From the NCBI GenBank assembly GCA_949285785.1, contig CASEAG010000035.1:1-58118 (forward strand): a stretch of DNA of 58,118 bases. The letters are read 5' to 3'. The notes below the pieces were generated by a model, which made no database searches, had not been told where the DNA came from, and worked only from the letters and a program-made list of their open reading frames with translations. This document shows, piece after piece, positions 1 to 58,118 of the stretch. Positions within the stretch are counted from its first letter, which is position 1; every line of letters begins with the position of its first letter. The stretch is from an uncultured Spirochaetales bacterium (lineage in GTDB: Bacteria; Spirochaetota; Spirochaetia; Sphaerochaetales; Sphaerochaetaceae). The translations under genes and the position numbers were made by a program.

Positions 1-46
1 CGCGCCGCCAGCGTTCGTTCTGAGCCAGGATCAAACTCTCCGTGAT
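1..46 (-). rRNA. rrs: 16S rRNA, 5' end only (partial)
   Basis: The reverse complement contains the universal 16S start AGAGTTTGATCCTGGCTCAG followed by AACGAACGCTGGCGGCGCG, the form typical of spirochaetes. Only about the first 46 nt are inside the window and the gene runs off the left edge. The exact mature 5' end is approximate. Confidence 0.95.
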
Positions 47-310
47 ATGTCTCTGCGCACAAGTGCGCAGCTATTCTCATTTCAAGTCGAATCCCGTCAA
101 CTCCTCGAAACCGGCTTTTCTTCCGTTCGTATCCTTGGATTGACGGAAGCCTCATGGCTTCCTTCATTCGCTTCTCTCTTTCCCTTCGCTCATCATCATT
201 TCAAAGAACCGCCCCTCAAGGGTGCCTTGTCAACTTAGCACCTTTCCGGGCCGTGGTCAAGCTCCCTCGGGCGCCCTCCCACTTCTTTCCGCCGGCCTTC
301 CGGCCAACGA
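47..310 (-). other. rRNA operon leader with boxA
   Basis: Transcribed leader between the rRNA promoter and 16S. On the minus strand it carries GGTTCTTTGAAAT (positions 210-198), which matches the boxA antitermination element of rRNA leaders. Nearby hairpins include GCGCAC-AA-GTGCGC at about 55-68, probably part of the processing stem. The TTGACA-like hexamer at 233-228 has no fitting -10 and is more likely leader than promoter. Confidence 0.6.
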
Positions 311-316
311 ATCTGG

Positions 317-345
317 ACTCTACAACCTTTGGAGGAAATTGTAAA
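317..345 (-). promoter_or_regulatory. rRNA operon promoter
   Basis: On the minus strand: -35 TTTACA (345-340), 17-bp spacer, -10 TAGAGT (322-317). An A/T-rich stretch at about 346-375 lies just upstream, where an UP element would be expected. It points toward the 16S gene, about 265 nt away. Confidence 0.6.
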
Positions 346-396
346 GCGGTTTTTGGATTTTTTTGAAAAATCTGTATTCAAATCCTTCAATCTGAA

Positions 397-425
397 TTGA
401 CACTGGTTCGACTAAGGTTTAAAAC
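397..425 (+). promoter_or_regulatory. promoter of the MATE exporter gene
   Basis: Consensus -35 TTGACA (397-402), 17-bp spacer, -10 TAAAAC (420-425). The start codon follows after only 11 nt, so the transcript would have almost no leader. The promoter is back-to-back with the rRNA promoter. Confidence 0.6.
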
Positions 426-436
426 CCTCCACCGGT

Positions 437-1798
437 ATGGAAAGAAACATGACAACAGGAAGTCCTCTGAGACTTCTTCTGGCCTTCTCGTTGCCCCTCT
501 TTCTGGGCAATCTGTTCCAGCAGGTCTACTCCATGGTGGACACTGTCGTCGTCGGCAGATTCGTAGGTGTCGATGCACTTGCAGCACTCGGTGCAATAGG
601 CGGCTTCAGCTTCATGGTCGTCGGATTCGCACAGGGGCTTGGATGCGGCTTCGCGGTCCTGGTCAGCCAATGCTATGGCGCGGGAGACCATGACAGGATG
701 CGCAAGGCCTATGCGATGAGCGTGATCGCGTCGGTATTCGTAGGAGTCGTCGTCTCCCTGCTGTTCTTCGCATTCTCCATGCCTCTGCTGGAACTGGTGA
801 GGACACCTTCGAACATCATCGGCATGGCCAACGATTATATAAGCATCATATATATAGGTCTGCTGGCATCGATCTTCTACAACCTGTTCTCATCCATACT
901 CAGAGCGGTCGGCGACAGCAGGAGTCCTCTGCTTTTCCTTCTGATCTCGTCTGTGCTCAACGTCGTGCTCGACCTGTTCCTGGTCCTGGTCATTCCGATG
1001 GGCTGTGCAGGAGTCGCCATCGCCACCATATTTTCGCAGGCTATATCGGCGGTCATCTCCTATTTCTACATCGTCAGGAAATTCCCCATATTCCGCTTCC
1101 GCAAGGGCGACTTCAAGCTCGACTTCAACATGATACGCATCCTGCTGAAGATCGGCCTCCCCGGCGCGATACAGTTCTCCGTATGTGCACTGGGCGTCAT
1201 AATCGTCCAAATCGCGATCAACGGTTTCGGCAGCGACATCGTCGCGGCATACTCGATCGGAAACAAGATCGAGACGCTGCTTTCACAGATGTTCACTGCC
1301 CTGGGAATGGCGATCAGCACATTCGCAGGCCAGAATCTGGGAGCCGGGAACCTGGAGCGCATCCGCAAGGGCTTCAGGACCTGCTTCGCACTTATAGTCG
1401 TCTGGTCGCTCATATCCTATGTATTGTCCTTCTTCGTGACGGAGCCTCTTGCCTACCTCTTCATCGACAGCAGCACCGCCGACCAGCAGGTCATCGACAA
1501 TGCGATGCTGTATGTCAGGGTCGTAATACTCTTCTTCATTCCGCTTGGAATGATCTTCCTGTTCCGCACCGGCTGCCAGGGGCTTGGCAGCGGTGCCATA
1601 CCGATGATCAGCTCGATCACAGAGCTTGTCGCGAGGATAATCGCGGCCTTCACGCTTCCGATGTGGTTCGGCTACCTTGGAGTATGCTACGCCTCCCCTG
1701 TCGCCTGGATTGCGGCTGCCATCATCCTTCCCATCTGCTACGCGGTACAGATCCAGGGGATCAGGAAGAAGCTGGAACACGGACACGGTTCAATCTGA
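437..1798 (+). CDS. MATE family multidrug/cation exporter
   Basis: A 453-residue polytopic inner-membrane protein of the MATE family, which exports drugs or metabolites in exchange for Na+ or H+. The N-terminus (MERNMTTGSPLRLL, then FQQVYSMVDTVVVGRFVG) is the classical start of the family, and about twelve hydrophobic segments follow in two halves. Length is normal. There is no Shine-Dalgarno sequence; the start lies 11 nt after a good -10, and a second in-frame ATG at 449 is possible. The substrate cannot be told from sequence. The gene stands alone, divergent from the rRNA leader. Confidence 0.9.
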   Translation: MERNMTTGSPLRLLLAFSLPLFLGNLFQQVYSMVDTVVVGRFVGVDALAALGAIGGFSFMVVGFAQGLGCGFAVLVSQCYGAGDHDRMRKAYAMSVIASVFVGVVVSLLFFAFSMPLLELVRTPSNIIGMANDYISIIYIGLLASIFYNLFSSILRAVGDSRSPLLFLLISSVLNVVLDLFLVLVIPMGCAGVAIATIFSQAISAVISYFYIVRKFPIFRFRKGDFKLDFNMIRILLKIGLPGAIQFSVCALGVIIVQIAINGFGSDIVAAYSIGNKIETLLSQMFTALGMAISTFAGQNLGAGNLERIRKGFRTCFALIVVWSLISYVLSFFVTEPLAYLFIDSSTADQQVIDNAMLYVRVVILFFIPLGMIFLFRTGCQGLGSGAIPMISSITELVARIIAAFTLPMWFGYLGVCYASPVAWIAAAIILPICYAVQIQGIRKKLEHGHGSI

Positions 1799-1832
1799 AT
1801 CGACAAATCCAAACGAAAACACCATAAGACAG

Positions 1833-1866
1833 AACGAGAGCCCTGGATTCCTCCAAGGCTCTCGTT
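1833..1866 (-). terminator. terminator of the tRNA operon, possibly bidirectional
   Basis: Perfect 10-bp stem AACGAGAGCC / GGCTCTCGTT (1833-1842 and 1857-1866). It immediately follows the last tRNA on the minus strand and also lies 35 bp after the MATE stop, so it can serve both. Confidence 0.65.
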
Positions 1867-1868
1867 GT

Positions 1869-1940
1869 CATCTCCGAGGGGAATTGAACCCCTGTTGTCG
1901 GGATGAAAACCCGGTGTCCTAACCACTAGACGACGGAGAC
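1869..1940 (-). tRNA. tRNA-Glu (TTC)
   Basis: Complete cloverleaf on the minus strand with acceptor GTCTCCG/CGGAGAT, anticodon loop TTTTCAT (anticodon TTC) and T arm AGGGGTTCAATTCCCCT. The 3' CCA is not encoded. It is last in a three-tRNA operon. It differs from the adjacent tRNA-Glu by one compensatory acceptor pair (G7-C66). Confidence 0.95.
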
Positions 1941-1952
1941 AGGTGTCAGATA

Positions 1953-2024
1953 CATCTCCAAGGGGAATTGAACCCCTGTTGTCGGGATGAAAACCCGGTG
2001 TCCTAACCACTAGACGATGGAGAC
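1953..2024 (-). tRNA. tRNA-Glu (TTC), second copy
   Basis: Nearly identical to the tRNA-Glu at 1869-1940. The only differences are A7-U66 in the acceptor stem instead of G7-C66, a coordinated change that keeps pairing. The anticodon is TTC and CCA is not encoded. The two copies are 12 bp apart, so this is a tandem duplication. Confidence 0.95.
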
Positions 2025-2034
2025 ATCATGTTGT

Positions 2035-2107
2035 TGAGCCGTACTGGATTCGAACCAGTGACCCACGCCTTAAAAGGGCGTTGCTCTACCGGCTGAGCTA
2101 ACGGCCC
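2035..2107 (-). tRNA. tRNA-Lys (TTT)
   Basis: First tRNA of the operon. Acceptor GGGCCGT pairs with ACGGCTC (one G-U pair). The D arm is TAGCTCAGCCGGTAGAGCA, the anticodon arm ACGCC-CTTTTAA-GGCGT gives TTT, and the T arm is CTGGTTCGAATCCAG. CCA is not encoded. Confidence 0.95.
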
Positions 2108-2120
2108 GGCAACGTGCGTT

Positions 2121-2150
2121 AATCTAGCAGAATTGCAAGAGCATTGTCAA
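2121..2150 (-). promoter_or_regulatory. promoter of the tRNA-Lys-Glu-Glu operon
   Basis: On the minus strand: consensus -35 TTGACA (2150-2145), 18-bp spacer, -10 TAGATT (2126-2121). Transcription would begin about 7 nt before the tRNA-Lys 5' end. Confidence 0.65.
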
Positions 2151-2216
2151 CAATGGAAAAGGCCGGAAAGCATTGCAGGATTGACACTTCCAACAGCACC
2201 ATGCATTCGTGAAAAG

Positions 2217-2249
2217 ACAGGCTCCTGACATCCAATGCCAGGAGCCTGT
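2217..2249 (-). terminator. Rho-independent terminator of the lipoprotein gene
   Basis: 11-bp perfect stem ACAGGCTCCTG / CAGGAGCCTGT (2217-2227 and 2239-2249). On the minus strand it is followed by CTTTTCACG. It lies 20 bp downstream of the lipoprotein stop. Confidence 0.75.
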
Positions 2250-2268
2250 GCAAATGCTCACATGGGCA

Positions 2269-3036
2269 TCACTCGACGTATCCGTCCTTGACGAACTGTT
2301 CCACTTCAGCCTGTATATATGGGGTCACCTCCCTGGGAGCTCCCTTGTACTTCAGGTCGGATATCTCAACGGAGAATTTCTCAGTATTGTCATTGCGATT
2401 CTCCTTGGTTGTCATCACAGCATGGAACTCTACGAAGCAACCATCGCATTTTCGGGTGTCGAAATAACGCATATTGTAATCTTCAATCGATGTCTCTATG
2501 CCAGACTCAGAGTCATAATCCGACTCGTTCCATCCTGTGGGGAGTTCAATCCTCAACACATCATCAATCGCGATTGCGAAGTTCGAAAGCTCAAAGCCTT
2601 TCGGCCGCGCGACAGGAGGATCCATATCAAGAACGAAAAGTCCATACTCCGTCTCGATTCTGACAGGCTCGGTATTAGGCTCCGGTAAGTAGAACGAATT
2701 CAAACCTGTCTTGTGTTTTTCCTTGAAATTATCATCTTCGTTCCACAGCTTCTGGAAGATGCTAGTCAGATTCATCTCAGCAGGAATGGATCTGGACATG
2801 TTTACTGCCTGATACGCCGTCGTCGTGTCAGCAGAATCATCTGAAGGCATGAGAGCATTTTTGCAGGCCAGGACCTCCTTGATGGCGGCAGCGACCTCTG
2901 CATCGCTTGCACTGGCACCATCGCCACCGACAGCCCCACTCTGCTCAGGAGTCTTGTTCGATCCGTTGCAGGAGACAGCAAAGACAAGCAGTGACGACAG
3001 GACAAGGACAGAGAATATGCGTAGGAATACTTTCAT
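2269..3036 (-). CDS. lipoprotein of unknown function
   Basis: 255 residues. A short basic start and hydrophobic core end in FAVSC at residue 23, which fits a lipoprotein signal peptide (spirochaete lipoboxes are relaxed), followed by a low-complexity polar linker. The mature protein is predicted soluble and anchored in a membrane; no enzymatic motif is recognised. A good ribosome-binding site (GGGAGG, 5 nt before ATG) supports the start. The gene is monocistronic, between its own promoter and a strong terminator. Its promoter spacer contains nine consecutive C on the coding strand, which suggests phase-variable expression of a surface or periplasmic protein. Function unknown. Confidence 0.7.
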   Translation of the reverse strand: MKVFLRIFSVLVLSSLLVFAVSCNGSNKTPEQSGAVGGDGASASDAEVAAAIKEVLACKNALMPSDDSADTTTAYQAVNMSRSIPAEMNLTSIFQKLWNEDDNFKEKHKTGLNSFYLPEPNTEPVRIETEYGLFVLDMDPPVARPKGFELSNFAIAIDDVLRIELPTGWNESDYDSESGIETSIEDYNMRYFDTRKCDGCFVEFHAVMTTKENRNDNTEKFSVEISDLKYKGAPREVTPYIQAEVEQFVKDGYVE

Positions 3037-3058
3037 GACGACCTCCCTTTCTGCCTGA

Positions 3059-3086
3059 AGTCTAACGGGGGGGGGTAGACGGTCAA
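3059..3086 (-). promoter_or_regulatory. promoter with G9/C9 tract in the spacer (candidate phase-variable promoter)
   Basis: On the minus strand: -35 TTGACC (3086-3081), then a 16-bp spacer that is mostly nine C (3075-3067), then -10 TAGACT (3064-3059). The lipoprotein ATG is at 3036 with GGGAGG just upstream. Gain or loss of one base in the tract would move the spacer toward or away from the optimal 17 bp. Confidence 0.6.
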
Positions 3087-3139
3087 GTGTTCAGCTGAGG
3101 CAATCGGAAGATTTTCGATGAAAAGTGCAATTCAGTGCT

Positions 3140-3940
3140 TCAGGCTTCCTTGATGGCTCCAGTACCTGCAGATGACTTCAGCCGACGTCTCATACGGCCT
3201 GCGATGACCTGCACGAGCGATGAGGAGAGATCCCTGTCCCCGATTGCAACCGCATCCGCCAGATAGCCGTATTCGACAAGCTTCATCCTCCTGTCGTCTA
3301 GTGCCTCGTCGACAGGACTGATCAGGTTACTCAGCTGGTCGAGAAATGATTTGTACAGCGACTTCATGATCCTGTTGTCCGAGCACTCCACTATCTGGCT
3401 GTGGAAAGAGAAATCACGTACTCTGAAGTCCTCCACAGCTTCGGAACTGCCATATCTGGAGATGAGATCCACATCCTTTCTCATGTCGACGAGCATGCTT
3501 TCAAGCTTCTTGACGACAAGCAGCCTATCCTCTGAAGCGCACAGTGTCTTGACGGAGGACGCCTCCAGTCCCGCATAGGTATCCAGAAGATCCTCCAGGA
3601 ACTTCTGGTCCCCCTGACCTCTTGTCTTCATCGATGCGGATATCGAGTCGACATACTGGTCGAGGCTGTTGGTGTTCACATAAGGCCTTCTGCACTGGCT
3701 TACGGTGACAAGGCCCTTGGCCTCGAGTATTTTGAATGCCTCCCTCATCGTCCTTGCAGATACACCGTAGATTCTGCAAAGTTCGTTCTGGCTCGGCATC
3801 AGAGTACCCTGGAGGTACTGCCTGTCGAGTATGGCCTTCTCAAGCATGTTTACGACAGTTCTGACTTTTGATTGTCCACTCAAAGAGGATTTGGTGTATC
3901 CAGGATGGGGGTTGTGTCCAGATGATGACAAGCTCTTCAT
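3140..3940 (-). CDS. GntR-family transcriptional regulator, FCD (FadR-like) domain
   Basis: Winged-helix DNA-binding domain (SKVRTVVNMLEKAIL ... MPSQNELCRIYGVSARTMREAFKILEAKGL), then an all-helical FCD ligand-binding domain (DFRVRDFSFHSQIVE, later DLSSSLVQVIAGRMRRRL). Such proteins are dimeric repressors of carbon metabolism genes. It is divergent from the aldehyde dehydrogenase, its likely target. The start is uncertain: ATG 3940 has GGGAGG only 1 nt away, a TTG at 3931 lies 10 nt from the same GGGAGG, and the frame stays open to a GTG at 4045. A G8 tract at 3982-3989 lies upstream of the preferred start. The inducer is unknown. Confidence 0.8.
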   Translation of the reverse strand: MKSLSSSGHNPHPGYTKSSLSGQSKVRTVVNMLEKAILDRQYLQGTLMPSQNELCRIYGVSARTMREAFKILEAKGLVTVSQCRRPYVNTNSLDQYVDSISASMKTRGQGDQKFLEDLLDTYAGLEASSVKTLCASEDRLLVVKKLESMLVDMRKDVDLISRYGSSEAVEDFRVRDFSFHSQIVECSDNRIMKSLYKSFLDQLSNLISPVDEALDDRRMKLVEYGYLADAVAIGDRDLSSSLVQVIAGRMRRRLKSSAGTGAIKEA

Positions 3941-3981
3941 TCCTCCCGTTGCGGCCCTCGGAAAATATCCAATGGGCTCTA

Positions 3982-3989
3982 CCCCCCCC
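3982..3989. repeat. C8/G8 homopolymer tract upstream of the GntR coding region
   Basis: Eight C on the plus strand. On the minus (sense) strand it is G8 in the 5' region of the GntR transcript, between the predicted transcription start near 4078 and the preferred start codon. If translation began at the upstream ATG 4068, the reading would stop (TAG) right after the tract, and one additional G would place it in the GntR frame. Confidence 0.7.
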
Positions 3990-4075
3990 GCAGCGTTTTC
4001 CACAGTTCTGGAAATACGAGAGGGAGAGAGGAAATCCGATGCCACATGCAGCGCAAGTCGTACTGCATGGACTTC

Positions 4076-4113
4076 GTATTCAGAATACTAGTCGACCTGA
4101 TTTCATGTTTCAA
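4076..4113 (-). promoter_or_regulatory. GntR gene promoter with palindromic operator
   Basis: On the minus strand: -35 TTGAAA (4113-4108), 17-bp spacer, -10 TAGTAT (4090-4085). A perfect palindrome GTATTC-A-GAATAC (4076-4088) covers the -10 and the transcription start, placed as an autoregulatory operator. It is also close enough to affect the divergent aldehyde dehydrogenase promoter. Confidence 0.55.
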
Positions 4114-4126
4114 CACCCTATTTTTC

Positions 4127-4154
4127 TTGACACTTTTCCCTGTACTTGTAAGAA
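4127..4154 (+). promoter_or_regulatory. aldehyde dehydrogenase promoter
   Basis: -35 TTGACA (4127-4132), 16-bp spacer, -10 TAAGAA (4149-4154). The start codon is 9 nt downstream, so the message would be leaderless or nearly so. Confidence 0.55.
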
Positions 4155-4163
4155 TAGCAGGTC

Positions 4164-5537
4164 ATGAACGAAGAATACATGTCCATCCGGAACAGGATGC
4201 AGGAATACTATGAATCCGGTCTGACTCTCGACTACTCCACAAGAGTCAGGACGCTTAAGAAGCTCAAGGCGGTCATCAGCTCATGGAAGGACAGGCTCGG
4301 CAAGGCCATGATGACGGATCTTGGCAAGAGCCCGTTCGAATCATACGAGACGGAGATCGGTCTCACACAGGCCGAGATCAGCCACACGCTGAAGCATCTA
4401 AGGTCATGGATGAAGCCGAAGAAGGTCTCCACTCCCCTTGCCCACTTCCCTTCGAAGTCATACATACTCAAGCAGCCCAAGGGCGTCGTGCTCGTCATGA
4501 GTCCATGGAACTATCCCGTCATGCTTGCACTGGTTCCACTTGCCGCGGCCCTTGCCGCTGGCTGCTGCGTCGTCCTCAAGCCCTCGCGCTACAGCGAGGC
4601 GACGAGCAGGACGCTCAAGCAGATGTTCGATCAGGAGTTCGACCCCCGTCTTGTGAAAGTCGTTGAGGGAGGACACCAGGCGAACACCGACCTTCTGCAG
4701 ATCCGCTGGGACCACATATTCTTCACCGGCAGCCCTAACGTGGGACACATAGTCATGGAGGCTGCAAGCCGCCATCTTACTCCCGTCACGCTCGAGCTCG
4801 GCGGAAAGAGCCCGTGCATCATAGACGGCACGGTGAACATGAAGCTTGCAGCCACTCGTCTGGCATGGGGCAAGCTGCTCAACGCAGGACAGACCTGCGT
4901 GGCACCCGACTACCTGCTTATCCAGAAGGACTGCGTGGAGTCTTTCAAAAAGGAGTTCAGGGCTGCGGTCGACAGGATGTACCCGGGCGGAACAGGAAAC
5001 AGGGATCTTGGCAAGATCATCAACAGGAAGCACTTCGACCGGCTGAAGGGCCTACTGGAGAACCAGAAGGTCGTCTTCGGCGGACAGAGCGACGAGGCCG
5101 CTCTCAAGATCGCACCCACCCTGCTCGAGGACGTCGATCCGGCTAGTCCCATCATGCAGGAGGAGATCTTCGGACCGGTCCTCCCGATGATCGCATACGA
5201 CGATTTCGACGAGGTCATCGACTTCGTGCGTGGACGAGATAAGCCGCTTGCACTGTACATATTCAGCAAGGACAAGGCTCATGTCAAAGCGGTCCAGACG
5301 AAGCTCACCTATGGCGGCGGATGCGTGAACGACACCGTCGTCCACCTGTCCAACCCCTCGATGCCCTTCGGAGGAGTCGGCTCGTCCGGCATGGGAAGCT
5401 ACCACGCGAAGCAGGGATTCGACACCTTCACGCATGAGAAGAGCACCCTCAAAAAGGCGCTCTGGCTCGACCTGCCAGTCAGGTACGCACCGTATAACAA
5501 CAGGCTTGTGGCACTGCTCAAGCTTCTGCTCAGATAA
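4164..5537 (+). CDS. aldehyde dehydrogenase (class 3-like ALDH)
   Basis: 457 residues; oxidises an aldehyde to the acid with NAD(P)+. The catalytic Cys lies in GQTCVAP (about residue 243), the general-base Glu in LELGGKSP (about 210), with the nucleotide-binding stretch VMSPWNYPVMLALVPLAAAL before them. The short length and the hydrophobic C-terminus (NNRLVALLKLLLR) fit class 3 / fatty-aldehyde type enzymes, some of which are membrane-associated. It is divergent from a GntR regulator with an operator between them, which suggests induction by a metabolite. The TatT-like gene follows 23 bp downstream and may be cotranscribed. The substrate is not determinable. Confidence 0.9.
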   Translation: MNEEYMSIRNRMQEYYESGLTLDYSTRVRTLKKLKAVISSWKDRLGKAMMTDLGKSPFESYETEIGLTQAEISHTLKHLRSWMKPKKVSTPLAHFPSKSYILKQPKGVVLVMSPWNYPVMLALVPLAAALAAGCCVVLKPSRYSEATSRTLKQMFDQEFDPRLVKVVEGGHQANTDLLQIRWDHIFFTGSPNVGHIVMEAASRHLTPVTLELGGKSPCIIDGTVNMKLAATRLAWGKLLNAGQTCVAPDYLLIQKDCVESFKKEFRAAVDRMYPGGTGNRDLGKIINRKHFDRLKGLLENQKVVFGGQSDEAALKIAPTLLEDVDPASPIMQEEIFGPVLPMIAYDDFDEVIDFVRGRDKPLALYIFSKDKAHVKAVQTKLTYGGGCVNDTVVHLSNPSMPFGGVGSSGMGSYHAKQGFDTFTHEKSTLKKALWLDLPVRYAPYNNRLVALLKLLLR

Positions 5538-5560
5538 AGCACACACAGGAGACGGAGAAC

Positions 5561-6457
5561 ATGAAAAAGACACTTACGCTTCTTGCAGCGCTGCTGATCG
5601 CACTCGATGCATTCGCGGCGTTCAACCCCGAGTACAGCGACTACCAGTTCTACAATCTGCAGGACTACGACACGGACATGGCCTACCTCGCGGATGCGCT
5701 TGCCAGTGCATCAGGCGATGAGGAGAAGGCCGCCATCCTCTGGCGTCAGGCACGTGACGTGCTGACGATCACGGATGACATCGACGAGGACGACAAGGAT
5801 GCCCGCCTCGAGGGTTACGGCCGTTCGCAGGATCTGGCGCAGCAGTCCGTCGATCTCGTGGCGACCCCAGACGGCTACCATTGGCTCAGCTCGGCCATCG
5901 GAAGGATCGGACAGGTCAACGGACCTCTCAACTCCCTGAACAAGGCGGAACCGATGAGGGATCTGATAGAGATCGTTCAGAACGACTTCAATGCGGACAT
6001 GTCCGATTCCTGGTATGTCCTGGGTCTGCTGTACAACCAGCTTCCCGGTGTCATCAGCTTCGGAAACGACGACTACGCCATCAGCTATATGAGGCGCTGC
6101 ATCGACACGCAGGACAACGTGAACAGGATGAACCTCACCAACTACCTCGAACTCGCCCAGCAGCTGTACGACCGCGACTGGAGCGCAAACAAGAGGGCCA
6201 AGGAGGCGGACAAGATGGAGTCCAAGTACGCAAAGGAGACCGTTCCGACAGAGAAGATGAAGTACTATGAAGGCCGCGATGGACGCGACACGAAGCCCTT
6301 CTACTCCACCGTCTCGATCGGCCAGATGTCCGACGGACAGGAGGCGGCGATGATCTGCCAATACGCTATGGCGGTCTACGCTTCCAGAAGCAATCCGCTT
6401 CCCTCCGACACGGAGAAATACAACGAGATCGTGGAGTTCTACAACAGCATCACGTGA
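5561..6457 (+). CDS. secreted TPR-like protein, similar to TRAP-associated TatT
   Basis: 298 residues with an N-terminal signal peptide (MKKTLTLLAALLIALDAFA, cleavage likely after AFA). The rest is helical and repeat-like. The stretch GYHWLSSAIGRIGQVNG and the following helices resemble TatT, a periplasmic trimer that works with TRAP transporters in treponemes. No TRAP transporter genes are nearby, so it would be an orphan. The start is supported by AGGAG upstream. It lies 23 bp after the aldehyde dehydrogenase and ends at a strong terminator. The family assignment rests on general pattern and is tentative. Confidence 0.5.
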   Translation: MKKTLTLLAALLIALDAFAAFNPEYSDYQFYNLQDYDTDMAYLADALASASGDEEKAAILWRQARDVLTITDDIDEDDKDARLEGYGRSQDLAQQSVDLVATPDGYHWLSSAIGRIGQVNGPLNSLNKAEPMRDLIEIVQNDFNADMSDSWYVLGLLYNQLPGVISFGNDDYAISYMRRCIDTQDNVNRMNLTNYLELAQQLYDRDWSANKRAKEADKMESKYAKETVPTEKMKYYEGRDGRDTKPFYSTVSIGQMSDGQEAAMICQYAMAVYASRSNPLPSDTEKYNEIVEFYNSIT

Positions 6458-6484
6458 TCGACCTGGAATAATGGATGGAATACT

Positions 6485-6520
6485 GCAAGGGGCCTTGGGA
6501 ACAGGGTCCCTTGCCTTTTC
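6485..6520 (+). terminator. Rho-independent terminator after the TatT-like gene
   Basis: Stem GCAAGGG / CCCTTGC (6485-6491 and 6508-6514) followed by CTTTTC. It closes the aldehyde dehydrogenase/TatT-like transcription unit. Confidence 0.7.
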
Positions 6521-6562
6521 ATGATCAATGGGGAAATGTGGAACATCATCGCGAAAATGAGC

Positions 6563-6706
6563 GATGCTACACCAGATGCTACACCAGATGCTACACCAGA
6601 TGCTACACCAGATGCTACACCAGATGCTACACCAGATGCTACACCAGATGCTACACCAGATGCTACACCAGTTGCTACACCAGTTGCTACACCAGTTGCT
6701 ACACTG
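6563..6706. repeat. 12-bp minisatellite, 12 tandem units
   Basis: Nine perfect copies of GATGCTACACCA (6563-6670) followed by three copies of GTTGCTACACCA (6671-6706, the last ending in TG). The unit length is a multiple of three, so frames stay open on both strands. One plus frame reads DATP repeats within a possible 92-residue ORF (6521-6799), but no start there has a convincing ribosome-binding site. Copy number probably varies between strains. Confidence 0.95.
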
Positions 6707-6811
6707 GAAGACCATTTTGAAGACATGCATGATTTCTCCGCTTTTGCATCAATTCACCTGCCATGTCTTATTCAACAAGAGCATGCATTTGTGCGATGAT
6801 TCATATCTGGC

Positions 6812-8095
6812 ATGAGCACAGGAGACAGAATCCACATCTCACATCAGTTCTGGCCCGGCCAGATAGCAAGAGGACTGTTCACGGGACTCCTGACCGGTCT
6901 TGCCATATCACTGTACGCAGAGGTCATCTTCCTTGTAACAGACGTGAACAAGATGAACCCCTGGCTCATAATCGCTATTCCCTTCGGTGCCGTGCTGACA
7001 CAGTACCTCTTCAAGTTCTTCGGCGAACGCTACAGGACCTCGACGGCCAGTGCCATCGACGACATCAACCATCACAAGGACGCCCACAAGAACTGGGCCC
7101 AGAGCCAGGTTCCCGACAACATCACACCGCAGATGGGCATCCTCGCCTTTCTGGGCGCCACGATCACCCACCTGTGCGGAGCCAGCGGCGGCAAGGAGGG
7201 GGCGGGCGTCCAGATCGGTCTGGCATGCTCGGCCGTCATAGAGAAGTGCGAGGCACGCATCAACCATATGCGCAGACGAGAGCATGACAACAGGAGCGAC
7301 TACTATCTCATGTGCGGTGCCGCAGCGGCGTTCAGCGCGCTGTTCGATGCACCGATCGCCGGAGTCCTTTTCGGCACGCAGCTGGCGAGCCCCAAGGCCA
7401 CGAGACTTGATGCATACCTGCCATGCATCACCTCATCGTTCTCGGCCTGGGTCGTCGCGGATCTTCTGCACTGCCATGTGCTGGAAATCCCGATGTTCGG
7501 CCCTCTGGACCTGACCTACACGAACCTCGCCATCGTCATCGTGTTCGCCCTGCTGACAGGCCTCTATTCCAGGCTGTTCTGCTTCGTCCTGCATACGATC
7601 AGGGACTTCTTCAGGAAAAAGCTGAAAAACACATACCTGGTTGTCGCCTTGCCAGCCCTGATCCTCCTTCTCTTCTCGTTCGCGACATTCCCGATCTTCG
7701 ACACGTTCCGATACAACGGGCTTGGAGGCGACCTGCTGTACGACATAATCATCGGAAGGGCGACGCAGCTGGACGATCTGATCAAGCTGGTCATGGTCGC
7801 CCTCACCTTCGCCGCAGGCTTCGTCGGAGGCGAGGTGGTTCCACTGATGATAGTCGGAGCCGGATTCGGCATGTCGATGTCGTATCTTTTCGACATGCCG
7901 CTATCCCCGTTCGCCGTCCTGGGCTCTGTTGGCATGCTGTCCGGCGGCACCAACCTGCCTCTGGTATGCTTCGCACTTGGCATGGAGCTGTACGGATACA
8001 GGGAGCCAACCATGCTCTTCCTGATGGTCACGGTCTCGTTCCTTGCATCGGGACGCAGCGGGATATATGCACACCAGAAGCTTCCCTACAGATGA
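6812..8095 (+). CDS. CLC-family anion channel/antiporter, CLC-F (fluoride) type likely
   Basis: 427 residues, polytopic inner-membrane protein of the ClC family. Key signatures are GASGGKEGAGVQIG (about 122-135, the GREGP-like selectivity motif) and FVGGEVVPLMIVGAG (about 338), which resembles the GGEVTPLFFIGA segment of CLC-F fluoride/proton antiporters rather than Cl- types. NGLGGDLL before it also fits. Probably exports fluoride or another small anion. No fluoride riboswitch is recognised upstream. The start at 6812 has no clear ribosome-binding site. The cupin gene follows 51 bp after its stop. Confidence 0.8.
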   Translation: MSTGDRIHISHQFWPGQIARGLFTGLLTGLAISLYAEVIFLVTDVNKMNPWLIIAIPFGAVLTQYLFKFFGERYRTSTASAIDDINHHKDAHKNWAQSQVPDNITPQMGILAFLGATITHLCGASGGKEGAGVQIGLACSAVIEKCEARINHMRRREHDNRSDYYLMCGAAAAFSALFDAPIAGVLFGTQLASPKATRLDAYLPCITSSFSAWVVADLLHCHVLEIPMFGPLDLTYTNLAIVIVFALLTGLYSRLFCFVLHTIRDFFRKKLKNTYLVVALPALILLLFSFATFPIFDTFRYNGLGGDLLYDIIIGRATQLDDLIKLVMVALTFAAGFVGGEVVPLMIVGAGFGMSMSYLFDMPLSPFAVLGSVGMLSGGTNLPLVCFALGMELYGYREPTMLFLMVTVSFLASGRSGIYAHQKLPYR

Positions 8096-8146
8096 CGGGA
8101 TACGGCTCCTGCCGGAATCCGCATAATGATGATAAGGAAAATTTAT

Positions 8147-8503
8147 ATGGAGGATATGGATACCATGGAGATGACACAGAACGCATACTACAATGCAGAT
8201 GCCCCTGCCAGTGCGGCAGGCGAAGGCGTGACGAGGAAGGTCCTCGCCCACAGCGAGAACCTGATGGTGTGCGAGCTGCACTACGAGACGGGTGCAGTCG
8301 GAGCGCTTCACAGCCATCCGCACGAGCAGATCACGTACATCGTCAGCGGCCGTTTCGAGTTCACCATCGACGGAAGAAAGTTCATAGTCGGTCCCGGCGA
8401 CACGACATACAAGCAGCCTGGAGTCGTACATGGCTGCGTCTGTCTCGAGAAGGGCGTGATGGTGGACGTGTTCACACCCGAGCGCAAGGACTTCCTGTCC
8501 TGA
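8147..8503 (+). CDS. small cupin-domain protein
   Basis: 118 residues from ATG 8147, chosen because AAGGA lies 9 nt upstream; ATG 8126 or 8165 are alternatives. The single cupin barrel has the metal-binding pattern HSHPHEQ (HxH plus E/Q) and a later H in QPGVVHGC, with GRFEFTIDGRKFIVGPGD in between. Such one-domain cupins (KdgF-like and others) act in sugar or small-molecule metabolism or as binding proteins; the substrate is unknown. It sits between the CLC gene and an EF-G gene. Confidence 0.8.
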   Translation: MEDMDTMEMTQNAYYNADAPASAAGEGVTRKVLAHSENLMVCELHYETGAVGALHSHPHEQITYIVSGRFEFTIDGRKFIVGPGDTTYKQPGVVHGCVCLEKGVMVDVFTPERKDFLS

Positions 8504-8513
8504 GCCGTCCGTC

Positions 8514-8542
8514 TTTTCACAACCGCCATGATTTGATATTTT
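8514..8542 (+). promoter_or_regulatory. promoter of the first EF-G gene
   Basis: -35 TTTTCA (8514-8519), 17-bp spacer, -10 TATTTT (8537-8542). The start codon follows after 7 nt with no ribosome-binding site. Confidence 0.4.
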
Positions 8543-8549
8543 CACAGCC

Positions 8550-10580
8550 ATGAGCGAAAAGGAAATACGCAACATCGGCATCATGGCCCACATCGATGCC
8601 GGAAAGACCACGACCACGGAGAGAATCCTCTACTATACAGGCGAGAACCACAAGATCGGAGAAGTCGACAACGGCGAAGCGACGATGGACTGGATGAAGC
8701 AGGAGCAGGACAGGGGCATCACCATAACCAGTGCCGCCACGACCTGCTACTGGCGTGACCACCAGATCAACATAATCGACACTCCGGGCCATGTCGACTT
8801 CACCGCCGAGGTCGAGCGTTCGCTGCGCGTGCTGGACGGAGCCGTCGGCGTCTTCTGCGCAGTGGGTGGCGTCGAGCCCCAGACCGAGACGGTCTGGGCC
8901 CAGGCGAACACATACAAGGTCCCGAGGATAGCATTCGTCAACAAGATGGACAGGATGGGGGCCGACTTCTACGCCGTACTCGAGCAGATGAAGAGCAAGC
9001 TGGGCGAGCACCCGGTCCCCCTCTTCATCCCCGTCGGCAGCGAGAGCTCCTTCTCCGGGGTGATCTCGCTGATCGAGATGGAGATGCTCACCTTCAGCCA
9101 GGAGGACAAGGGCAGCACGATCACCAGATGCGACATTCCCTCCGACATGCTCGACAAGGCCTCCGAATGGAGGGAGAAGCTCATCGACGAATGTGCATCA
9201 TTCAATGACGAGATCATGGAGAAGTACTTCGCAGGAGAGGAGATCCCTGCCGACATGCTGATCGCCACCCTCAGGAAGAGCACCATAGACCGTCAGATCC
9301 TGCCGGTCTTTGTAGGCTCGTCGCTCAAGAACATCGGCGTCCAGACCCTGCTTGACGGAGTCGTGGATCTCCTCCCCTCTCCGGACGAGGTTCCGCCGAT
9401 CAGAGGCTACTGGGAGAAGAAGGACAAGGAGATAGAGGTGCGCCATGACGAGAAGGGTCCCCTGCTCGGCCTCATCTTCAAGATTCAGGTCGATGCCCAG
9501 GCAGGCCCAATGTGCTTCGTCAGGATCTATTCCGGAGTCCTCAAGAAGGGTCTTTCGATCTACAACATATCCAAGCAGAAGAAGGACCGCGTCAACAGAC
9601 TGCTGAGAATGCATGCAGACCGCCCGGAGGACCTCGGAGAGCTCAAGGCCGGCGACATCGGAGTGATCATCGGCTTCAAGTTCGCCCAGACAGGCGACAC
9701 GATTGGAAGCGAGGGCGCCCCCTACCTTCTTGAGAGGATGCACTTCCCCAACCCCGTCATCTCGGTCGCCATCGAGGCCAAGAGCACCAGCGATCAGGAC
9801 AAGCTGAGGAAGGGGCTCGAGATGCTCAGCCAGGAGGATCCGACGTTCACCTGGAAGGACGATGCCGAGACCGGTCAGCTGGTCATATCCGGCATGGGCG
9901 AGCTGCATCTCGACGTGCTCGTCACAAGGCTCAAGGACGACATGAAGATCGACTGCAGAGTCGGTTCGCCACAGGTCTCCTACAGGGAGTGCATCAGGAC
10001 CTCCTGCGAGGACACCTATTCCTTCGAGCGTACCATCGCCGGCAAGGAGAACACCGCAAGACTGACTCTTGCCGTCAGCCCTCTCGAGGCGAAGAGCGGC
10101 AACAGGCTCGTCATCAGCGCAGATACCTCCGAGATTCCACAGGAGATCGTCGATGCGGTCACAAGCGGAATCGAGGGAGCCCTTAGGAGCGGAATCAGAT
10201 ACGGCTACGAATGCACGGACATACTGGTCGACGTGAAGGAGATCGGATACGACGAGCTCACGACCACACCGGTGGCGGCCGAGAGCTGTGCGGCGCTGGC
10301 ATTCGACCAGGTCTGCCAGAAGGCCGATCCGGTGCTGATGGAGCCGATCATGAGCGTCAAGGTCGCCGCTCCGAGCCAGTACATCGGCGATGTCATATCC
10401 ACGATAACCTCCCGCGGTGGAATCGTGCAGTCGATGGAGTCTCGTCCTTCCTCCGACATGATCACATGCGAGTGCGCCCTGGCAAGGATGTTCGGCTACA
10501 CCACCGTGCTGCGCTCCTCCACGCAGGGACGAGGGACATTCAGCATGGAGTTCAGCCATTACGCCGTCAAGAACGGCTGA
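8550..10580 (+). CDS. fusA: elongation factor G
   Basis: 676 residues, translational GTPase. G1 [14 protein letters not shown]2/switch I ERGITITS-like ([12 protein letters not shown]), G3 DTPGH, G4 NKMD and G5 GSSLK are all present, followed by the EF-G domains II-V. It catalyses tRNA/mRNA translocation and/or ribosome recycling with RRF. Spirochaetes usually carry two specialised EF-Gs (translocation type and recycling type); this copy, with the canonical GKTTTT P-loop and slightly short length, could be the recycling type, but that cannot be settled here. The start ATG lies 7 nt after a -10 without a ribosome-binding site. A strong terminator follows. Confidence 0.9.
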
Positions 10581-10594
10581 CGGGAATTTTCAAG

Positions 10595-10629
10595 CGGAGG
10601 GTGACCTTGGACAGGCACCCTCCGTTTTC
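10595..10629 (+). terminator. Rho-independent terminator after EF-G
   Basis: 9-bp stem CGGAGGGTG / CACCCTCCG (10595-10603 and 10616-10624) followed by TTTTC, 14 bp after the EF-G stop. Confidence 0.8.
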
Positions 10630-10686
10630 AAACATGGAACAAACGATGGTTTTGTAAAATATTCACTGAAATCCTGCTCTTAAAAC

Positions 10687-10732
10687 GCAAGTAAAACGAA
10701 ACTTGCTCATGCAGATAAAACCATTGTATACT
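10687..10732 (+). promoter_or_regulatory. promoter and putative operator of the XRE regulator
   Basis: -35 TTGCTC (10703-10708), 18-bp spacer, -10 TATACT (10727-10732). The inverted repeat GCAAGT / ACTTGC (10687-10692 and 10701-10706) overlaps the -35. A second longer-range pair, ATGGTTTT / AAAACCAT, brackets the region. The arrangement suggests autoregulation by the XRE protein. Confidence 0.5.
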
Positions 10733-10765
10733 TAATCAAAGACGACAGTGCGAGGAGTACGACGA

Positions 10766-11092
10766 GTGGAAAAGAGCAACGGCCTGTTACAGGAGATCTT
10801 CGGTCGCAACCTGAAGGAGCGACGCAAGAGCATGGGGTTCACCCAAGGCGAAATGGCCAGACGGATCGGTGTTTCTACATCGTTCGTCACCGAGATCGAG
10901 AAAGGCAGGAAGGCACCTTCCTTTGCGACCATCGAGAAGATCGCCGAAGAGACCCATGCCCCGGTCTGGTCCTACTTCTGCGAAGGCGGAGCCGAGATCA
11001 GGGAAGACGACATGACCAGTCTCGAGGTGCTGCGCTACCGGCTGAAGCAGAACGTGTGTGCCGCCATCGACAGCACGATGGACGAGAAGTGA
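10766..11092 (+). CDS. XRE-family helix-turn-helix regulator
   Basis: 108 residues. The N-terminal half is a Cro/CI-type HTH (FGRNLKERRKSMGFTQGEMARRIGVS, then SFVTEIEKGRKAPSFATI); the acidic C-terminal tail has no recognised domain. GTG 10766 is taken as the start because GAGGAG lies 8 nt upstream; a GTG at 10748 has no such site. It lies between two EF-G genes and next to a toxin/transposon scar, with no obvious partner gene. An inverted repeat over its own promoter suggests autoregulation. Targets unknown. Confidence 0.8.
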   Translation: MEKSNGLLQEIFGRNLKERRKSMGFTQGEMARRIGVSTSFVTEIEKGRKAPSFATIEKIAEETHAPVWSYFCEGGAEIREDDMTSLEVLRYRLKQNVCAAIDSTMDEK

Positions 11093-11491
11093 CCCGGGTC
11101 ATAGCGCATCGCTGACGCCTCAACGGGCATTCGTGTGCTGCCGGATGAGTATTTTTCCACAAGGCACCTCCCCTAAATCCCACATGTGGTTAACGGCAAT
11201 GGAATCGACATCAAGCATGTCGAGCGGGAATCTGACATCATATCGTTGCGACAATCTCCACCCATTGCAAAAAGGCTGGTGTACCCGGTTTGACATTCAG
11301 CCAGCTTGATTATTCCTCCTGGTCGACCGGCTGGTCTTTCATCTGACACTATATCTGTGTTTTTTACGTCAGTACTGTCCAAATCATCCTACATCTGGTA
11401 GTATGGTGCCCGGCGCTGCCTGTAACGGTAGGCGGCTGACATCGCTTCGAATATGTCACGGAACTGCCGGGCAGAAGGAGGTGATGGAGCT
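11093..11491. other. intergenic region, no gene recognised
   Basis: About 400 bp between the XRE gene and the toxin remnant. I see no convincing gene. Small inverted repeats are present (for example GACCGGCTGGTC near 11324). The right-hand part must contain the promoter of the toxin remnant; an extended -10-like TGGTAGTAT lies at about 11395-11403. Confidence 0.4.
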
Positions 11492-11556
11492 ATGGACACC
11501 TATCAGACGCTGATGATTGTCTTCATGGTTATCGGCCTCCTGATAGCCGTGAGAAG
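11492..11556 (+). pseudogene. holin-like small toxin, truncated by a TnpB element
   Basis: ATG 11492 is preceded by a near-perfect ribosome-binding site (AAGGAGGTGAT). It opens a short hydrophobic peptide MDTYQTLMIVFMVIGLLIAV, which has the look of the small putative holin-like toxins (type I toxin style: strong ribosome-binding site, M-T-Y-E/Q-x-L start, one membrane helix). After about 21 residues the frame runs into the right end of the TnpB element, and the downstream residues (to 11812) look foreign. I infer that the insertion removed the natural C-terminus. No antitoxin RNA was identified. Confidence 0.45.
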
Positions 11557-12240
11557 TGAACTACTCCATCTTAGCTGGCGCTTGAAGATGGAGCTTCCGG
11601 GCTCTTTCCCATTTCCGGGCCTTTCGCAGACTGCTTCCATGCCTCATAAGAAGCATCGAAGTCTGACATCCGCTCCACCGGAGTACCCATGTGTTCCGCA
11701 TGGGTGCAGGACATTATATGCTCTCCTGCAAGAAGCAGTGTTTTTGCGGCCTTTACATCACGGTCCTCGGTGTATCCGCATCCACATGCGAATATCCTGT
11801 CTGAAAGCGTGATGCCGTCATTCAGCATCCCACACTCTGGACACATCTTCGTCGAGGGGAAGAACCTGTCGATGACGAGGACATCCGGATTTGACTTGAG
11901 TTTGCTCTTCAATGTTCCAAGTGCTGAGTTCTGCACCTGACGCCCGAACAGCCCCTTTTGCCATCCACTTATGTTCTCGTCCTGCATGACGACGAGGCCT
12001 CTTCCTTTTGTGATGTCATGGTATACCTTGTTTGCCTTGTCCTTTCTTTTATTGGCAAGCCTCTCGTATTCTCTTCTGATGAGATGCCTTGTTGCATACC
12101 AGCCCCTGGAACCCTTCTGATTAAGGCGGACATCTCGCTTTGAACTTGGCCAACCGTCTACCGGCAACGCCTTTCTATCTGATATTGTACCACGTTTTCC
12201 GCAGTCAACCTTCAGACACTTCATAGGCTAATTTCTTAAC
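11556..12240 (-). mobile_element. IS200/IS605-type (tnpB-only) element, decayed
   Basis: Approximate extent. The right end is placed near 11556, where the minus strand reads GGAGTAGTTCAC after a 9-bp hairpin CTCCATCTT / AAGATGGAG (11564-11572 and 11585-11593) that overlaps the tnpB stop; such an end also forms the 3' part of an omega RNA. The left end near 12240 is a guess. No tnpA is present. Confidence 0.5.
11571..12224 (-). pseudogene. tnpB: TnpB RNA-guided nuclease, N-terminally truncated
   Basis: 217 residues against about 370-420 for intact TnpB. What remains is the RuvC half: a degenerate RuvC-I region (LKVDCGKRGTISDRK), the central Glu motif VVMQDENISGWQKGLFG, a zinc finger CPECG ... 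CGCGY, and the last Asp motif EDRDVKAAKTL. The N-terminal bridging and recognition domains are missing, and an in-frame stop (TAG) lies two codons before the ATG. Intact TnpB cuts DNA guided by an omega RNA and helps to retain the element; this one is probably inactive. The coding region is in a scar between two housekeeping genes. Confidence 0.8.
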
Positions 12241-12408
12241 CTATCCAAGTCAAGCCCTCGAGTTTATGAAACTGATTTGCAATGGCTTACAGCTGTTTAC
12301 GAGAATTCGTGGAACAGGACAGGAACAGTCCTGAACCGTCCTTCAAACGGAATCGATGAAGCTTGTAAACGTGATTATTTTTCAAAATCAACTTTTTTCA
12401 CATTCTTT
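12241..12408. other. intergenic region upstream of the second EF-G gene
   Basis: About 170 bp between the element and the EF-G-like promoter. A small hairpin CAGGAC / GTCCTG (12315-12320 and 12328-12333) is present without a T run. No gene is seen. Part of it may be toxin-locus DNA displaced by the insertion. Confidence 0.35.
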
Positions 12409-12437
12409 TTGACTTATGACTTCTTTGGACTTACCAT
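12409..12437 (+). promoter_or_regulatory. promoter of the EF-G-like gene
   Basis: -35 TTGACT (12409-12414), 17-bp spacer, -10 TACCAT (12432-12437). The start codon at 12471 has a strong AAGGAGG site, so this message has a normal short leader. Confidence 0.55.
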
Positions 12438-12470
12438 TTTCCCATACGTTTTCATGAAAAAGGAGGAAAT

Positions 12471-14558
12471 ATGAGCGTAGAGACGAAAGACCTCAGAAAC
12501 GTGGCGCTCGTCGGCCATAACGGCACGGGAAAGACCAACCTCATAGAGCAGATGCTCTATTATGCAGGCGTACTCGACAAGCCCGAGACAGTCGAGAGCG
12601 GAAAGACCACGTCGGACTACACGGAAGAGGAGATCTCGAGGAAGATCTCGGTTCACGCTTCGCTGCAGTCGTTCAAGTGGAACGACAGGCAGATAAACAT
12701 CCTCGACACACCCGGTACCGCCGACTTCATCGGCGAGACCATCTGCGCATTCCGCAGCTGCGAATCTGCACTCGTCGTGGTTGACGGACGTGAAGGCGCA
12801 CAGATCGAGACGATCAAGCTCTGGAGAAGACTGGACGACAGGAACAAGCCCCGTGCCGTGTTCATCAACAAGATGGACAAGGAGAGGGCCAGCTACCGTC
12901 ATGTAATAGACAATCTCACGACCGAATTCAGCTCCCACTTCGTGCCGGTCGTGATGGCGCTCGGAGAGGCCGAGGAGTTCAACGGTGTCATCAACCTCAT
13001 CGAGAACCAGGCATACGAGATGAGGGAAGGCGGCAAGGAGGTCGCCATCCCCATTCCTGAGAAATATGCCGCAGTCGTCGAGGATTTCAGGAACCGTCTC
13101 ATCGAGAACGCCGCCGAAGGTGCCGACGACCTCATCGAGAAGTACTTCGACGAGGGAACCCTCAGCAGCGACGACATCAGGAGAGGCCTCAGGGAAGGCA
13201 TGAGGGAGAACAGGGTCGTGCCCGTCTTCTGCGGTGCCACCGACAAGGGAGCCGGCATCACGTCGCTTCTCAACTTCATCACCAACAACTTCCCCAACCC
13301 GCTCGACGGCCATGACTTCATAAAGGATGAGAACGGCGAGGTCAGCCAGATCGCGATCGATCCGGACGGACCCGTGGCAGCCTACTGCTTCAAGACGACG
13401 ATCGACCAGTTCTCCGGCAAGCTCAGCTTCATCAAGGTCATCCAGGGCCGTATCACAGGCGACACCGAGCTCTACAACCCTGAGCTGAAGAAGAAGGAGA
13501 AGCCCGGAAAGGTCTTCAGCGCACTCGGCAAGAAGCTCAGCGAGCACCAGTCCCTCGAGGCCGGAGACATCGGCGTCATCACGAAGAGCGGCATCACCAG
13601 CACCAACTGCACACTGCTTGCCAACGCCGACATGAAGTTCACCTTCATGCCGATGCGCCTGCCGCAGCCTGTCTACCAGCTTGCCATCAGCGCGGAGGAC
13701 AAGAAGAGCGAGGACAAGATGAACGAGGCTCTGCACAAGGTCGCAGAAGAGGACCTCACCTTCCAGATCAACCAGAACGTAGAGACGAAGGAGACGGTCA
13801 TCGGCGGCATGGGCGAGCTGCAGATCAACATGATCCTCGACCGCGTGCGCGAGAAGCAGAAGGTCAAGATCAACACCAGCATCCCTCGCATCGCCTATCG
13901 CGAGACGATCACGAAGAAGTCCGGCATCGCGGAGTACTCGCACAAGAAGCAGTCCGGCGGACATGGACAGTTCGGCCGTGTGCTCATCGAGATCGAGCCG
14001 ATCGAGAGGGGCAAGTACTACGAATTCACCAACGCCATCAAGGGCGGTTCGATCTCCAAGGGATACATCCCCGGCATCGAGAAGGGAATCCTCGAGTCCA
14101 TGAGCGAAGGATATCTTGCGGGTTATCCGCTGGTGGACATCGGAGTGACGCTGATCGATGGAAAGGAGCACCCGGTCGACTCTTCGGAAATGGCCTTCAA
14201 GCTCGCTGCCAAGGGAGCCATGGAGATCGCCCTCTCGAAGGCGGGATGCGTACTGCTCGAGCCGATCATGAAGCTCGAGGTCTTCATCGACAACCAGTAC
14301 CTCGGATCGATCCTCTCCGACCTGTCATCCAAGAGAGGACGTGTCCTCGGCCAGGAGGAGAAGGGACATGTCACGGCTGTTCAGGCCGAAGTCCCGATGG
14401 CGGAGCTCAGGACCTATGCCATCGACCTGAAGTCGATGACGAGCGGCACCGGCAGCTTCGAACTCGAGTTCGACCACTACGAGATGCTCACCGGCAAGCT
14501 CGCCGATGACGTCATCGCAGAGGCCAAGGCGAGAAAGGAGGCCGAGGTCAAGGCCTGA
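12471..14558 (+). CDS. elongation factor G-like GTPase (EF-G II type)
   Basis: 695 residues. G1 is GHNGTGKTN instead of the canonical [10 protein letters not shown]3 is DTPGTADF and G4 NKMDKE. Domains II-V of EF-G follow (for example GGMGELQINMI and, in domain IV, KKQSGGHGQFGRV). The altered P-loop and switch regions match the EF-G II subfamily, whose role (translocation, recycling or other) differs between species. The start is firm: AAGGAGGAAAT before ATG. It ends at a strong terminator shared with the convergent EFR1 gene. Having it 1.9 kb from a second EF-G gene is consistent with spirochaetal EF-G specialisation. Confidence 0.85.
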   Translation: MSVETKDLRNVALVGHNGTGKTNLIEQMLYYAGVLDKPETVESGKTTSDYTEEEISRKISVHASLQSFKWNDRQINILDTPGTADFIGETICAFRSCESALVVVDGREGAQIETIKLWRRLDDRNKPRAVFINKMDKERASYRHVIDNLTTEFSSHFVPVVMALGEAEEFNGVINLIENQAYEMREGGKEVAIPIPEKYAAVVEDFRNRLIENAAEGADDLIEKYFDEGTLSSDDIRRGLREGMRENRVVPVFCGATDKGAGITSLLNFITNNFPNPLDGHDFIKDENGEVSQIAIDPDGPVAAYCFKTTIDQFSGKLSFIKVIQGRITGDTELYNPELKKKEKPGKVFSALGKKLSEHQSLEAGDIGVITKSGITSTNCTLLANADMKFTFMPMRLPQPVYQLAISAEDKKSEDKMNEALHKVAEEDLTFQINQNVETKETVIGGMGELQINMILDRVREKQKVKINTSIPRIAYRETITKKSGIAEYSHKKQSGGHGQFGRVLIEIEPIERGKYYEFTNAIKGGSISKGYIPGIEKGILESMSEGYLAGYPLVDIGVTLIDGKEHPVDSSEMAFKLAAKGAMEIALSKAGCVLLEPIMKLEVFIDNQYLGSILSDLSSKRGRVLGQEEKGHVTAVQAEVPMAELRTYAIDLKSMTSGTGSFELEFDHYEMLTGKLADDVIAEAKARKEAEVKA

Positions 14559-14579
14559 GACCTGTACCATGCGTAATTG

Positions 14580-14605
14580 GACGGACCGCTTTCCGGCGGT
14601 CCGTC
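14580..14605. terminator. bidirectional terminator between EF-G-like and EFR1 genes
   Basis: Perfect 10-bp stem GACGGACCGC / GCGGTCCGTC (14580-14589 and 14596-14605), with TCTGTTT on the plus side. It sits between convergent genes and can stop both. Confidence 0.75.
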
Positions 14606-14613
14606 TCTGTTTA

Positions 14614-15453
14614 TCACTCCTCGTTGCGGTGGAAGTAATCGAGATATGAGCGGCGGCAATAGCGGCACACCTCGTCATCCGTGGCGCAGGGCGCATCGAA
14701 GTCGTAGCGGCCGTTCACCCGCCAGGAATCAAGAATCGATATGTGGATGGCATCGACTGGACAGAAGAAGGAACAGCGCATGCATCCGGCGCATCCGCTT
14801 CCAAAGACGGGTCTTCCATCTGCCATGCGTATGTTCTCCTGGGGACAGCTGTCTGCACAGAGGCCACAGCCGATGCACCTGTCATCGGAGCGGAAGCCTC
14901 GTCCTATGAGACGGATTCCGGGATGCTCTATGGAAAGGAGCCGCGATACGATTCTTGCGGCAATCGAACAATCCAGGCGCGCCGATGAAAGCGATGAAAT
15001 CGTCATGACATCCGTGTTGACACGCCTCTGCACCACCCTCCACATCCTGGACGCCATCGCATCGCTGTGACGGAAGATGATGTTGTAAGGCATCACATAC
15101 CAGAAGCAGCCCCTCACGTCGTACCCCTTTGCCCGCAGAAGACGCTCCGGTCTTGCCGCTGCAGCCCTGTTGAGCGACAGCGGCTCCCCTGATGTCTGGA
15201 CAAGGTAGACGGGAATCCTGTCTTCTGTCGCAGGCAGATTCCTGAGGAAGTCCAAGACGGGGCTGGGACAGTTGAATGCATGTACAGGGTAACCCACGAC
15301 AAGGCAGTCGCACTTCACGACCGGATGCCTCGTGCTTCCGGCAATGGGGCTGGTCGTGCAGTGAACGCCATCGGCTTCGAGCCGGTCGGCAAGAAGGCGG
15401 CACACGCGTGCCGTATTGCCCGTTCCTGAGAAGACATGGAAGGAGATGTTCAC
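14614..15453 (-). CDS. EFR1-type flavodoxin/ferredoxin protein
   Basis: 279 residues. The N-terminal flavodoxin-like domain has an FMN-phosphate loop SGTGNT at about 9-14; the C-terminal part holds two 4Fe-4S sites, CIGCGLCADSCP and CAGCMRCSFFCP. This layout is that of EFR1 family proteins, soluble electron-transfer proteins of anaerobes. It reads from a GTG and is the last gene of the mfd-trmB operon (52 bp after trmB). Partner and redox role are unknown. A cysteine-rich tail (CATDDEVCRYC) follows the ferredoxin part. Confidence 0.85.
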   Translation of the reverse strand: MNISFHVFSGTGNTARVCRLLADRLEADGVHCTTSPIAGSTRHPVVKCDCLVVGYPVHAFNCPSPVLDFLRNLPATEDRIPVYLVQTSGEPLSLNRAAAARPERLLRAKGYDVRGCFWYVMPYNIIFRHSDAMASRMWRVVQRRVNTDVMTISSLSSARLDCSIAARIVSRLLSIEHPGIRLIGRGFRSDDRCIGCGLCADSCPQENIRMADGRPVFGSGCAGCMRCSFFCPVDAIHISILDSWRVNGRYDFDAPCATDDEVCRYCRRSYLDYFHRNEE

Positions 15454-15505
15454 AGTCCGCCACCCGTCTGGAAGGCGGTTTCACATGCCTCCACCCGCAC
15501 TGATC

Positions 15506-16234
15506 TCATGAGCGCTCGAACCACAGCTCGCTTATCTCGTAGTCCTTGTCCAGGCCCTTCTGCTCGAACTTCGTCGTCGGCCTCCATTGAACAGGGGGAG
15601 CGAACACCCCCTTGCCATATGGATTGACCAGCAGAGGTTCAGCGGACATTATCTCCATGCTCCAGTCTGCGTACTCCTTCCAGTCCGTCACCATGTAGAT
15701 GTAGCCGCCATTTACGAGCTTTCTGGCAAGCAGAGCGACGAAGTCAGGCTGGATGAGCCGTCTCTTGTGGTGCTTCTTCTTGGGCCATGGATCGGGAAAG
15801 AAGATATGGAAGCCCTGGACGCTGGAGTCTGCGATCATGCGCTCGAGGACATCCACGGCATTGAACCTCATCAGCCTGATGTTGTCCAGGTCAAGCTTCG
15901 CGACATCCCTGAGCAGCTTGACGAACCCTACGAGATAAACCTCCAGACACAGGTAGTTGAACTCGTCACGCTCCCTGGCGATCACCTGTGTGGAGGTACC
16001 CATTCCGAAGCCTATCTCCACGATGACGGGCTTCGACGGATCCTTGAAGAGAGTGCGCGGGTCGATGAGCCCCTCGCGGAACGTCTTGCAGTACTTCTCG
16101 TAGTTGTCAAGCACGATCCGCCGCTGGACATCGTCCATCACGTTGCTCCTGAGCGCATAGCTCTTTATCGTCCTCTGGATGCCCTCGCGGACCTCCACCT
16201 TGCCGATTGCTTCGAGTATCTCATCGTCTGTCAT
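15506..16234 (-). CDS. trmB: tRNA (guanine-N7)-methyltransferase TrmB
   Basis: 242 residues. A Rossmann-fold methyltransferase that makes m7G46 in tRNA using SAM. The SAM motif EIGFGMG, the LRLMRFNAVDVL region and the signature FPDPWPKKKHHKRR are clear. An N-terminal extension of about 50 residues (LRSNVMDDVQRRI) is as in the family. It starts 7 bp after the mfd stop; GGAG within the mfd end serves as ribosome-binding site. Middle gene of the mfd-trmB-EFR1 operon. Confidence 0.95.
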   Translation of the reverse strand: MTDDEILEAIGKVEVREGIQRTIKSYALRSNVMDDVQRRIVLDNYEKYCKTFREGLIDPRTLFKDPSKPVIVEIGFGMGTSTQVIARERDEFNYLCLEVYLVGFVKLLRDVAKLDLDNIRLMRFNAVDVLERMIADSSVQGFHIFFPDPWPKKKHHKRRLIQPDFVALLARKLVNGGYIYMVTDWKEYADWSMEIMSAEPLLVNPYGKGVFAPPVQWRPTTKFEQKGLDKDYEISELWFERS

Positions 16235-16240
16235 GTTCTG

Positions 16241-19200
16241 CTACTCCAGTCTCCTAAGCGTCTCGAGGATGAAGAACGCCTTGTCGCGAAGACTCACGGC
16301 GTCCGTGGTCATCTTCATGTAGTTCGGCCTTGCGGCATCCATCTTCACCCTTCCCTTCGATATCTTCAGCAGATTTATTATCTTGTCGGGATTGATCGCG
16401 CTGAAATGGCTGAACTCCAGCTGCACGATGCCCCGGCTCTCCGACAGATGGTATATCTCGAGGCGGCGGCAGATTATCTTGATCTGTGCAATGCAGAAGA
16501 GGTTCTCCACCTCCTGTGGAATCGCTCCGAAGCGGTCCTCGATCTCCGCCTTGAGCGCATCAAGCTCGTAGTCGGTCCTCACCGAGGAGATCTTCTTGTA
16601 CATCTCGAACTTCACGGACGGATCCTGGATATACTCGTCGGGGATGAAGCCGGAATAGTCCAGCTCGAGGTAGACCTCCCTGTCCGCACTGCTCCTGCCG
16701 CCATGGATCTGGCGGTCAATCTCCTCGTCCAGTATCTTCATGTACATGTCGAGACCGACTGCATCAAGCTGTCCGGACTGCTCCTGCCCAAGGATGTTCC
16801 CCGCACCACGGATCTCCATGTCCTTCATGGCCACCTTGAAGCCGCTTCCCAGGTCCGTGTGCTCGCTGAGCACCTTGAGCCTCTTTATCGCATCGTCGCC
16901 CAGACTCGTCTCGTCCGGATACATCAGATAGCAGTATGCCTGCCTGTCGCTGCGCCCGACCCTTCCCCTGAGCTGGTACAGCTGGGCCAGGCCGAAGCGC
17001 TGGGCCTCATCTATGATGATCGTGTTGACGTTGGGGATGTCTATGCCGTTCTCGATGATCGTGGTCGACACGAGGACCTGCACCCCGCCGTACACGAAGC
17101 GGTGCATGATGTCCTCCAGCTCGTCGCTGTCCATCTGTCCATGGGCCGCCTCAATGATCGCATGCGGCACGAGGGCGTGTATGCGGTAGGCAATCTCCGC
17201 AAGGTCGTCGATCCTGTTGTGGAGATAGAACACCTGCCCTCCCCTGGACAGCTCGTACTCGATCGCACCCGCGACCTTGCCCATGTCGAACTGGTCGATC
17301 ACGGTCCTTATGGGAAGCCTCTCTCGGGGCGCCGTCGTAAGCAATGACATGTCGCGCACCTTGAGAAGCGACATGTACAGCGTTCTGGGGATAGGCGTGG
17401 CGGAGAGCGCAAGCGAGTCGACATTGACCTTCATCTGCTTGATCCGCTCCTTGTCCTTGACACCGAAGCGCTGCTCCTCGTCGACGACAAGCAGTCCCAG
17501 GTTCTTGAACACGACGCTCTTCTGAAGAATCCTGTGAGTCCCGAACAGCACATCGACCTTGCCGTCCCTGAGCGCGGCGAGTATCTTCCTCTGCCTCGCG
17601 GCCGGCACGATGCGCGAGAGCTGCTCGGCACGCACGGGGAAGGAGCCCAGGCGCTCGACGAACTTCCTCCAGTGCTGCTCGGCGAGAATCGTGGTCGGAG
17701 CCAGGAAGGCCACCTGCTTGCCGCTCATCACGGCCTTGAACGCCGCACGGAAGGCGATCTCGGTCTTGCCGTATCCCACATCGCCGCACACCAGACGGTC
17801 CATGACCTTGTCGCTCTCCATGTCCCGCTTGATGTCCTCGACGCACTTGAGCTGGTCGGGAGTCTCGGTGTATGGGAAGGAGGCCTCGAACTGGATCTGC
17901 CAGTCGTTGTCTGGAAGGAACGGGAAGCCGAAGGAGTTCTGGCGCTGGGCATAAAGCCTTATGAGCTGACCGGCCAGCTCCTGGGCCTTCTTGATGGCCC
18001 TCTCCTTCTTCTTCGTCCACCCTGCGCCGCCCATGCTGTCGAGCTTGGGTGCCCTTCCATCGTTACCGATGTAGCGCTGGACGAGGTCGGCCTGCTCGAT
18101 GGGGACGTACAGGTACTCGTCGTTGGCGTAGCGGATCTTGATGTAGTCGCGCTCCGCACGGCTGGTCTTCGCCCTCTCTATCCTGACGAACTGGCCTATG
18201 CCGTAGTTGACATGCACTACATAGTCGCCTTCCTTCAGGTCGACGAAGCTGTCTATCGCCTGGCTCTCGACCTTGACCACGGCCTGGCGGCGAACCGTGC
18301 GCCGGTTGAATATCTCCTGGTCCAGTACGACGAAAAGCTTCCTGTCGTCGATGGAGAAGCCATGCGACATATCGCCGATGACGATGTCGACGTCCGGGTA
18401 GTCGACGAGTATGTTCTCCATCCTCTGCTGCTGCACAAGACTGGGCACGACGACATGCACCGACCAGCCGTTCTCCAGCATGCCCTCAAGGTCCTCCTTG
18501 AAGAGCGTCACATTGCCGAAGAAGCTGCGGCCCGCATTGATGTCGAAATGGTGGCTCTGCCCGCTTCTTATGTCATAGACGATCGTCTTCGCGCTCTTCG
18601 ATTCGAGGTACGAGAACGGATCGGTCAGCAGCTTCTCGGGAACAGGCACGTCGCTGCTGGCGGCGTATGCCTTCTTGAAAAGCTCCCTCGCCTCGCTTCC
18701 AAGCGCCTTCCAGCTGGTCTGGCTGCGCTCGTAGCCTACGAAGAACAGATACTCGTCGCCCTTCATGTAGCTGAGGAACGAGCTGGTCTCCACCTGACTG
18801 GACTCACCTGCAAGGGACAGCGTTATGCTGGACACGGTCCGTGTGGCCTGCTGCGTCTCGGGTTCGTAGTACGAGATCCTGACGATCTCGTCCCAGTCGG
18901 CCTGTATGCGGACCGGCTGCTCGCTTGCAAAGGGGAAGACCTCCATGATCTCGCCCTTGAGCGCGAAGGTTCCCACCTCGTAGCAGCTGGATGACTTGTA
19001 GTAGCCGGCCTTCGAGAGCTCGTCGGCAAGGACGGTGGGCTCGAATCTGTCATGCAGTCTGATGCGGCGCGTGTAGCGCTCAAGCGACGAGCGGGATATA
19101 ACAGGGGAGGAGAAGGCGCGGATGCTTGTGACGATGATGCCCTCCTTGAGAGCATCTATGGCATCGATGGTCTTCGACTGCACGGCCTCTGCCGCACTGC

Positions 19201-19480
19201 CGCTGTACGGGGCGTAGAGCTGCTTGCCGGATACGGGAAAATGGATGATGCGTCCGCTCTCCTCTTCACCCAGGTCCTGCATGAGGGAGCGTGCCGCCTC
19301 CTCGGTTGGAAGGATGACGAGCATCCTGCCCTTCACGCGGCGCCACCACAGCAGCACGGCCCTGGAAAGGGGGAAGCCCTCCAGAGTGTCGACTCTGGTC
19401 GTCTCGTGGCCCTTGAGGTTCTTGTAGACTTCGCTTGCCTTGAGATAAGATTCAACAATGTCCGAGATCGCCTTGTCCAC
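16241..19480 (-). CDS. mfd: transcription-repair coupling factor Mfd
   Basis: 1079 residues from GTG 19480. Cytoplasmic ATP-dependent translocase that removes stalled RNA polymerase and recruits UvrA. In order: UvrB-like N-terminal region, the polymerase-interacting CarD-like domain (YVVHVNYGIGQF, about 420), a RecG-type helicase core with Walker A GDVGYGKTE (about 567), DEEQRFGV (about 667), SATPIPRTL and QLRGRVGRSDR (about 840), then the TRCF C-terminal domain. The frame stays open upstream to 19609, but that would overlap the divergent gene; GTG 19480 lies 10 nt after a -10 (TATATC), consistent with a leaderless start. First gene of its operon. Confidence 0.95.
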   Translation of the reverse strand: MDKAISDIVESYLKASEVYKNLKGHETTRVDTLEGFPLSRAVLLWWRRVKGRMLVILPTEEAARSLMQDLGEEESGRIIHFPVSGKQLYAPYSGSAAEAVQSKTIDAIDALKEGIIVTSIRAFSSPVISRSSLERYTRRIRLHDRFEPTVLADELSKAGYYKSSSCYEVGTFALKGEIMEVFPFASEQPVRIQADWDEIVRISYYEPETQQATRTVSSITLSLAGESSQVETSSFLSYMKGDEYLFFVGYERSQTSWKALGSEARELFKKAYAASSDVPVPEKLLTDPFSYLESKSAKTIVYDIRSGQSHHFDINAGRSFFGNVTLFKEDLEGMLENGWSVHVVVPSLVQQQRMENILVDYPDVDIVIGDMSHGFSIDDRKLFVVLDQEIFNRRTVRRQAVVKVESQAIDSFVDLKEGDYVVHVNYGIGQFVRIERAKTSRAERDYIKIRYANDEYLYVPIEQADLVQRYIGNDGRAPKLDSMGGAGWTKKKERAIKKAQELAGQLIRLYAQRQNSFGFPFLPDNDWQIQFEASFPYTETPDQLKCVEDIKRDMESDKVMDRLVCGDVGYGKTEIAFRAAFKAVMSGKQVAFLAPTTILAEQHWRKFVERLGSFPVRAEQLSRIVPAARQRKILAALRDGKVDVLFGTHRILQKSVVFKNLGLLVVDEEQRFGVKDKERIKQMKVNVDSLALSATPIPRTLYMSLLKVRDMSLLTTAPRERLPIRTVIDQFDMGKVAGAIEYELSRGGQVFYLHNRIDDLAEIAYRIHALVPHAIIEAAHGQMDSDELEDIMHRFVYGGVQVLVSTTIIENGIDIPNVNTIIIDEAQRFGLAQLYQLRGRVGRSDRQAYCYLMYPDETSLGDDAIKRLKVLSEHTDLGSGFKVAMKDMEIRGAGNILGQEQSGQLDAVGLDMYMKILDEEIDRQIHGGRSSADREVYLELDYSGFIPDEYIQDPSVKFEMYKKISSVRTDYELDALKAEIEDRFGAIPQEVENLFCIAQIKIICRRLEIYHLSESRGIVQLEFSHFSAINPDKIINLLKISKGRVKMDAARPNYMKMTTDAVSLRDKAFFILETLRRLE

Positions 19481-19490
19481 GGGCAACCAA

Positions 19491-19517
19491 GATATAGCAA
19501 AAAAGGGAAAAACACAA
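19491..19517 (-). promoter_or_regulatory. mfd promoter
   Basis: On the minus strand: -10 TATATC (19496-19491), preceded by TTGTGT 15 bp upstream (19517-19512), so the -35 is suboptimal. The GTG start is 10 nt after the -10. It lies in the 39-bp gap between the divergent mfd and phosphatase start codons. Confidence 0.4.
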
Positions 19518-19519
19518 TT

Positions 19520-20323
19520 GTGAACACGTTCGCCGAGAGATTTGCACAGCTGGAGGAGACCATAAGGCAATGCGCGTCCTTTGCATGCGAGAACCAGAGG
19601 CGCATACACCGTTTCTACAAGAGCGACGGCTCGGTGCTGACCGAGACCGACCTCGAGATATCCGAGCGCGTCGAAAGGCGCATCACACAGCTCTTTCCGG
19701 ATGACACGTTCATCTGCGAGGAGACGCCGATAGTGAGGAGGGATGAATCCGAATACACGTTCGTCCTCGACCCCATTGACGGTACGGACGTCTATTCGCA
19801 GGGGCTTCCGAGCTACGCCGTCGCACTCGGCATCCTGGACAGCGGCAGGAGACCCGTTGGAGCCATCATAGCCGCCCCGCGCTTCGGAATCGGACGGGAG
19901 GACCTGTTCATATCCCTGTGTCCGGGAGGTGAGCTGTACGTGGATGGAGAGGTGTTCACCTCATCACCCGACAAGGACAGTGTGAGTCAGGTGACGATGG
20001 GCTCGACAGACCAGGCAAGAGTCGACTTCTCCCGCTTCAACGGCAAGGTGCGAACCTTCGGAAGCAGCATCATACATCTCGTCTCTCCAGTGGTCTTTTC
20101 CTCGATGCAGGGCTGCGTCAACCAGCCGTGCTACGTTTGGGACATCGCCGCAAGCCATGCCGTGCTGCTCAGCCAGGGCATGGACATACGCTACTGCGAC
20201 GGAAGCGAGTTCGAGTACACGGATGAATTCCTGTACGAGAAGCGGAAATACAGGATGGACATCTATGCCGGCACGCCGAAGGGCATACAGGAGATGATGA
20301 CCACCCTGCCTGTCAGAGTCTGA
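19520..20323 (+). CDS. inositol monophosphatase family protein
   Basis: 267 residues from GTG 19520 (AAGGGA 11 nt upstream). Mg2+-dependent phosphatase fold: GSVLTETDLEISERVE (about 34-49), catalytic EE in CEETPI, DPIDGTDVYSQG (metal site), and the C-terminal CYVWDIAASHAV. Family members hydrolyse inositol phosphate, 3'-phosphoadenosine phosphate (CysQ), histidinol phosphate or sugar phosphates; which one is not clear here. Divergent from mfd with only 39 bp between starts, and convergent with the NTPase gene, overlapping it by 11 bp. Confidence 0.85.
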   Translation: MNTFAERFAQLEETIRQCASFACENQRRIHRFYKSDGSVLTETDLEISERVERRITQLFPDDTFICEETPIVRRDESEYTFVLDPIDGTDVYSQGLPSYAVALGILDSGRRPVGAIIAAPRFGIGREDLFISLCPGGELYVDGEVFTSSPDKDSVSQVTMGSTDQARVDFSRFNGKVRTFGSSIIHLVSPVVFSSMQGCVNQPCYVWDIAASHAVLLSQGMDIRYCDGSEFEYTDEFLYEKRKYRMDIYAGTPKGIQEMMTTLPVRV

Positions 20324-20747
20324 CCACCTCCACCTCCCTTCCAGCGAAGAAGTCTAGGTACCACTGCAGCCGGTCAAGTCTGACGGAGAGGACGCATCCG
20401 AGTTCCCTGCATTGTCTGAAGTGATCCAGGGCGGGACGGAAGCCCCTGCCCTCGCACTCCATCCATCCGCATTCGTCGAGTATGACAAGACCGTCTTCAA
20501 GTGTACATAGCCAGGCATTGGCATCGCGGAACACGGCATCGTCGACGACGTATGTCCACTCGGGTCCGCGATACATCAGCACACGCTCATCTCCGGTTTC
20601 AAGATTCCTCAGATATAGCTTTCGCCCTTCCCTGTCGCTCTTGAGCGTGACAAAGCCGCGGCATCCATCATAATGCTTGCAGATGTAGCTGGTCTTGCCC
20701 CCACCTGACGGTGCCGTGACGATCGTGATCCGGGACTGTGCAGACAT
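20313..20747 (-). CDS. P-loop NTPase (THEP1-like)
   Basis: 144 residues from ATG 20747, preceded by AGAGGAAGAA. Walker A APSGGGKTS (residues about 10-18), Walker B GLVILDECGWMEC. Size and layout resemble small nucleoside-triphosphatases of the THEP1 type, but the match is by shape only. It is the last gene of the ACT/radical-SAM operon; the frame upstream runs into a metK-like remnant. It overlaps the 3' end of the inositol-phosphatase gene by 11 bp in convergent orientation. Function unknown. Confidence 0.6.
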   Translation of the reverse strand: MSAQSRITIVTAPSGGGKTSYICKHYDGCRGFVTLKSDREGRKLYLRNLETGDERVLMYRGPEWTYVVDDAVFRDANAWLCTLEDGLVILDECGWMECEGRGFRPALDHFRQCRELGCVLSVRLDRLQWYLDFFAGREVEVVRL

Positions 20748-20810
20748 TTCTTCCTCTCTCCTCGATGGTAATCCAAGGAGGAGTAATACGGAAGCCCGTG
20801 CCCATGTCGT

Positions 20811-20894
20811 TTCCGTCACGGCATCCGTCATCCGGCCTCAGACCTTGTCGGGATGCGCTGCCGTGACCATTTCCGAAGTTGACTGCCTCTTCAT
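20811..20894 (-). pseudogene. metK (SAM synthetase) N-terminal remnant with in-frame TGA
   Basis: Starting at ATG 20894, which overlaps the radical-SAM stop as ATGA, the minus strand reads MKRQSTSEMVTAAHPDKV, then TGA (20840-20838), then GRMTDAVTE. This aligns without gaps to the MetK N-terminus ([21 protein letters not shown]): TSE, V, HPDK and DAV keep exact spacing and the remaining positions are mostly conservative. The rest of MetK is absent, and the frame continues into the NTPase gene. I infer a decayed metK that was once translationally coupled to the radical-SAM gene. Confidence 0.5.
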
Positions 20895-22237
20895 CTCGAT
20901 TCCCCTGTCCCGTTCCAGATAACATCGGCGACAGGAGCCCAGCAGCGTGACTTCTCCTCGCACTTGAGCGCAAGTTCGGCGACATCTTCAGGCGCTGCAA
21001 GATCCGTCGACTCTGCATGGGTCTCCTCTACCATGGCGACCAGCCTGTCCGGGTTGTCAAGCAGCGGACACGGACGTAGATGATTGCAGTTGAACGGCTG
21101 ACCGGCCCTATAGGAGGAGAACAGCGGCGAGGAGAGGACGTCCACAAGGCTCTTTTCACGTATGTTGCTATCAGAATAGTGGATGAATGCGCAGGGTTCG
21201 GCATCTCCGTTCGCGTTGATGTGGAAGTAATACCTTCCGCCGGCGATGCATCCCTTCACGTACTCGCCGTCGTTCCAGAAATCGATGGTGAATATGGGCT
21301 TGGTCTTCCTGAACTCCCTTATCGCGCGATACATCCCGGCCCTCTGCTGTGCAGATACCATCAGATCTGTCGGAGCTCCCTTCCCTATTGGCATGTAGGT
21401 GAAGAACCAGCAGAACTTCGCCCCGCACTCGATCATCCAGTCGAAATACTCCTCGGATCCTATGCATGACACGTTCTGGGATGTGTAGCAGCAGGATAAG
21501 CCGAAGGGAAGCCTCCTGTCCCTGAGTATCGAGACGGCCTTGAGCACCTTGCCGTATGTGCCATCCCCTCGCCGTGCATCCGTCGCGTTCTCGAACCCCT
21601 CGACGCTGATGGCGGGGATGAAGTTCTTCACACGGAGCATATCGTCTGCGAAGTCCTCGTCGATCAAAGTACCATTGGTGAATGCCAGAAACTGCGCATC
21701 GGAGTGTTTCGAGCACAGCGCGATGATGTCCTTCCTCCTCACCAGAGGCTCACCACCAGAGAAGAGATACATGTAGATGCCCAGCTTCTTGCCCTGTTCA
21801 ACGATGCCATCAAGCTCATCGAAGCTCAGGTTGAGCCTGTTGCCGTATTCGGCCGCCCAGCATCCGGTGCAATGCAGATTGCATGCGGAGGTCGGATCAA
21901 TGAGTATCGTCCAGGGGGCCCTGAAACCGAGCGTGGCCTCGTTGCGCTTCTGCATCTGCGACCAGCGGAAGAAGGCGTTCACGATGAAGTTGCGGAATGT
22001 GGCCTTCCTCACATCGGCGTCCACATCGCTCCACAATGACAGCAGAAGCCTGTGGCAGGGGCTCTCCTTGTCCTGGATTGCCATCTCGAAGAGCCTGAAC
22101 TTGCCGTCATACTCCTTGTCCGGCATCATCTTCCTGACCATCGAAAGCAGCTTTGGAAGATTCTCCTCCGGATTGCGGTCCAGATAATCGTAGGCCTTGT
22201 CGAAACCCATCTCCACCGATTTCGTCCTGATATCCAT
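20891..22237 (-). CDS. radical SAM protein with SPASM-like C-terminus
   Basis: 448 residues. The radical-SAM cluster motif is CNLHCTGC (about residue 121), followed by FSGGEPL and the rest of the partial TIM barrel. Later cysteines (GCIAGGRYYFHINANGDAEPC ending before AFIHY, and LRPCPLLDNP) suggest a SPASM-type auxiliary cluster. An N-terminal helical extension of about 100 residues precedes the barrel. AGGAGAAAGG before the ATG supports the start. It follows the ACT-domain gene and precedes the metK remnant and NTPase. Substrate unknown; related proteins are common in treponemes and clostridia. Confidence 0.8.
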   Translation of the reverse strand: MDIRTKSVEMGFDKAYDYLDRNPEENLPKLLSMVRKMMPDKEYDGKFRLFEMAIQDKESPCHRLLLSLWSDVDADVRKATFRNFIVNAFFRWSQMQKRNEATLGFRAPWTILIDPTSACNLHCTGCWAAEYGNRLNLSFDELDGIVEQGKKLGIYMYLFSGGEPLVRRKDIIALCSKHSDAQFLAFTNGTLIDEDFADDMLRVKNFIPAISVEGFENATDARRGDGTYGKVLKAVSILRDRRLPFGLSCCYTSQNVSCIGSEEYFDWMIECGAKFCWFFTYMPIGKGAPTDLMVSAQQRAGMYRAIREFRKTKPIFTIDFWNDGEYVKGCIAGGRYYFHINANGDAEPCAFIHYSDSNIREKSLVDVLSSPLFSSYRAGQPFNCNHLRPCPLLDNPDRLVAMVEETHAESTDLAAPEDVAELALKCEEKSRCWAPVADVIWNGTGESR

Positions 22238-22343
22238 TTTCCTTTCTCCTATGCCAGCGAATATGGCAGGGACATGAAGGGCGGACTATGGACGATTCAG
22301 GTGCCGTGTATTGTTTTTCGGCAGTTCGCGATGATTGTCTGGT

Positions 22344-22475
22344 TCATTTTCCACCGTGGAGGATGCGGATCGTGCTCTTCATGTTGCATTCGGGCAGATC
22401 GGCGAAGCGGGAGAACCTGTCCCTCTGCTCAGGTGCACCGAGGCCGAGCCAGCGGGATATGAACTCACTGATCAT
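22344..22475 (-). CDS. possible small ORF between the ACT and radical-SAM genes
   Basis: 43 residues from ATG 22475 (MISEFISRWLGLGAPEQRDR ... ending ILHGGK). The open frame extends upstream into the end of the ACT gene, so the real start could be further upstream. The codon choice is like that of neighbouring real genes. No ribosome-binding site is seen before 22475. It could be a short real gene or the tail of a lost gene. Not recognised. Confidence 0.3.
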   Translation of the reverse strand: MISEFISRWLGLGAPEQRDRFSRFADLPECNMKSTIRILHGGK

Positions 22476-22509
22476 CAGGTCCGGGAGGCCGGTGATGACA
22501 GCTCCGCCA

Positions 22510-23172
22510 TCACATCTCCTCGTCGAAGAAGCTCTCCAGCACGTCGTATGCCTTCATGCTGTCCTCGCGTTCTATGACGAAGGTCAGCTCGTTCATCGTC
22601 GAGATGATCTCGGTGAGGTTAATGTCCTCCCAGGCGAGACGGCGCGTGGCCATGTAGAGGATGCCGGGGGTCTGGAGGAAGTCGGATTTGAACAGGATCG
22701 TCAGGGCGACCATGTTCTCTTTGCGGTTGAGTATCTCCTCGCCATCCAGCATCTCGTCGAGTGCATCCCGGAAGCGGTCGGACACGCATAGGGAAATCTC
22801 ATGGGAGCCGATCGTCACGTTCAGGAAGTCCCCCTTCTGGGGCTTGACCTTGTCGTACAGCGAAGAAAGCCGGCTGACGAACCTGTCGCTTCTCACCAGA
22901 TTCACATCGTAGATGTTGGTCTTCATGCCGATCTCGTAGTCGATCCTGCGATGTTCGCGACCCCCCTGCTGGGAGGCCAGCTCATCGGCATGGCGTCTTG
23001 TGGCCATGACGATCGCGGACAGCTTGACCGGGCTGCCGAACAGCTGCTCGACCTTGGGCTGTATGAACCTGGCCAGATTCGAATAGCTTATTATCCCGTC
23101 GAGGATCATCTCGTTCACGAAGGGGGAACGGCTGATCACCTGTTTGACACATTGTGAAATAGTCACCGCCAT
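22510..23172 (-). CDS. ACT-domain-like protein of unknown function
   Basis: 220 residues. The C-terminal part (ILYMATRRLAWEDINLTEIISTMNELTFVIE, in pieces of strand-helix-strand) looks like an ACT domain of the aspartokinase type, that is, a small-molecule sensor. The N-terminal part (MILDGIISYSNLARFIQP) suggests a helix-turn-helix-like segment. Together it could be a ligand-sensing regulator, but this is inference. First gene of the operon with the radical-SAM and NTPase genes. The ATG is 5 nt after a TAATGT -10 and has no ribosome-binding site. Divergent from nrdR. Confidence 0.5.
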   Translation of the reverse strand: MAVTISQCVKQVISRSPFVNEMILDGIISYSNLARFIQPKVEQLFGSPVKLSAIVMATRRHADELASQQGGREHRRIDYEIGMKTNIYDVNLVRSDRFVSRLSSLYDKVKPQKGDFLNVTIGSHEISLCVSDRFRDALDEMLDGEEILNRKENMVALTILFKSDFLQTPGILYMATRRLAWEDINLTEIISTMNELTFVIEREDSMKAYDVLESFFDEEM

Positions 23173-23177
23173 GTGTT

Positions 23178-23207
23178 ACATTATTCACACTTCGTGACGA
23201 TTATCAA
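23178..23207 (-). promoter_or_regulatory. promoter of the ACT/radical-SAM operon
   Basis: On the minus strand: -35 TTGATA (23207-23202), 18-bp spacer, -10 TAATGT (23183-23178), then 5 nt to the ATG at 23172. The predicted transcription start coincides with the start codon. Confidence 0.5.
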
Positions 23208-23218
23208 CAACGGGCCTC

Positions 23219-23246
23219 TTGCTTCCTGCCTGCAATCGGGTACAAT
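23219..23246 (+). promoter_or_regulatory. nrdR promoter
   Basis: -35 TTGCTT (23219-23224), 16-bp spacer, -10 TACAAT (23241-23246), then 9 nt to the ATG at 23256. No ribosome-binding site, so a leaderless or near-leaderless message is likely. Confidence 0.55.
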
Positions 23247-23255
23247 CAAGACATC

Positions 23256-23723
23256 ATGAAGTGTCCACGCTGTTCATCAATGGAAGACAAGGTGCTCGAA
23301 TCGCGCCAGAACAAGGACGGATCGTCAATCCGCCGCCGTCGCGAATGTCTAAGCTGCGGCTATCGTTTCACGAGCTACGAGAAGATCGAGGAGAAGCCGA
23401 TCATCGTCATCAAGAAGGACGGCAGCGAACAGCCCTTCGACATCCGCAAGGTCGAGCGCGGGGTGCGCACCAGCACCGACAAGCTCCGCCTGACGCAGGG
23501 CACGATCGAGAAGCTGATGGACGCGATCGAGGACGAGGTCGTCGAGAAGGCCGGACATGACAGGCGCATCACCAGCGCCGACATCGGCGAGGCGACGCTC
23601 AGACAGCTGTACAAGGTCTCGAAGGTCGCCTACGTGCGCTTCGCATCCGTCTACAGGGAGTTCAACGACCTGGACAAGTTCATCGCGGAGATCGAGAACA
23701 TCGCATCGAGCGTCGACGACTAG
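23256..23723 (+). CDS. nrdR: transcriptional repressor NrdR
   Basis: 155 residues, the usual length. Zinc ribbon with C3, C6, C31 and C34, then the ATP-cone domain (PFDIRKVERGVRTSTDK ...). NrdR senses ATP/dATP and represses ribonucleotide reductase genes through NrdR boxes. No ribonucleotide reductase genes are in this window. Its neighbour on the other strand, dGTP triphosphohydrolase, is also a dNTP-pool gene; the two overlap by 4 bp at their stops. It starts 9 nt after a -10 with no ribosome-binding site. Confidence 0.95.
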   Translation: MKCPRCSSMEDKVLESRQNKDGSSIRRRRECLSCGYRFTSYEKIEEKPIIVIKKDGSEQPFDIRKVERGVRTSTDKLRLTQGTIEKLMDAIEDEVVEKAGHDRRITSADIGEATLRQLYKVSKVAYVRFASVYREFNDLDKFIAEIENIASSVDD

Positions 23724-24874
23724 ACGTCGAACCACTTGCCCCGCTGACTCTGCTCTATCCTGTCGTTCAGGTGCTGCGGAGTCAGGATCTCGTTGGCGCA
23801 GTCAAGGGCGAAGTTGTCGCTCATGCCCGCGACATAGTCCAGCACCAGACGGTCCAGCGACCCCTCCTTCTCCATGTATCTGTCCCTGAGCTCCACCAGA
23901 TGGGCGTAGAAGCCTGCGGCCAGCATGTTCTTCTCGTCGTCGTAGCCCTTCTTGTCGAAGCCGTACTTTGCCATCAGATCGTCCAGATAGTCGACGATAA
24001 GCCTGATCAGACGGGTGAAGTAGCGCGTATAGCCCTCGAGGATCTCGCTTCTGTAGATGTAGCGGTAGTTGTAGTCCTTCATCTCGAGCACCGCCTGGAA
24101 GATCTCGTCGGAGAATCCCATGCCCTTCTCTTCGCTGGAGCTCATGATGATGTCCATGACGAGATTGTTTATGATCGAGCCGTTCGATGAACCCAGCAGT
24201 CTCGTCACCTCCTTCGACACAGGAGGACAGTCCTCCAGAAGTCCGAGCCTTCTGGCATCCTCCCAGTCACGTCCGAGATAGGCGATCGAGTCGGACAGTC
24301 TGACGGCGACGCCTTCCCAGGTGGACGGGACGAGGCCGCCACGTGTGGTGATGCCGTCCAGGTCCTTGACCTCGAAGTCCGGGCTGATGCGCTGCTGGAA
24401 GTGCTCTCCGCAGTGGGAGACTATACCGTCCTGCACGGCATAGGTCAGGTTGAGTCCCCTGCCATGGTTGGCCAGCATCCTGACAACGCGCAGGGAGTTC
24501 ACCTCATGCTCGAAGCGGTCCATCCCCCGCTCCCTGTACAGGCTGTCGATGATCCTCTCGCCCACATGTCCGAAGGGCGTGTGGCCGAGGTCATGTCCCA
24601 TGCCGATTGCCCAGGCAAGCTCGCTGTCCAGGCCGAATGGGCGGCAGATCGTGGATGCGATGGAGGCCACGTGCAGCACGTGCTCCATCCTCGTGCAGAT
24701 ATGGTCGTTGGCAGGCGCGAAGAAGACCTGCGTCTTGTGCTTGAGCCTCGAGAAGGGAGACGAATGGATGATGGCTGTGGTGTCGCGGTAGTAGGCGCCG
24801 CGTATGTCCTCTGTCCTGGGCCTCTCGCGGGCGGTCATCAGCTCGCCCGGCATTCTGTCTACAAGTCTTTCCAT
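23720..24874 (-). CDS. dgt: dGTP triphosphohydrolase (HD domain)
   Basis: 384 residues. Metal-dependent HD-domain phosphohydrolase that splits dGTP (or dNTPs) to the nucleoside and triphosphate. Signatures: SRLKHKTQVF, RMEHVLHVASIA (first H), GMGHDLGHTPFGH (HD pair) and, further on, a conserved D in VRLSDSIAYLGRD. It lacks the long insert of E. coli Dgt and fits the shorter bacterial type. The start at ATG 24874 has no clear ribosome-binding site; ATG at residue 13 is an alternative. Convergent overlap with nrdR. Confidence 0.9.
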   Translation of the reverse strand: MERLVDRMPGELMTARERPRTEDIRGAYYRDTTAIIHSSPFSRLKHKTQVFFAPANDHICTRMEHVLHVASIASTICRPFGLDSELAWAIGMGHDLGHTPFGHVGERIIDSLYRERGMDRFEHEVNSLRVVRMLANHGRGLNLTYAVQDGIVSHCGEHFQQRISPDFEVKDLDGITTRGGLVPSTWEGVAVRLSDSIAYLGRDWEDARRLGLLEDCPPVSKEVTRLLGSSNGSIINNLVMDIIMSSSEEKGMGFSDEIFQAVLEMKDYNYRYIYRSEILEGYTRYFTRLIRLIVDYLDDLMAKYGFDKKGYDDEKNMLAAGFYAHLVELRDRYMEKEGSLDRLVLDYVAGMSDNFALDCANEILTPQHLNDRIEQSQRGKWFDV

Positions 24875-24922
24875 GCTTTGAACTTACCATGTTTCAGCCT
24901 GTGCAAGATAGCCTTTTTACGT

Positions 24923-24928
24923 TATATT
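24923..24928 (+). promoter_or_regulatory. -10 element of the membrane protein gene
   Basis: TATATT at 24923-24928, 6 nt before the ATG at 24935. No good -35 is seen at the standard distance. Another case of a -10 directly before a start codon. Confidence 0.35.
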
Positions 24929-24934
24929 TTGTCC

Positions 24935-25390
24935 ATGGTCCGATATATTCTGCCACTCGCATCGCTGCTGCTCACGTTCCTTGCGACGCTTGCCTGTCTG
25001 CGCTTCCTGTTCTCCAGACAGGGGCTGTTCTGGATCATACCGCTGGTCCTCTCGCTTTTCCTGGACGTGAACAACCTCGTGCCCCTGGTTTTCGGGACCA
25101 GCCTGACCATCTTCACCGGCCGCGATGCCGAGTTCTTCCTGCTCGGCCTGTCGTTCTTCTGGTACATGATGGTCATCACGTTCCACTACGCACTCAAGAG
25201 GAAGGTCGACCGCAACCGCTTCAGAAGCGACATGGTGAAGAACTACACAGAGGCACGCTTCCTGGAGAAGAACGAGAGGCGCGACTTCTCACGCCGCAAC
25301 AGGAGACGCCGTAGAACGGCCATGAACTCCTACGTCACGCCGGAGGAGAGCTCGTTCCACGACTACGACCTTGGAGCATTCGACTGCTAG
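24935..25390 (+). CDS. small membrane protein of unknown function
   Basis: 151 residues from ATG 24935; longer in-frame reading upstream overlaps the dGTPase gene and is rejected. Three hydrophobic segments (about 3-24, 31-52 and 67-88) are followed by a highly basic cytoplasmic tail (RRNRRRRRT) and an acidic end. No family recognised. It stands alone between dgt and the aro operon. Confidence 0.6.
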   Translation: MVRYILPLASLLLTFLATLACLRFLFSRQGLFWIIPLVLSLFLDVNNLVPLVFGTSLTIFTGRDAEFFLLGLSFFWYMMVITFHYALKRKVDRNRFRSDMVKNYTEARFLEKNERRDFSRRNRRRRRTAMNSYVTPEESSFHDYDLGAFDC

Positions 25391-25417
25391 ACCTCGGGCC
25401 CCTGTAGGGAATATAAT
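25388..25417 (+). promoter_or_regulatory. promoter of the aroK-aroC-XPB operon
   Basis: -35 TAGACC (25388-25393), 18-bp spacer, consensus -10 TATAAT (25412-25417). The -10 overlaps an in-frame ATG at 25416, which therefore cannot be the translation start. Confidence 0.5.
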
Positions 25418-25442
25418 GTCTCCTTCAAAGGGGGACTGGTCT

Positions 25443-25973
25443 TTGAGGTTATTCATCACAGGACTCAAGCACTGCGGCAAGAGCACCGCGGCACCCATTA
25501 TCGCAGAGAGCATCGGATGCGTTGCCGCCGATGGCGACGATCTCATGCTTGCGCTGATCGACACGCCCACTGTAAGGGAATATTACAGGAGACATGGCAA
25601 GGACGCCTTCATGAAGGCGGAGCTGGAGGCCGTGCGTGGCTTTGCCGCATCACACCCGTCGTTCGTCATCTCGCTTGGCGGAGGCGCCGCCGACAACGGC
25701 GCCCTCATGGACTTCATCAAGTCCACAGGAACGGTCGTCTACCTCAGACGGGCCGAGAACGTGCTCATAGAACGCATTCTAGCCAAGGGGATGCCGGCCT
25801 TTCTGGATCCCGACGATCCGAGAGGCAGCTGGCATGCCATCTATGAAAGAAGAGACGCCATCTATTCGCAGATGGCCGACATCATAGTCCCCCTCGGCGA
25901 GTACGGCGACAAGGCCGCCACCGCGGCCTTCATCCTCTCATCCATAATGGAGAATTGCGACAATGGCAGGTGA
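25443..25973 (+). CDS. aroK: shikimate kinase
   Basis: 176 residues from TTG 25443, chosen because an upstream ATG lies inside the -10 and AAGGGGG is 9 nt before the TTG. It phosphorylates shikimate at O3 with ATP. P-loop GLKHCGKST (residues 7-15), substrate Asp in AADGDDLML, GGGAA in SLGGGAADN, and RAENVLIER as the lid region. First gene of the operon; it overlaps aroC by 11 bp. Confidence 0.85.
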   Translation: MRLFITGLKHCGKSTAAPIIAESIGCVAADGDDLMLALIDTPTVREYYRRHGKDAFMKAELEAVRGFAASHPSFVISLGGGAADNGALMDFIKSTGTVVYLRRAENVLIERILAKGMPAFLDPDDPRGSWHAIYERRDAIYSQMADIIVPLGEYGDKAATAAFILSSIMENCDNGR

Positions 25974-27030
25974 CACATTCGGACACACCCTACAGCTGAC
26001 CACGTTCGGCGAATCCCATGGCAGGGCCCTTGGAGCCGTGCTCTCCGGCATGCCTTCCGGCATAGCCGTAGACGAGGATTTCATACAATCGGAGATGGAC
26101 CGTCGTCGTCCGGGACGCGACCGCTTCTCGACGCAGAGGCAGGAGGCCGACCGGCTTGAGATCCTCTCGGGTGTCTTCGACGGAATGACCACCGGCGCAC
26201 CCATCGGCATGATGATCCTCAACTCCGACCAGAGGAGCCGCGACTATGACGAGCTGAAGGATGTCTTCAGACCGGGCCATGCCGACTACACCTATTGGCG
26301 CAGGTACACCAACGTGGACCACCGGGGAGGAGGCAGGAGCTCGGGACGCGAGACAAGCATGAGGGTGGCGGGAGGCGCATTCGCCAAGCTGCTGCTCAGA
26401 CGGGAGGGGATCCGCGTCGATGCAGGCGTGCGGGCCATCGGAGGCGTGAGCGACGACGGAGCCCCATTCGCCCCGCCCTTCGACAACCCCATCCACGCGG
26501 TCGATCCTGCGATGGCAGGCCTCTTCGAGGCCGAGATCGACAGGGCCCGTCAGGAAAAAGACAGCGTGGGTGGAATCATCGAGTGCCGTGTCACGGGAGT
26601 CCCCTGCTCTCTCGGCGAGCCCATCTTCGACAAGCTGGACGCACAGCTTGCCGCGGCCATCATGTCCATCGGGGCATGCAAGGGCGTCGAGATCGGAGCG
26701 GGATTCCGGTCTGCCGCCATGAGAGGCAGCAGCTGCAACGACCGGATGTACATCGAGGACGGACGGCCCGTCTTCAGGACGAACAACTGCGGAGGGATCC
26801 TGGGAGGGATCAGCACCGGCGAGGAGATCGTCTTGCGCGCCGCATTCAAGCCCACTCCCTCGATTTCGCTGCCGCAGGACACTGTCACGAGATCCATGCA
26901 GGAGCGCGTCATCGAGATACACGGGCGGCATGACCCGTGCATCGTGGTCCGGGCACTCGTCGTGGTCGAGGCGATGACCGCCCTCGTGATCGCCGACAAC
27001 CTGCTCAGGGCGAGGTCCTATGGAGACTAG
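25963..27030 (+). CDS. aroC: chorismate synthase
   Basis: 355 residues. Converts EPSP to chorismate using reduced FMN. Signatures GESHGRALGAVLSGMPSG (about 13-30), RPGHADYTYWRRY and GGGRSSGRET, and the C-terminal NNCGGILGGISTG region are all present. Overlaps aroK upstream and the XPB helicase gene downstream by 11 bp each, so the three are translationally coupled. Confidence 0.97.
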   Translation: MAGDTFGHTLQLTTFGESHGRALGAVLSGMPSGIAVDEDFIQSEMDRRRPGRDRFSTQRQEADRLEILSGVFDGMTTGAPIGMMILNSDQRSRDYDELKDVFRPGHADYTYWRRYTNVDHRGGGRSSGRETSMRVAGGAFAKLLLRREGIRVDAGVRAIGGVSDDGAPFAPPFDNPIHAVDPAMAGLFEAEIDRARQEKDSVGGIIECRVTGVPCSLGEPIFDKLDAQLAAAIMSIGACKGVEIGAGFRSAAMRGSSCNDRMYIEDGRPVFRTNNCGGILGGISTGEEIVLRAAFKPTPSISLPQDTVTRSMQERVIEIHGRHDPCIVVRALVVVEAMTALVIADNLLRARSYGD

Positions 27031-28672
27031 ACCGCTGATCGTGCAGTCCGACAGGACCATGCTGCTCGACGTCCACGACCCCGCCTTCGACATGTGCCGT
27101 GATGCGATCGTCCCCTTCAGCGAGCTCGTCAGGAGTCCTGAACACCTGCACACGTACCTGATCTCGCAGATCAGCCTGTGGAACGCATGTTCCGCCGGTC
27201 TTGATGCGGACCACGTCGTCTCGACCCTGGAGCGCTTCACGCGCTTCCCGGTTCCGGAGACGGTCGAATACTTCATCCGCGACACCTGCCGCCGCTTCGG
27301 AATCGTGAAGTTCACACCATATGACGACAGGTTCTTCCTCCTGGAGTGCCAACACGAGCTGTACAGGAAACAGGTGCTCTCCATATCCGCGGTACGCGAC
27401 AACATCATAGACGATGGGGATATCAGGGTGCCCATGAACAGGCGTGGAGACATGAAGGTGGCCCTCATCGACCACGGCTTCCCCGTCGAGGACCTGATCC
27501 CGCTGAAGAAGGGCGATCCGCTCGAGCTCACGCTGAGACGCGATTCGCTCTCGGGCAGGCCGTTCTCCGTGAGGGACTATCAGCAGGAGGCATTCGACGC
27601 CTTCTGGGCGGGCGGCGCACCCGGTGCCGGCTACGGCGTCGTCGTGCTTCCCTGTGGAAGCGGCAAGACCATAGTCGGCCTCGTCGCCATGGCATCGCTC
27701 AGGACGAGCACGCTGATCCTGGCGCCCAACGTGGCGGCGGTACATCAGTGGCGACGCGAGATCCTCGACAAGACGAGTCTAGGTGAAGACGAGGTGGGCG
27801 AGTTCACCAGCGAGAGACGCGACATCAGACCAGTCACGATCGCGACATACAGCATGCTGATCTGGAGAAGCCGTGACGACGATGAGTACAGAAACTTCGA
27901 GACGATCGCATCCCATGACTGGGGTTTCGTCATCTACGACGAGGTTCACATGCTCCCCGCCCCCGTCTTCAAGCTCTCGTCCTCTCTCCAGGCCGTCTAC
28001 AGGCTCGGTCTGACGGCCACGCTGGTGCGTGAGGACGGAAGGGAGAAGGACGTCTTCTCCCTAGTCGGGCCCAAGCGCTACGACGTGCCCTGGTCAGAGC
28101 TGGAGAAGCGCGGCTTCATCGCCCGGGCATACTGCCATGAGCTCAGGGTCAGGATGAGCGAGGAGGACGAGCTTGCCTATGCACTGGCAACTGCGCAGCA
28201 GAAGGTCTCGATCGCTGCGAAGAACAGCAGGAAGACGGCTGTGGTCGAACAGCTTCTCGAGCGGCATGAAGGCGAGCAGATCCTCATCATCGGGCAGTAC
28301 CTCGACCAGCTGAAGGACCTCGAGAGGCGCTTCGGCTTCCCCATGATCACAGGCAGCATGCCCAATGCATCGCGTGACAGACTCTATCAGGAGTTCCGCG
28401 AAGGAAGGATCCAGGTCCTCATAGTGTCCAAGGTCGCCAACTTCGCTATCGACCTTCCAGATGCAAGCGTCGCCATCCAGGTCTCAGGCACATTCGGCAG
28501 CCGTCAGGAGGAGGCCCAGCGCCTTGGCAGGATACTGCGTCCCAAACAGAGGGACAGCAACTTCTACACCCTTGTGACGAAACACTCCAGGGAGGAGGAC
28601 TTCAGCCTCAACAGGCAGAAGTTCCTCATCGAGCAGGGCTATGCCTACAGCGTGGAGGACGCAGGGGAATGA
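27020..28672 (+). CDS. XPB/Rad25-type superfamily 2 helicase
   Basis: 550 residues. N-terminal region of about 190 residues, then the SF2 core: Walker A LPCGSGKTIVG (about 212), IATYSML, DEVH in YDEVHMLPAPVF (about 306), GLTATLVRED, and the C-terminal helicase half with GRILRPKQ. This is the bacterial XPB pattern. Bacterial XPB proteins are 3'-5' DNA helicases whose repair role is not settled. Start ATG 27020 lies inside the end of aroC; the next gene starts at the ATGA overlap with its stop, so the helicase and its neighbour form a unit. Confidence 0.9.
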   Translation: METRPLIVQSDRTMLLDVHDPAFDMCRDAIVPFSELVRSPEHLHTYLISQISLWNACSAGLDADHVVSTLERFTRFPVPETVEYFIRDTCRRFGIVKFTPYDDRFFLLECQHELYRKQVLSISAVRDNIIDDGDIRVPMNRRGDMKVALIDHGFPVEDLIPLKKGDPLELTLRRDSLSGRPFSVRDYQQEAFDAFWAGGAPGAGYGVVVLPCGSGKTIVGLVAMASLRTSTLILAPNVAAVHQWRREILDKTSLGEDEVGEFTSERRDIRPVTIATYSMLIWRSRDDDEYRNFETIASHDWGFVIYDEVHMLPAPVFKLSSSLQAVYRLGLTATLVREDGREKDVFSLVGPKRYDVPWSELEKRGFIARAYCHELRVRMSEEDELAYALATAQQKVSIAAKNSRKTAVVEQLLERHEGEQILIIGQYLDQLKDLERRFGFPMITGSMPNASRDRLYQEFREGRIQVLIVSKVANFAIDLPDASVAIQVSGTFGSRQEEAQRLGRILRPKQRDSNFYTLVTKHSREEDFSLNRQKFLIEQGYAYSVEDAGE

Positions 28673-30462
28673 CGGATCTCAGGAGCCATCTCGAGAGGAT
28701 TGGCGAGGACGGGCTGCTGGGGCTCGCCTCGCTGTGGCTGCCCAGGGTGGAGATGCCGTTCAACAGGCAGAAGGTGGTACACGACCTCGTCTCCTTCTTC
28801 TCCTCGAGCTCGGTGCGCAACGCGCTCGTCGCAGGTGTCGACAGAGGAGAGGCCGGGATCCTGACGATCGTGGACGTGCTCTCACATGCTTCAAGGAACG
28901 GCATCGTCTCCTTCTTCCCGCCATCATCCAGGCTCATGGTTGAAAGGGACATCGACAGACTTCTCAGGCGCACCCTGCTACTCGTCGACGAGGACGGCAT
29001 GCTGACGCTCTCCTCCAGTCTCGACTATTCACCTGTCCTCTCGCGGGAGGTGTTCGCCTCCTGCATGAGAAGAGGGGCCAGGCGCATCCGCCTTGTCGAG
29101 ACACTGAAGGCGATGATGGCCCTCGTGAACGTCTCGAAGGTCAGGAACACCCCCGCCGCGATCAGGCGGCTTGCAAGGAACTCATCATACATCTTCCCGC
29201 TTCTGGAGGAGGACGAGGTCATCACCCTGATGGAGGACTTCGTGGCCACCGCCCTCCCGCTGTCCATCATGACCGACGGCCCGCAGGGGCTCGCCATCGA
29301 CGTGGACAGGGCGGCCTGGTTCTTCCGGCAGCCGCTTGTGCGGATCAAGGCCTCGCTTCTGTGCAATGGAAATGCCGATGCAGCCGGCCTCGCACTGGCA
29401 TCCCTGGCCATGTGGCTTGAGGACGATGCGGCGACAGCTCTGCTGAAGGCATCTTGCGCACAGGAGGAGGTCGACGAGGATCTCCTGAAGCATCTCTCGA
29501 GACTGTCGTTCATCATGGGCGACGACGAGGATGACGAGAATGATGATGAAGTGCTGGTGACCGACGACCTCACGCTCCGCACTTCCTCGAGCGGGCGCGA
29601 TGCGACGCTCTGGCTGTTCACCTCCCCGGTGCTGGTTGACCGCATGCTGACGCTGCAGATCACAAGGGAATCGGTCGAGGCGGGCTTCGACGCAGGTCTG
29701 GATGTCGAAACGATGGAGGCGCACCTGAAGACGCCATCCCCTCTTGTCAATGACATGCTTCGGATGTGGCGTGGCAGGTACGACGAGTTCAGGTTCACCC
29801 GTGGCATCTGCCTCGAGACCAGCGAGCGCAACGCACGCATCATAGCCCAGCTGCCGCTGCTGAAGATACACATCATCGCGCAGCTCTCCCCAAATGCCTT
29901 TCTGATGAAGGCCTCAAGTGAAGAGCAGTGGCGACGCATTCTCGTCTACAGCGGCTTCGACATGCTCCCCCACACCATCGAAGATGACGATTCGCAGGAG
30001 ACGGCCGGTGACGGCGTGAAGGAGCGGGAACAGGAAACCGTGATCGGATGCGGATCGATAGGGTCTCTACCACAGGAGACGTGTCCAGGTGACCTCTCAT
30101 ACAGGACGGACCTTGAGGATGCGATCGAAGAGCGCATAGAAGCACAGGACAGGCAGGCATACATGGACATGCTGGAGGCCGGCTACATACTCTCGAAGGA
30201 GCAGATCGTGCCGGGTCGCCATCTACCGAAGCTGCGAAGCGCCTCTGGTTTCGACCATCAGGCAAGACTCGGCCTGCTGAACGCCGCACTGGGCGACCAT
30301 TCGATGCTGGCTCTCACGACCGCAGATGGCACCATGAAGGCCTTCGTGACTCTGGTCGAGAAGTGCGGAAGATCGAGAAACGTCACGGTCGTGGACGAGA
30401 ACGGGGATGAGCACGTCATCCCCGTCGAACGCATATTCAGGGTGAGGGAGATACTCAGCTGA
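28669..30462 (+). CDS. XPB-associated protein with helicase C-terminal-like domain
   Basis: 597 residues with no NTPase motif. The middle region (LTLQITRESVEAGFDAGLDV then EAHLKTPSPLVNDML, followed by a strand-rich part) fits the Helicase_C_3 / XPB N-terminal-like domain of the proteins found beside XPB in actinobacteria (for example next to ercc3 in Mycobacterium). An acidic linker (DDEDDENDDE) divides the N-terminal half. Translationally coupled to the helicase (ATGA). It may be a partner or clamp for XPB; that is inference. The 3' end overlaps aroDE by 8 bp in convergent orientation. Confidence 0.65.
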   Translation: MTDLRSHLERIGEDGLLGLASLWLPRVEMPFNRQKVVHDLVSFFSSSSVRNALVAGVDRGEAGILTIVDVLSHASRNGIVSFFPPSSRLMVERDIDRLLRRTLLLVDEDGMLTLSSSLDYSPVLSREVFASCMRRGARRIRLVETLKAMMALVNVSKVRNTPAAIRRLARNSSYIFPLLEEDEVITLMEDFVATALPLSIMTDGPQGLAIDVDRAAWFFRQPLVRIKASLLCNGNADAAGLALASLAMWLEDDAATALLKASCAQEEVDEDLLKHLSRLSFIMGDDEDDENDDEVLVTDDLTLRTSSSGRDATLWLFTSPVLVDRMLTLQITRESVEAGFDAGLDVETMEAHLKTPSPLVNDMLRMWRGRYDEFRFTRGICLETSERNARIIAQLPLLKIHIIAQLSPNAFLMKASSEEQWRRILVYSGFDMLPHTIEDDDSQETAGDGVKEREQETVIGCGSIGSLPQETCPGDLSYRTDLEDAIEERIEAQDRQAYMDMLEAGYILSKEQIVPGRHLPKLRSASGFDHQARLGLLNAALGDHSMLALTTADGTMKAFVTLVEKCGRSRNVTVVDENGDEHVIPVERIFRVREILS

Positions 30463-31894
30463 GGTCGATCTCGACCGAGCGCGGGTAATGATAGCCCGTG
30501 AAGGCCTCGAACTGCAGTCTTCCCTGGGCGATGAGCATCTCCTGGCCGAAGTGCAGCGTACAGCCGGCCGCCTGGGCATCGCTGAGGAACTTCGTCATCT
30601 TGGGCTTCGTGATGATGTCGTAGCAGATCTCACGCCCGGTGAAGGCGAAGCCCTCGATCGGGTTCTCCCATCCGTCGTAGCCCACCGTGGTCGTCTGGAC
30701 GATGAGGTCCACCTGGCCTTCGTACGCCCTGTAGTTGTCCAGCCTGTCGTATTGGCAGATGTTCACCTGGGCGATCTTCTGCGCCCTCGAAAGCGTCCTG
30801 TTGAGGATGGTCACCTTCACGTTGCGGTTGCGCAGTGCCCACACGATGGCGTTCGATGCCCCGCCGGCGCCGATGACCAGGGCGCTGCGGATCCTGCCCT
30901 CCTCTATGTCGCGCTCGATGGGAACCAGAAAGCCGTAGTAGTCGGTGTTGATCGCCTTCCACATGCCCGGAGTGCGCACGACGGTGTTGCATGCGCCTAT
31001 CTGCTTGACCTCGCGGGTTATGTTGCCCACATAGGACAGGACGTCGACCTTGAATGGGACCGTCACGCTGAAGCCCCTCATCTTCAATGCCTCGGCAAGC
31101 GGGAAGAAGGAGCGCACCGAGTCCACGAGGAACGGCACGTAGATCGCGTTGTACTTGATTCCGGCGAAGCCCGGGTTGTGTATGCGCGGCGAGAGCGAGT
31201 TCATCACGTTGTTGCCTATGATGCCGTAGATGGCGGTCCTCTCGTCCACTTTGTCCGCGCGGTAGAGCAGCTTCAGGTCACGCCCCGTGAGCTGGCCGGG
31301 CGCCGTCTCGTTGTCCGAGCAGAAGGTCAGCATAGAGCCCATTCTCCTGTAGAGGATCCTGGTGGGGACGCCGTACGGTCCCATGCCGATGATGATCTTG
31401 TCCGTGCCCTCCAATTCGTGCTGTGCGTTGAACAGCGTCATCAGGTCGGCAACGGAGCGTGGAGTCACGGCGACCTTGGCGACATCACCACGACGCCTCA
31501 GCTGCTGGATGCGGCTGAAGATGTCGTCGGGAACCTTCTCGAAGTCGTGGAGCGAGCGGATGATCCTGATGCCGCGTCTTTCGGCCTTCTCGTCCAGTTC
31601 GCCTCTCTTGAGGTCCTCCTCGATGTCGATGTAGCCGAAGTCGCCGTCCATGGCGGCAAGCAGCTGGGCGCGGCGGGCCTTCTCCGGCAGGTCGCATCGT
31701 CCTCCGTCCTGACGCCTTCTGTTGGTCACGATGCAGGGTACGTCCACCAGCGACGGGAAGAGATGTGCCTTCGCGCATTCCTCACGCGTGAGGAAGTCGA
31801 GCCGCAGTTCAGCCATGTCTATGTACTGCCGCTGGCTTCTGACCTTCTCCACCGCGGCGTCTATCGTGCTCTCGGACAATGTAAGACAGATCAA
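30455..31894 (-). CDS. bifunctional 3-dehydroquinate dehydratase / shikimate dehydrogenase
   Basis: 479 residues from TTG 31894. The N-terminal half is a type I dehydroquinase: ELRLDF, catalytic His in SLHDFEKVP and Schiff-base Lys in DVAKVAVTPRS. The C-terminal half is AroE: SLSPRIHNPGF, TVPFKVDV (catalytic K), GACNTVV, NTDYYGF and the nucleotide loop GAGGAS. It performs two successive steps of the shikimate pathway. ATG 31933 lies upstream of the -10 and cannot be used; TTG 31894 has AAGGAG 9 nt upstream. Fusions of this type are known from plants and chlamydiae. Convergent with the aroKC operon. Confidence 0.9.
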   Translation of the reverse strand: MICLTLSESTIDAAVEKVRSQRQYIDMAELRLDFLTREECAKAHLFPSLVDVPCIVTNRRRQDGGRCDLPEKARRAQLLAAMDGDFGYIDIEEDLKRGELDEKAERRGIRIIRSLHDFEKVPDDIFSRIQQLRRRGDVAKVAVTPRSVADLMTLFNAQHELEGTDKIIIGMGPYGVPTRILYRRMGSMLTFCSDNETAPGQLTGRDLKLLYRADKVDERTAIYGIIGNNVMNSLSPRIHNPGFAGIKYNAIYVPFLVDSVRSFFPLAEALKMRGFSVTVPFKVDVLSYVGNITREVKQIGACNTVVRTPGMWKAINTDYYGFLVPIERDIEEGRIRSALVIGAGGASNAIVWALRNRNVKVTILNRTLSRAQKIAQVNICQYDRLDNYRAYEGQVDLIVQTTTVGYDGWENPIEGFAFTGREICYDIITKPKMTKFLSDAQAAGCTLHFGQEMLIAQGRLQFEAFTGYHYPRSVEIDLS

Positions 31895-31918
31895 GACGTT
31901 CGTCTCCTTATCGCACCA

Positions 31919-31947
31919 ACTATATATTCTCATGCAGAAAAATGCAA
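31919..31947 (-). promoter_or_regulatory. aroDE promoter
   Basis: On the minus strand: -35 TTGCAT (31947-31942), 17-bp spacer, -10 TATAGT (31924-31919). Together with AAGGAG it decides the TTG start at 31894. Confidence 0.6.
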
Positions 31948-32062
31948 GTTGAGTGAATATCTATTCATGGAAACGGGAGATGCGCAGGCGAAGCCCCCAT
32001 GGGAGGGAAAGACGCATCGAGGAATGCCGTGGACAGGCACCCCGCATCCCTGCCACAGGTCA

Positions 32063-32092
32063 TTGCCCAGCCTCCCCCACAACTGGTAAGGT
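32063..32092 (+). promoter_or_regulatory. promoter of the ABC-F gene
   Basis: -35 TTGCCC (32063-32068), 18-bp spacer, extended -10 TGGTAAGGT (hexamer 32087-32092). The ATG follows after 7 nt. Confidence 0.5.
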
Positions 32093-32099
32093 TGTCACC

Positions 32100-34049
32100 A
32101 TGGTCACACTCCAGGTCAGGAACCTCTGTCTGTCGTTCGGAGACAGGGACATCCTCAAGAACGTATCATTCACGCTCGACGGACGAAGCCGCGCCGCGCT
32201 CACCGGAGCCAACGGCTGCGGCAAGACGACGCTTCTCAAGGTCGTCACGGGACAGATTCCGTCGGACGATGTGTCCATCACGAAGACCCGTGGAATCTTC
32301 ATCTCCTATCTGCCCCAGAGCGACATCGTGCTTCCGGACAAGTGTGTCTACGACATTGCCGAGGAGGGATATGAGAGGTTCAGAAGGCTGTACGAGGAGG
32401 CCCAGGAGCTCCGCGGCGACATGGACGAGACCAACTACGAATCCAGACTCGAACGCATCGGCCAGATAGAGGACAGGCTGGAGGAGGTCGCCTACGACAG
32501 GAGACGCGGACGCATCGAGCAGATACTCCAGGGCCTCGGCTTCAGGCGTGACGACTTCACCCGCCCCGCAGGGGAGTTCTCCGGCGGCTACCAGATGCGC
32601 ATCGCCCTGGCCCGCATCCTCGTCGAGGATCCCGACATTCTGCTGCTGGACGAGCCGACCAACTACCTGGACATCGAGGCCATAGTCTGGCTCAAGGGCT
32701 ATCTCAAGTCGTTCGACGGCGGTCTCATGCTCGTCAGCCATGACGTCGACTTTCTGGACGACACCGTCGACACGGTTTACGAGCTCTTCAAGGGGCGGCT
32801 GACCAGGTACAGCGGAAACTACACGTCGTACATGAGACAGCGCGAGGCCGAGATCGCCGAGACGATGAAGCGATACGAGGCCCAGCAGCAGGAGATGGAG
32901 AAGACGGAGCGGTTCATCGAGCGCTTCCGATACAAGGCGACCAAAAGCCGCCAGGTCCAGTCCAGGATAACCGCCCTGGAGAAGATGGAGCTGGTGGAGA
33001 TCCCCGACCATCTGAAGAGGATGAGCTTCTCCTTCCCTCCCGCACCGCACTCGGGAAACGACGTGATGATCGCCGAGCATCTGGGCAAGGCCTACGGGGA
33101 TCATGTCATCTTCCGCGACCTGTCCTTCGTCGTCAGGAAGGGCGAGCGTCTGGCGATAGCGGGACGCAACGGGACGGGCAAGTCCACGCTGCTGAGGATC
33201 ATGGCCCATCAGGACGCATCGTACACCGGCCTCATCAGGGACGGGGCCGGGGTCAGGATCGGCTATTACGCCCAGGAGAGCGAGAAGACGCTGGACGAGT
33301 GCAACAGCGTCCTCGAGGAGGTCGAGTCGGTCGCCGACACCCGCGACATCCCGCGCCTACGCAACCTTCTGGGCTCGTTCCTCTTCCAGGGGGACGACGT
33401 GATGAAGAAGGTCCAGGTGCTCTCCGGTGGAGAGAAGAGCCGCCTGGCCCTGCTGAAGATACTCCTGCATCCGGCGAACCTGCTGCTTCTGGATGAGCCG
33501 ACGAACCATCTCGACATCAATTCGAAGGACATGCTTCTGGAGGCCATCAAGGCCTACGACGGCACAGTGGTCTTCGTCAGCCATGACACGCACTTCATCA
33601 AGAACCTGGCCACCAGGATCCTCTACCTGTCCGACGACGAGGAGCCGCAGTTCTTCGAAGGGGACTACGACTACTTCTCCTACAAGCTGGAGGAGAAGGA
33701 GAAGGCGTTCCTGCTGAAGAGGGAGGACGACAAGCGCCAAGGCGGAGACACGCCCTCCCCGGTGAAGGCCAATGCGCAGGACCACAGGCAGCAGAAGGAG
33801 CGGCGCAACCGGATCCAGAAGCTGGAGAGGGAGTCCGACAGCCTGATGGAGGAGATAGCCAAGGCCCAGGCGAGGCTCGAGGCGCTTGATGCGAGCATGG
33901 CGGACGAGGCCGTATACACGGATGCCGAGAGGATGAGACAGGTCGTGCGCGAGAAGGAGGATGTCGCCGGGCGCATAGACCAGATGAACGAGCGCTGGTT
34001 CGAGATCTCGACCATGCTGGAGGAGCTTTCAGATGGACAGGATGCCTGA
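32100..34049 (+). CDS. ABC-F family ATPase
   Basis: 649 residues from ATG 32100 (7 nt after a -10; upstream in-frame reading is not used). Two ABC cassettes in one chain without membrane segments: Walker A GANGCGKTT (about 37) and GRNGTGKST (about 356), signatures FSGGYQMR and LSGGEKSR, Walker B LLLDEPTNYLD and LLLDEPTNHLD, with the inter-cassette linker rich in E/K. A C-terminal coiled coil follows (about 570-649). ABC-F proteins act on the ribosome E site (translation rescue or antibiotic protection); Uup/YdiF type is most similar. The Maf gene overlaps its end by 17 bp. Confidence 0.9.
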   Translation: MVTLQVRNLCLSFGDRDILKNVSFTLDGRSRAALTGANGCGKTTLLKVVTGQIPSDDVSITKTRGIFISYLPQSDIVLPDKCVYDIAEEGYERFRRLYEEAQELRGDMDETNYESRLERIGQIEDRLEEVAYDRRRGRIEQILQGLGFRRDDFTRPAGEFSGGYQMRIALARILVEDPDILLLDEPTNYLDIEAIVWLKGYLKSFDGGLMLVSHDVDFLDDTVDTVYELFKGRLTRYSGNYTSYMRQREAEIAETMKRYEAQQQEMEKTERFIERFRYKATKSRQVQSRITALEKMELVEIPDHLKRMSFSFPPAPHSGNDVMIAEHLGKAYGDHVIFRDLSFVVRKGERLAIAGRNGTGKSTLLRIMAHQDASYTGLIRDGAGVRIGYYAQESEKTLDECNSVLEEVESVADTRDIPRLRNLLGSFLFQGDDVMKKVQVLSGGEKSRLALLKILLHPANLLLLDEPTNHLDINSKDMLLEAIKAYDGTVVFVSHDTHFIKNLATRILYLSDDEEPQFFEGDYDYFSYKLEEKEKAFLLKREDDKRQGGDTPSPVKANAQDHRQQKERRNRIQKLERESDSLMEEIAKAQARLEALDASMADEAVYTDAERMRQVVREKEDVAGRIDQMNERWFEISTMLEELSDGQDA

Positions 34050-34671
34050 GCTCGACGGGGATCTCAGGAGAGAGTGCCGGCGCCTTCTCGACCCGATGGT
34101 CCTCGCCTCCGCCTCCCCCAACCGTCTCGAGACTCTGCTCTCGTGCGGTATCCATGTGACGACACGGCCTCAGGACACGAGCGAGGACCATGCAGGTCTC
34201 GTGGAGCCGGATCTGATCGTCAGGCACATCTCGCGGCTCAAGATGGACAGTTATGTTTCAGGTGGGCAATTCGACGCGGGCATGCTTGCCCTCGCCCTGG
34301 ACACCATGGTCTCGTTCGACGGGATGATGCTCGGCAAGCCCCGCTCGAGGGAAGGGGCAGGAAGAATGCTCTCCTCGTTCAGCGGAAGGGACCAGGAGGT
34401 CGTCACGGGATACGTGCTCTACGTGCCGGGTCACGGGCTGTCATGCTCCAGCGCCCACTCGAAGGTGCGCTTTTGCCATCTGACGCCATCACAGGTCGAG
34501 GAATACCTCGACACGGGCGAATGGCAGGGGGCCGCCGGAGGCTACAGGATACAGAAGTCGGCCTGGCGCCTTGTCGAATCAATAGAGGGCAGCTGGTCGA
34601 ACGTCGTCGGAATCCCCCTCGAGGCGATCGTCGACGAACTCAGGGCCGTCGGTTGGCGGAATCGTCACTGA
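34033..34671 (+). CDS. maf: Maf family nucleotide pyrophosphatase
   Basis: 212 residues. Hydrolyses non-canonical or pyrimidine NTPs (dTTP/UTP type in many bacteria). Motifs: LASASPNRLETLL (about 24), ALDTMVSFDG (the A-D-T segment), GKPRSREGA, and GEWQGAAGGYRIQ followed by GSWSNVVGIPLEAI. Coupled to the ABC-F gene by a 17-bp overlap. At its end it overlaps the convergent ArsR gene by 7 bp. Length is normal, with a slightly longer N-terminus than usual. Confidence 0.85.
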   Translation: MDRMPELDGDLRRECRRLLDPMVLASASPNRLETLLSCGIHVTTRPQDTSEDHAGLVEPDLIVRHISRLKMDSYVSGGQFDAGMLALALDTMVSFDGMMLGKPRSREGAGRMLSSFSGRDQEVVTGYVLYVPGHGLSCSSAHSKVRFCHLTPSQVEEYLDTGEWQGAAGGYRIQKSAWRLVESIEGSWSNVVGIPLEAIVDELRAVGWRNRH

Positions 34672-34973
34672 TACAGTTCGTCGTTGTGTTCCCTTCCGGT
34701 CTGGAGAATGCGGCTGATGTGGTCGTCGCACAGGCGGTAGTAGACGCTCCGGCCGTCCTTCCTGGCCCTGACCAGGCGCGAGCTTCTGAGTGTCTTGAGC
34801 TGCTGGCTGATGGCGCTCTGCCCCATGGAGAGCGCACCTGATATCTGGCTGACGCTGTGCTCGCCCTCCTCCAGGAGGAAGAGTATCCTCAGCCGCGTCG
34901 GGTCGGCGAAAACCTTGAAGAAGTCCGCAAGGTCGACCAGTTCCTCGTTCGTCATCATCTGTCCGTCTTCCAT
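34665..34973 (-). CDS. ArsR-family transcriptional regulator
   Basis: 102 residues from ATG 34973 (AGGAGGG 12 nt upstream). Winged helix with ADPTRLRILFLLEEG, the recognition region GALSMGQSAISQQLKTL and a wing RKDGRSVYYRL. No cysteine metal site of the ArsR/CadC type is visible, so the signal is unknown. It is downstream of a GNAT gene (34 bp) in the same operon. Confidence 0.85.
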   Translation of the reverse strand: MEDGQMMTNEELVDLADFFKVFADPTRLRILFLLEEGEHSVSQISGALSMGQSAISQQLKTLRSSRLVRARKDGRSVYYRLCDDHISRILQTGREHNDELYQ

Positions 34974-35007
34974 GTCGCCGAGAATCCCTCCTGATGCATA
35001 CGGCACC

Positions 35008-35697
35008 TCAGTCCTTCCACAGCCACCAGATGGGCCTTTCGCCCCTCTCGAGGCCGAGCCTCGCCTGCAGCGCCTGGCTGGCGGTGTTGGAGAAGAACAC
35101 ATGACAGTATGGAATCAGACCCATTGCGAGGGCCCTGTCGATGTCATGCATCTCCAGAAGCCGGGCATAGCCCTGTCTCCTGTAGCCGTCGAACACATGC
35201 AACATGCCCATGCTGCCTTCGCTGTGGAAGCCGATGAAGCCCACCAGATCCCCGTTGACGAACAGTCCGCTGACGCGGCCCTCCTCCAGATCCCTCTCGA
35301 GCTCGTCCTTGCCGGCAAGCGTGTACACTTCGCCGATGCGCTCCAGGTACGAGACGTCCAGGGTGCGGAAATCGTGGTCGCCGACCCCTGTCGGGCCACC
35401 CCACCATGAATAGCTCCAGCAGCCCTCCTCGTTCTGGTAGCCGCGCTCGTCGACGAGTCTGTCGCGAAGCCCCCTGTCATGGACACACACGAGCGGAAAG
35501 CCGTCCTCGAGATGGTCCAGGATCCTGTCGTCGCCGGTGAAGGAGGCGATCGAGACCAGGTGGTCGCCCATCATGACATAGGCCCCGTCCTGTCCCATGT
35601 AGGGGACGCTCGAGCCCTCCATGCCCAGCATCGTGATCATGTCCACATAGGATCTGCGGTCCAGATCCATGAGCAGTCTTCGCAGTTCTTCTTCCAC
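35008..35697 (-). CDS. GNAT family N-acetyltransferase
   Basis: 229 residues from GTG 35697, which is 7 nt after a -10 and has no ribosome-binding site. The C-terminal half is a GNAT fold (LVGFIGFHSEGSMGMLHVFD, then YRRQGYARLLEMHDI for the acetyl-CoA loop, QGYA); the N-terminal half is unassigned. Substrate unknown. First gene of a two-gene operon with an ArsR regulator. Its promoter overlaps that of the divergent dehydrogenase. Confidence 0.75.
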   Translation of the reverse strand: MEEELRRLLMDLDRRSYVDMITMLGMEGSSVPYMGQDGAYVMMGDHLVSIASFTGDDRILDHLEDGFPLVCVHDRGLRDRLVDERGYQNEEGCWSYSWWGGPTGVGDHDFRTLDVSYLERIGEVYTLAGKDELERDLEEGRVSGLFVNGDLVGFIGFHSEGSMGMLHVFDGYRRQGYARLLEMHDIDRALAMGLIPYCHVFFSNTASQALQARLGLERGERPIWWLWKD

Positions 35698-35704
35698 ATT
35701 TCTG

Positions 35705-35734
35705 GATTTACAACTTTCACCGCGTTTATGACAA
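35705..35734 (-). promoter_or_regulatory. promoter of the GNAT-ArsR operon
   Basis: On the minus strand: -35 TTGTCA (35734-35729), 18-bp spacer, -10 TAAATC (35710-35705), 7 nt before the GTG. The -35 is the same DNA as the -35 of the divergent gene. Confidence 0.5.
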
Positions 35735-35756
35735 GGGGTGTCTTTTGGTGTATCCT
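35728..35756 (+). promoter_or_regulatory. promoter of the GarR-like gene
   Basis: -35 ATGACA (35728-35733), 17-bp spacer, -10 TATCCT (35751-35756, extended TG), 6 nt before the ATG. The -35 overlaps that of the opposite promoter, so both cannot be bound at once. Confidence 0.5.
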
Positions 35757-35762
35757 GTGCCC

Positions 35763-36671
35763 ATGAAGAGAAGACTTGGATTCATAGGACTCGGCGTCAT
35801 GGGCGCTCCCATGGCGGCACACCTGATGGACGCGGGACATGAGCTGTACGTCTACAACCGCACCAGGGTGAAGGCGGATGCGCTTTTGGCCGGTGGCGCC
35901 CACTGGTGCACCTCCCCTGCGCAGGTCGCAGCGCACAGCGACATCGTGTTCACGATCGTCGGCTACCCGAAGGACGTCGAGGAGGTCTATCTCGGAGGGG
36001 ATGGCATCGTGTCGTCAATCCGCAGCGGCTCGATCGCCGTGGACATGACCACAACACGTCCCGCACTCATGAAGACGATCGCATCCGCACTCTCGTCCAG
36101 GGGAGCGGCCTTCGCAGACGCCCCGGTCTCCGGTGGCGACAGGGGTGCACGCGAGGCGACGCTGACCTTCATGGTCGGCTCGGACGAAAAGACATTCGAG
36201 GAGATACGCCCATACCTCGCTCTGATGGGCGCAAGCATCAACCACTGCGGCGAGGTGTCGATGGGTCAGCAGACCAAGATGTGCAACCAGATCGTCATCG
36301 CCGGCACCATGGCAGGCGTCAGCGAGGCCCTTGTGTATGCAGCCAGATGCGGTCTGGACCTTGAGAGCATGATCCGCACGATAAGACCGGGTGCAGCAGG
36401 CTGCTGGACGCTCGACAACCTCGCCCCCAGAGTCATGAGGGGAGACTGGGAGCCGGGCTTCATGGTTGACCACTTCATAAAGGACATGGGACTGGCGCTG
36501 GAGGAGGCAGAGCGCATGCAGCTGTGTCTGCCATCGCTTGCGCTCGTCAAGCAGCTGTACACGGCCATCCAGGCCCAGGGACTGGGGCGCAAGGGCACGC
36601 AGTCTCTTGTGCTGGCTCTGCAGTCCATCACGGGCGACAGGCTCTTCAGCCTGCCCGGCAAGGAGGCGTAG
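35763..36671 (+). CDS. 3-hydroxyacid dehydrogenase (GarR / 3-hydroxyisobutyrate dehydrogenase family)
   Basis: 302 residues from ATG 35763. NAD(P)-binding GLGVMGAPMAAHL at about 9-21, substrate motif DAPVSGGDRGAREATL, catalytic Lys in QQTKMCNQ and the all-helical C-terminal domain. Family members reduce tartronate semialdehyde or oxidise 3-hydroxyisobutyrate and related acids; the specific substrate is not evident. The ATG lies 6 nt after a -10. Citrate synthase begins 2 bp after its stop, so these are in one operon. Confidence 0.85.
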   Translation: MKRRLGFIGLGVMGAPMAAHLMDAGHELYVYNRTRVKADALLAGGAHWCTSPAQVAAHSDIVFTIVGYPKDVEEVYLGGDGIVSSIRSGSIAVDMTTTRPALMKTIASALSSRGAAFADAPVSGGDRGAREATLTFMVGSDEKTFEEIRPYLALMGASINHCGEVSMGQQTKMCNQIVIAGTMAGVSEALVYAARCGLDLESMIRTIRPGAAGCWTLDNLAPRVMRGDWEPGFMVDHFIKDMGLALEEAERMQLCLPSLALVKQLYTAIQAQGLGRKGTQSLVLALQSITGDRLFSLPGKEA

Positions 36672-36673
36672 CA

Positions 36674-37972
36674 ATGGTGAAGGAGGACAGGAAGGCCGAG
36701 CTGTCGTTCCCGGACGGGACGCGCTACGAGCTCGGAGTGATCACGGACAACATGGGTGCGCACAGCATCGACATTTCGAACCTGCGGAAGGACACGGGAT
36801 ACATCACCTACGATCCCGGCTACATGAACACCGGCAGCTGCATGTCCTCGATCTGCTACATCGACGGCGAGAAGGGCATCCTGCGCTACCGCGGCTACGA
36901 CATCGAGGACCTGGTGCTCAACTGCGACTTCATCGAGGTGGCCTACCTCCTGGTCAAAGGCATGCTGCCCAATGTGAAGGAGAGGCAGGAATACACCCAG
37001 CTGCTGAACAAGCACTCGCTGCTGCATGTCGACATGCGCAACTTCTTCCGCTCCTACCCGCATGGGGCGCACCCGATGGCGATCCTCGCCAGCATGGTCG
37101 CCTCCCTTTCGGCGTTCTACCCGGAGATGGAGGAGCGCGATCCCGAGGAGAACATCGACCTCACCGTAACGAGACTGCTGTCGAAGATGAGGACCATCGC
37201 CGCATTCACCTACCGTCAGGACAAGGGATACGACTTCGTCGAGCCCCGCTACGACTACTCCTACTGCGAGAACTTCCTGAACATGCTCTTCAGCTCACCC
37301 GTGGTCGACTACCATCCGGATCCGGTGCACGTCAAGGCGCTCAACCAGCTTCTGATCCTGCATGCGGACCACGAGCAGAACTGCTCCACCTCTGCGGTTC
37401 GTCTTGTCGGCTCGTCCGAGGCCAACCTCTACGCTTCGGTCGCCGCCGGCTGCTGCGCCCTTTGGGGGCCGAAGCATGGCGGTGCGAACCAGGCCGTGAT
37501 GGAGATGCTTGAGAGGATCATCGGCGAGGGGCTGTCGGTGGAGGACGTCGTCGCCATGGCCAAGGACAAGTCGTCCTCGTTCAGGCTCTCCGGTTTCGGC
37601 CACCGCGTCTACAAGACGTTCGATCCCAGGGCCCGGATCGCCAAGAGAATGTGCCAGGAGGTGCTTGCCGCACAGCACAAGGAGGACAGGCTGCTCGAGG
37701 TCGCGATGCAGCTCGAGGAGGCCGCGCTGAGCGACGAGTACTTCATCCAGCGCAATCTCTACCCCAACGTCGACTTCTACACGGGGATAATCTTCCATCT
37801 GATGGGCATCCCGCAGTCGATGTTCACCGTGCTCTTCGCCATGGGACGTCTGCCCGGCTGGATCGCCCACTACCTCGAGTGGCGTCATGACCCGTATCAG
37901 AAGATCGGCCGTCCGCGCCAGGTGTACAGCGGCCCGGAGCTGAAGAAGGTCGTCCCGATATCCAACCGATGA
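36674..37972 (+). CDS. gltA: citrate synthase
   Basis: 432 residues from ATG 36674 (AGGAGG 7 nt upstream, inside the previous gene's end). Condenses acetyl-CoA and oxaloacetate. Catalytic residues: His in GPKHGGAN, His in GFGHRVYKTFDPRA, Asp in PNVDFYTG. The length and N-terminal domain match hexameric-type bacterial enzymes. Operon with the GarR-like gene and the CoA-binding protein. With aconitase and isocitrate dehydrogenase nearby it supplies 2-oxoglutarate; no 2-oxoglutarate dehydrogenase is seen. Confidence 0.97.
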   Translation: MVKEDRKAELSFPDGTRYELGVITDNMGAHSIDISNLRKDTGYITYDPGYMNTGSCMSSICYIDGEKGILRYRGYDIEDLVLNCDFIEVAYLLVKGMLPNVKERQEYTQLLNKHSLLHVDMRNFFRSYPHGAHPMAILASMVASLSAFYPEMEERDPEENIDLTVTRLLSKMRTIAAFTYRQDKGYDFVEPRYDYSYCENFLNMLFSSPVVDYHPDPVHVKALNQLLILHADHEQNCSTSAVRLVGSSEANLYASVAAGCCALWGPKHGGANQAVMEMLERIIGEGLSVEDVVAMAKDKSSSFRLSGFGHRVYKTFDPRARIAKRMCQEVLAAQHKEDRLLEVAMQLEEAALSDEYFIQRNLYPNVDFYTGIIFHLMGIPQSMFTVLFAMGRLPGWIAHYLEWRHDPYQKIGRPRQVYSGPELKKVVPISNR

Positions 37973-37983
37973 GGAGGTGCGCC

Positions 37984-38352
37984 ATGACACTCGACCAGAT
38001 GATGGATAAGGATGTCTTCACGCTTGCCGGAGACACGCTCGACAGCGGGAAGTACGCATACAGGATCAAGAGGGCTCTTACCGATGCCGGATACAGGGTG
38101 CACTGCGTCGGCAAGGAGCTGGTGAGTCTGGACGACGTGCCGGAGGACTCCATCGAGGTCCTCGACCTGTGCATCCACCCCGCCAAGGGCGAGGCCCTCA
38201 TCAGGGCCTGTCACAAGCCTATCGGCTGCGTCCTGATCCAGCCTGGAGCCGGAAGCGACACCATAAGGGCCCTGCTTGACGAGAAGGGCATCCCATGGCT
38301 TGACGGATGTGCGCTCAAGGGGCTCGAGGCAAGAGGATACAAGGTGCTGTAA
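37984..38352 (+). CDS. CoA-binding domain protein (YccU-like)
   Basis: 122 residues from ATG 37984 (GAGGAGG upstream). Single Rossmann-type CoA-binding domain (COG1832): TLDSGKYAYRIKRALTDAGY, EVLDLCIHPAKGEALIRAC and IQPGAGSDTIRALLDEKG. Small proteins of this type bind CoA, role unclear. Last gene of the citrate synthase operon. A weak hairpin without a T run follows. Confidence 0.8.
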   Translation: MTLDQMMDKDVFTLAGDTLDSGKYAYRIKRALTDAGYRVHCVGKELVSLDDVPEDSIEVLDLCIHPAKGEALIRACHKPIGCVLIQPGAGSDTIRALLDEKGIPWLDGCALKGLEARGYKVL

Positions 38353-38381
38353 AGGCGGAAGGCGGGATGATCTGCCGCCTT
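38352..38381 (+). terminator. weak terminator-like hairpin
   Basis: Stem AAGGCGG / CCGCCTT (38352-38358 and 38375-38381) right after the CoA-binding gene. There is no T run, so termination may need Rho. Confidence 0.35.
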
Positions 38382-38399
38382 CACCGTCGATCGGCTGCA

Positions 38400-38861
38400 T
38401 CATGAATGGCTGCGGCAATCCGGAAGCCTCATGTACACGAGAGGATAGGGATTGCCCTGCTCATCGAGTTCGGTACGCCTGTATGCACAAAAGCCCATGT
38501 GCTCGTAGAATCCCATGGCCTGCGGATTCTGCTCGTTCACGGCGAGCCGATTGACCGAATACTCGCCGATTCCCTTCTCCACAAGCCGTCTGCCAAGACC
38601 CTTCCCCCGCTCCTGGGGCTTGATGAAGAGCATCTCGATGGAGCCGTCCTGCACCCCCATGAAGGCGACAGGGGAGCCTTCGTCATCCACCGCCACGATC
38701 AGATGCTCCACCAGTGAGACGGCTTCGGGAACATAGCCCCTGATGTCAAGGATTTCCGGCTCCGACAGGAAGAGATGAGTGTCCCTCACCGATGATTCCC
38801 ATACGGCGACGAGCGCATCGACCAGATCCGGATCCCTGTCCTTCACTTCACTGATGTCCAT
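38400..38861 (-). CDS. GNAT family N-acetyltransferase
   Basis: 153 residues. Compact GNAT fold: VAFMGVQDGSIEMLFIKP, the acetyl-CoA loop QERGKGLGRRLVEKG (RGKGLG), NEQNPQAMGFYEHMGF. Substrate unknown. Last gene of the aconitase operon, 25 bp after DUF6506. Confidence 0.85.
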   Translation of the reverse strand: MDISEVKDRDPDLVDALVAVWESSVRDTHLFLSEPEILDIRGYVPEAVSLVEHLIVAVDDEGSPVAFMGVQDGSIEMLFIKPQERGKGLGRRLVEKGIGEYSVNRLAVNEQNPQAMGFYEHMGFCAYRRTELDEQGNPYPLVYMRLPDCRSHS

Positions 38862-38886
38862 ATCCCCAGTCTCTCCTGTTCCACGC

Positions 38887-39177
38887 TCAGCCGAAAGCCT
38901 TGCCGAACAGCTCGTCCTGAGCGGGCAGATGCGTGACGAAGCCTACCGGAACCATGCCGCCGGTCGCCTCGATCACCTTCCGTGCCCCCTCTTCGGCGAA
39001 GGCCCCGCAAAGCTCGATACAGCCTATCCCCTCCTCCTTTAGCTCCACTGCCACGCAACAGGCATCATCGATGGAGGAGACGCCGATGATCGTGGCGTCG
39101 CCCGAATGGATGGACGCCCTGTCGATCCTGCTGGAGAAGTCCGGATGCATTATGAGGAAGGCACAGCGCGTCATCAC
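38887..39177 (-). CDS. DUF6506 family protein
   Basis: 96 residues. Pattern of the small DUF6506 family: [10 protein letters not shown] at the start, [18 protein letters not shown] in the middle and the ending VGFVTHLP. No catalytic role known. It overlaps the isocitrate dehydrogenase stop by 4 bp, so it is translationally coupled to a TCA enzyme. Position suggests a role linked to that pathway, which is inference only. Confidence 0.7.
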
Positions 39178-40352
39178 AGGTTCTCCACGAGAAGAGCCCC
39201 GAAGGCCTTCGTTCCAAGGCAGAACGCACCTTCCCTGTCATCGAGCAGATTGTAGAAGTCGCGGGTGACATGCCTTGAGGCGATCGTCTTCTCGACAGAT
39301 GCCAGGACCATGTCCGCGGCTTCGACGAGAGCTACATGACGCAGCAGCATCTCTCCGGACAGGACCAGGGACAGCGGGTTGACGATGTCCTGGCCGGCGA
39401 TGTCGGGGGCGATGCCGTGAGTGGCCTCGAATATGGCCATGCCGGTGTCGTAGTTGATGTTCGCACCCGGGGCTATGCCGATTCCACCGACCTCTGCGGC
39501 AAGGGCGTCCGAGACGTAGTCGCCATTGAGGTTCAGCGTCGCGACCACGCTGTAGTCCTGAGGTTTCAGAAGGATGTTCTGCAGAAAGGCGTCGCAGATG
39601 CAGTCGTTCAGGAGGATGTCTCCGCCTTCGGCCGGGATGTATGTCCTGCCGTCCTTCTCATATGCCCTGTACTCGTCCCTGGCAAGTTCGTATCCCCATG
39701 AGCGGAAGCCGCCTTCGGTGAACTTCATGATGTTGCCCTTGTGTACGAGCGTGACGACCTTGCGTCCGTTTGCCAGAGCGTAGTCGATCGCGGCACGTAT
39801 GAGGCGCTTCGACCCCTCGATGCTGACAGGCTTTATGCCGATTGCGCTCGTCTGGGGGAAGCGGATGGCATGAACGTCCATCTCCTCGGTCAGGAAGCGG
39901 ATGACCTTCTTCACCCCGTCGCTGCCACTGGCCCATTCTATGCCTGCGTATATGTCCTCGGTGTTCTCGCGGAAGACGACCATGTCGACCAGCTGCGGAT
40001 GCTTCACAGGAGAAGGAACACCGGTGAAGTAGCGCACGGGACGCTGGCAGACGTAGAGGTCCAGGGCCTGTCTGAGTGCGACGTTCAGACTCCTCCTTCC
40101 CTTGCCCACCGGAGTCATCAGCGGGCCCTTGATGGCCAGGCCGACCTCCCTGATCCTCTCGAGCGTCACGTCCGGTAGACTGCTGCCCATCAGATGCTCG
40201 GCCTTTCCGCCGGCAAGCACCTCCTCGAAGTCCAGCACGACCTCTCCGCCGTAGGCCTTGTCGACCGCCGCCGAAAGGACGTCCTTCATGACCGGGGTTA
40301 TCTCGCTGCCGATCCCGTCTCCTTCGATGTAGAGCACTGGAATCCGTCTCAT
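39174..40352 (-). CDS. icd: isocitrate dehydrogenase, predicted NAD+-dependent
   Basis: 392 residues, prokaryotic homodimeric type. Isocitrate site [40 protein letters not shown], and metal Asps [12 protein letters not shown]. In E. coli the coenzyme motif is APKYAGQD (Lys344, Tyr345, for NADP+); here it reads [11 protein letters not shown], with Asp and Ile, the pair known to give NAD+ specificity. It overlaps aconitase by 4 bp upstream and DUF6506 by 4 bp downstream. Confidence 0.9.
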
Positions 40353-42301
40353 GCCATCTCCTCCCTGATCTGGTTCAGTCTGCCGCCGCGGATGAGCATG
40401 TCCGCCTGCTGTGCGGTGACGTCGAGCCTCATGCCATACGTCCTGCCGTTGGTGAGGTCCCTGACCTCGACCAGACCGCCCTCCAGCGCCCTTCTCACCT
40501 GGGATGGCGCATCATCGATGACCAGTTCATGACCCTGGCAGATCTCGTCGTAATCCTCCTGGGTGACGATGGTCAGCGGCATGATGCCGAAGTTGCACAG
40601 ATTGGCCTGGTGGATGCGCTCTATCGAGAGGGCCATGACCGCCTTGACGCCAAGATACATCGGGCAGATTGCGGCATGCTCTCTGGAGGAGCCCTGGCCG
40701 TAGCTCCAGCCGGCGACGATGAACGAGGCCCTGCCCTCGTCCCTGAGCGCTGCAGAGCGCACATGGAAGTCGGGATCGACGTTCTCGAAGACGAATGTCG
40801 AGTACAACGGTATGTTCGACCTGTACTTGAGCCTTGCACCTGCAGGCATTATATGGTCGGTCGTTATCTTGTCGCCGACCTTGATCGCGACCTCGCCGCG
40901 GATCGTATCCGTCATCGGGTCGCACTTCGGCGGCTGGCCGATGTTCGGGCCGCGGATTATCCGGACACGGAAGCCGTCCTCCGGCGGGAACGACAGCATT
41001 CCATCGTCGCACAGGAAGGAGTCGACCGGAACATCTCCGGGAGCCTCGATGTCGTCCTGGGCAAGCGGATCGACGATCACACCGGCGATCGCGCTGAGCG
41101 CCGCGACCTCCGGGCTCACGAGGTAGACCTGCGCCGACGCCGTACCGCTCCTTCCCTCGAAGTTGCGGTTGTTCGTCCTGAGGGACACCGCATCGGTCGA
41201 AGGGCTCTGGTGGTTGCCGATGCAGAAGCCGCATGCCGATTCCAGTATCCTGGCACCAGCCATCTCCATCTTCTCGAGAGTTCCGTCGCGGGTGATCATC
41301 ATCAGCACCTGGCGGCTGCCCGGTGCTATTCCAAGCGACATGTCCGCCGCGATGCGCCGTCCTTCAAGTATGCGGCCGACCTTGACCATGTCGGCGTATG
41401 ACGAGTTGGTGCACGAGCCGATCAGCACCTGGTCGACCTTCATGCCTGCAAGCTGGCTGATCCTCTTCACGTTGCCGGGCGAATGCGGACAGGCGGCCAT
41501 CGGCTCGAGCGACGACAGGTCGATCTCGAAAAGGTCGTCATATGGCGCCCCCTCGTCTGCACATAGTCCATGGAAGGCCTCGGCCCTCCCCTGGGCCTCG
41601 AGGAAGGAGCGGGTCACGTCGTCGGACGGGAAGATGGAGCATGTGACACCGCACTCGGCGCCCATGTTGCATATTGTGGCGCGTTCCGGCACGGAGAGCG
41701 TCGACACGCCGTCTCCGTTATACTCGAAGACCGTGTTGACATTGCCCTTGACCCCGAAGTGCTCCAGGACTGCGAGTATGACGTCCTTGGCGCTGACGAA
41801 TGGCCTGAGACGTCCGTGGAGCCTGATCTCGACGACGCGGGGGCAGACCATCGGAAAGGGTACGCCGGCCATGGCCAGGGCTACATCCAGACCGCCTGCA
41901 CCGATCGCCACCATGCCAAGGCCGCCACCTGTCGGGGTGTGGCTGTCCGAACCCAGCAGCGTCTTTCCACACTCGCCGAACCTCTCGAGGTGCACCTGGT
42001 GGCAGATGCCGTTTCCCGCCCGCGAGAACACGATCCCCTTCGCCGCCGCCACGCTTTGGAGATAACGGTGGTCGTCGGCGTTCTCGAAGCCGACCTGGAC
42101 CGTATTGTGGTCCACATAACTGACAGCAAGCTCGTTGCGCACCCTGTCCAGCCCGATCGATTCGAACTGCAGGTAGGCCATCGTGCCAGTCGCATCCTGG
42201 GTGAGCGTCTGGTCGATCCTGATCGAGATTGCAGCACCCGCCTCGAGCCGTCCTTCGACGAGATGTGACGAGAGCACCTTGTATGTCATGTTCAGGGGCA
42301 T
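40349..42301 (-). CDS. acn: aconitate hydratase (mitochondrial-like)
   Basis: 650 residues, start ATG 42301 chosen because GGGAGG is 8 nt upstream (an ATG at 42307 is too close). Fe-S enzyme, isomerises citrate to isocitrate. Cluster ligands in [11 protein letters not shown] and [28 protein letters not shown] upstream; C-terminal swivel domain with [14 protein letters not shown]. Length fits the shorter aconitase type. First gene of aconitase-icd-DUF6506-GNAT. Divergent from the PAP2-like gene. Confidence 0.95.
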
Positions 42302-42340
42302 TGTCATGTCCTCCCGGCGCCTGTTGCGCCCTTGTTGCCG

Positions 42341-42368
42341 ATTCTATCCCACATGCCGCATTTGATAA
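42341..42368 (-). promoter_or_regulatory. aconitase operon promoter
   Basis: On the minus strand: -35 TTATCA (42368-42363), 16-bp spacer, -10 TAGAAT (42346-42341). It leads into a 40-nt leader with GGGAGG. Confidence 0.5.
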
Positions 42369-42392
42369 AGATTGGACAGCATCATGTCATAG

Positions 42393-42421
42393 TTGATATT
42401 AATCATCCCGTAAACTAGAAT
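42393..42421 (+). promoter_or_regulatory. promoter of the PAP2-like gene
   Basis: -35 TTGATA (42393-42398), 17-bp spacer, -10 TAGAAT (42416-42421). Only 1 nt separates the -10 from the in-frame ATG at 42423, so the GTG at 42429 (7 nt after the -10) is the likelier start. Confidence 0.6.
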
Positions 42422-42428
42422 CATGCGT

Positions 42429-42890
42429 GTGGAGAACAACATACTGCTCAACGCCCCGCTCGTGTCAGCGTTCCTGGCCTGGCTGGTGGCCCAGTTCCTC
42501 AAGCCGTTCATAGCCAAGGCGATGGGCCATGGCTTCAATCCCCACATGTTCCTGACCACGGGAGGCATGCCCAGCTCGCATACCGCGACCGTCGTGGCGC
42601 TATCCACATCGGTCGGCATGACACGTGGACTGCAGAGCTATTCGTTCGCCATCTGCGTCGTGTTCTCCCTGATCGTCATCCACGACTCCATGAACATCAG
42701 GCTCGAGGCAGGCAAGCAGGCCGACATCATCAACGAATGGTCGAGGATCCTGTCCGAAATACACAAGGACGGACTCTTCAAGCAGGAGCATCTCAAGACC
42801 ATGCTCGGCCACTCGTTCTCCCAGGTGGTGGCAGGCATCATCCTGGGACTCGTGGTGGGCCTTGTCGTCACCTCGCTGATGCCGTTCTAG
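42429..42890 (+). CDS. divergent PAP2 family membrane protein (DUF212)
   Basis: 153 residues from GTG 42429. Membrane protein with FLTTGGMPSSHTATVVALSTSVG, which is the PAP2-like signature (GGMPSSH), and a C-terminal pair of hydrophobic segments with VVAGIILGLVVG. DUF212 proteins resemble acid phosphatase/lipid phosphatases; catalytic activity is not proven. The start is set by the -10 at 42416-42421. Confidence 0.8.
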   Translation: MENNILLNAPLVSAFLAWLVAQFLKPFIAKAMGHGFNPHMFLTTGGMPSSHTATVVALSTSVGMTRGLQSYSFAICVVFSLIVIHDSMNIRLEAGKQADIINEWSRILSEIHKDGLFKQEHLKTMLGHSFSQVVAGIILGLVVGLVVTSLMPF

Positions 42891-42899
42891 TATGGATTC

Positions 42900-42922
42900 A
42901 CCATGGCAACGTGTGCCATGGT
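42900..42922. other. perfect hairpin downstream of the PAP2-like gene
   Basis: 9-bp perfect stem ACCATGGCA / TGCCATGGT (42900-42908 and 42914-42922), 10 bp after the PAP2-like stop. No T run follows on either strand. It may be a weak transcript end or a processing signal. Confidence 0.4.
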
Positions 42923-42971
42923 CAGAAAAATCCTCTTTCCCTCCATGGCCCTTTCATGCATTCTTGGTCAC

Positions 42972-43628
42972 ATGAACTGGCTTGAAAGACACATCACGTT
43001 ACAGGTATATGACGACAGGAAGGCGGAGATGGAGAACGCCGTCACCCATTTCATCGGATCGGCGCTTTCGCTCATCGGACTGGTCCTGGTGCTGATGAAT
43101 CTCGATGCGGCGAAAAGCGCTCCAGTCAAGGCTGGCATGGTGATATTCGCCCTGACAAACGTCCTGCTGTACACGGCAAGCGGCCTCTACCACTTCCTTC
43201 CCGCAGGCAACGCGAAGAGGATCTGCCGCATACTCGACCACAGCAACATATATTTCCTGATAGCGGGGACATACACTCCCCTGCTCCTGTATGTGGGTAC
43301 GCCCAGGACCATCGCGCTCACCGCATTCATGTGGGTCGTGGCACTGCTGGGCGTCGCATTCACCCTCTTCTTCTGGGGACGGCTCAAGCCGCTGCACCCA
43401 ATACTCTACCTTCTGATGGGCTGGGTGATCGTGTTCTTCTGGGATGACGTGGTGCCGTTCCTTCCAGAAGGCATAATGCCCTACATCGTGGCCGGAGGCG
43501 TCACCTACTCGCTCGGAGTCGTGTTCTATGCGATGAAGAGGCTTCCACACTACCATGCCATATGGCACATGTTCGTGCTTGCCGGATCGATCTGGTTCTA
43601 TGTCGGCATCTATGGTCATCTGCTGTGA
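42972..43628 (+). CDS. hemolysin III / AdipoR-like membrane protein
   Basis: 218 residues from ATG 42972 (the upstream in-frame ATG is in a hairpin). Seven hydrophobic segments with the HlyIII signatures ENAVTHFIGSALS (His), YTASGLYHFLP, HSNIYFLIAGTYTP and HAIWHMFVLAGS, the metal-site histidines of the progestin/adipoQ-receptor fold. Function in bacteria uncertain; the old name reflects a hemolysin claim. The start has no ribosome-binding site. Confidence 0.85.
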   Translation: MNWLERHITLQVYDDRKAEMENAVTHFIGSALSLIGLVLVLMNLDAAKSAPVKAGMVIFALTNVLLYTASGLYHFLPAGNAKRICRILDHSNIYFLIAGTYTPLLLYVGTPRTIALTAFMWVVALLGVAFTLFFWGRLKPLHPILYLLMGWVIVFFWDDVVPFLPEGIMPYIVAGGVTYSLGVVFYAMKRLPHYHAIWHMFVLAGSIWFYVGIYGHLL

Positions 43629-43649
43629 CAATCTGCTATATTTTCTTCC

Positions 43650-44456
43650 ATGGGCAGAAAGGACGATGAGAGACGGGCAGTCGAGTTGGCGAGGCGCAGC
43701 GAGGCCTTCGATGAGTTCTACTCGTCCATCTGGGCCGCGCGCTGGCCGGCAATCCGCTCGGCGCTTGTGCAGGAGAGACATCCGGTCGCATTCTCTCATA
43801 ACCTCGTGAAACCATACTATATGGACGAAGCCAGCATCTGCACGGCCCATCTGCTGCCACTTGCCGATGGAGACCGGGTCCTTGACATGTGCGCGGCGCC
43901 AGGAGGCAAGACGCTCGTTCTCGCCAGCCGTCTCGATGGACGGGGCGAGATCGTGGCGAACGACCGTTCCAGGGATCGGAGGTCACGCCTTGACAACGTC
44001 ATCAGGGAACATCTCGACGAGAGACTGGCCTCCACTGTCAGGACCACCTGCCGCGATGCCTCCCGCTGGGGGCTGTATGAAAAGGATGCCTACGATGCCA
44101 TCCTTCTGGATGCACCATGCTCTAGCGAACGGCATGTGATCAACAGCCGTGAACATATGGCGATGTGGTCTCCCAACAGGCCGAAGAGGCTGGCCATGGA
44201 GCAATTCGGACTGCTCTCGTCTGCACTGATGAGCGTGCGCCCGGGAGGCTTCATACTCTACTCCACATGCTCGCTCAATCCAAGGGAGGACGAGATGGTC
44301 GTCGAGCGGCTGCTGACCAGACGGCCTGGACAGGTCGAGGAGATTGAGGTCGATGTCGCCAGAGCCGAGCGCAGGGCACATGGAGCCATGATCCTCCCGG
44401 ACAGTGCCGATGGGCTGGGTCCGATGTATTTCTGCCTCCTGAGGAAGACGACATGA
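43650..44456 (+). CDS. RsmB/NOP2 (NSUN)-family RNA m5C methyltransferase
   Basis: 268 residues. SAM-dependent cytosine-C5 methyltransferase domain: VLDMCAAPGGKTLVLAS, DAPCSS with one catalytic Cys, then YSTCSLNPREDE with the second. The N-terminal part is short, so target RNA (rRNA or tRNA) is unknown. Start ATG 43650 is 7 nt after TATATT (43637-43642) and has no ribosome-binding site. The next gene overlaps by 4 bp. Confidence 0.9.
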   Translation: MGRKDDERRAVELARRSEAFDEFYSSIWAARWPAIRSALVQERHPVAFSHNLVKPYYMDEASICTAHLLPLADGDRVLDMCAAPGGKTLVLASRLDGRGEIVANDRSRDRRSRLDNVIREHLDERLASTVRTTCRDASRWGLYEKDAYDAILLDAPCSSERHVINSREHMAMWSPNRPKRLAMEQFGLLSSALMSVRPGGFILYSTCSLNPREDEMVVERLLTRRPGQVEEIEVDVARAERRAHGAMILPDSADGLGPMYFCLLRKTT

Positions 44457-45550
44457 ACCGCGTGGGAATTGCAAGATGCACACAATACGATGAGGCCATC
44501 GTCGAGAGGGCTGTACGACAGGTCGTCGACGGGACGCTGTTCCCATCCTGTTCGGGGAAGAGAGTGCTGATCAAGCCGAACATCCTCTCCGACAGCCGCC
44601 CCGAGGCCGGGATAACCACGCATCCGCTGGTCGTCAAGGCCATGATCCGCATCTGCCAGGAGCGCGGTGCGTCGCAGGTGTATGTCGGGGACTCCCCCGG
44701 TCTTCATACACCGGCGTTCCATGGAGCATCATGCGGCATCGCCGAGGTATGTCGCATGACGGGAGCGACATGGGTGGACTTCAGCCGGGATGCTGTGCAG
44801 ATGACGCTTGAAGGCGGCGAGAAGGTCACCGTTGCAGGAATACTGGACGAGGTGGACTTCACCATCTCGCTTGCCAGATTCAAGACGCATCAGCTGATGT
44901 ACACGACCGGAGCGGTCAAGAACATATTCGGCATCATGCCCGGCCTCAACAAGAGTCCGATGCATCTGCGCCACCCTTCCCGCGACGATTTCGCACTTTT
45001 CATGACCCGTCTGTTTCGCAAGGCGAAGGTCGCCTACGCGCTCATCGACTCAGTCATCGGCATGGAAGGCCCAGGTCCTGCCAACGGGACGCTGCGATAC
45101 GTCGGCCTCATGATCGGAGGTGCCGACGCATTCCTGGTCGACAGGGCACAGGCAATCATAATGGGCCACGATCCTGCCGACATCCCGATTCTCGAGGCGG
45201 GACGCAGGGCCGGACTCGGCACAGGCGAGATCGCCTACCCGCTTCTTGATGCAGGCGATCTGGTCATCGACGATTTCAGGCGAATCGAGGTCGAGAAGTC
45301 CAGAGGGCTGTTCTCATCCCTTGTGCTGCCCTTCCTCACCAGAGCCCGGGACAGGCGCAAGGCACAGCAGCGACCGGAACCGCAGTTCGACCATGACAGA
45401 TGCGTGAAGTGTTCAAGATGTGTCCAGATCTGTCCGGCAAAGGCGCTTTCTCTGGACCGGACGGTCACGATCGACACCGGCAGATGCATACGCTGCTACT
45501 GCTGTGCCGAGGTGTGTCCGGCGGATGCAATCCGAATAGAGGAGAGATGA
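44453..45550 (+). CDS. DUF362 domain protein with C-terminal 4Fe-4S ferredoxin
   Basis: 365 residues. DUF362 region from start to about 300 (VLIKPNILSDSRPEAGITTHP, DSPGLHTPAFH, RFKTHQLMYTTGAVKN); the C-terminus has two 4Fe-4S motifs, CVKCSRCVQICP and CIRCYCCAEVCP. Related proteins in anaerobes are uncharacterised redox proteins. Coupled by ATGA to the methyltransferase upstream; the GT8 gene follows at 45551, directly after its stop. Confidence 0.85.
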   Translation: MNRVGIARCTQYDEAIVERAVRQVVDGTLFPSCSGKRVLIKPNILSDSRPEAGITTHPLVVKAMIRICQERGASQVYVGDSPGLHTPAFHGASCGIAEVCRMTGATWVDFSRDAVQMTLEGGEKVTVAGILDEVDFTISLARFKTHQLMYTTGAVKNIFGIMPGLNKSPMHLRHPSRDDFALFMTRLFRKAKVAYALIDSVIGMEGPGPANGTLRYVGLMIGGADAFLVDRAQAIIMGHDPADIPILEAGRRAGLGTGEIAYPLLDAGDLVIDDFRRIEVEKSRGLFSSLVLPFLTRARDRRKAQQRPEPQFDHDRCVKCSRCVQICPAKALSLDRTVTIDTGRCIRCYCCAEVCPADAIRIEER

Positions 45551-46387
45551 ATGGCGGACATTCTGTACTGCATCAACCATTCGTACACGGGACTGCTGAT
45601 GACGAACCTGTACTCGCTCAAGAGATTGTCAGGGCTCGACAGGCTGGACGTGCATGTCATCCACCGGGATCTGGACGAGACGGACATGAGAAGGATCAGG
45701 GCGCTTGAGAACGGGAACACCTCAATTTCGTTCATCCGCTTCGATGCGGGCCTGCTCAATGGATCTCCGACCACGTCCCGATACCCGCTGGAGATTTATT
45801 TCAGGCTGTTTGCTCCGATACTGCTTGAAAAGAACATTGATAGAATTCTTTATCTGGACGTAGATACAATCTGTATAAACAGTCTAGTTGAATTATATAA
45901 TACTGATATAGAAGATTATTATTTTGCAGGGTGTACCCATACCAAGAGGATGCTTACACGCATTAACGCCATCCGACTCGGCATGGGCAGTGGCAGCAAG
46001 GCCTGCTACATCAACACAGGCGTCATGCTCATGAACCTCTCCAGACTGAGGAGCGAATGGGATCCCGACAGGATCTTCGCCTTCATAAGGGACAGGGGGC
46101 AGACCTTCGTACTCCCCGACCAGGACATCATCATGGCGCTGTACGGAAGCCGCATCAGGCTGCTGGACACGTTGCGCTACAACCTCTCCGACAGGATCCT
46201 CCGCCTGAACAACATCAGCATGGACAGCAGGCGGATGAGCCTTGATGACGTAAGACGGCAGACCTGTCTCATACACTACTGCGGGCGTAGCAAGCCGTGG
46301 AAGGAACACTACATGGGACGACTTGGGGTGTTCTACTACGAGACGAAGAGACAGCTGGATGAGCATCTTGACCAGCTGCGCGGCTAG
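45551..46387 (+). CDS. glycosyltransferase family 8
   Basis: 278 residues. GT-A fold with the DxD-type motif YLDVDTICI (about 97-105) and the C-terminal HYCGRSKPW, as in GT8 (galactosyl/glucosyltransferases of cell-surface glycans). The start directly follows the DUF362 stop; GGAG at 45541-45544 provides the ribosome-binding site. The part at about 45800-45950 is very A+T-rich compared with the rest of the gene. Acceptor unknown. Confidence 0.85.
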   Translation: MADILYCINHSYTGLLMTNLYSLKRLSGLDRLDVHVIHRDLDETDMRRIRALENGNTSISFIRFDAGLLNGSPTTSRYPLEIYFRLFAPILLEKNIDRILYLDVDTICINSLVELYNTDIEDYYFAGCTHTKRMLTRINAIRLGMGSGSKACYINTGVMLMNLSRLRSEWDPDRIFAFIRDRGQTFVLPDQDIIMALYGSRIRLLDTLRYNLSDRILRLNNISMDSRRMSLDDVRRQTCLIHYCGRSKPWKEHYMGRLGVFYYETKRQLDEHLDQLRG

Positions 46388-46397
46388 AGGTTAGTTT
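46368..46397 (+). promoter_or_regulatory. promoter of the UvrD/Rep helicase gene
   Basis: -35 TTGACC (46368-46373, inside the end of GT8), 18-bp spacer, -10 TAGTTT (46392-46397), 8 nt before the ATG. Confidence 0.5.
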
Positions 46398-46405
46398 CTT
46401 TTGCC

Positions 46406-48400
46406 ATGGGATTCGATCTTGACAGTGAACTGAACGGCGAGCAGGCCGCTGCCGCCAGGAACATCCATGGCCCAAGCCTCATCATCGCCGGAGCAGGAAG
46501 CGGCAAGACCAGGATGATGACCTATCGTATAGCGCACATGCTGGACGAGGGGATCACGGAGGACCAGATCCTGGCTCTCACATTCACAAACAAGGCCGCA
46601 AAGGAGATGAGCGAGCGCATCAGATCGCTTACCGGCAAGCCTCTCAAGAGACTGACGACCACGACCTTCCACTCCTTCGGTCTGGGGCTTCTCAAGCAGT
46701 ACATCCAGCATCTGGGATACAGGAACAACTTCACCATCTACGACACCAACGACAACATGTCGCTGATCAGGCAGGTGATTGCAGGTCTCGACCTGCAGGC
46801 CGACGACTACAACATGTATTCGCTCCTGACCCTCTTCTCCGATCTCAAGACAGGCCGGGTGAAGGAGATCCAGAACAAGGACGGGGCACTGGGAAGAATC
46901 TACGAGGAATGGCTGCTTAGCCAGAAGGCATACAACGTCGTCGACTTCGACGATCTGATCATCCTGCCCATCCGCATATTCGAGAAGAGACCGGATGTGC
47001 TGGAGAAGGTCCAGGAGCGGTTCAGATACATCATGGTGGATGAATTCCAGGACACCTCGCTTCTCCAGTACCGCATGGTCTCCATGATCGCCCAAAAGGA
47101 GCGCAACATCTGCGTCGTCGGAGATGATGACCAGAGCATCTACTCCTGGCGTGGCGCGAACTACAGGAACATAGTGATGTTCGAGCAGGACTTCCCTGAG
47201 CGCAAGGAATACAAGCTTGAGCGCAACTACCGATCCACAGGCAACATCCTGGAGGCTGCAAACAACCTGATAGTCCACAACAGCGAGCGCAAGAGCAAGA
47301 AGCTTTGGACAAGCGGGGAGAAGGGAAGCAGCATCTTCGTCATCTCCCCGGAGGACGAGGACGAGGAGGCCTTCATGATCGCCGAGGGCATCAGGAAGCG
47401 TCACAGGGACTACGGTGTCCCATATTGCGAGTTCGGCATCCTTGTTCGTACGAACTCCCTGCTCGCCACGCTTGAGAACGCTCTGATGGAGAACGGCATA
47501 ACGTGTGCAGTCTCCGGAGGATCCAGCTTCTTCGACCGCAAGGAGGTGCGCGACATCCTGTGCTACCTCAAGCTCATCGTCAACAGCGATGACGATGCCA
47601 GTCTGCTGAGGGTGATCAACACGCCAAGACGGGGAATCGGGCGTGTAAGCGTCGAGAAGCTCAGGAAATACGCAGAGGAGCGCAGGATCTCGCTGTTCGA
47701 TGCCATGACCGAGTTCGCCTATGCCGCAGACTCCCCGGTCAGGGGACGAAGCCAGGAAAACCTCAAGACGTTCAGCAGGCTTGTCCTCGACTGGCAGAAG
47801 GCACTGGAGGATGGAAGACTTGCCACCCTTGTCTCGAACGTCATCGACGGCATCGGCTACCGCGAAATGCTGTACGAGGAGTATCCGGACAAGCCCAGGC
47901 TCATAGACTTCAAGATGAAGAGTCTCGAGTTCCTGGTCTCCCGTATCTCGCGCTTCGAGAGGAACAATCCGGATTCGTCCCTGAGGGACTACCTGAACCT
48001 CATGAGCCTTGACGGAAAGGAGAACAGCGACCGGGAGGATGAGAAGGTCAACCTGATGACGATGCATGCCTCGAAAGGGCTTGAATTCGACACGGTCTAT
48101 CTTGCAGGGGTCGAAGACAACATAATCCCCTCCTCCAGGGCACTCGAGGAGGATGCAAAGAACATAGACGAGGAGCGCAGGCTGTTCTATGTCGCCATAA
48201 CAAGGGCGCGCAGGATGCTGACGATCAGCCACTGCGGATACAGGAAGGACCGCATGGGCGAACGCCATATGGCCCTGCCCTCACGGTTCCTGGAGGAGAT
48301 ACCATCCACACTGTTCAGCGAGGATGAGGCGATGTACGCCGCAAGCGACGAGGACAGGATCGACATGCTGAACGCACTCATCGAGAAGTTCAGATCCTAG
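46406..48400 (+). CDS. UvrD/Rep/PcrA-type superfamily 1 DNA helicase
   Basis: 664 residues. 3'-5' helicase for DNA repair and replication. Motifs: Walker A GAGSGKTRMM (about 29-36), Ia TFTNKAAKEM, II DEFQDTS (about 211), III DDDQSIYSWRGA, IV ERNYRST, V MTMHASKGLEFD, VI FYVAITRAR. The C-terminus is short relative to UvrD/PcrA, without the long tail that binds RNA polymerase or UvrB. Start ATG 46406 is 8 nt after a -10 and has no ribosome-binding site. Overlaps the convergent PTS gene by 4 bp. Confidence 0.95.
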   Translation: MGFDLDSELNGEQAAAARNIHGPSLIIAGAGSGKTRMMTYRIAHMLDEGITEDQILALTFTNKAAKEMSERIRSLTGKPLKRLTTTTFHSFGLGLLKQYIQHLGYRNNFTIYDTNDNMSLIRQVIAGLDLQADDYNMYSLLTLFSDLKTGRVKEIQNKDGALGRIYEEWLLSQKAYNVVDFDDLIILPIRIFEKRPDVLEKVQERFRYIMVDEFQDTSLLQYRMVSMIAQKERNICVVGDDDQSIYSWRGANYRNIVMFEQDFPERKEYKLERNYRSTGNILEAANNLIVHNSERKSKKLWTSGEKGSSIFVISPEDEDEEAFMIAEGIRKRHRDYGVPYCEFGILVRTNSLLATLENALMENGITCAVSGGSSFFDRKEVRDILCYLKLIVNSDDDASLLRVINTPRRGIGRVSVEKLRKYAEERRISLFDAMTEFAYAADSPVRGRSQENLKTFSRLVLDWQKALEDGRLATLVSNVIDGIGYREMLYEEYPDKPRLIDFKMKSLEFLVSRISRFERNNPDSSLRDYLNLMSLDGKENSDREDEKVNLMTMHASKGLEFDTVYLAGVEDNIIPSSRALEEDAKNIDEERRLFYVAITRARRMLTISHCGYRKDRMGERHMALPSRFLEEIPSTLFSEDEAMYAASDEDRIDMLNALIEKFRS

Positions 48401-49410
48401 CTCAGCAGCATGTCTCCATCATGAATCCAGCCGCGCCTCCTCATGAATGTGCTGATGGCAAGGGTGATGACGGCCGGAAGGAGGAAATGGAGCAGAACGA
48501 TCTGCCAGATGCAACCGGGCCCCATCACTGCGACCGCATTGAACTGGCCGACCAGACCCGAGGTGCCCATTCCGGCGCCAGAGGCGTTGTTGGTCATTCT
48601 GAACACGCAGGTGGATACCGGCCCGAGCAGGGCTGAGGTCAACGTAGGCGGAATCCAGATCCTCCAGTTCTTCCAGATGTTCGGAATCTGGAGCATGCTG
48701 GTTCCCAGTCCCTGGCTTATCAGGCCTCCTATCCTGTTCTCCTTATAGGAGGCGACGGCGAAGCCGACCATCTGGCAACAGCAGCCACAGCAGGCGGCAC
48801 CGGCGGCAAGTCCATCAAGGCCCAGCGAGATGCAGATGGCCGCAGAGGAAATGGGCAGTGTCAGGACCATTCCCACGACAGTAGAGACGAGAACGCCCAT
48901 CGGCAGTGGATAAAGCTGAGTCAGCTGGTTTATGAAGGCGCCTATCGCATTCATCAGCGCAGCTACAACAGGCGAAAGGAAGATGCCTACGATGGATCCA
49001 GAGAGGATCGTGAAGACCGGCACGAGGATTATGTCGACCTTCGTCCTGCCAGATATCCATCTTCCGCACAGAGCACCGACAAGGGCGGCGACGGTCGCAC
49101 CAAGCGGTTCACCCGTCGAAAGGGCGAATGAGGACAAGGCCAGGGTCCCTGCCCCGACCGCTCCCGTCACACATGACGAGTAGCGTGCCAGAGGAGGAGC
49201 AGCGACGGCATTGGCCACCCCTATTCCGATTGCTGGTCCGGTCATGTACTGGGCGATCTGTCCAATCGAGACGAGGATATCCAATCCGGCATATGTTCCG
49301 ATCTGCTTGATGATCAGGCCGATGATAAGTGATGCAAAAAGTCCCTGGGCCATTCCGTTAAGGACCTTGACGACGGCATCTGCGATGCCTTTGGAGTTGA
49401 GACTATCCAT
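48397..49410 (-). CDS. PTS sugar transporter subunit IIC-like protein
   Basis: 337 residues from ATG 49410 (GGAGA 8 nt upstream). About nine hydrophobic segments, with MDSLNSKGIADAVVKVLNGMA at the N-terminus and conserved GTSGLVGQFNAVAVMG near the C-terminus, as in the EIIC_2 family. No IIA or IIB domain is fused or adjacent, so it must work with components encoded elsewhere or transport without them. Substrate unknown. Convergent with uvrD-like gene. Confidence 0.75.
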   Translation of the reverse strand: MDSLNSKGIADAVVKVLNGMAQGLFASLIIGLIIKQIGTYAGLDILVSIGQIAQYMTGPAIGIGVANAVAAPPLARYSSCVTGAVGAGTLALSSFALSTGEPLGATVAALVGALCGRWISGRTKVDIILVPVFTILSGSIVGIFLSPVVAALMNAIGAFINQLTQLYPLPMGVLVSTVVGMVLTLPISSAAICISLGLDGLAAGAACCGCCCQMVGFAVASYKENRIGGLISQGLGTSMLQIPNIWKNWRIWIPPTLTSALLGPVSTCVFRMTNNASGAGMGTSGLVGQFNAVAVMGPGCIWQIVLLHFLLPAVITLAISTFMRRRGWIHDGDMLLS

Positions 49411-49695
49411 GATGGTCTCTCCATGAAATTGGTGGGAAGAATTCGGATGGCGAACAGACAGCATCAGGAGCATCTCCCTGATACAGGCCTCCGGCAACTG
49501 AAAATCTACCTGAAAAAGGTTTGAATGTGAATAGACGAGGGAACTGGAGAATACATATGAAACTTCATTACTATTTATATATCATATGAATATATAATTT
49601 TTTTTATTATGATAAGTTATTGATATAGTTAATAAAAATAATTTTATAAGTTAACCATAAAATCAAAATTGATTTAATATCATAGATATAATTTT
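49411..49695. other. A+T-rich intergenic region
   Basis: 285 bp upstream of the PTS gene, downstream of Nudix. The part from about 49550 to 49700 is almost pure A/T (including TTTTTTTTATTATG). No gene is seen. It marks the point where the intergenic DNA changes from G+C-rich to A+T-rich. Confidence 0.6.
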
Positions 49696-50175
49696 TTAAT
49701 TAGTAATGCTGTTTTTCAACATGTATTTTCGAATCAATCTCATCTGATATGGTACAAAAAGGAATGTCTTATGATGTATCTCCGATTTCAGTTCATCCTT
49801 ATATCGATACAGATTCACATAACGGTATTTCTGATATTCATGCCTGTATTTTGCAGGAGCATCCGACGTCGAGATCCTCTTGTCGGAGATATATAGATAT
49901 AGATTCCATCGGAAACGCCAAAATCCAAGTGAATGGATCGGATTTTCGATGACCTTCTCCCTATCAAGGACAACACCGGTCTCTTCGGCGAATTCCCTTA
50001 AAGCCGCATCAAGGAGACTTCTGTCCTTACTGCTGTCAAAACCTCCACCGACAAACGACCAGACTGGTGGATGACACCTCAACTGCATCAGAACATCGTC
50101 TTTACAGATGAAGACGATTCCTGCACCCCTATATCCATTTGCGATTCTTTTCACTATTTTCCTAAGGGATTTCAT
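49696..50175 (-). CDS. Nudix hydrolase
   Basis: 159 residues from ATG 50175 (5 nt after TATATT; a TTG at 50181 is also possible). Nudix box around GGFDSSKDRSLLDAALREF then AEETGVV; the spacing before RE is one residue longer than GX5EX7RE and the first E is D, so activity may differ. Hydrolyses a nucleoside diphosphate derivative; substrate unknown. It is just downstream of the ParA cassette terminator. Confidence 0.75.
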   Translation of the reverse strand: MKSLRKIVKRIANGYRGAGIVFICKDDVLMQLRCHPPVWSFVGGGFDSSKDRSLLDAALREFAEETGVVLDREKVIENPIHSLGFWRFRWNLYLYISDKRISTSDAPAKYRHEYQKYRYVNLYRYKDELKSEIHHKTFLFVPYQMRLIRKYMLKNSITN

Positions 50176-50230
50176 TGTCAAATATAGCAGGAGTTATATA
50201 GCTTTTGTAGAGGATAGCTATGATAAAAAT

Positions 50231-50263
50231 ACTTCTTCTGCTGTGAAACACAACAGAAGAAGT
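50231..50263 (-). terminator. Rho-independent terminator of the parA cassette
   Basis: 10-bp stem ACTTCTTCTG / CAGAAGAAGT (50231-50240 and 50254-50263). On the minus strand it is followed by ATTTTTAT. Confidence 0.85.
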
Positions 50264-50273
50264 CTGATTCGAT

Positions 50274-50510
50274 TCAGTTCGAATATTTCTTGGCGAATTC
50301 CTTGAGTGCGAACCGTATTCCACCAGCCCAGCCAAGACCCATGTCGTCGAACAGCTCCTCAAGCTCCCGCTTGAAGGACGGCTCGATGGAGAACGTGGTC
50401 AGAATCTTCTTCTCCTTTCCGTCCTTTCTGCTGGAAAAGACCTCCTTGGCCTTCTTCTCGCTGAGACTCTCTTCCTTGACCATGGTTTCAGTGTTTCTCT
50501 TGAGCGCCAT
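50274..50510 (-). CDS. small ribbon-helix-helix-like protein, ParA partner
   Basis: 78 residues with a strong ribosome-binding site (GGAGGGAGAG). A basic N-terminus (about 1-34) is followed by ILTTFSIEPSFKRELEELFD and a helix GWAGGIRFALKEFAKKY, which has the strand-helix-helix order of ribbon-helix-helix DNA-binding proteins. It lies 19 bp after parA, in the position of the centromere-binding partner in compact plasmid partition systems. This role is inferred from position and shape. Confidence 0.6.
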   Translation of the reverse strand: MALKRNTETMVKEESLSEKKAKEVFSSRKDGKEKKILTTFSIEPSFKRELEELFDDMGLGWAGGIRFALKEFAKKYSN

Positions 50511-50529
50511 TTTATCTCTCCCTCCAATA

Positions 50530-51294
50530 CTACTTCCAGATGTCCTTGTACAGCTCTTCGAAGACCTTGTGGGTGGAATCCTTCATACCCCTTCCCCTGA
50601 CCTTGAACAGCTGTGGAGCCTTTCCGGCTTCCTGGCTCTTTCTGAAGATCGGGTCAACCGGAATCAGATATACCTTGTAGTTTCCGCTTTCCAGAGCCGC
50701 CTGATATATATCACGATGCTGCCTGATGCGCGTATCGTATGAATTGATGATTATCTTGTCGTGCTTGACATTCGAGCGCAGGTTCTTTCGAAGCTTCTGA
50801 AGTTCATGAATGAAAATCTCGAGGCCATCAAGGCTGAAGACCTCGCTCGTCATCGGAGTGACGACCTCATCGCTTGCAATGAGTGCATACCGCTCAAGCA
50901 TACCCAAACCGGGAGAAAGATCCATCACGACATGGTCATAGTCTTCAGCGACCTCTTTTACAAGATCCTGTATGACGAATGGCTCTTCGCTCAGCTTGGT
51001 CTCGGAATACGTTTTGAGAGTTCCACCGATTCCGAATGTCGGAAGTATATGGAGATTCTCGATTCCAGGGGCCTGAACGATTGCATCATTTACGAAACAT
51101 CTGCCCTGAAGGACATCTGCAAGTTCGTATCTGGGAGCATCCTGAAGAAACCAAGACGATACGTTGCCCTGCGGATCGCAGTCGACGATGAGGGTCTTCT
51201 TTCCATTGAGCGCAGACTGGCAGGCAAGAGTACCTGAAATGGTAGTCTTACCAACGCCTCCTTTCTGCAGATGGAAAGCAACGGTCTTGGTCAT
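50530..51294 (-). CDS. parA: ParA-family ATPase
   Basis: 254 residues. Deviant Walker A KGGVGKTT (residues 11-18), VDCDPQGN (Walker A'), and the Walker B region VVMDLSPGLG. No N-terminal HTH, so it is the small-type ParA (type Ib) that pairs with RHH centromere proteins. Such pairs partition plasmids; a chromosomal copy may be a remnant of an integrated plasmid or have another positioning job. It starts with a good ribosome-binding site and consensus promoter. Confidence 0.9.
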   Translation of the reverse strand: MTKTVAFHLQKGGVGKTTISGTLACQSALNGKKTLIVDCDPQGNVSSWFLQDAPRYELADVLQGRCFVNDAIVQAPGIENLHILPTFGIGGTLKTYSETKLSEEPFVIQDLVKEVAEDYDHVVMDLSPGLGMLERYALIASDEVVTPMTSEVFSLDGLEIFIHELQKLRKNLRSNVKHDKIIINSYDTRIRQHRDIYQAALESGNYKVYLIPVDPIFRKSQEAGKAPQLFKVRGRGMKDSTHKVFEELYKDIWK

Positions 51295-51325
51295 TGATTA
51301 TGCCCCCCTCATTTCGATTAGAAAA

Positions 51326-51354
51326 ATTATAGATTCGGAATCAGATTAAATCAA
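51326..51354 (-). promoter_or_regulatory. parA cassette promoter with palindrome
   Basis: On the minus strand: -35 TTGATT (51354-51349), 17-bp spacer, consensus -10 TATAAT (51331-51326). The spacer holds the palindrome GATTC-C-GAATC (51342-51332), a candidate operator/centromere site for the RHH protein. Confidence 0.65.
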
Positions 51355-51657
51355 GAACAAATAATATTCATTTATCTCCATTGGTCAATTCTATATTAAT
51401 TATATAACTATCATATATTTAAAATATCATTATTTTAGTCTAACTGTTCACTATCCTATCATTTTGAATTAAACACATTCAAATCTTGACCATCAAATGT
51501 AATTATCCGACTAAACATCCTTCATAAATGCAATCTGTAATTTTATTTCAGTATTTTATTATATATACCGTAATCGGCTTATTTATATACAATTTATTAT
51601 TTCCCATTCGGCATCTTCAATCTATCATTTCTCTCATCGGTCTGCTATCATTCACTC
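51355..51657. other. A+T-rich intergenic region between parA and exoA
   Basis: About 300 bp, very A+T-rich. No gene is recognised. It may contain partition sites for the ParA/RHH cassette, but I see no repeated iteron here. TATCAT at 51646-51651, 6 nt before the xth start codon, is probably a -10. Confidence 0.5.
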
Positions 51658-52410
51658 ATGAGAATCTACAGTTTCAATGTCAATGGACTCAGAGCCATAC
51701 TCAAGAAGGACTTTCTTACATGGGTCGAATCATGTCAGCCGGACATATTGTGTCTGCAGGAGACAAAGCTTTCGGACAGTGACTTTTCGATAGACATTCC
51801 AGGATACCATCAGTATTACTCCTGTGCCGAAAAGAAGGGATACAGTGGGACTGCGATATTCTCCAAGTCAGAACCTATTGCCGTGACAGAGGGAATCGGC
51901 GTTGAGGAACATGATCATGAGGGAAGAACACTCATTGCCGAATATGAGAACTTCTACCTTGTCTGTGTCTATGTACCCAATTCCCAGGATGAACTGCGAA
52001 GACTCGATTACAGACAGGTCTGGAACAAGGCTTTTGAGGATTTCGTGTCATCGCTCAAGGAAAGAAAGCCTGTGATCTTCTGTGGTGACCTGAATGTCGC
52101 CCATCAGGAGATCGATATCAGGAATCCCAAGACAAATGTTCGTAATGCCGGTTTTACCATAGAGGAGAGAAACGATTTCTCAAGACTTCTTTCAAGAGGA
52201 TTCATCGATACATTCAGATATCTCCACCCAGAGGAAGTGAAATACTCCTGGTGGTCCTACCGATTCAAGGCAAGAGAGAAGAACGTTGGTTGGAGAATCG
52301 ATTATTTCGTCATTTCAGAAGACCTAAAGGACAAGCTGAAGTCGGCCGAGATTCATAATGAAGTATACGGATCCGACCACTGTCCGGTCTCCATAGATAT
52401 CGACCTTTGA
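51658..52410 (+). CDS. xth: exodeoxyribonuclease III
   Basis: 250 residues. AP endonuclease/3'-5' exonuclease for base-excision repair. Motifs: NVNGLRAILKKDF, LQETKL (catalytic E), GYSGTAIFSK, CGDLNVAHQEID (catalytic D, N), WRIDYF and GSDHCPV (catalytic D/H). Normal length. Start ATG is 6 nt after TATCAT, with no ribosome-binding site. A monocistronic unit in an A+T-rich context. Confidence 0.97.
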   Translation: MRIYSFNVNGLRAILKKDFLTWVESCQPDILCLQETKLSDSDFSIDIPGYHQYYSCAEKKGYSGTAIFSKSEPIAVTEGIGVEEHDHEGRTLIAEYENFYLVCVYVPNSQDELRRLDYRQVWNKAFEDFVSSLKERKPVIFCGDLNVAHQEIDIRNPKTNVRNAGFTIEERNDFSRLLSRGFIDTFRYLHPEEVKYSWWSYRFKAREKNVGWRIDYFVISEDLKDKLKSAEIHNEVYGSDHCPVSIDIDL

Positions 52411-52783
52411 GCAACATTTGAAATTTCCTGGTTTTCCAAGCAGTTGACAGGAAGACACGTATCCTGATTCATTGAATGTCATGAAAATACGGGAAAGGTC
52501 TTCACGTCAGCTGTTTGTCATGAATCCGCCCTCTGAAACAAGTCTTCAAACCGACTAGGCTACGTAAAACAATGAAAAGGCAAAGGTATCATCATTTCAC
52601 CTGAAGTGAAAGCAGAGGCAATTCCCTCACCATCTCAGGCTTGACTCTTTCTACAAGATGGACTTACACGACAGTATTGGGTGAGAGCACACAACACCCG
52701 TTTTCATTGAATAGTCCAATTTGGAAAGATATTTTGTTAGGTGCTCTCATTAATTCAGGCAATATTCTTGATGGTTATAAAAT
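52411..52783. other. intergenic region with inverted repeat
   Basis: About 370 bp between exonuclease III and the typA terminator. Contains the 9-bp perfect inverted repeat TGAGAGCAC / GTGCTCTCA (52682-52690 and 52741-52749) and, on the minus strand near 52599-52658, a short open stretch reading ERVKPEMVRELPLLSLQVK then stop, which may be a decayed gene end. No intact gene seen. Confidence 0.4.
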
Positions 52784-52816
52784 AGCTCTTTGCATCTTCT
52801 TATAATGCAAGGAGCT
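52784..52816 (-). terminator. Rho-independent terminator of typA
   Basis: 12-bp stem AGCTCTTTGCAT / ATGCAAGGAGCT (52784-52795 and 52805-52816) with one G-U pair, followed on the minus strand by ATTTTAT. Confidence 0.75.
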
Positions 52817-52842
52817 GGAATAAGTAAGCAATACTACCATTT

Positions 52843-54678
52843 TCACTTCAGGTACTCTGGAATCTCACCTCTGCTCTCGAATATCTTCCTCTTCTGGGTA
52901 TCAAGAATCTTCTTGCACATCCTTATCGACTTGGGCGTGACCTCGACAAGCTCGTCATCCTTTATGAACTGGATTGCGCTCTCGAGTGACGGCTTCACCA
53001 CAGGTGTAAGAGCAACTGCCTCATCCTTTCCAGATGCACGAAGATTCGTAAGCTTCTTGGTTCTCGTAGGATTAAGCATCAGATCTCCTTCCCTGTTCCT
53101 TTCTCCTACGACCTCGCCTTCGTAGACATCATCGCCGGGAACGATGAACATCCTTCCTCTGTCCTCGAGTTCCCAGATACCATATGCGACAGCGACACCA
53201 GCCCTGTCACAGATCAGAGATCCAGAGAACCTGTCAGGGAAATCGCCCTTGTATGGTTCATACCCCTTTAGATAACTGTTCATGATGCCGAAGCCCTTTG
53301 TATCGGTGAGGAACTCATCCCTGTATCCGATAAGGCCTCTTGAAGGAATCTCGAAGCGGATCTTCACTCTTCCACCTGCCGTGTAGGTGATGTCGCTCAT
53401 GATGGCCTTGCGCTTGCCGAGCTTCTCCATGACGATGCCCGACGACTCCTCAGGACAGTCGATCAACAGGTATTCGATCGGTTCGGTCTTTCGTCCCTGG
53501 TCATCGGTCTTGAAGATGATATGCGGCCTGCCGACGCAGAACTCGAATCCTTCACGTCTCATCTCCTCGGCGATGATGGCCATCTGGAACTCGCCTCGCC
53601 CTTTGACAATGAAGGTGTCATCAAGATTCTTCTCGATGCGTATGGAGACATTTCTCAAGGCCTCCTTCTGCAGCCGCTCCCATATCTTTGCGCTGGTAAC
53701 GGCCTTGCCTTCCTTGCCGGCAAGCGGAGATATGTTCTTGCAGAACATCATCGAAACGGTAGGTTCGTCTACAGTGATCCTTGGAAGCGCCTTCTTGTAT
53801 TCCCTATTACAGATCGTATCGCCAATGGAGACGTCATTGACTCCTGAGAGCACGACAATGTCTCCCGGCTCGACGGACTGTACTTCCTTGAACACCGGGC
53901 CGTCATATGCCTGAAGACGTGTTACACGGAGATTCTCCTCTCCGTCCTCCTTCATGCAGACAAGCGAATCATTGGTGCTGACGCTGCCATTGATGACCTT
54001 GCCGACAGCAAGACGACCGAGGAAATCCGAATATGAGAGGTCGCTCACCAGCATCTGGAACGGTTCCTCATCATCAAATTCAGGAGCAGGGACATAATCA
54101 ATGATACAGTCGAGCAGCTCATGAAGATTGTCGTTGATATGCTTGAGATCACGTCCACATACGCCGGCTCTGCCATTGGCGTAGAAGACGGGAACCTCGA
54201 GCATCTTCTCGTCGGCGCACAGCTCCAGCAGAAGGTCATACACCTCGTTGAGGACCTCGGAAGGACGGGCATCCGCCCTGTCTATCTTGTTGATGACCAC
54301 AATTACAGGAAGATCTTTCTGCAGAGCCTTCTCAAGCACGAAACGTGTCTGAGGAAGAGGTCCTTCGGCTGCGTCACAGAGGAGAACCACGCCATCGACC
54401 ATGCTGAGACCACGCTCGACTTCACCTCCGAAATCGGCATGGCCCGGTGTGTCGATGATGTTGATCTTGACACTCTTCCAGTGAATTGCGCAGTTCTTGG
54501 CGCTGATCGTGATTCCTCTCTCCCTCTCTATGGCACCAGAGTCCATGATCCTGTCCTGGTCCATGTCCTTTCCGACCAGTCCACTCTGATGGAACAAGGC
54601 ATCGACCAAGGTGGTCTTTCCATGGTCGACATGTGCTATTATGGCAATGTTTCTTATCTTCTCATTATGTCTTTTCAT
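52843..54678 (-). CDS. typA: translational GTPase TypA/BipA
   Basis: 611 residues from ATG 54678 (the frame is open to 54708 but the usual family start [18 protein letters not shown] begins 8 residues after this ATG). G1 [42 protein letters not shown]; then the BipA beta-barrel, EF-G-like domains and the BipA C-terminal domain ([22 protein letters not shown] in pieces). Ribosome-binding GTPase for subunit assembly and stress adaptation. Normal length. No strong ribosome-binding site. Confidence 0.97.
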
Positions 54679-55107
54679 AAAACCAGAGCAAAAATAGCAC
54701 AAAGACAATTCCTTTTCCAGTACCCTATCTCACTACAGGCAAACAAGATAGACAAATCATCATGAAGCATTGAAAGGTATGATGGAAGAGGGTCTCAAGA
54801 CATATGTCGACATCCATGAGGGACAACATCCCAATCCACGATCATCATTAAACAATATGATTGATACAATAGCGTTGGAATATCGTCTTCTAATTTCAAA
54901 TTACTAAGATGATATCTTTATAAAATGGTTATTATATCATTTTTATTAAATATAGTTTATATAATATATATTTATGTTATAAAATCGATATCTTTTATAT
55001 GTTTTACAAATCGTATTATATATTTTTGCTGTAAAATTATATATTTCAAAAAAAGCAGTTTATCTTCTATTTCGATTCAATTTCGCAATCGTAATGCCAT
55101 AAGAAGA
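54679..55107. other. A+T-rich intergenic region between typA and the Fe-ADH terminator
   Basis: About 430 bp. The right-hand part (54910-55080) is very A+T-rich with runs such as TATATAATATATATTTATG. The left part carries a possible small ORF at 54779-54907. No RNA gene recognised. Confidence 0.5.
54779..54907 (+). CDS. possible small ORF, may be a decayed gene tail
   Basis: 42 residues from ATG 54779 (MMEEGLKTYVDIHEGQHPNP..., ending RLLISNY), with AAAGG just before. The frame continues upstream to a stop at 54749-54751. The composition looks protein-like rather than random, but nothing is recognised. Could be the C-terminal remnant of a lost gene. Confidence 0.25.
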   Translation: MMEEGLKTYVDIHEGQHPNPRSSLNNMIDTIALEYRLLISNY

Positions 55108-55137
55108 CTTCGCCAGGGTATTACCACCCTGGCGAAG
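55108..55137 (-). terminator. terminator of the Fe-ADH/SCP2 operon
   Basis: Perfect 12-bp stem CTTCGCCAGGGT / ACCCTGGCGAAG (55108-55119 and 55126-55137). On the minus strand it is followed by CTTCTTAT; T-rich DNA precedes it on that strand. Confidence 0.75.
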
Positions 55138-55196
55138 AAACGAAAAAAACAACGAACAATATCCATAGAGTGATGGTGCACTCCAAATGGCTATAA

Positions 55197-56384
55197 TCAG
55201 AAGGCTTCGTTCAGGATTCTGATGACATCCTCCTTTGACACGGCCTTCGGGTTGACAATCATCGCTCCATCGTTGATTGCCCTTCCTGCAACTTCATCAA
55301 AGCACGACTTCTCGATTCTGTTATCAGAAAGTCTAAGCGAGAGTCCTGCAGCCTTTGCTATCATATTCGAGAACGACTCGACAACTTCAACACACTTTCT
55401 TCCTCTTAGCCCCTTCGGTGTTGCTGCGTAATCCTCAGGGGAAACGAAGAACGAAAGAATCTCTGCATATTCGCTTTCACATGTGTCCAGATTGAACCTC
55501 ATGCAGTAGGGAAGCAGAATCGCCATGGCAAGTCCGTGCGGGAGTGAACATACTCCACCAAGGCTATGACCGATTGCATGCACGATTCCAACCATGCTAT
55601 TGGAGAATGCGCTACCTGCAAGCAGAGAACCATTGGCCATCGCAAGCCTGGCATGTCTATCCGATGGTGTCTTGATGCATGTCTCAAGATTGCCACTGAT
55701 CAGCATGATCGCCGATCTGGCATACGACTGGCTCACAGGATTCTTCTGCAGACAGGAATACGATTCGATGGCATGCGTCAAGGCATCAAGACCTGTCATT
55801 GCGGTTATGTGTGTCGGCATCGAAAGCGTGAAGCGTTCGTCGATGACTGCAAGATCAGGAAGAAGGAACTGGCTTATGAATTCCATCTTCACCTTTCTAT
55901 CGTTGTCCTTGATGACGGCGACGGCAGTGGCCTCGCTTCCTGTACCACTCGTTGTCGGCACAGCGGCGAACGGGACATGACGGGCAAACGGAAGCACCTC
56001 GGCACCGACGAACTTCATGATGTCGTTTCCGCCCTGGCTGATGAGCATCCTCACGCCCTTGGCCGTATCTATCACGGATCCACCACCCAGTGCGACAATC
56101 GAATCTGCATTCGCCTGCCTATATATGTCAGCAATCCGATTTACGACTTCGATCGAACTGTCTGCAGGGATGTCGACGAAAGTTCCGACGACCTGCACGC
56201 CTCCTGAGACCAGAGCATCGGAGAGCACCTTCACCTGTCCTAGACCATCAAGAACCTTGTCAGAAAGGACGAATACCCTGTTGGAACCAAGGAGCTTGAA
56301 CTCGGAGGCGATGTTCTCCAATGCATACTTTCCGCTGAGGATCTTTCCTGGATTCACGAATTCATAGTAGCTGGGAACAAACAT
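55197..56384 (-). CDS. iron-containing (group III) alcohol dehydrogenase
   Basis: 395 residues. NAD(P)-binding GGGSVIDTAKGV at about 100-111, metal-binding region SGTGSEATAVAVI, metal ligands D in DLAVIDE..., H in GLDALTHAIESY, H and H in GIVHAIGHSLGG, and the family C-terminus. Reduces aldehydes or oxidises alcohols; substrate unknown. Second gene of an operon with the SCP2-like gene, whose stop is 2 bp before this start. Confidence 0.95.
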   Translation of the reverse strand: MFVPSYYEFVNPGKILSGKYALENIASEFKLLGSNRVFVLSDKVLDGLGQVKVLSDALVSGGVQVVGTFVDIPADSSIEVVNRIADIYRQANADSIVALGGGSVIDTAKGVRMLISQGGNDIMKFVGAEVLPFARHVPFAAVPTTSGTGSEATAVAVIKDNDRKVKMEFISQFLLPDLAVIDERFTLSMPTHITAMTGLDALTHAIESYSCLQKNPVSQSYARSAIMLISGNLETCIKTPSDRHARLAMANGSLLAGSAFSNSMVGIVHAIGHSLGGVCSLPHGLAMAILLPYCMRFNLDTCESEYAEILSFFVSPEDYAATPKGLRGRKCVEVVESFSNMIAKAAGLSLRLSDNRIEKSCFDEVAGRAINDGAMIVNPKAVSKEDVIRILNEAF

Positions 56385-56386
56385 TC

Positions 56387-56893
56387 TTATACTCCGACGA
56401 AGATCTTTCTGTAGACTCTCAGGGTCGAGAACTCCTTCTTCTCTACTTTCCTAAGTATCCTTCTTGTCATGAGACGCGGGAAAAGATAGCTCTCGGCGAT
56501 GTCAATGCAGCGGACGATGCTCATCGTCTGGCATATGTCACCACTGAGCATGAAGCGGTGCTCAGCATAAGCCCTAGCGACGCCAATCTGGCCCGTAAGT
56601 ACGAGGAAAGCCGCATCAATCGAGCGGAAGGTGATCCGGATATCCGCATTCTCTATATCACCTGTCCTGACAAGCTTCGAATCCTTCTTCATGAGAGAAA
56701 TCGACGGACCATTGTATGATGTCTCGAGAACTACGCTCAGGCCTTCAGGCCATGACTGGAATTCGTTCATTATCCTGCTGTCCTCCCTTGCCAGGACCTT
56801 TATTCCCCGATAGAGGACGAACAGGACGATTCTTGCAACAAAAGCCTTTATCGAATTGCTGATCTTCTTGCGAATGGATATGTTGTTGTTCAT
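56387..56893 (-). CDS. SCP2-like sterol/lipid-binding domain protein
   Basis: 168 residues. The middle and C-terminal parts (IVLETSYNGPSISLMKK-like stretch, ADIRITFRSIDAAFLVLTGQ, GVARAYAEHRFMLSGD) fit the SCP2 fold, a small lipid-binding pocket. A short hydrophobic segment (about 14-30) may attach it to the membrane. Ligand unknown. First gene of the operon with the Fe-ADH; the ATG is 6 nt after a TATAAA -10 with no ribosome-binding site. Confidence 0.65.
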   Translation of the reverse strand: MNNNISIRKKISNSIKAFVARIVLFVLYRGIKVLAREDSRIMNEFQSWPEGLSVVLETSYNGPSISLMKKDSKLVRTGDIENADIRITFRSIDAAFLVLTGQIGVARAYAEHRFMLSGDICQTMSIVRCIDIAESYLFPRLMTRRILRKVEKKEFSTLRVYRKIFVGV

Positions 56894-56899
56894 GCCATC

Positions 56900-56929
56900 T
56901 TTATATTACATATTCTAAAATTATGTCAA
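56900..56929 (-). promoter_or_regulatory. promoter of the SCP2/Fe-ADH operon
   Basis: On the minus strand: consensus -35 TTGACA (56929-56924), 18-bp spacer, -10 TATAAA (56905-56900), 6 nt before the ATG. Confidence 0.6.
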
Positions 56930-57124
56930 TAAAGACATGTTTTCGAAATTGGTAATTCTGTAAGACTAAATTGTGATTCAACCTATATAATTATTAAAGT
57001 CTAAATTGTAATTTGCATGTATACATAATAAATATAATATAGTTATTATATTTATAACATATGCAATCATATTCTATATTCTAAAATGCTGTACAACTTA
57101 TCATAAGATTACAGTTACTCATAT
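56930..57124. other. A+T-rich intergenic region downstream of mntP
   Basis: About 195 bp, strongly A+T-rich. It contains the direct repeat CTAAATTGTRATT (near 56970 and 57003). No gene recognised. Confidence 0.5.
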
Positions 57125-57694
57125 TCAAAATGAAACAAGTCCTAGATGCTCCAGAAGTATCTTGAGGCCCATCAGTATGAGAATTACGCCACCTGTAATC
57201 TCCGCCTTTCTCTTGAAACGGAGGCCGAAGACGGAACCGATCTTAACTCCAGCAGAACTTAGAAGAAAAGTGCATACTCCGATGAAGACCACAGCAGGAA
57301 CGATATCAACCGAGAGGAAAGCGAATGATACGCCGACTGCAAGTGCATCGATGCTTGTAGCTATTGCAAGTGGTAGCATCACAAGAGGAGTATAAGAAGC
57401 ATCCGCTTCATCATCATCACTTTCACAGATTGCCTCTCTTATCATGTTTGCTCCGATTAATGCAAGAAGAACAAACGCTATCCAATGGTCTATGGATTGT
57501 ATGATTGAACTGAAATTCAGGCCAAGAAGGTATCCGATCAAAGGCATCAACGCCTGGAAGAAACCAAACCATATGCCAGCTGTAAACATGTTCCTCAATC
57601 CGACTTTGCCTGTCGCCAAGCCCTTGCATATGGCGACGGCAAAGGCATCCATGCTCAACCCTACAGCTATCAGAAACAGTTCTATAAGACTCAT
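57125..57694 (-). CDS. mntP: manganese efflux pump MntP
   Basis: 189 residues, six hydrophobic segments in two repeats of three. Exports Mn2+. Repeat signatures [14 protein letters not shown] (about 12-25) and [14 protein letters not shown] (about 113-126), each with the conserved Asp. A polar loop with DDDEADAS separates the halves. A strong ribosome-binding site (GGGAGGAG) precedes the ATG. Its leader contains a manganese riboswitch with a terminator, so it is induced by high Mn2+. Confidence 0.95.
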
Positions 57695-57734
57695 CTACTC
57701 CTCCCTGTCATGGAGAAGCCTACGTACAGAAAAA

Positions 57735-57782
57735 GACGAGACTCTCCACCTGGAATCATCAAGATTTCAGGCAAGTCTCGTC
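57735..57782 (-). terminator. riboswitch-controlled terminator upstream of mntP
   Basis: Stem GACGAGACT / AGTCTCGTC (57735-57743 and 57774-57782) plus an inner CCTG/CAGG, followed by TTTTTCTG on the minus strand. It shares sequence with the 3' part of the aptamer (GACGAGACTTGCC), so Mn2+ binding can prevent its formation. Confidence 0.75.
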
Positions 57783-57866
57783 ACTTATTCCAGGCCAGGG
57801 CAATCCCAGCATGTTGACCATGGATCTGCCGTCAGATTCCGGCAGCCGACTACTCCCTTGTCAGAT
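57766..57866 (-). promoter_or_regulatory. yybP-ykoY manganese riboswitch (aptamer)
   Basis: On the minus strand, in order: GGGAGTAGTCGGCTGCC, GTCAACATGCTGGGATTGCC then CTGG, and GTGACGAGACTTGCC. These match the conserved GGGGAGUAG, CAACAU... and GGCGAGACC-like parts of the yybP-ykoY family, which senses Mn2+. Placed between a promoter and the mntP gene, with an overlapping terminator. Limits are approximate. Confidence 0.8.
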
Positions 57867-57878
57867 ATCGCTTTTGCA

Positions 57879-57908
57879 AGTATGTTGGCAATCTCGGCAT
57901 CAGGTCAA
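57879..57908 (-). promoter_or_regulatory. promoter of the mntP riboswitch transcript
   Basis: On the minus strand: -35 TTGACC (57908-57903), 18-bp spacer, -10 CATACT (57884-57879). Transcription begins just before the aptamer. Confidence 0.5.
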
Positions 57909-57926
57909 TAGCATAAGACAAGAAAA

Positions 57927-57945
57927 GGGGGAGCGTGGCTCCCCC
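57927..57945 (-). terminator. terminator of the upstream rRNA operon
   Basis: 8-bp stem GGGGGAGC / GCTCCCCC (57927-57934 and 57938-57945), followed on the minus strand by TTTTC. It lies about 60 nt after the 5S gene end. A second hairpin CGGTCC / GGACCG precedes it. Confidence 0.85.
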
Positions 57946-58002
57946 TGGTGTATGATGTACGGTCCAGCCGGAAAAAGGCGGGACCGGAAGGATAAAAGAA
58001 AA

Positions 58003-58116
58003 CCTGGCGACGCCCTACTCTCCCACGGACGAGCCGCAGTACCATCGGCGAAGAGGCGTTTCACTTTCGTGTTCGGGATGGGAACGAGTGGGAGCCACCT
58101 CTCTCTGGTCACCAGG
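58003..58116 (-). rRNA. rrf: 5S rRNA
   Basis: 114 nt on the minus strand, from CCTGGTGACC to GGGCGTCGCCAGG. The ends pair to form helix I; the internal CCCATCCCGAACACG is the conserved 5S loop region. It is the last gene of an rRNA operon lying beyond the right edge of the window. Confidence 0.95.
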
Positions 58117-58118
58117 AA

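Follow-up and report, generated by a model that had tools for sequence, protein, structure and literature searches.

In an uncultured gut spirochaete, lipoprotein genes are preceded far more often than other genes by promoters in which the spacer between the -35 and -10 hexamers contains a homopolymeric G or C tract. Promoters of the same build were found in related genomes, and the tract differed in length between copies and between species. The sequences suggest that these bacteria vary their surface through length slippage of the tracts. The window, that is, the whole stretch of 58,118 nucleotides analyzed here, is contig C35 of the source genome (2.05 Mb in 40 contigs) and carries one such promoter at 3059-3086. 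This locus is probably a contingency promoter that switches by tract slippage; the case for the class is strong, and that for the single promoter in the window rests on its membership in the class.

The promoter and the lipoprotein gene in the window

The plus strand at 3059-3086, read directly, is AGTCTAACGGGGGGGGGTAGACGGTCAA. On the minus strand, which is the coding strand, the order is TTGACC (-35 hexamer, 3086-3081), GTCTA, a C9 tract (3075-3067), GT, TAGACT (-10 hexamer, 3064-3059), TCAGGCAGAAAGGGAGGTCGTC and the ATG (3036-3034). The spacer GTCTACCCCCCCCCGT (3065-3080) is 16 bp long, the promoter is separated from the start codon by 22 bp, and a Shine-Dalgarno sequence GGGAGG (3042-3047, minus strand) is located 5 nt 5' of the ATG. 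Both hexamers are conserved in the nearest relative, genome G011, and the -10 hexamer was also recovered by an independent promoter scan. The elements described in the first-pass annotation (TTGACC, a 16-bp spacer with nine identical bases, TAGACT, and a lipoprotein gene with a good ribosome-binding site) were all present. The tract had been called a nine-G tract; the nine-base run at 3067-3075 is real, but the coding strand carries it as C, and it reads as G only on the plus strand.

The predicted lipoprotein gene (2269-3036, minus strand), identified by its ORF and lipobox, encodes 255 aa with the N-terminal lipoprotein signal peptide MKVFLRIFSVLVLSSLLVFAVSC and a lipobox, ...LLVFAVSC, whose Cys is residue 23. 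Profile searches assigned it to no Pfam family and gave no significant match in NCBIfam, and its AlphaFold single-sequence model was unusable (mean pLDDT 37). A search of IMG/VR with the window flank, aimed at other strains, found nothing.

Upstream of the lipoprotein gene, in the same orientation and 103 bp away, there is a gene for a GntR/FCD transcriptional regulator (3140-3937, minus strand, probable start 3937; Pfam GntR 1.5e-12, FCD 1.3e-9). Upstream of this gene a second tract, G8 on its coding strand (3982-3989, minus strand), has a poor promoter match (TGGAAA-15-TAGAGC), and the DNA of G011 differs at this position. It is a doubtful member of the class, and phase variation of the regulator through this tract is possible but unsupported. 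Elsewhere in the window, the unit GATGCTACACCA, 12 bp long, is repeated in tandem at 6563-6704 almost without mismatch (11.8 copies, 99% match); the repeat is open in several frames, and its copy number may change without a frameshift. Two near-identical tandem copies of tRNA-Glu and one tRNA-Lys are located at 1867-2107 (minus strand), and conceptual translation of these tRNA sequences accounts for an ORF at this place with the repeated peptide VRTPGFHPDNRGSIPLGD.

The window promoter scored 9 of 12 matches in the independent scan. Comparable promoter-like sites in the region numbered 6 against 1.6 expected, so the hexamers by themselves are weak evidence. A dinucleotide model predicts 0.16 G runs of at least nine bases for the window, and a lone tract of this kind is not very rare. 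Both figures favor the reading that a nine-base run fell by chance between two weak promoter-like hexamers. The excess over chance is in the class to which the tract belongs, not in the single tract.

Tract promoters in the same genome

Nineteen G or C tracts of 8 to 10 bases were detected in the genome. Thirteen were located directly upstream of a lipoprotein gene, 30-72 bp from it and inside the spacer of a recognisable promoter; one of these (C7:14542), whose gene was missed by the lipobox script, was counted by eye. The flanks displayed a recurring design, such as TTGACA-AGAGGC-G10-TAGCCT and TTGACA-AGTGAAT-G9-TAGCCT, and several of the promoters are related copies rather than independent cases. 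Five further tracts (C16:87980, C39:71072, C8:557, C28:296876 and C5:41619) were inspected and left out of the class. The first of them, a G8 run, immediately precedes the start codon in a conserved gene that does not encode a lipoprotein (MTNIEFAALKKYGELIKQLF...), at G000:C16:87980-87987 (L012) and G011:C4:152305 (L090); the run is kept in both species and may act on translation rather than transcription.

In a sample of 1.11 Mb, a tract of at least 8 bases within 110 bp upstream was found for 11 of 39 predicted lipoprotein genes versus 1 of the 959 remaining genes (Fisher 8e-16). The sample consisted of the tract-bearing contigs, by which tract density is inflated and the lipoprotein contrast is not, and the exact counts are approximate, with genes and lipoboxes called by simple scripts. 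Intergenic G/C runs in this sample showed a second peak at eight to nine bases (6, 5, 8 and 6 runs at lengths of six, seven, eight and nine bases). In coding DNA, runs of the same four lengths numbered 39, 1, 1 and 2, with nearly none among the long ones. A straddling promoter and a downstream lipoprotein gene accompanied 12 of the 15 intergenic runs of at least eight bases (10 in G orientation and 2 in C orientation), compared with 0 of 93 per orientation for control runs of five bases.

This specificity for lipoprotein genes and for spacers within one genome makes a chance origin of the window promoter very unlikely. Two C-oriented tracts of the genome have a strict promoter, and each is followed by a lipoprotein gene; like the retention of the window hexamers in G011, this argues against chance. 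Two lipoproteins of the class in this genome matched Pectate_lyase_5, a putative adhesive domain, one of them above the Pfam cut-off. Raised slippage through loss of mismatch repair was ruled out, as mutS and mutL are both present and intact, a point that counts against switching.

Spacer length and the optimum of the organism

The first-pass annotation had stated that one extra base would give the window promoter the optimal 17 bp, and the ordinary promoters of the genome agree with this. Tract-free promoters (TTGAC...TANNNT in upstream regions) had spacers of 15 bp in 3 cases, 16 in 6, 17 in 21, 18 in 15 and 19 in 2, with about one each in the control. Against this peak at 17-18 bp, 11 of the 13 tract promoters had spacers of 15-16 bp (Fisher 3e-5). 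In the Treponema genome G398 ordinary promoters also peaked at 17 bp (15 cases), and the 35 tract promoters collected in its family, from three genomes, all had 14-16 bp. Tract spacers in genus g16 ranged from 14 to 21 bp, mostly 16-19, and the ordinary promoters of g16 were too few to set an optimum. The short default is a rule in two groups, not in general.

In the window's genus the total spacer is nearly constant at 15-16 bp, and the flank shrinks as the tract grows. This could reflect selection that holds the length constant and leaves no room for free switching. The tract would then be a permanent structural element in this type of lipoprotein promoter, with a G-rich spacer setting promoter strength, supercoiling sensitivity or regulator binding. 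The range of 14 to 21 bp in g16 does not fit a length held constant. Moreover, the run may be G or C and may abut the -35 or the -10 hexamer, which a protein-binding site would hardly tolerate.

Tract length in copies and orthologs

Differences in tract length were found between promoter copies within single genomes. Three copies in G079 matched exactly for 25 bases upstream and 35 downstream of the tract and differed solely in having G9 or G10. Two copies of one lipoprotein start in G074 had G9 and G12, with one further indel, and the paralogs of G398 sharing TTGACAAAATGGC...TAATCT had G8 or G9. Homopolymer assembly errors may be present in some of the copies at contig ends.

Seven orthologous promoters could be compared between the window genome and G011. 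Their spacers were 16/17, 16/15, 17/17, 16/16, 15/16, 16/16 (the window's own) and 16/14 bp; four of the seven thus differed, by 1-2 bp, with the hexamers conserved. The comparison of tract length in related genomes, which the first-pass annotation had proposed as a check, revealed variation in the class and an unchanged 16 bp at the window locus. A fixed structural spacer would agree with this retained length, which persists in G011 despite an interrupted tract, and with the two other pairs of unchanged length. The different tract lengths between identical flanks and the four differing orthologs oppose it, and we consider it unlikely, though it is the most probable of the alternatives.

At the window locus G011 reads CCTCCCCCC, and its gene, the single ortholog found, is a remnant that has lost its start and first ~170 codons. 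Apart from this remnant, a clear copy of the window lipoprotein gene was not found in the other genus members searched. Both observations would suit a locked or decaying former switch, in which the promoter was formerly one of the slipping class and the gene is being lost in the window genome as in G011. Against this, nothing interrupts the C9 in the window, and the gene there has an unbroken reading frame together with its lipobox and Shine-Dalgarno sequence; we give this explanation slightly less credit than even the chance origin.

Distribution among relatives

The pattern TTGACN{0,10}G8N{0,10}TANNNT had 171 matches, spread over 50 of the 139 family genomes, summed from the table and with overlapping alternative -10 hexamers counted separately, while the reversed pattern had 0. 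Across the taxonomic class, 119 of 395 genomes matched the G-tract pattern, compared with scattered single matches in the control. The pattern was common in Treponema, and genomes of family f24, to which G398 belongs, were rich in it, with up to 23 matches. At the closely examined loci of g16, g8 and Treponema nearly all downstream genes encoded lipoproteins, and in the window's genus about a third of all tracts of at least 8 bases, with or without a promoter, preceded one. With C on the coding strand, as in the window, the family-wide pattern had 20 matches versus 14 in the control and was not clearly enriched, a point in favor of chance at this locus. The orientation bias is strong (G on the coding strand, 171 versus 0 in the control; C, 20 versus 14), and no explanation for it was found.

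A second architecture, TTGAC-G8-9-N7-8-TANNNT, in which the tract starts at the last base of the -35 hexamer, was observed at G000:C28:86158 and C38:36203 and was nearly exclusive in G350. Exact matches to TTGACA-N6-9-G9-TANNNT, among those listed (L136-L252; one genome per species, without a chance control), also came from many gut Clostridia, Bacilli, termite-gut Alphaproteobacteria, Lentisphaerae and others. The non-spirochaete matches listed, likewise without a chance control, often precede exported or membrane proteins. No earlier description of such a promoter class in gut spirochaetes was found in the open-access literature.

Proposed mechanism and significance

For the window locus we infer slippage switching, as at Treponema pallidum TP0126 and porA, as the best explanation. 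Slippage at the tract would change the spacing of the hexamers and with it the strength of the promoter. With the assembled spacer of 16 bp, one below the ordinary 17-18, the lipoprotein gene is probably silent or poorly expressed in the majority of cells, and a +1 slip would bring the spacer to the optimum and raise expression. Roughly twelve further lipoprotein genes each have a tract promoter of their own, and a population would then display a shifting combination of lipoproteins, presumably at the cell surface.

The first-pass proposal that the tract tunes the -35/-10 distance, so that the lipoprotein can be switched, is supported for the class by the contrast between lipoprotein and other genes, by the relatives with their empty reversed control, and by the length variation among copies and orthologs. 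It fares less well at the window locus, with a lone ortholog of the same 16 bp, an interrupted tract and a gene remnant there, and with C tracts barely above their control. We put forward, with belief and doubt about equally balanced, a wider scheme in which gut spirochaetes of the family and many Treponema would carry a promoter-based lipoprotein switch set of ~5-15 genes per genome, each with a slipping spacer. In some groups the spacers would be one bp short of the RNA polymerase optimum and the genes off by default, and single +1 slips would activate members at random, so that a combinatorial surface coat would arise with no need for recombination.

A mechanism already known from a few pathogen genes appears here, in uncultured gut spirochaetes, as a device that extends over a gene class. 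The device is tied almost exclusively to lipoproteins and comes with a testable rule, namely that tract spacers fall one base below the optimum of the organism itself. The signature TTGACA - 6-9 bases - G8-12 - TANNNT may serve as a simple finder of phase-variable surface genes in metagenome-assembled genomes, and the matches listed in unrelated gut bacteria, without a chance control, suggest that it may be of use beyond spirochaetes.

Comparison with known phase-variable promoters

A homopolymer of at least 8 bases between the -35 and -10 hexamers characterizes spacer-tract promoters of the TP0126 and porA type, and the C9 within its 16-bp spacer conforms to this. The opc type, in which the tract includes or abuts the -35 hexamer, does not apply to the window promoter, with the 5 bases GTCTA between TTGACC and the tract. 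The -10 hexamer TAGACT 3' of the tract counts against the tprL type. The porA tract is about 9-11 G long.

The porA promoter of Neisseria meningitidis is described as having poly-G between -35 and -10, with expression set by spacer length (PMC7864442). It resembles the window promoter in having the homopolymer in the spacer and differs in its porin gene, its unrelated phylum and its longer tract. The N. meningitidis opc promoter has poly-C like the window promoter and controls a surface protein, but its tract overlaps the -35 region (PMC7864442), whereas the window tract begins 5 bp after it. Class members whose tract abuts the -35 hexamer are C28:86158, C38:36203, C25:11668 and most of those in G350.

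The tprL and related tpr genes come from a spirochaete, encode putative outer-membrane proteins and have a poly-G of 7-11 that varies in vivo. For tprL the transcription start is the fourth base beyond the poly-G (PMC7864442), which places the tract outside the -35/-10 spacer, unlike in the window. More broadly, 24 of 46 polyG/C tracts of at least 8 bases in T. pallidum vary among Nichols clones (PMC10013896). Of the analogies drawn in the first-pass annotation, that with porA fits, while opc (tract over the -35) and tprL (tract a little 5' of the transcription start) have another architecture (PMC7864442).

TP0126 of T. pallidum, an OmpW homolog that was not named there, is the best-fitting analog. 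Its promoter is reported to have poly-G between -35 and -10, with 17-bp spacing best (PMC7864442). TP0126 and the window promoter share a spirochaete host and a homopolymer between -35 and -10, and TP0126 is a surface protein gene. TP0126 is one OMP gene of a pathogen with a poly-G tract, tested in E. coli, whereas the window promoter has a coding-strand C tract before a lipoprotein gene and belongs to a whole lipoprotein gene set in an uncultured gut spirochaete.
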